Shown here: positions 1 through 13,971 of the stretch, in pieces | Layout: every line of letters starts with the position of its first letter | Numbering within the stretch: the first letter of the stretch is position 1 | Source: Dehalococcoidia bacterium | Lineage (GTDB): Bacteria > Chloroflexota > Dehalococcoidia > E44-bin15 | Direction: 5' to 3' | Length of the DNA: 13,971 nucleotides | Assembly (NCBI GenBank): GCA_030638665.1 | Contig: DAOWEF010000081.1 | Location: 1 to 13,971, forward strand | Notes under the pieces: model-generated | Told to the model about the DNA's origin: nothing | Seen by the model: the letters and a program-made list of their open reading frames with translations, nothing else | Database searches by the model: none | Position numbers and translations under genes: made by a program

Positions 1-1119
1 ATCGGGGGCAAGGAGTCACATGAGTTCATGGTTATCGCTGAGAGCGGCGAGGACGACATTCCCTCCTGCCCCAAATGCGCCTATGCAGCAAATGTGGAGA
101 AGGCGGAAAGCGTGAAGCCCCGCAGCGGTGAGGTGGGGGGAGAGAGCGAAAAGGGCGAAATGCTCGCGATGGAGGAGGTGGCTACCCCGGGCAAGGTAAC
201 CATCGAAGAACTGGCAAACTTCCTCGGCATCCCCGAGAGCCAGACCCTCAAAGCGGTTTTCTACGCCGCCGATGGAGAGATAGTCTTCGTCGCTATCCGA
301 GGCGACCTCGAGGTAAACGAGGTGAAGCTGAAGAACTCCCTCGGCTGCCATGAGCTGCGCCTGGCCACCGAGGAGGAGGTGGAGAAAGCGGGCCTGGTGG
401 CAGGCTCCGCCTCTCCCTTGGGGCTCAGCGGGATCAAGCGGGTTGGAGACCCCTCAATAACCTTAGGGGCGAACCTCGTTGCCGGGGCAAACAAGCCCGA
501 TACCCATATGAAAAATGTCAACTACCCGCGCGATTTCACCATCGACCTGCTGGTAGACATCGCCACCGCTCAGGCAGGCGAGGGCTGCCCCAGGTGCGGC
601 GCACCACTCCTCACCACCCGCGGCATCGAGGTGGGGCATGTCTTTAAACTGGGCAGCTTCTTCAGCGAGCGGATGGGGGTCACCTTCCTCGACCGTGATG
701 GTGTGGCGCGCCCCATCCTCATGGGTTGCTATGGCATCGGCATCGGGCGGCTCCTCGCCGCTACCATCGAGCAGTATCACGATGAAAATGGTATCATCTG
801 GCCCACCCCCATCGCTCCCTATCAGGTTCACCTCTGCCCGCTATCCACGGACAACGAGGAGGTGGCGGCAAGGGCAGAGAGCCTCTATGCCGAGCTTAAG
901 CGCGAGGGACTGGAGGTGCTTTTCGACGACCGTGCAGAATCGCCCGGGGTAAAACTTAACGACGCCGACCTTCTCGGCATGCCCTTAAGAGTAGTCCTCA
1001 GCCCCAGAACCCTGAAGACGGGGAGCGTGGAGGTGAAAATGAGAGGGGAGAAAGAGGTAGCGCTCGTGCCCCTGAAAGGGGTTAGCGGGAAACTCAGGGC
1101 GATGCTCTTTTCGAAATAG
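1..1119 (+). CDS. proS: Prolyl-tRNA synthetase, 3' part (5' end outside window)
   Basis: Class II aminoacyl-tRNA synthetase that charges tRNA-Pro in the cytoplasm. Frame 1 is open from the first base and reads IGGKESHEFMVIAESGED, which matches the interior of bacterial ProRS, so the ATG at 28 is not the start. About 200 N-terminal residues (motifs 1 and 2) lie upstream. The 372 visible residues contain the Cys pair of CPKCAYAAN, then the YbaK-like insertion (editing) domain at about 50-175. That domain includes GSASP at 135-139, which looks like its GXXXP loop. Next come CPRCGAPL and GHVFKLG (about 212-218), and motif 3 GIGIGR ending in Arg250. The C-terminal anticodon-binding domain covers about 270-372. 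The editing domain implies the long bacterial-type ProRS (about 570 aa in E. coli) that clears Ala-tRNA-Pro. The gene ends in TAG 117 bases before nusA, which has its own predicted promoter. Confidence 0.95.
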   Translation: MGGKESHEFMVIAESGEDDIPSCPKCAYAANVEKAESVKPRSGEVGGESEKGEMLAMEEVATPGKVTIEELANFLGIPESQTLKAVFYAADGEIVFVAIRGDLEVNEVKLKNSLGCHELRLATEEEVEKAGLVAGSASPLGLSGIKRVGDPSITLGANLVAGANKPDTHMKNVNYPRDFTIDLLVDIATAQAGEGCPRCGAPLLTTRGIEVGHVFKLGSFFSERMGVTFLDRDGVARPILMGCYGIGIGRLLAATIEQYHDENGIIWPTPIAPYQVHLCPLSTDNEEVAARAESLYAELKREGLEVLFDDRAESPGVKLNDADLLGMPLRVVLSPRTLKTGSVEVKMRGEKEVALVPLKGVSGKLRAMLFSK

Positions 1120-1143
1120 CCTAAAATAACCTCGCTCAGGGGG

Positions 1144-1172
1144 TTGCATAATCACTTTGTTTATGCTATAAT
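1144..1172 (+). promoter_or_regulatory. Extended -10 sigma70-type promoter for the nusA operon
   Basis: TTGCAT (1144-1149; a weak -35, three of six matches) lies 17 bases from a perfect TATAAT (1167-1172). The TATAAT is preceded by TG at 1164-1165, giving the TGn extended -10 form. The predicted transcript start is near 1179, leaving a leader of about 58 bases before the nusA TTG. It sits just after the proS stop, so the downstream operon can be transcribed independently of proS. Prediction is from motif only. Confidence 0.7.
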
Positions 1173-1195
1173 AACAAAACAGAATAGTGAAAAAG

Positions 1196-1220
1196 AAGTG
1201 GGGAGGACCCACTTTTTTAT
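1196..1220 (+). terminator. Intrinsic terminator, possible nusA-leader attenuator
   Basis: AAGTGGG (1196-1202) pairs perfectly with CCCACTT (1208-1214) around the five-base loop GAGGA. The 3' arm runs straight into a T-rich tract (TTTTTTAT to 1220). A-rich sequence 5' of the stem could extend the pairing with the T run. It lies downstream of the predicted start near 1179 and upstream of the nusA SD at 1226-1231. It can therefore end proS read-through and also attenuate the nusA transcript. Confidence 0.75.
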
Positions 1221-1236
1221 TTGATAGGAGGAGAGC

Positions 1237-2688
1237 TTGGCCAAGACGAAGAGCGAATTCATGCTCGCCATTACCCAGCTTGCTGCCGAGAAGAACCTGT
1301 CTCGGGAGATAGTGCTGGATGTGGTGGAGGCTGCCTTAGTTTCCGCTTTCCGTAAAAACAGCTTCGCAGCAAACCAGGAGATCTCGGTGAAGCTCAATCC
1401 CGACACCGGCGAGATAACCGTGTTCGCTGAGAAGACAGTGGTGGAGACGGTAACCGACCCCGGCCGTGAGCTATCGCTGGATGAGGCAAAAAAAATAAAC
1501 AAGCACGCTCAGCTTGATGAAGACCTCAAGGTGGAGGCCACCCCCCAAAATGCCGGGCGGATCGCCGCTCAGACAGCCAAGCAAGTAGTCCTCCAGCGCT
1601 TGCGCGAGGCGGAGCGGGAACTCGTCTTCGAGGAGTTCTCCGATCGCGAGAGTGAGATCGTCACCGGGATTGTGCAGCGAATCGAACCCCGGCAGATCAC
1701 CCTCGACCTGGGAAGGACCGAGGGCGTCCTTCCCGCCTCGGAGCAGGTGCGCACCGAGCATTATCGCATGGGGCAAAGGCTCAAGGTATACTTAGTAGAG
1801 GTGCACCGTACGGGTAGAGGGCCTCAGGTTTTAGTATCGCGTACCCATCGAAACCTGCTGCGTCGCCTCCTCGAGCTAGAGGTACCGGAGATACACAGCG
1901 GCGTCGTAGAGCTCAAAGCCATTGCCCGGGAAGCGGGACATCGGAGCAAGATCGCCGTGGCGGCTCGGCAACAGGGCATCGATCCCATCGGCTCCTGCGT
2001 CGGGCTGCGCGGTATTAGAATCCAAAACATTGTTAACGAACTAAACGGCGAAAGGATCGATATTGTCGAGTGGCATCCCGACCCAGCGACCTTCATCGCC
2101 AATGCCTTGAGCCCCGCTCCGGTGGATAGCGTTGCGGTCAATAGTGAGCAGAAGGTGGCCACTGTAGTGGTGCCCGACCGCCAATTATCCCTCGCCATCG
2201 GCAGAGAGGGACAGAATGCCCGGCTCGCTGCCCGGCTCACCGGATGGCGCATCGATATCAAGAGCGCCTCAGTAGCCGAGGCGGAGGAGGCGGCGCTCGC
2301 CGAACAGCCTCCTCCCCCGGAGGAAGCCGTGGTAGCGGAACCCGAAGTGCTGGTCGAAGTGGAGCAGCCAGAAACCGCGGCTCCTGAGGAGGACGTTGCA
2401 TTGCTCGCTCCTGAGGAACTCGTTCCTGAGATAGAAGCAGAGGAGGCGCTCCCCGTTGAGGAGGCGGCACCGATAGAAGAAACGTTAGTTGCCACGCCAG
2501 CCCCTCAACTTCGCTTTGCCGAGGACATCCTCCCAGCGATAGCACCTAAGCCCAATAAAAAGGCAAAGAAGGGCAAAAAGAACAAGGGCAAGGCGATAGG
2601 AGACGACGAAACCAAAGGCGTGGCCAAACCGAAGGCTCGACGCGCCCCGAAAATCCCTATCGATGAAGAGGAGCTCGAGGAACTGTAA
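1237..2688 (+). CDS. nusA: Transcription termination/antitermination factor NusA with long acidic/lysine-rich tail
   Basis: RNA polymerase-associated elongation factor that modulates pausing, termination and antitermination. TTG at 1237 is chosen because AGGAGG (1226-1231) sits five bases upstream and the protein begins correctly ([12 protein letters not shown]). Of 483 residues, 1-130 form the RNAP-binding N-terminal domain and about 137-203 the S1 domain ([12 protein letters not shown]; ends at [13 protein letters not shown]). KH1 covers about 204-280 ([14 protein letters not shown]) and KH2 about 281-345 ([21 protein letters not shown]). Residues 346-430 are a low-complexity Ala/Glu/Pro tail with very few basic residues. 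They are followed by a Lys-rich patch (about 437-452) and an acidic end (DEEELEEL). The core matches NusA without the E. coli AR repeats, so the disordered extension of about 140 residues is extra. rimP, which commonly precedes nusA, is not present here; proS is the upstream neighbour. Confidence 0.97.
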
Positions 2689-2693
2689 TTAGG

Positions 2694-2996
2694 ATGACCA
2701 CCACATCCCAAAGAATGAAGCATACGCGACCGAAACACGTGCCTGAGCGCACATGTATCGGCTGCCGTGAGATAAGACCGAAGCGGGAGCTTATCCGCAT
2801 TGTGCGCACCGAAAGCGGTGGCGTTGAGATCGACTCGACAGAGAAGAGGTCAGGGCGAGGGGCTTATTTATGTAAAGCAAAAACCTGCTGGGAGGCTGGG
2901 CTGAAAAAGGAGCACCTCGACCGTGCCTTGCGGACGAAGATCGCCGCCGAGGATCGAAGGGGGCTGGCCCAGTACGGGGAGACGCTCCCTGGTTAG
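2694..2996 (+). CDS. rnpM: YlxR/RnpM family RNA-binding protein
   Basis: Small basic RNA-binding protein of the YlxR family (DUF448), normally encoded between nusA and infB. In Bacillus subtilis the family member has been described as an RNase P modulator (RnpM); that is family knowledge, not visible here. The 100 residues show the family signature CIGCREIRPKRELIRIVR (about 21-38) and the GRGAYLC motif (about 56-62), ending in a helical basic stretch (LKKEHLDRALRTK). ATG 2694 starts five bases after the nusA stop and has only a short AGG immediately before it, so its translation probably depends on coupling to nusA. The in-frame ATG at 2715 is an alternative start with no better SD. The ylxQ gene (L7Ae-like) often found next in Firmicutes is absent; infB follows after nine bases. 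Confidence 0.92.
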   Translation: MTTTSQRMKHTRPKHVPERTCIGCREIRPKRELIRIVRTESGGVEIDSTEKRSGRGAYLCKAKTCWEAGLKKEHLDRALRTKIAAEDRRGLAQYGETLPG

Positions 2997-3005
2997 TGGG
3001 GTTAA

Positions 3006-4850
3006 ATGGCGAAAAGAAGACGATATACGGCGAGGCCGGCTCGAAAAAGGCGCAAAGTCGCTAAGGCAGCGCCGTATGAGAATACAACTGTCGCTACCAA
3101 AGCGGAGGGGAAGCAACGCGTCAAGATCCCCTCTTCCCTCACCGTTAAGCAATTCGCCGATCTCATCGAAGTGAGCGCCATAGAGGTGATCAAGCAACTG
3201 ATGAGAAACGGCATCATGGCCAACATTAACCAGGTGATCGACCACGATACGGCAGTGACTGTGGCCTCAGATCTTGGCTATGAGGTGCTGGAGGAGAAAG
3301 GACGAGGGGCGAAAGCCAAAAAGTACCAGCGGTTTCAGGAGGACGATACCAGTGTACAAAAGCCCCGCAGCCCGATAGTTACCATCATGGGGCATGTAGA
3401 TCATGGTAAAACCAGCCTCCTCGATGCCATCCGCGAGACCAACGTGACTGCCACCGAGGTAGGTGAGATCACCCAGCATATCGGCGCCTATCAAGTAGAC
3501 ATCCATGGTCAAAGGATCACCTTCCTCGACACACCAGGGCACGAAGCCTTTACTGCGATGCGGGCGCACGGGGCTCAGGTAACGGATATTGCCATCCTGG
3601 TGGTCGCCGCCGATGATGGGGTAATGCCCCAAACCTTAGAGGCCATCGCCCACGCGCGCGCCGCCGGTGTGCCCATTGTGGTTGCCATCAACAAGGTGGA
3701 TAAGCCAGACGCCAACCTGCAGCGGGTGAAGCAGCAGCTTGCCGATCATGAGCTGCTTATTGAGGAGTGGGGAGGCGATGTGGTTTCCATCGCAGTCTCG
3801 GCAAAAAAGAGGGAGGGGATCTCAGATCTCCTGGAAAACCTGCTCATCGTGGCCGAACTAGAGGAACTTAAAGCAAACCCGGAGCGCCACGCCGTGGGCG
3901 TGGTTATCGAGGCCAAGCTGGATAAGACCAAGGGCCCGCTGGCCACTGTTCTCATCCAGACGGGCACGCTGAAGGTGGGCGATCCCTTCACTGTAGGCGA
4001 TACCTGGGGCAAGGTAAAGGCAATGTTCAACGACAAGGGTAAGCACCTCAGAAAGGCGGAGCCGGCGAGCCCGGTGGAGATCCTGGGGATGGAGAGCGTG
4101 CCCCAGGCTGGCGATACCCTCACCGTAACCGCCAACGAAAAGGAGGCGCGCACCCAGGCCCAAAAGCGCCAGGAGGAGAAAAGGCTTGCCTTGACCACCA
4201 CTAGACCCCTTAGCTTGAGTAACTTCTTCTCTCAAATTCGTGATGGGGTTGTGAAGGAGCTTAGTATCATCTTGAAGACCGATGTTCAGGGGAGCATCGA
4301 ACCGATAAAAACCTCACTGGAGCGCCTGAACACCGACGAGGTTAAGGTGAATATCCTCCACTCTGACAGCGGAAGTATCACCGAGAGCGACGTGCTCCTT
4401 GCCCTTGCCTCTAAAGGAATCATTCTCGGGTTTAACACCCGCCCCGAGCCTGGGGCCAGACAGCTTGCTGACAGCGAGGGGGTAGACATCCGCCAGTATG
4501 CGGTGATCTATAACCTGGTGGACGATGTGGAGAAGGCGATGAAAGGGATACTGGAGCCAACCTACATCGAGGTGGTGGAAGGGCACGCTGAGGTGCGCGT
4601 CATCTTTTCCGCCCGAGGGAGCAAGGTGGCTGGGGTATATGTCACCGATGGCACAATAACCAGAGGGGCGCTGGCCAGGATCATGCGCCAGGGTGAGACG
4701 ATATTTGAATCCAGCGTCAGCAGTCTGAAGCGGTTTAAGGATGATGTCAAAGAGGTCGCCAGCGGCTTTGAGTGCGGGGTGGGCATAGAGGGATACAGCG
4801 ACCTTGAGGTCGGCGACATCGTCGAGCTATACAGAACGGAAAGGGCATAA
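3006..4850 (+). CDS. infB: Translation initiation factor IF-2 (short form)
   Basis: GTPase that brings fMet-tRNA to the 30S subunit and promotes subunit joining. The 614-residue protein starts with a very basic tail ([20 protein letters not shown]), followed by one IF2_N domain (about 41-95, [20 protein letters not shown]). The G domain has P-loop GHVDHGKT (129-136), switch [10 protein letters not shown] (175-182), NKVDK (229-233) and a SAKK motif. Domains II-III follow, and the fMet-tRNA-binding C-terminal domain covers roughly the last 90 residues (ending [17 protein letters not shown]). It lacks the long N-terminal region of E. coli IF2 (890 aa). ATG 3006 is preceded by a short GTGGGG at 2996-3001. 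It lies in the nusA-truB operon, nine bases after rnpM and three before rbfA. Confidence 0.98.
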
Positions 4851-4853
4851 GGG

Positions 4854-5219
4854 ATGAGCAGGCGCACCGAGCGGCTTAACGACCTGATCCGAGAGGAGAT
4901 AAGCGAACTGCTTCGCCGCCAAATTAAGGACCCGAGACTTGGCTGCTTTCTAACGGTGACCCGGGTAGATACCTCCCCGGACCTGAGATTTGCCAAGGTT
5001 TTTATCAGCATCATGGGCAGCGATGAGGAGAAGAATAAGGCGATGGATGGTTTGGCCTCGGCCTCAGGCTTCCTCTACAGGGAGCTCAGGGGACGCCTCT
5101 CATTGCACCGCACGCCCCAGCTGGTCTTTCATAAGGATGATTCCATCGAACGGGGCGCTCAGGTACTTCATCTGATGAAAGAGGTCACCAGTCACGAAGA
5201 AACTGATGTTGAGCATTAA
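4854..5219 (+). CDS. rbfA: Ribosome-binding factor A
   Basis: Single KH-like domain protein that binds the immature 30S subunit and is needed for late 16S rRNA maturation and cold adaptation. The 121 residues open with the canonical SRRTERLNDLIREEISELL and contain IKDPRLGCFLTVTRVDTSPDLRFAKVFIS (split here as IKDPRLGCFLTVTRV and DTSPDLRFAKVFIS) in the central sheet. They end with the diagnostic RTPQLVFHKDDSIERG (about 87-102). The length is normal for the family. ATG 4854 is three bases after the infB stop, with a GGG-type SD in the end of infB. The 3' end overlaps the truB start by 14 bases, so the two are probably translationally coupled. Confidence 0.95.
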   Translation: MSRRTERLNDLIREEISELLRRQIKDPRLGCFLTVTRVDTSPDLRFAKVFISIMGSDEEKNKAMDGLASASGFLYRELRGRLSLHRTPQLVFHKDDSIERGAQVLHLMKEVTSHEETDVEH

Positions 5220-6102
5220 CGGCATCCTCAACATCAATAAGCCCGCCGGGAAAACCTCCCTAGAGATTGTCGATCTGGTGAGGCGCTGGAGCAGGCAGCG
5301 ACACATCGGGCACGCTGGCACCCTAGACCCAGGAGCCACAGGTGTATTACCTATTTGCCTGGGGCAAGCAGCAAGGGTGAGCCCCTTTATCGTGGCGGCT
5401 CATAAAACCTATAGGGCTGAGATCGAGCTGGGCGTAGCCACCGATACCTATGATGCGGAGGGGAAGGTGACCCAACGTGTTGACCCTTCCCACATTACCA
5501 AAGAGCAGGTGGAGGGGGTGTTTCCCTCCCTTAGGGGCACTATCCTTCAGAAGCCCCCGATGTATAGCGCCCTGAAGCACCAAGGGGAACGCCTCTATAA
5601 GCTCGCCCGCGCCGGCATCACGGTAGAAAGGGAAGACAGAAAGGCTGAGGTCTTTCGTCTGGAACTCCTCCAGTGGCAGCCTCCCTTTTTCACTATCGAG
5701 GTGGAGTGTGGCAAGGGAACCTACATTCGCTCCCTGGCTCACGATCTTGGCCAGTCCCTCGGCTGTGGCGCCCACATCAGCAGATTGGTCCGCCTGAGGT
5801 GCGGACCCTTCGATATCGACGATAGTCTCACCCTTCCCCATCTTGAGGATTCCTTCCATCATAACTACTGGCAGGACTTCCTTTACCCCATGGATGTGGT
5901 GCTGGAGCACTGGATCGCCGCTATCGTGGGCAAAGAAAAGGAGCACGCTATTAGCAACGGTCGCCCGCTGGAACTAGACAATGGTAACGACAAGGGGTAT
6001 TGCCGCGCCTACTCCCTTGACGGGCGCTTCCTCGCTGTGCTTCGCTTCCTGCCGGAGAATGGCCTGTGGCAGCCGGAAAAGGTATTCTCTGGTGAGCAAT
6101 GA
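5206..6102 (+). CDS. truB: tRNA pseudouridine(55) synthase
   Basis: Converts U55 in the T-loop of elongator tRNAs to pseudouridine. The 298-residue protein has the TruB catalytic motif HAGTLDPGATGVLPICLG with catalytic Asp41. It also has the MYSALKHQGERLYKLAR segment (about 119-135) and CGKGTYIRSLAHDLG (168-182). The C-terminal 50-60 residues (from about 240, GKEKEHAISNGRPLE) look like the PUA-type RNA-binding domain. ATG 5206 overlaps the end of rbfA by 14 bases; TTG 5209 is an in-frame alternative. This is the last gene of the nusA operon. No clear intrinsic terminator follows, and an independent promoter for the next gene begins 24 bases later. Confidence 0.97.
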   Translation: MLSINGILNINKPAGKTSLEIVDLVRRWSRQRHIGHAGTLDPGATGVLPICLGQAARVSPFIVAAHKTYRAEIELGVATDTYDAEGKVTQRVDPSHITKEQVEGVFPSLRGTILQKPPMYSALKHQGERLYKLARAGITVEREDRKAEVFRLELLQWQPPFFTIEVECGKGTYIRSLAHDLGQSLGCGAHISRLVRLRCGPFDIDDSLTLPHLEDSFHHNYWQDFLYPMDVVLEHWIAAIVGKEKEHAISNGRPLELDNGNDKGYCRAYSLDGRFLAVLRFLPENGLWQPEKVFSGEQ

Positions 6103-6125
6103 TAGAAGTTAGCTTTAAAAAAGAC

Positions 6126-6154
6126 TTGACACATAGCTAGATAGCAGTTATAGT
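6126..6154 (+). promoter_or_regulatory. Near-consensus sigma70-type promoter for the DUF5679 gene
   Basis: A perfect -35 TTGACA (6126-6131) is separated by exactly 17 bases from TATAGT (6149-6154), five of six matches to the -10 consensus. The predicted start near 6161 gives a leader of about 22 bases carrying a perfect AAAGGAGGTGAT SD (6167-6178). It is the strongest-looking complete promoter inside the window, and it drives only a 46-codon gene. Confidence 0.8.
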
Positions 6155-6182
6155 GCAACAGGATTGAAAGGAGGTGATACGG

Positions 6183-6323
6183 ATGCAGGCATACTGCTTT
6201 AAATGTAGGGCGAAACGGGAGATCAAGGATCCCCAGAAGGTTACCTTAAAGAACGGCAGGCCGGCAACCCGCGGAGTCTGCCCGTCATGCGGGACAAAGG
6301 TGTTCCGCATTGGCAAGTCCTAA
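6183..6323 (+). CDS. Zinc-ribbon mini-protein, DUF5679-like
   Basis: A 46-residue protein beginning MQAYCFKCRAKREIKD and ending TKVFRIGKS. Two CxxC pairs (Cys5/Cys8 and Cys33/Cys36) should bind one zinc in a rubredoxin-like ribbon. The central basic segment TLKNGRPATRGVCPSCG matches my memory of the DUF5679 family found in Chloroflexota and Archaea; its function is unknown. The gene is clearly real. It has a consensus-like promoter, an uninterrupted full-length SD (GGAGG 6170-6174, eight bases before ATG 6183), and a composition typical of small ribbon proteins. High expression is therefore expected. The fold and basic residues would suit nucleic-acid or ribosome binding, but that is inference. 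It lies between truB and a converging PHP gene. Confidence 0.88.
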   Translation: MQAYCFKCRAKREIKDPQKVTLKNGRPATRGVCPSCGTKVFRIGKS

Positions 6324-6377
6324 TCGATGCCTCACCGCCAGGTCGCAATGGGGCGGAGCAAGGGCGCGGTGTCATGT

Positions 6378-7043
6378 TCAGCCTATTTGTGGTAGTTTTG
6401 CCAAGAGGGCTTGAACATTGGTAATCAGGATTTCATCGCTCTCTTTTTCGTCCAAGCCAGCCCCTCGGGCAACTTGGCGGGCTAAAGGTGGGGTGAGCAG
6501 TTCCGTCTCATCGTGGGCATCTGAGTTGAGAAGGAGTTTGGCTCCCGCAAGCCGAGCCATTTGAGCGATGTGACCATTGGTGAGCGAGTGACCTCTTCGG
6601 GCACTGACCTCGAGGAAGATGCCCGCAGTGGCGGCTAGTTCAGCCTCCTCAAGAGTGATGAGTCCGGGGTGTGCCAGAATATCAACATAAGGGCACTGAA
6701 GCGCTGCTTTATTAGTGCCCTTCTCTACGGGTTCGATGGTGGATTCGCCGTGCACCACCACCAGCCAAGCCCCCAGCTCTTTGGCCCGCCTTGCGGCCTC
6801 GCCGATTGCCCGGGGAGGGAGGTGGGTAAGCTCTATGCCGGGGATGGCGCGAATCGGCCAGTGTGCTCGCGCCAGGGCACAATCTGCGGCGATTTCCACG
6901 ATTACCCGCTCAAGATAGCCAACCCCGACATGGTCGGTGACGGCGATGGCGTGGTAATCCTGTTCAAGGGCTCGGCGGATTAGTTCCAAAGGTGATAAGG
7001 CACCATCGCTAAGTGAGGTATGGGTGTGAAAATCGTATATCAA
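6378..7043 (-). CDS. PHP-domain phosphoesterase (histidinol-phosphatase-like TIM-barrel)
   Basis: Metal-dependent phosphoesterase of the PHP superfamily, probably cytoplasmic, substrate unknown. The 221 residues hold a complete set of PHP metal ligands: HTHTSLSDG (His6, His8, Asp13), VTDHVG (Asp37-His38), PGIEL (Glu71), HGES (His98), AHPG (His125) and NSDAH (Asp175, His177). It is a stand-alone PHP domain of normal length with no polymerase or helical fusion. The start is TTG 7043 with GGAGGTG (7048-7054) four bases upstream on this strand. It is divergent from ino1 (40 bases between the starts) and converges on the DUF5679 gene. Possible substrates are sugar or inositol phosphates, given its neighbour ino1. 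Histidinol phosphatase is possible, but no his genes are nearby. Confidence 0.88.
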   Translation of the reverse strand: MIYDFHTHTSLSDGALSPLELIRRALEQDYHAIAVTDHVGVGYLERVIVEIAADCALARAHWPIRAIPGIELTHLPPRAIGEAARRAKELGAWLVVVHGESTIEPVEKGTNKAALQCPYVDILAHPGLITLEEAELAATAGIFLEVSARRGHSLTNGHIAQMARLAGAKLLLNSDAHDETELLTPPLARQVARGAGLDEKESDEILITNVQALLAKLPQIG

Positions 7044-7062
7044 GATTCACCTCCAAAGAGCT

Positions 7063-7091
7063 ATTATAGGATAGGAGATAGATTTGGGCAA
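7063..7091 (-). promoter_or_regulatory. Promoter for the minus-strand PHP gene, overlapping the ino1 start
   Basis: On the minus strand, TTGCCC (7091-7086; four of six -35 matches) lies 17 bases from a perfect TATAAT (7068-7063). The predicted start near 7056 leaves a short leader of about 13 bases carrying the GGAGGTG SD. The -35 covers the first codons of ino1, and the region reads CTATTATAG on the plus strand, so a -10-like hexamer (TATTAT) exists in both orientations. Confidence 0.5.
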
Positions 7092-8160
7092 GATAAATGT
7101 GGCCATAATTGGCGTGGGGAATTGCGCCTCCTCGCTGGTGCAAGGCGTTCACTACTATCGTAACGCAGTAGAGAATGAGCCCGTCCCCGGGCTGATGCAT
7201 GTTAACCTGGGGGGCTATCATATCCACGACATCAACTTTGTCGCCGCCTTCGATATCGCCAAGAATAAGGTGGGTAAGGATATCGCCAGTGCGATATATG
7301 CCCCGCTGAATAATACCTTCAAATTCTGCCAGGTGCCCCGCACTGGGGTGAAAGTGTCCCGGGGGATGACCCATGATGGTCTGGGCAAATACCTCTCCCA
7401 GGTGATCACCAAAGCCCCGGGCTCCACCGAAAACATCGTTGAGATCCTTCAAAAAAGCCGCACCGACGTGGTGGTCAACTTCCTCCCCGTAGGAAGTGAA
7501 GAGGCCACGAAATGGTATATCGAGCAGGTGCTGACTGCAGGTTGTGGCTTTGTGAATTGCATTCCGGTGTTCATCGCCAGGGAGAAATACTGGCAGAACA
7601 GGTTCAGTGAGCGGGGACTGCCGATAATCGGCGACGATATAAAGAGCCAGGTGGGGGCCACCATCACCCACCGTGTGCTCACCAACCTCTTTCGCGACCG
7701 TGGTGTCAAACTGGAGCGAACCTATCAGCTGAACTTCGGCGGCAATACTGATTTTCTTAATATGCTGGAGCGTGAGCGGCTGGAGTCAAAGAGGATCTCC
7801 AAAACCGAGGCGGTAACCTCGCAACTGGACTTTAAAATCGAGCCGGATAATATTCACGTAGGACCAAGCGACTATGTTCCTTGGCTCGGCGACCGAAAAT
7901 TTTGTCACCTCCGCATGGAGGGGCGCACCTTCGGCGATGTCCCCCTCAATATTGAGGTAAAGCTTGAGGTATGGGACAGCCCCAACTCAGCAGGGGTGGT
8001 GGTAGACGCCATCCGGTGCTGCAAGCTGGCGATAGACCGCGGCATCGGCGGGTCACTTATCGGGCCATCTGCCTATTTTATGAAATCGCCCCCGGCTCAA
8101 TATACGGACGATGAAGCCAGAAGGATGGCGGAGGAGTTCATCGCCGGAGATGGCAAGTGA
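7084..8160 (+). CDS. ino1: Inositol-1-phosphate synthase (Ino1/MIPS, short prokaryotic type)
   Basis: NAD-dependent isomerase that turns D-glucose 6-phosphate into 1L-myo-inositol 1-phosphate, the entry point to all inositol compounds. The 358 residues begin with a Rossmann motif ([16 protein letters not shown], about 6-21). They carry the MIPS signature [15 protein letters not shown] (183-197) and [17 protein letters not shown] (217-233) followed by ESKRISKT. The short length resembles actinobacterial and archaeal enzymes rather than the eukaryotic enzyme of about 530 aa. TTG 7084 is preceded by AGGAG with correct spacing and gives the right N-terminus. Next on the same strand come a PHP phosphoesterase, a PimA-like glycosyltransferase and a CDP-alcohol phosphatidyltransferase. 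This points to inositol phospholipid rather than a soluble osmolyte as the main end product, though mycothiol-like or di-inositol-phosphate use cannot be excluded. Confidence 0.95.
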
Positions 8161-8167
8161 TCCGCCA

Positions 8168-8206
8168 CTAGCAGGGTACTCCCGATGCTTAATTGCATGA
8201 GGCTAG
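8168..8206 (+). other. Compact inverted-repeat structure in the ino1-PHP spacer
   Basis: The 76-base spacer can fold into a small three-way junction. CTAGC (8168-8172) pairs with GCTAG (8202-8206), GGG/CCC (8174-8176/8181-8183) closes a four-base loop, and ATGC/GCAT (8185-8188/8195-8198) closes a six-base loop. Helices are short and there is no T tract, so it is not a terminator by motif. Its function, if any, is unknown. Confidence 0.3.
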
Positions 8207-8236
8207 ATTGGGCTGTCCAAGAGGTTATCAGAGAGA

Positions 8237-9007
8237 ATGCACTCCCCAGAAACGCTAATTAAGGAAAGGGAATACGGAGCGGCGGACATCCATATCCACA
8301 CTAGCGTGCACGATGGCATGGCCAGCGTTCCTGAGATCCTCGAAGCCGTGGCGCGCAAGGGCGATCTCTATGTCATTGCCATCACCGATCACGATGAAAT
8401 TTCCGGCAGCTACCAAGCGAGGGAGCTCGCCGCAAAGCGCAACTACCCTTTCGAAGTAGTGATCGGCATGGAGGTGAACACCCTTGAGGGGCACCTGCTG
8501 GCCCTCTTTATAGAGCGCCCGGTCCCCATCCAGCAGCCACTGGCAACCACTATCGCAGCGATCCACGCCCAGGGTGGCCTTTGTGTAGCGCCTCATCCCA
8601 TGAACTGGCTGACAGATAGCATCAGTCGGCAGAGCCTGGAGAAAATCCTCAACAGCAGTGAACCGGATATCTATCTTGACGGCATAGAGACTGTTAACGC
8701 TACGATTGCGGGGCGCATCTCCAATCGGAGGGCAAAAAGGTTCAATCTAAAATACAATCTTGCGGAAACGGGGGGCAGTGATGCCCACTTCCTAGCCGCC
8801 GTAGGTAGTGGTCTCACCCTGTTTCCTGGCCGAAGTGCCCAGGAACTGAAAAGAAGCATCCTGGAGAGGACGACCCAGGCCCGAAATGGCACTCGGGTGA
8901 GGCTTAACGAGATCGGACTTATTCAAATCATCAGGCAACAGCGCAAGAGCAGAGGGTATTTCGTTCGTGGCATGCTGAAAAATTTCACCAGGTGGCTTTC
9001 CCAGTGA
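8237..9007 (+). CDS. PHP-domain phosphoesterase in the inositol-lipid cluster
   Basis: Second PHP-superfamily phosphoesterase, 256 residues. Metal ligands are present in order: ADIHIHTSVHDG (His19, His21, Asp26), ITDHDE (Asp51-His52), GMEVNT (Glu79), EGHLLAL (His86), APHPM (His120) and GGSDAH (Asp182, His184). It resembles the YciV-like/PHP_HisPPase branch (3',5'-nucleotide phosphatase, 5'-3' exonuclease or small-phosphoester hydrolase in other bacteria). Its C-terminal 40 residues are basic and aromatic (RKSRGYFVRGMLKNFTRWL) and might touch membrane. The ATG 8237 has a modest GAGAGA SD. Its stop overlaps the next gene's GTG (GTGA), so it is translationally coupled to the glycosyltransferase. 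That coupling suggests a role in the same lipid pathway, for example removing phosphate from inositol phosphate or phosphatidylinositol phosphate. This is a hypothesis, not a motif-based call. Confidence 0.9.
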   Translation: MHSPETLIKEREYGAADIHIHTSVHDGMASVPEILEAVARKGDLYVIAITDHDEISGSYQARELAAKRNYPFEVVIGMEVNTLEGHLLALFIERPVPIQQPLATTIAAIHAQGGLCVAPHPMNWLTDSISRQSLEKILNSSEPDIYLDGIETVNATIAGRISNRRAKRFNLKYNLAETGGSDAHFLAAVGSGLTLFPGRSAQELKRSILERTTQARNGTRVRLNEIGLIQIIRQQRKSRGYFVRGMLKNFTRWLSQ

Positions 9008-10116
9008 AGATCGCTCTCGTTTCCCCCTACGACTATGCTTACCCCGGTGGGGTGGTCATCCATATCGCCCACCTCTATGAGCAGTTCACCGGGATGGGGC
9101 ACGATGTCAGGATCATCACCCCTTATTCTGGTAGCAGGGACTCCCTTGATAGTCAGGACATCATCCCTATGGGTAGGCCTGTCCCCATACCATCAGGCGG
9201 CTCTATCGCCAGGGCCACCCTATCGCCGATGTTGTCCTCCCCGACGCGGGCCATCTTGGAGCGGGAAAGGTTTGACATCATACATCTCCATGAGCCAATG
9301 GGTTCCACCCTAACCCTCTCCACGCTTCGGGTATCGAACACCATTAATGTGGGCACCTTTCACGCCTGCCACAGCAGCACCATGGGATATCGAATAATGA
9401 GCCCCTTTGTCATGAGGTGGTTCAGCAAGCTCCATGGCAAGATCGCCGTTTCTAAGCCGGCAATGGATTTCATCGGTAAGCATTTCCCCGGCGAATACGC
9501 GATAATCCCCAACGGCATCGACGTTGAGCACTTCTCCGCCGCCGTGTCCCCTATCGACAGGTTCAGTGACAGTAAATTGAACATCCTCTTCGTTGGTCGC
9601 CTAGAAAAGCGCAAAGGGCTGAGGTATCTCCTGGGGGCCTATAAAAGGATGAAGCAGGAATTGCCCAACTCCCGGCTCATTGTGGTAGGGCCAGGGAAGC
9701 GCCAAAAATATGAAAAGCTGGTAAGAAAGGCGAACCTGAAGGATGTGGTCTTCACCGGCTATGTACCCAATGAAGAGCTCCATACATATTATCAAACGGC
9801 TGACCTTTTCTGCACTCCGGCTACCGGAGAGGAGAGCTTTGGCATCATCCTGCTGGAGGCCATGGCTGCCTCAAAGCCCATCGTCGCCTCAGCGATTGAG
9901 GGCTATGCCAGCGTGATGAGCCACGGCGTTGAGGGGCTAATGGTGCCTCCTAGGGATGAACAGGCACTTGCCAGCGCCCTGATTCAACTCCTCAGCGATG
10001 AACCCTTGCGTCGAGAGATGGGCGCAAGGGGAAGGCTAAAGGCGGAGGAATGCAGTTGGCCGAACGTCGCCAGAAGGGTGATCGAATACTATACGAGCTT
10101 GCGCAACGGCTCATAA
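9004..10116 (+). CDS. GT4-family glycosyltransferase, PimA-like
   Basis: Retaining GT-B glycosyltransferase of family GT4. With GTG 9004 as start the protein has 370 residues and begins MKIALVSPYDYAYPGGV, the usual N-terminus for PimA-like enzymes. The GTG at 8992 would add only MAFP. GTG 9004 also overlaps the PHP stop (GTGA) and has GGTGG eight bases upstream. Features are the PGGV acceptor loop (14-17), HLHEP (94-98), PNGID (169-173), VGRLEKRKG (197-205) and VVGPG (227-231). The EX7E donor site is ESFGIILLE (Glu277, Glu285). PimA transfers mannose from GDP-Man to phosphatidylinositol on the cytoplasmic face of the membrane. The neighbours ino1 and a CDP-alcohol phosphatidyltransferase support a phosphatidylinositol acceptor. 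Sugar donor specificity cannot be read from these motifs; a diacylglycerol or other lipid acceptor remains possible. Confidence 0.9.
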   Translation: MKIALVSPYDYAYPGGVVIHIAHLYEQFTGMGHDVRIITPYSGSRDSLDSQDIIPMGRPVPIPSGGSIARATLSPMLSSPTRAILERERFDIIHLHEPMGSTLTLSTLRVSNTINVGTFHACHSSTMGYRIMSPFVMRWFSKLHGKIAVSKPAMDFIGKHFPGEYAIIPNGIDVEHFSAAVSPIDRFSDSKLNILFVGRLEKRKGLRYLLGAYKRMKQELPNSRLIVVGPGKRQKYEKLVRKANLKDVVFTGYVPNEELHTYYQTADLFCTPATGEESFGIILLEAMAASKPIVASAIEGYASVMSHGVEGLMVPPRDEQALASALIQLLSDEPLRREMGARGRLKAEECSWPNVARRVIEYYTSLRNGS

Positions 10117-10143
10117 CCTTAAAAGGGTAAACTTATTAATAAC

Positions 10144-10168
10144 GCCCCTGGCTCCCTGCACCAGGGGC
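10144..10168 (+). promoter_or_regulatory. Perfect 8-bp hairpin with loop complementary to downstream SD
   Basis: GCCCCTGG (10144-10151) and CCAGGGGC (10161-10168) form a perfect GC-rich stem with a nine-base loop. The sequence after it is not T-rich, so it is a weak terminator at best. Loop bases CTCCC (10152-10156) are complementary to GGGAG (10183-10187) inside the SD of the next gene, so an H-type pseudoknot could hide that SD. Confidence 0.55.
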
Positions 10169-10189
10169 TTGGTAGATTTAGGGGGAGAA

Positions 10190-10801
10190 ATGTGGCGACC
10201 TGCTGAAAAAATTAGCGACGGTGCCCACCGCCTTGCCGAGCCGGTGGGCCGTGTGGTGGCTAAGACGAGGGTGCCGCCTAACTTCCTGACCATTCTGGGC
10301 TTCTCGTGCAATGTTGGCGTCGCCTGGATAATCTCCCAGGGCCACTTCGTCCTCGCCGGCTTGTTGATCATAGTAGCAGGGATCTTCGACCTCCTCGATG
10401 GGGCAGTGGCCAGGCACACCAATAGAGTCACCAAGTTCGGCGCTCTCCTCGATTCAACCCTGGACCGCTTATCCGAGGGGGTGCTTCTTTTCGGGCTGTT
10501 ATGGTATTACGCCTGGCAACAGGATACCTCCCTCGAGGTGATCCTCATCTTTGCTGCCATCGTAGGCTCCATGCTCATCAGCTATGTGAGGGCCAGGGCT
10601 GAAGGATTGGGGCTGGATGGCGAGGTAGGGATAATGAGGAGAACGGTGAGGATTCTTACCCTATCCATCGGACTCATGTTGAGCCCATTTGAACCCTGTC
10701 TCCTCGTGGCCCTCTGGGGCTTAGCCGTTCTTACCAACCTGACAGCAGTGCATCGCCTTATCTATGTATGGTACAAAGACCGGAAGGGGCCGCCGAATTG
10801 A
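10190..10801 (+). CDS. CDP-alcohol phosphatidyltransferase (candidate phosphatidylinositol phosphate synthase)
   Basis: Integral membrane enzyme that joins CDP-diacylglycerol to an alcohol phosphate. The complete family signature DLLDGAVARHTNRV-TKFGALLDSTLDR (Asp67, Asp70, Gly71, Arg75, Gly84, Asp88, Asp92) is the metal and CDP site. It is preceded by the VPPNFLTILG entry helix, and about six hydrophobic segments follow the usual layout. ATG 10190 is preferred because AGGGGG lies just before it. TTG 10169, 21 bases upstream, directly abuts the hairpin and has no usable SD; it would give 210 rather than 203 residues. Being last in the ino1-PHP-GT4 run, inositol 1-phosphate is the most likely alcohol (PgsA1/PIPS-type, giving phosphatidylinositol phosphate). 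Glycerol-3-phosphate (PgsA proper) is the main alternative. The gene converges on the peptidase gene with 15 bases between stops. Confidence 0.9.
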   Translation: MWRPAEKISDGAHRLAEPVGRVVAKTRVPPNFLTILGFSCNVGVAWIISQGHFVLAGLLIIVAGIFDLLDGAVARHTNRVTKFGALLDSTLDRLSEGVLLFGLLWYYAWQQDTSLEVILIFAAIVGSMLISYVRARAEGLGLDGEVGIMRRTVRILTLSIGLMLSPFEPCLLVALWGLAVLTNLTAVHRLIYVWYKDRKGPPN

Positions 10802-10816
10802 GGGTTTGCCCAGAGG

Positions 10817-12046
10817 TTATCGTATGCGGCGGAGGAAAGACAGCGCAAAATAGATAGTCAGTATCCCCAAGATGGCCACTACCACGATGAGCGCGATGTA
10901 GAGTGCAGAGATGCCCGATACCGCCGCAGGGGTTAGCGTAGGCTGAGGCCCGAGACCAAGGCTCTCACGCCACAGGGCATTGAGACCATCCATGTCAAAG
11001 CTATAAACCTCGAGCAGGGCATCATCATAGGTGCTCCCCTCTTTGAAGACATCCAGCAGCGCTAATATCTCATCGCCACCATAATTATCGATGAGAAACT
11101 GCACCAGGCTATAGCTTTCGGCATAAGAGAGCTTGGCCTCATCCGGGTCGGTGGGAAAGGAGCTTGCGATGGTGCGCACCGAGAAGAGGGCATCGTGGGC
11201 GATGGCCGCGTTTAGCATGCCTTGTAGGTCTGACCTGAGCTCCCCCTCAGCGTCCATCGCCAGCCCCTCATCAAGCCAAGTGGGGAGATCACCGTAGGAG
11301 CCGAAGACCTCCTGATGAACCACCAGGTGCCCCAGTTCATGGGCGATAGCCCTTTTACCCCAGGTAAGGTCACCTGGAGAGATCCCAATAACTACGGTGC
11401 CATAGTCAGAGAAAGCGACACCACCGGTCCATATGTCAGGATATACCAGAGCGCCCTGCAAATCCCGAGAGCTGGCGTAAATATAAATCTTGACTGGCTG
11501 CTCCAGGGCAACCCCGACTTCACCGGCTAGCCTCTCCAGCGCCTCATCGGCAGCATCCAAGAGCTCCTGGGCAAAGGACCGGTCGCCCTTATACCAGAAG
11601 ATAGTCACCTGATCGCTGCCCAGGCTCTGCCAATCATAGCTCAGGTCATCAAATTTAATGGTGGCCGATGATGTTTCAATTTGGTGCCCAGCAGCATCCT
11701 CGATCAGCCACCAATAATCTATCTCCGTCCCCGGCGGCAATCCCCCCGTCTCCAGCATGTCCCATGTCCAGCTTGCCGCCACCCGCTGCCCGGGGGTGAA
11801 ATCGACATCCACCCGACAGCTAACCGGGATGAGGCTCCGTCGGCTCGGCCGATATTCAAGATCGATGTCGGCGATCTCGGTGCTCGCCTCCGCCTCCAGG
11901 CGAAAGGTGATGGCAGTGGGAAATTGCGCCTGGGCATAGCTGGAGATCAAGGTGATCTCATCCTGGGCCAGGCTGGTTGCTGGCAAGAGGATATGGAGGA
12001 CAGGGAGGGTAAAAAACAGCATGAGTAACAGGCTAAGCCGCTTCAT
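10817..12046 (-). CDS. Membrane-anchored HELGH metallopeptidase (peptidase MA-like family)
   Basis: Predicted extracellular zinc protease of 409 residues. A signal peptide occupies 1-27 (Lys-Arg then LSLLLMLFFTLPVLHILL, AxA-like cleavage near SLAQ). A beta-rich domain follows at about 29-135 (FRLEAEASTEIADIDLEYRP, TEIDYWWLIEDAAG). The gluzincin-type catalytic domain has HELGH (236-240) and a downstream glutamate in WLDEGLAMDAEG (Glu260), as in peptidase MA-like proteins (PF13485 type). A single C-terminal transmembrane helix (about 381-404, ALYIALIVVVAILGILTIYF) ends with LRRIR on the cytoplasmic side, so the catalytic part faces out. Its ATG overlaps the prfB stop (ATGA), so it is translated by coupling after release factor 2. 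The substrate is unknown; the association with prfB may be only operon packing. Confidence 0.88.
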   Translation of the reverse strand: MKRLSLLLMLFFTLPVLHILLPATSLAQDEITLISSYAQAQFPTAITFRLEAEASTEIADIDLEYRPSRRSLIPVSCRVDVDFTPGQRVAASWTWDMLETGGLPPGTEIDYWWLIEDAAGHQIETSSATIKFDDLSYDWQSLGSDQVTIFWYKGDRSFAQELLDAADEALERLAGEVGVALEQPVKIYIYASSRDLQGALVYPDIWTGGVAFSDYGTVVIGISPGDLTWGKRAIAHELGHLVVHQEVFGSYGDLPTWLDEGLAMDAEGELRSDLQGMLNAAIAHDALFSVRTIASSFPTDPDEAKLSYAESYSLVQFLIDNYGGDEILALLDVFKEGSTYDDALLEVYSFDMDGLNALWRESLGLGPQPTLTPAAVSGISALYIALIVVVAILGILTIYFALSFLRRIR

Positions 12047-13147
12047 GATCCCTTTCCTATGGTGAATTTGAGGTAGGCCTCGATTAACTCATCCAGCGCC
12101 CCATCCAGCACAGCAGTGGGATCGCTGGTTTCATATCCCGTACGATGGTCCTTCACCATTTTATAGGGGTGGAGGACATAACTTCTGATCTGGTTGCCCC
12201 AGCCTGCGGCGACATGCTCCCCCTTGAGCCTAGCCTGCTCCTCGGCACGCTTTTCCAACTCAAGCTCGAGGAGGCGAGCGCCGAGGACCTTTAGTGCCAG
12301 CTCCTTATTCTGATACTGGGAGCGCTCGTTTTGGCAGATAGCCACCAGCCCGGTGGGGAGATGGGTCACCCGAACCGCACTGCTGGTCTTCTGTACATGC
12401 TGACCTCCAGGGCCACTGGCTCTAAAGAAGTCGATCCTCAATTCATCAGGGTTTATTCTGACATCCAGCTCCCGCTCCGCCTCAGGCAACACCTCCACCA
12501 GGGCAAAGGAAGTATGCCGACCATGGGAGGCATCGAAGGGGGAGAGGCGCACCAGGCGGTGCACCCCGCGCTCCGCCTTGAGGTAGCCGTAGGCATAATC
12601 GCCGATGACCTGGATGAGGGCGCTCTTTATGCCCGCTCCCTCACCGGGGGAGACCTCGACCACCCCCGCCTGATAGCCACGGCGCTCCGCCCACCTGAGA
12701 TACATCCTGAGAAGCATCTCCGCCCAGTCCTGAGCCTCGGTGCCCCCGGCGCCGGCGTGAACTGCTAGGAAGGCACTCCTTTTTTCATACTCACCGCTCA
12801 GGAGCAGCTCAAACTCTATCTCTTCAAACTGAGCAGCTACCCGCTCGGCCTCGGCAGCGATCTCCTCCTCCAGCGTAGTCTCATCCTCAGCGGCAACCAG
12901 GTCTGCCAGCTCCAAAAGCTCACTGACCCTGCGCTCCATGATGCGCCACTTCTCCACCTCCCCCTTCAGCTCCCCAAGCTGGCGCATCACCCCCTGAGCC
13001 CTCTCCTGATCCTGCCAGAAATCGGGCCGGGATGATTCCACCTCTATTTTAGCGATCTGCCGCTCCTTCTGAGCGAGGTCAAAGACGCACCATGACTTGG
13101 GAGATGCGCTCCGTTAGCTCCTCAAGCCTTTTCTTTTGTTCTTGCAT
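12043..13147 (-). CDS. prfB: Peptide chain release factor 2, expressed by +1 programmed frameshift
   Basis: Recognises UAA and UGA and releases the finished peptide from the ribosome. Translation starts at ATG 13147, ten bases after AGGAG, and reads 22 codons (MQEQKKRLEELTERISQVMV, then RL) to an in-frame TGA at 13081-13079. A +1 shift at CTT-TGA-C (13084-13078) moves into the long frame, which continues DLAQKERQIAKIE and then the 332-codon segment starting at GTG 13041. The total is 367 residues, against 365 in E. coli. The SPF anticodon-like motif falls at 202-204 and the catalytic GGQ (ASGPGGQHVQKT) at 247-249, close to the E. coli positions. Low RF2 slows UGA decoding and favours the shift, so the gene is autoregulated. 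nfi lies 36 bases upstream; the stop overlaps the peptidase start. Confidence 0.96.
13078..13090 (-). promoter_or_regulatory. RF2 +1 programmed frameshift site
   Basis: The site reads GTG-CGT-CTT-TGA-C on the minus strand. The CTTTGAC core (13084-13078) is identical to the E. coli prfB slip site. GGTG, three bases upstream of CTT, can pair with the CACC of the 16S anti-SD extension, where E. coli has AGGGGG. The stimulatory SD is therefore weaker than in E. coli but correctly placed. Confidence 0.93.
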
Positions 13148-13183
13148 CTTTATCATACTCCTTTTTTCCAACTTCAATCGGCC

Positions 13184-13894
13184 CTATATCGGCAATCGCG
13201 CCTGCTCAACCTTTGGGGCGGGCAGTTGTCCCGCTGCGGCGAGGTGGGCAAGGCGGGTGGGCTCGGGGAGGCGATAGCCTCTCAGGCACGCCATTACCCA
13301 GTGGACGGCCGCCTCAAGGTCAACCCTGTGCCCGATAGAAACATAGACCGGATTCACCCCCCGCTTGGTCCGCAGTGCCGCCCCGATAACCTCCTCACCA
13401 TCGAGGAGCGGGGCATAAGTACCTGGATCCTCCCCTAAATCACCGTGCCGGCCGCACAGGATAGACTTGGCACACCCTATGATGGGCACATCCAGCAGAA
13501 GCCCCAGATGGGAAGCCAGCCCCAATCTCCGGGGGTGTGCGATGCCCTGAGCATCGGCGATGAAAAGGTCAGGGGTCACGGTAAGCCTTTTGCAGGCAGC
13601 CAGGATCAACGGCGTCTCTCGAAAGGACAATAGCCCTGGCACATAGGGAAAGCTGATCCCCAGTGTCGCAACACTCTGCTCCACCAGCACAAGCTCGGGA
13701 AAACGGAGTACCGCCACCGCTCCCCTTGCCATCCCCCTACTGTCCACGCCAGAGATGTCCACGCCAGCAATGAGGTGAGGGGTCTCGAGCTCGCTCCTTC
13801 TCACCACCTGAGCGGCAAGAACTCGCTGAATTCCCTTAGCCTCAGCAACGCTTACCTGCCAGCTGTGAAGATTGCGCCCTTTCATATCAGCCAA
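13184..13894 (-). CDS. nfi: Endonuclease V (deoxyinosine 3' endonuclease)
   Basis: Mg-dependent repair nuclease that nicks DNA at the second phosphodiester 3' of deoxyinosine (adenine deamination damage). The 236 residues show the family catalytic set: Asp46 (AGVDIS), the PYVPG wedge (83-87) leading to LLSFRE (Glu93), and Asp114 (FIADAQGIAHPRRLGLASHL, where DGQG is more usual). CAKS (Lys143) follows, and His217 in EPTRLAH matches the C-terminal conserved His. TTG 13894 is selected because GGGGGA lies five bases upstream; ATG 13885 would remove three residues and place the SD too far away. Length is normal for a bacterial EndoV. It is the first visible gene of the nfi-prfB-peptidase operon. 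Confidence 0.95.
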   Translation of the reverse strand: MADMKGRNLHSWQVSVAEAKGIQRVLAAQVVRRSELETPHLIAGVDISGVDSRGMARGAVAVLRFPELVLVEQSVATLGISFPYVPGLLSFRETPLILAACKRLTVTPDLFIADAQGIAHPRRLGLASHLGLLLDVPIIGCAKSILCGRHGDLGEDPGTYAPLLDGEEVIGAALRTKRGVNPVYVSIGHRVDLEAAVHWVMACLRGYRLPEPTRLAHLAAAGQLPAPKVEQARLPI

Positions 13895-13931
13895 TTATAT
13901 CCCCCAGAATACCCCATGGCAAGCTAACCCA

Positions 13932-13960
13932 TTGACACGTGAGGCTTTATCACCCATAAT
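13932..13960 (+). promoter_or_regulatory. Consensus-like promoter pointing out of the window
   Basis: TTGACA (13932-13937; perfect -35) lies 17 bases from CATAAT (13955-13960; five of six). The start would be near 13967, so the transcript runs into unseen sequence to the right, divergent from nfi. The complementary strand of 13956-13961 reads TATTAT, a possible -10 for nfi whose -35 would fall outside the window. Confidence 0.65.
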
Positions 13961-13971
13961 AGCAACATTAG

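Follow-up and report, generated by a model that had tools for sequence, protein, structure and literature searches.

In this work, four genes on one strand were found in the window (the whole stretch of DNA that was analysed, 13,971 nucleotides), which belongs to the class Dehalococcoidia (Table 1). As a preliminary description had claimed, all four open reading frames lie on the + strand, and family searches matched the families named for them, namely Ino1, PHP, a PimA-like GT4 glycosyltransferase and a CDP-alcohol phosphatidyltransferase (PT). The sequence AGGAG is situated 6 bases 5′ of the TTG start of ino1, and a gap of 76 bases separates this gene from the PHP gene. The GTGA overlap of the PHP and GT4 genes holds if GTG 9004 is used as the start, and the residue encoded there is the start in most of the aligned GT4 relatives; the listed frame begins further upstream, at an in-frame GTG at 8992. 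The PT frame was listed from TTG 10169, and the better start is ATG 10190, preceded by AGGGGGAG. Upstream of the module lie truB and a putative rbfA. In 18 of the 40 stretches drawn truB was upstream of ino1, and several of the remaining stretches end at contig ends. A second, divergent PHP-family gene adjoins ino1 in 17 of these stretches (nine with and eight without the operon PHP) and does not clearly belong to the pathway. No tRNA was found in the window, no RNA family reached its gathering score, and a promoter scan was uninformative, with 3 sites against 2.7 expected.

Table 1. Genes of the probable inositol lipid locus and its upstream neighbours in the window.
Feature	Coordinates	Strand	Remarks
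rbfA and truB	4854..6102	+	frequent neighbours upstream of the module; TruB by PF01509
Second PHP-family gene, PRK06361 type	6378..7043	-	divergent; NF004981 267 bits, cut-off 117
ino1 (myo-inositol-3-phosphate synthase, actinobacterial type)	7084..8160	+	358 aa; TTG start
PHP-family metal-dependent phosphoesterase	8237..9007	+	256 aa; PHP_C domain and basic C-terminal tail
PimA-like GT4 glycosyltransferase	9004..10116	+	GTG 9004 overlaps the PHP stop (GTGA)
PT, phosphatidylinositol-phosphate synthase (PIPS; class I CDP-alcohol phosphatidyltransferase)	10190..10801	+	203 aa

Identity of the encoded enzymes

The Ino1 of the window matched PF01658 with 128.5 bits and TIGR03450 (mycothiol_INO1) with 526 bits, the latter under its cut-off of 638. 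Its best PDB match was M. tuberculosis Ino1, 1gr0 (476 bits over residues 3–355), and this full-length similarity places it with the actinobacterial type. The PT matched PF01066, and its four best-matching models were all inositol-type. The scores of 152.6 bits with NF040950 and 150.1 bits with NF045883 are under the NCBI cut-offs of 180 and 170, respectively; since Ino1 is also below its own cut-off, exact equivalence is not certified by these models. The PgsA model TIGR00560 gave 37.9 bits against a cut-off of 109.1. The window PT scored 110 bits with the PIPS structure 6h53, and a profile of 23 module PTs, the window included, gave 172 bits on M. tuberculosis PIPS vs. 29.5 bits on the structure of a PG-phosphate synthase. 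The family motif of CDP-alcohol phosphatidyltransferases is DxxDGxxAR...GxxxDxxxD, and its D74, D77, G78, A81, R82, G91, D95, and D99 are invariant in all 23 module PTs.

The inositol-phosphate pocket of M. tuberculosis PIPS consists of R94, S132, R152, R155, and R195 with K135 and R137 (PMC6506517). These residues plus Y133 (M. tuberculosis numbering) were compared in the alignment. The corresponding R100, S138, Y139, R158, R161, and R196 are invariant in 23/23 module PTs, and the places of K135 and R137 each hold R in 22 sequences and K in one. All six PgsA rows differ at the places of R94, Y133, R152, R155, and R195, where their alignment is less sure, and the whole pattern is absent from the six PgsA and two PSS-like rows. 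The signature was also present in four of four DIPPS/archaeal-type paralogues and thus marks the inositol-phosphate enzyme type, not PIPS alone. In the tree, PgsA forms a separate clade (support 99/98), and the fork joining module PTs, PIPS references, and the DIPPS/archaeal-type paralogues has support of 88/79. A grouping with phosphatidylglycerophosphate synthases, which the preliminary description had named among the results that would refute its reading, was thus not seen. The scores, the residues, and the separate clade led us to reject PgsA as the identity of the PT and support its membership of the PIPS family. DIPPS-like second PTs occur in part of the class, and two second PTs are unplaced.

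The best PDB match of the window GT4 was PimA (4n9w, 187 bits), with 87 bits for the next other enzyme. A profile of 20 GT4 sequences gave 321 bits on PimA over profile positions 1–369, the next match being partial at 139 bits; across the full length, no GT4 enzyme of solved structure is more closely related than PimA. PI is the predicted acceptor, and the transferred sugar is probably mannose, from GDP-mannose. It is highly improbable that the cluster is a loose one in which Ino1 feeds a soluble product (di-myo-inositol phosphate or an inositol thiol), with the PT producing an ordinary phospholipid. TIGR03450 is named for the mycothiol Ino1 and the DIPPS-like second PTs would also suit such products, but the GT4 profile gave only 99.6 bits on the D-inositol 3-phosphate glycosyltransferase 7qsg, two genomes of family f44 in which the GT4 search at E 1e-50 was negative still have ino1 beside the PT, and many genomes hold a single PF01066 match (39 of 60 of high quality).

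Gene order and the optional genes of the module

The order ino1–(acyltransferases)–(PHP)–GT4–PT recurs across Dehalococcoidia. Of the 83 genomes with both genes, 77 have GT4 just upstream of the PT in the same orientation (77/79 with both on one contig). PHP immediately precedes GT4 in 45 of 49 (45/45), and ino1 is situated ≤7 kb upstream of the PT in 65 of 82 (65/67), the one-contig exceptions being G020 and G078. This order is far beyond chance. Conservation of the four-gene order had been proposed as a check, and it was borne out across the class for ino1, GT4, and PT; PHP adjoins GT4 where both occur, but it is not a class-wide core gene, being present in 53 of 100 genomes.

In 17 of the 40 stretches drawn, PatA-family acyltransferases precede PHP, which makes the wider module similar to the PI-mannoside operon of mycobacteria, pgsA1-patA-pimA (Rv2612c-Rv2611c-Rv2610c). 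In a comparison of two acyltransferases from relatives, PatA gave 87.6 bits vs. 40.4 bits for lipid A lauroyltransferase for the first, and 71.6 vs. 60.9 bits for the second. They are present in the operon of relatives such as G005 and G050, and none was found in the operon of the window or in its congener G001 (94% complete); the combination of PIPS, PatA-type acyltransferase, and PimA is therefore not seen in the window itself. Through these relatives, the parallel with the actinobacterial PI and PI-mannoside pathway proved closer than originally claimed. Both systems have PIPS, PimA, a same-type Ino1, and, in the relatives only, a PatA-family acyltransferase. Unlike the mycobacterial operon, that of Dehalococcoidia contains ino1, ends with the PT, carries an inserted PHP gene in about half of the genomes, has up to two acyltransferases or none (as in the window), and frequently has truB upstream.

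The only missing step of the pathway is the phosphatase converting phosphatidylinositol phosphate (PIP) to PI. It is somewhat unlikely, yet worth considering, that PHP performs it in the lineages that have this gene. Wherever one contig carries both genes (45 genomes), PHP directly precedes GT4, and PgpA is almost absent (2/100 genomes). Moreover, the fold is close to that of PHP enzymes including 2yb1, which was solved with AMP and phosphate, the presumed metal ligands are invariant, and the basic tail, with a helix predicted at low confidence, would be consistent with attachment to an anionic membrane. On the other hand, the structures closest to PHP have no known lipid substrate, and PHP is missing from 39 of the 91 genomes in which the PT match is strong, all four of family f15 among them. 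A universal role as PIP phosphatase was rejected on this count, and PgpA, found in only two genomes, was rejected for the class as a whole. Furthermore, the presence of PHP tracks PF03279 acyltransferases (26 families with both, 2 with PHP only, 8 with acyltransferase only, 22 with neither; Fisher p 1.9e-7, the families not being independent), which could rather mean a step on the acylated glycolipid. A literature search pairing PIPS with the PHP domain found nothing. In a 2019 paper, the PIP phosphatase of M. tuberculosis was still “yet-unidentified” (PMC6506517). The Bacteroides cluster BT_1522-1526 includes myo-inositol-phosphate synthase, PIPS, and a dedicated PgpA-like PIP phosphatase, and also feeds inositol sphingolipids (PMC9246714). 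Clustering of the first two enzymes is thus common to both groups, whereas the Dehalococcoidia cluster has a PimA-like glycosyltransferase and PgpA is rare in the class.

Proposed pathway and phospholipid inventory

Judging from the families, pocket residues, gene order, and distribution, the locus is very probably the Dehalococcoidia version of the phosphatidylinositol and PI-glycoside pathway, the reactions and lipids of which would be the following. Ino1 would convert glucose-6-phosphate to myo-inositol-3-phosphate, which the PT would couple to CDP-diacylglycerol to give PIP, with CdsA encoded elsewhere in the genome. A phosphatase, for which the PHP protein is a candidate, would release PI, and the PimA-like GT4 would then glycosylate the inositol with a hexose, probably mannose taken from GDP-mannose. 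Many relatives, though not the genus of the window, carry PatA-family acyltransferases in this operon, and these would acylate the glycolipid.

The CdsA family was found in 95 of 100 genomes, that of the window included. Exactly one class I CDP-alcohol phosphatidyltransferase (PF01066) is encoded in 39 of the 60 high-quality genomes, and it is PIPS-like in 37; four single-contig genomes of family f15 are among the 39. This status of the PT as sole member of its superfamily in many genomes is the largest consequence of the analysis and is invisible from the window alone. PgsA at ≥90 bits was detected in two and PS decarboxylase in four of the 60 high-quality genomes, and PgsA was over its cut-off in three of 100 Dehalococcoidia genomes. 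Since a second class I CDP-alcohol phosphatidyltransferase is lacking from most high-quality genomes, inositol lipids are probably the main phospholipids of the organisms concerned, and they may stand in for PG, cardiolipin, and PE in a large part of the class.

The known donor of Lgt is PG, and PgpA is a usual PG-phosphate phosphatase. A joint loss of Lgt with PgsA was expected, but Lgt proved to be encoded in 92 of 100 genomes, an argument for some PG synthesis. A promiscuous PT could make both PIP and PG-phosphate and so keep PG and cardiolipin despite the near-loss of recognisable PgsA. The retention of Lgt, also in the four single-contig f15 genomes with their single PF01066 match, agrees with such a dual function; the profile scores on the two synthase structures, the differences of all six PgsA rows in the pocket (in the less sure alignment), and the scarcity of PgpA speak against it, and we consider it unlikely. 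A more far-reaching form of the inositol pathway is put forward here tentatively, as a possibility that we consider less likely than not. In most Dehalococcoidia, including the rdhA-rich organohalide respirers, inositol phospholipids would be the only phospholipids derived from CDP-diacylglycerol, with no PG, cardiolipin, or PE; Lgt would use PI or its glycoside, and PHP, where present, would be the PIP phosphatase. Membrane charge would then be carried by PI and PI-glycosides.

The predicted kinds of product exist elsewhere in Chloroflexota, as acylmannosyl-PI in Thermomicrobia and PI in Chloroflexus. GT4–PT neighbours were also found on two Thermomicrobiaceae/Thermomicrobium contigs and one Ktedonobacterales contig. 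Literature searches on acylmannosyl-PI of Thermomicrobia and PI mannoside of Chloroflexi found nothing, and one on inositol lipids across phyla returned nothing pertinent. Dictyobacter, another member of the phylum, contains PI together with PG and diphosphatidylglycerol (PMC12453558), in contrast to the rarity of PgsA in Dehalococcoidia.

The gene cluster, known chiefly from tuberculosis bacteria and their allies, is thus widely kept in very different bacteria that live in soil and sediment. PI once served as a character that set actinobacteria, along with eukaryotes, apart from all other eubacteria (PMC1586193), and a class-wide pathway in Chloroflexota undercuts this use. The optional PHP gene is a candidate PIP phosphatase gene, and genomes that encode Lgt but no recognisable PgsA pose a sharp question on the lipid donor of Lgt. 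For Dehalococcoidia, the gene content predicts membranes with inositol lipids, with PG at low levels or none at all, and with PE absent in the case of most genomes.

Module genes and surroundings

Four plus-strand open reading frames were recovered in the window, and the Pfam and NCBIfam assignments (Inos-1-P_synth, PHP with PHP_C, GT4 and CDP-OH_P_transf) agree, so the four families named in the preliminary description are borne out. The ino1-PHP spacer is 76 bases, and that between GT4 and the phosphatidyltransferase (PT) 73 bases, given a PT start at ATG 10190. The GTGA overlap proposed there for PHP and GT4 stands provided that GT4 starts at GTG 9004, as in most aligned relatives. A GC-rich stem-loop follows the GT4 stop, and the terminator scan calls it on the minus strand only.

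Features of the putative inositol-lipid module and neighbours identified by search
Feature	Position	Strand	Remark
truB			upstream of module
Second PHP-family gene, PRK06361 type	6378-7043	-	divergent from ino1, about 40 bases off
ino1	7084-8160	+
PHP	8237-9007	+
PimA-like GT4	9004-10116	+
Stem-loop	10144-10168		between GT4 stop and PT start
PT	10190-10801	+
Peptidase MA gene			downstream, convergent

The other upstream genes are presumably proS, nusA, ylxR, infB and rbfA, and the convergent genes downstream include what we take to be prfB and an endonuclease V gene. Among 40 module stretches drawn from genomes of the class Dehalococcoidia (phylum Chloroflexota), to which the window belongs, the second PHP gene adjoins ino1 divergently in 17 and truB lies 5' of ino1 in 18, some others ending at contig edges. 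In two stretches read from family f15 the second PHP gene is not beside ino1, and truB is directly 5' of it.

Identity of the phosphatidyltransferase

The top NCBIfam models for the window PT were archaetidylinositol-phosphate synthase (152.6 bits against a cut-off of 180) and phosphatidylinositol-phosphate synthase (PIPS; 150.1 against 170), and both match all 23 members of an alignment of this PT with 22 relatives. The alternative, a PG-phosphate synthase (PgsA), scored 37.9 bits. Against the PDB, the alignment profile gave 172 bits for M. tuberculosis PIPS and 136 for the PIPS of 5d92, versus 30.7 for PS synthase and 29.5 for PG-phosphate synthase. The substrate pocket of the M. tuberculosis enzyme is described as including R94, S132, K135, R137, R152, R155 and R195 (PMC6506517). 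The window counterparts are R100, S138, R141, R143, R158, R161 and R196, which with Y139 read RSYRRRRR; R100, S138, Y139, R158, R161 and R196 are invariant in all 23 PTs. In the PgsA rows, one from E. coli and five from class genomes, the residues corresponding to R94, Y133, R152, R155 and R195 are all missing, while the serine is retained in four and an arginine takes the K135 place in all six. The pattern is also missing in two PSS-like rows and is found in two solved PIPS and 4/4 DIPPS-like paralogues. Furthermore, PgsA forms a single clade in the PT tree (support 99/98), and the module PTs, PIPS references and DIPPS-like paralogues share a fork (88/79), the paralogues nested among the rest. 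Thus, by tree, scores and pocket residues, the PT does not group with PgsA, as the inositol-lipid reading had required.

Distribution and lipid-gene repertoire in the class

By searching 100 class genomes, the PT was found in 95 at E 1e-3 (91 of them scoring at least 92 bits), GT4 in 85 (E 1e-50) and the operon-type PHP in 53 (best match at least 137 bits), weaker PHP matches (at most 88 bits) in the remaining genomes being counted as other PHP proteins. Ino1 was matched in 92 at E 1e-3, or 85 after removal of six weak longer-frame hits and one contig-edge fragment. The six genomes (G038, G046, G072, G082, G088, G091) have no strong actinobacterial-type Ino1; the weak-hit frame, of about 440-514 codons, is perhaps a longer Ino1 type. 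The predicted conservation of gene order holds across the class: GT4 and PT are adjacent in 77 of 83 genomes holding both (77/79 with both on one contig), PHP and GT4 in 45 of 49 (45/45), and ino1 lies within 7 kb of PT in 65 of 82 (65/67). A gene order with ino1 immediately 5' of GT4 was seen in 30 genomes, which span 21 families including f15. In family f44 (locus L049 of G061; G079) ino1 is immediately 5' of PT; neither genome showed GT4 at E 1e-50, an operon-type PHP or a PF03279 match, a gene content that suggests plain PI alone as product.

A PF01066 member was detected in 14/14 control genomes. Exactly one match was obtained in 39 of 60 high-quality genomes (at least 90% complete, at most 5% contaminated), and in 37 of these the best PT match reached at least 110 bits to the window PT (exceptions G008, G073). 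Ten second or alternative PTs were scanned, and five were of DIPPS or archaetidylinositol type. Two others were PSS-like (G099, G015), and in both genomes the contig that bears the PT also encodes PS decarboxylase. A weak PgsA/Cls-like match was seen for one (G003), and the last two were left unplaced. Second PTs related to DIPPS or archaetidylinositol-phosphate synthase occur at six loci (L164, L165, L167-L169, L175; genomes G004, G008, G064, G072, G035, G092), five of them scanned; the four checked (L164, L167, L169, L175) share the pocket residues of the module PTs. PgsA exceeded its cut-off in 3/100 genomes and scored at least 90 bits in 5/100 (two of the high-quality set), PS decarboxylase was present in 5/100 (four of that set), and the CdsA family in 95/100.

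The single-contig f15 genomes G027, G062, G080 and G094 gave 27, 28, 21 and 30 PF13486 (reductive dehalogenase) matches, some genes yielding two, from which we infer that they are Dehalococcoides- or Dehalogenimonas-like. Each has one PF01066 and one CdsA-family match; searches for PgsA at 90 bits, PgpA and PS decarboxylase were negative in all four. Lgt, found in 92/100 genomes including these four, counts against a PG-free reading. That Lgt is near universal though PgsA is nearly absent raises the question of the lipoprotein lipid donor in the class.

Acylation, related systems and meaning

Of the 40 stretches, which come from 38 genomes, 17 carry a PF03279 acyltransferase gene, in the ino1-PHP interval or, where the stretch has no ino1, 5' of PHP; all nine such acyltransferases scanned belong to PF03279. 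For two compared with solved structures, the mycobacterial PI-mannoside acyltransferase PatA was best, clearly for the first (87.6 bits vs 40.4 for the lipid A enzyme) and narrowly for the second (71.6 vs 60.9). The family occurs in 53/100 genomes (0/5 in G000-G004). Counted anywhere in the genome, PHP and PF03279 were both present in 43, PHP only in 10, PF03279 only in 10 and neither in 37; by family the figures are 26, 2, 8 and 22 (Fisher p 1.9e-7, optimistic given shared ancestry). Since these PatA-type genes lie in the operon, an acylated PI-glycoside is the likely product in many relatives; in the window's genus the acylation genes were lost or never acquired.

PI has reportedly been found in Chloroflexus, and acylmannosyl-PI lipids are said to occur in Thermomicrobia. 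Examples picked from 80 loci include GT4-PT pairs on named Thermomicrobiaceae and Thermomicrobium contigs (L090, L117), ino1-acyltransferase-GT4-PT on a Dormiibacterota contig (L160) and PHP-GT4-PT on a Chloroheliaceae contig (L088). In Dictyobacter, of another Chloroflexota class, PI is reported together with PG (PMC12453558). For Dehalococcoidia, no report of inositol lipids or of the module was found in open-access literature, mostly without subscription papers, and the authors of one paper state that, to their knowledge, detailed data on the membrane of Dehalococcoides are lacking (PMC11112749).

The four-gene finding is sound, its component enzymes are ordinary, and the pathway is a variation on an already known type. 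Because the module is conserved class-wide, relatives carry PatA-family genes and most good genomes have no second phosphatidyltransferase, it yields a clear prediction of inositol lipids that is cheap to check and has large consequences.
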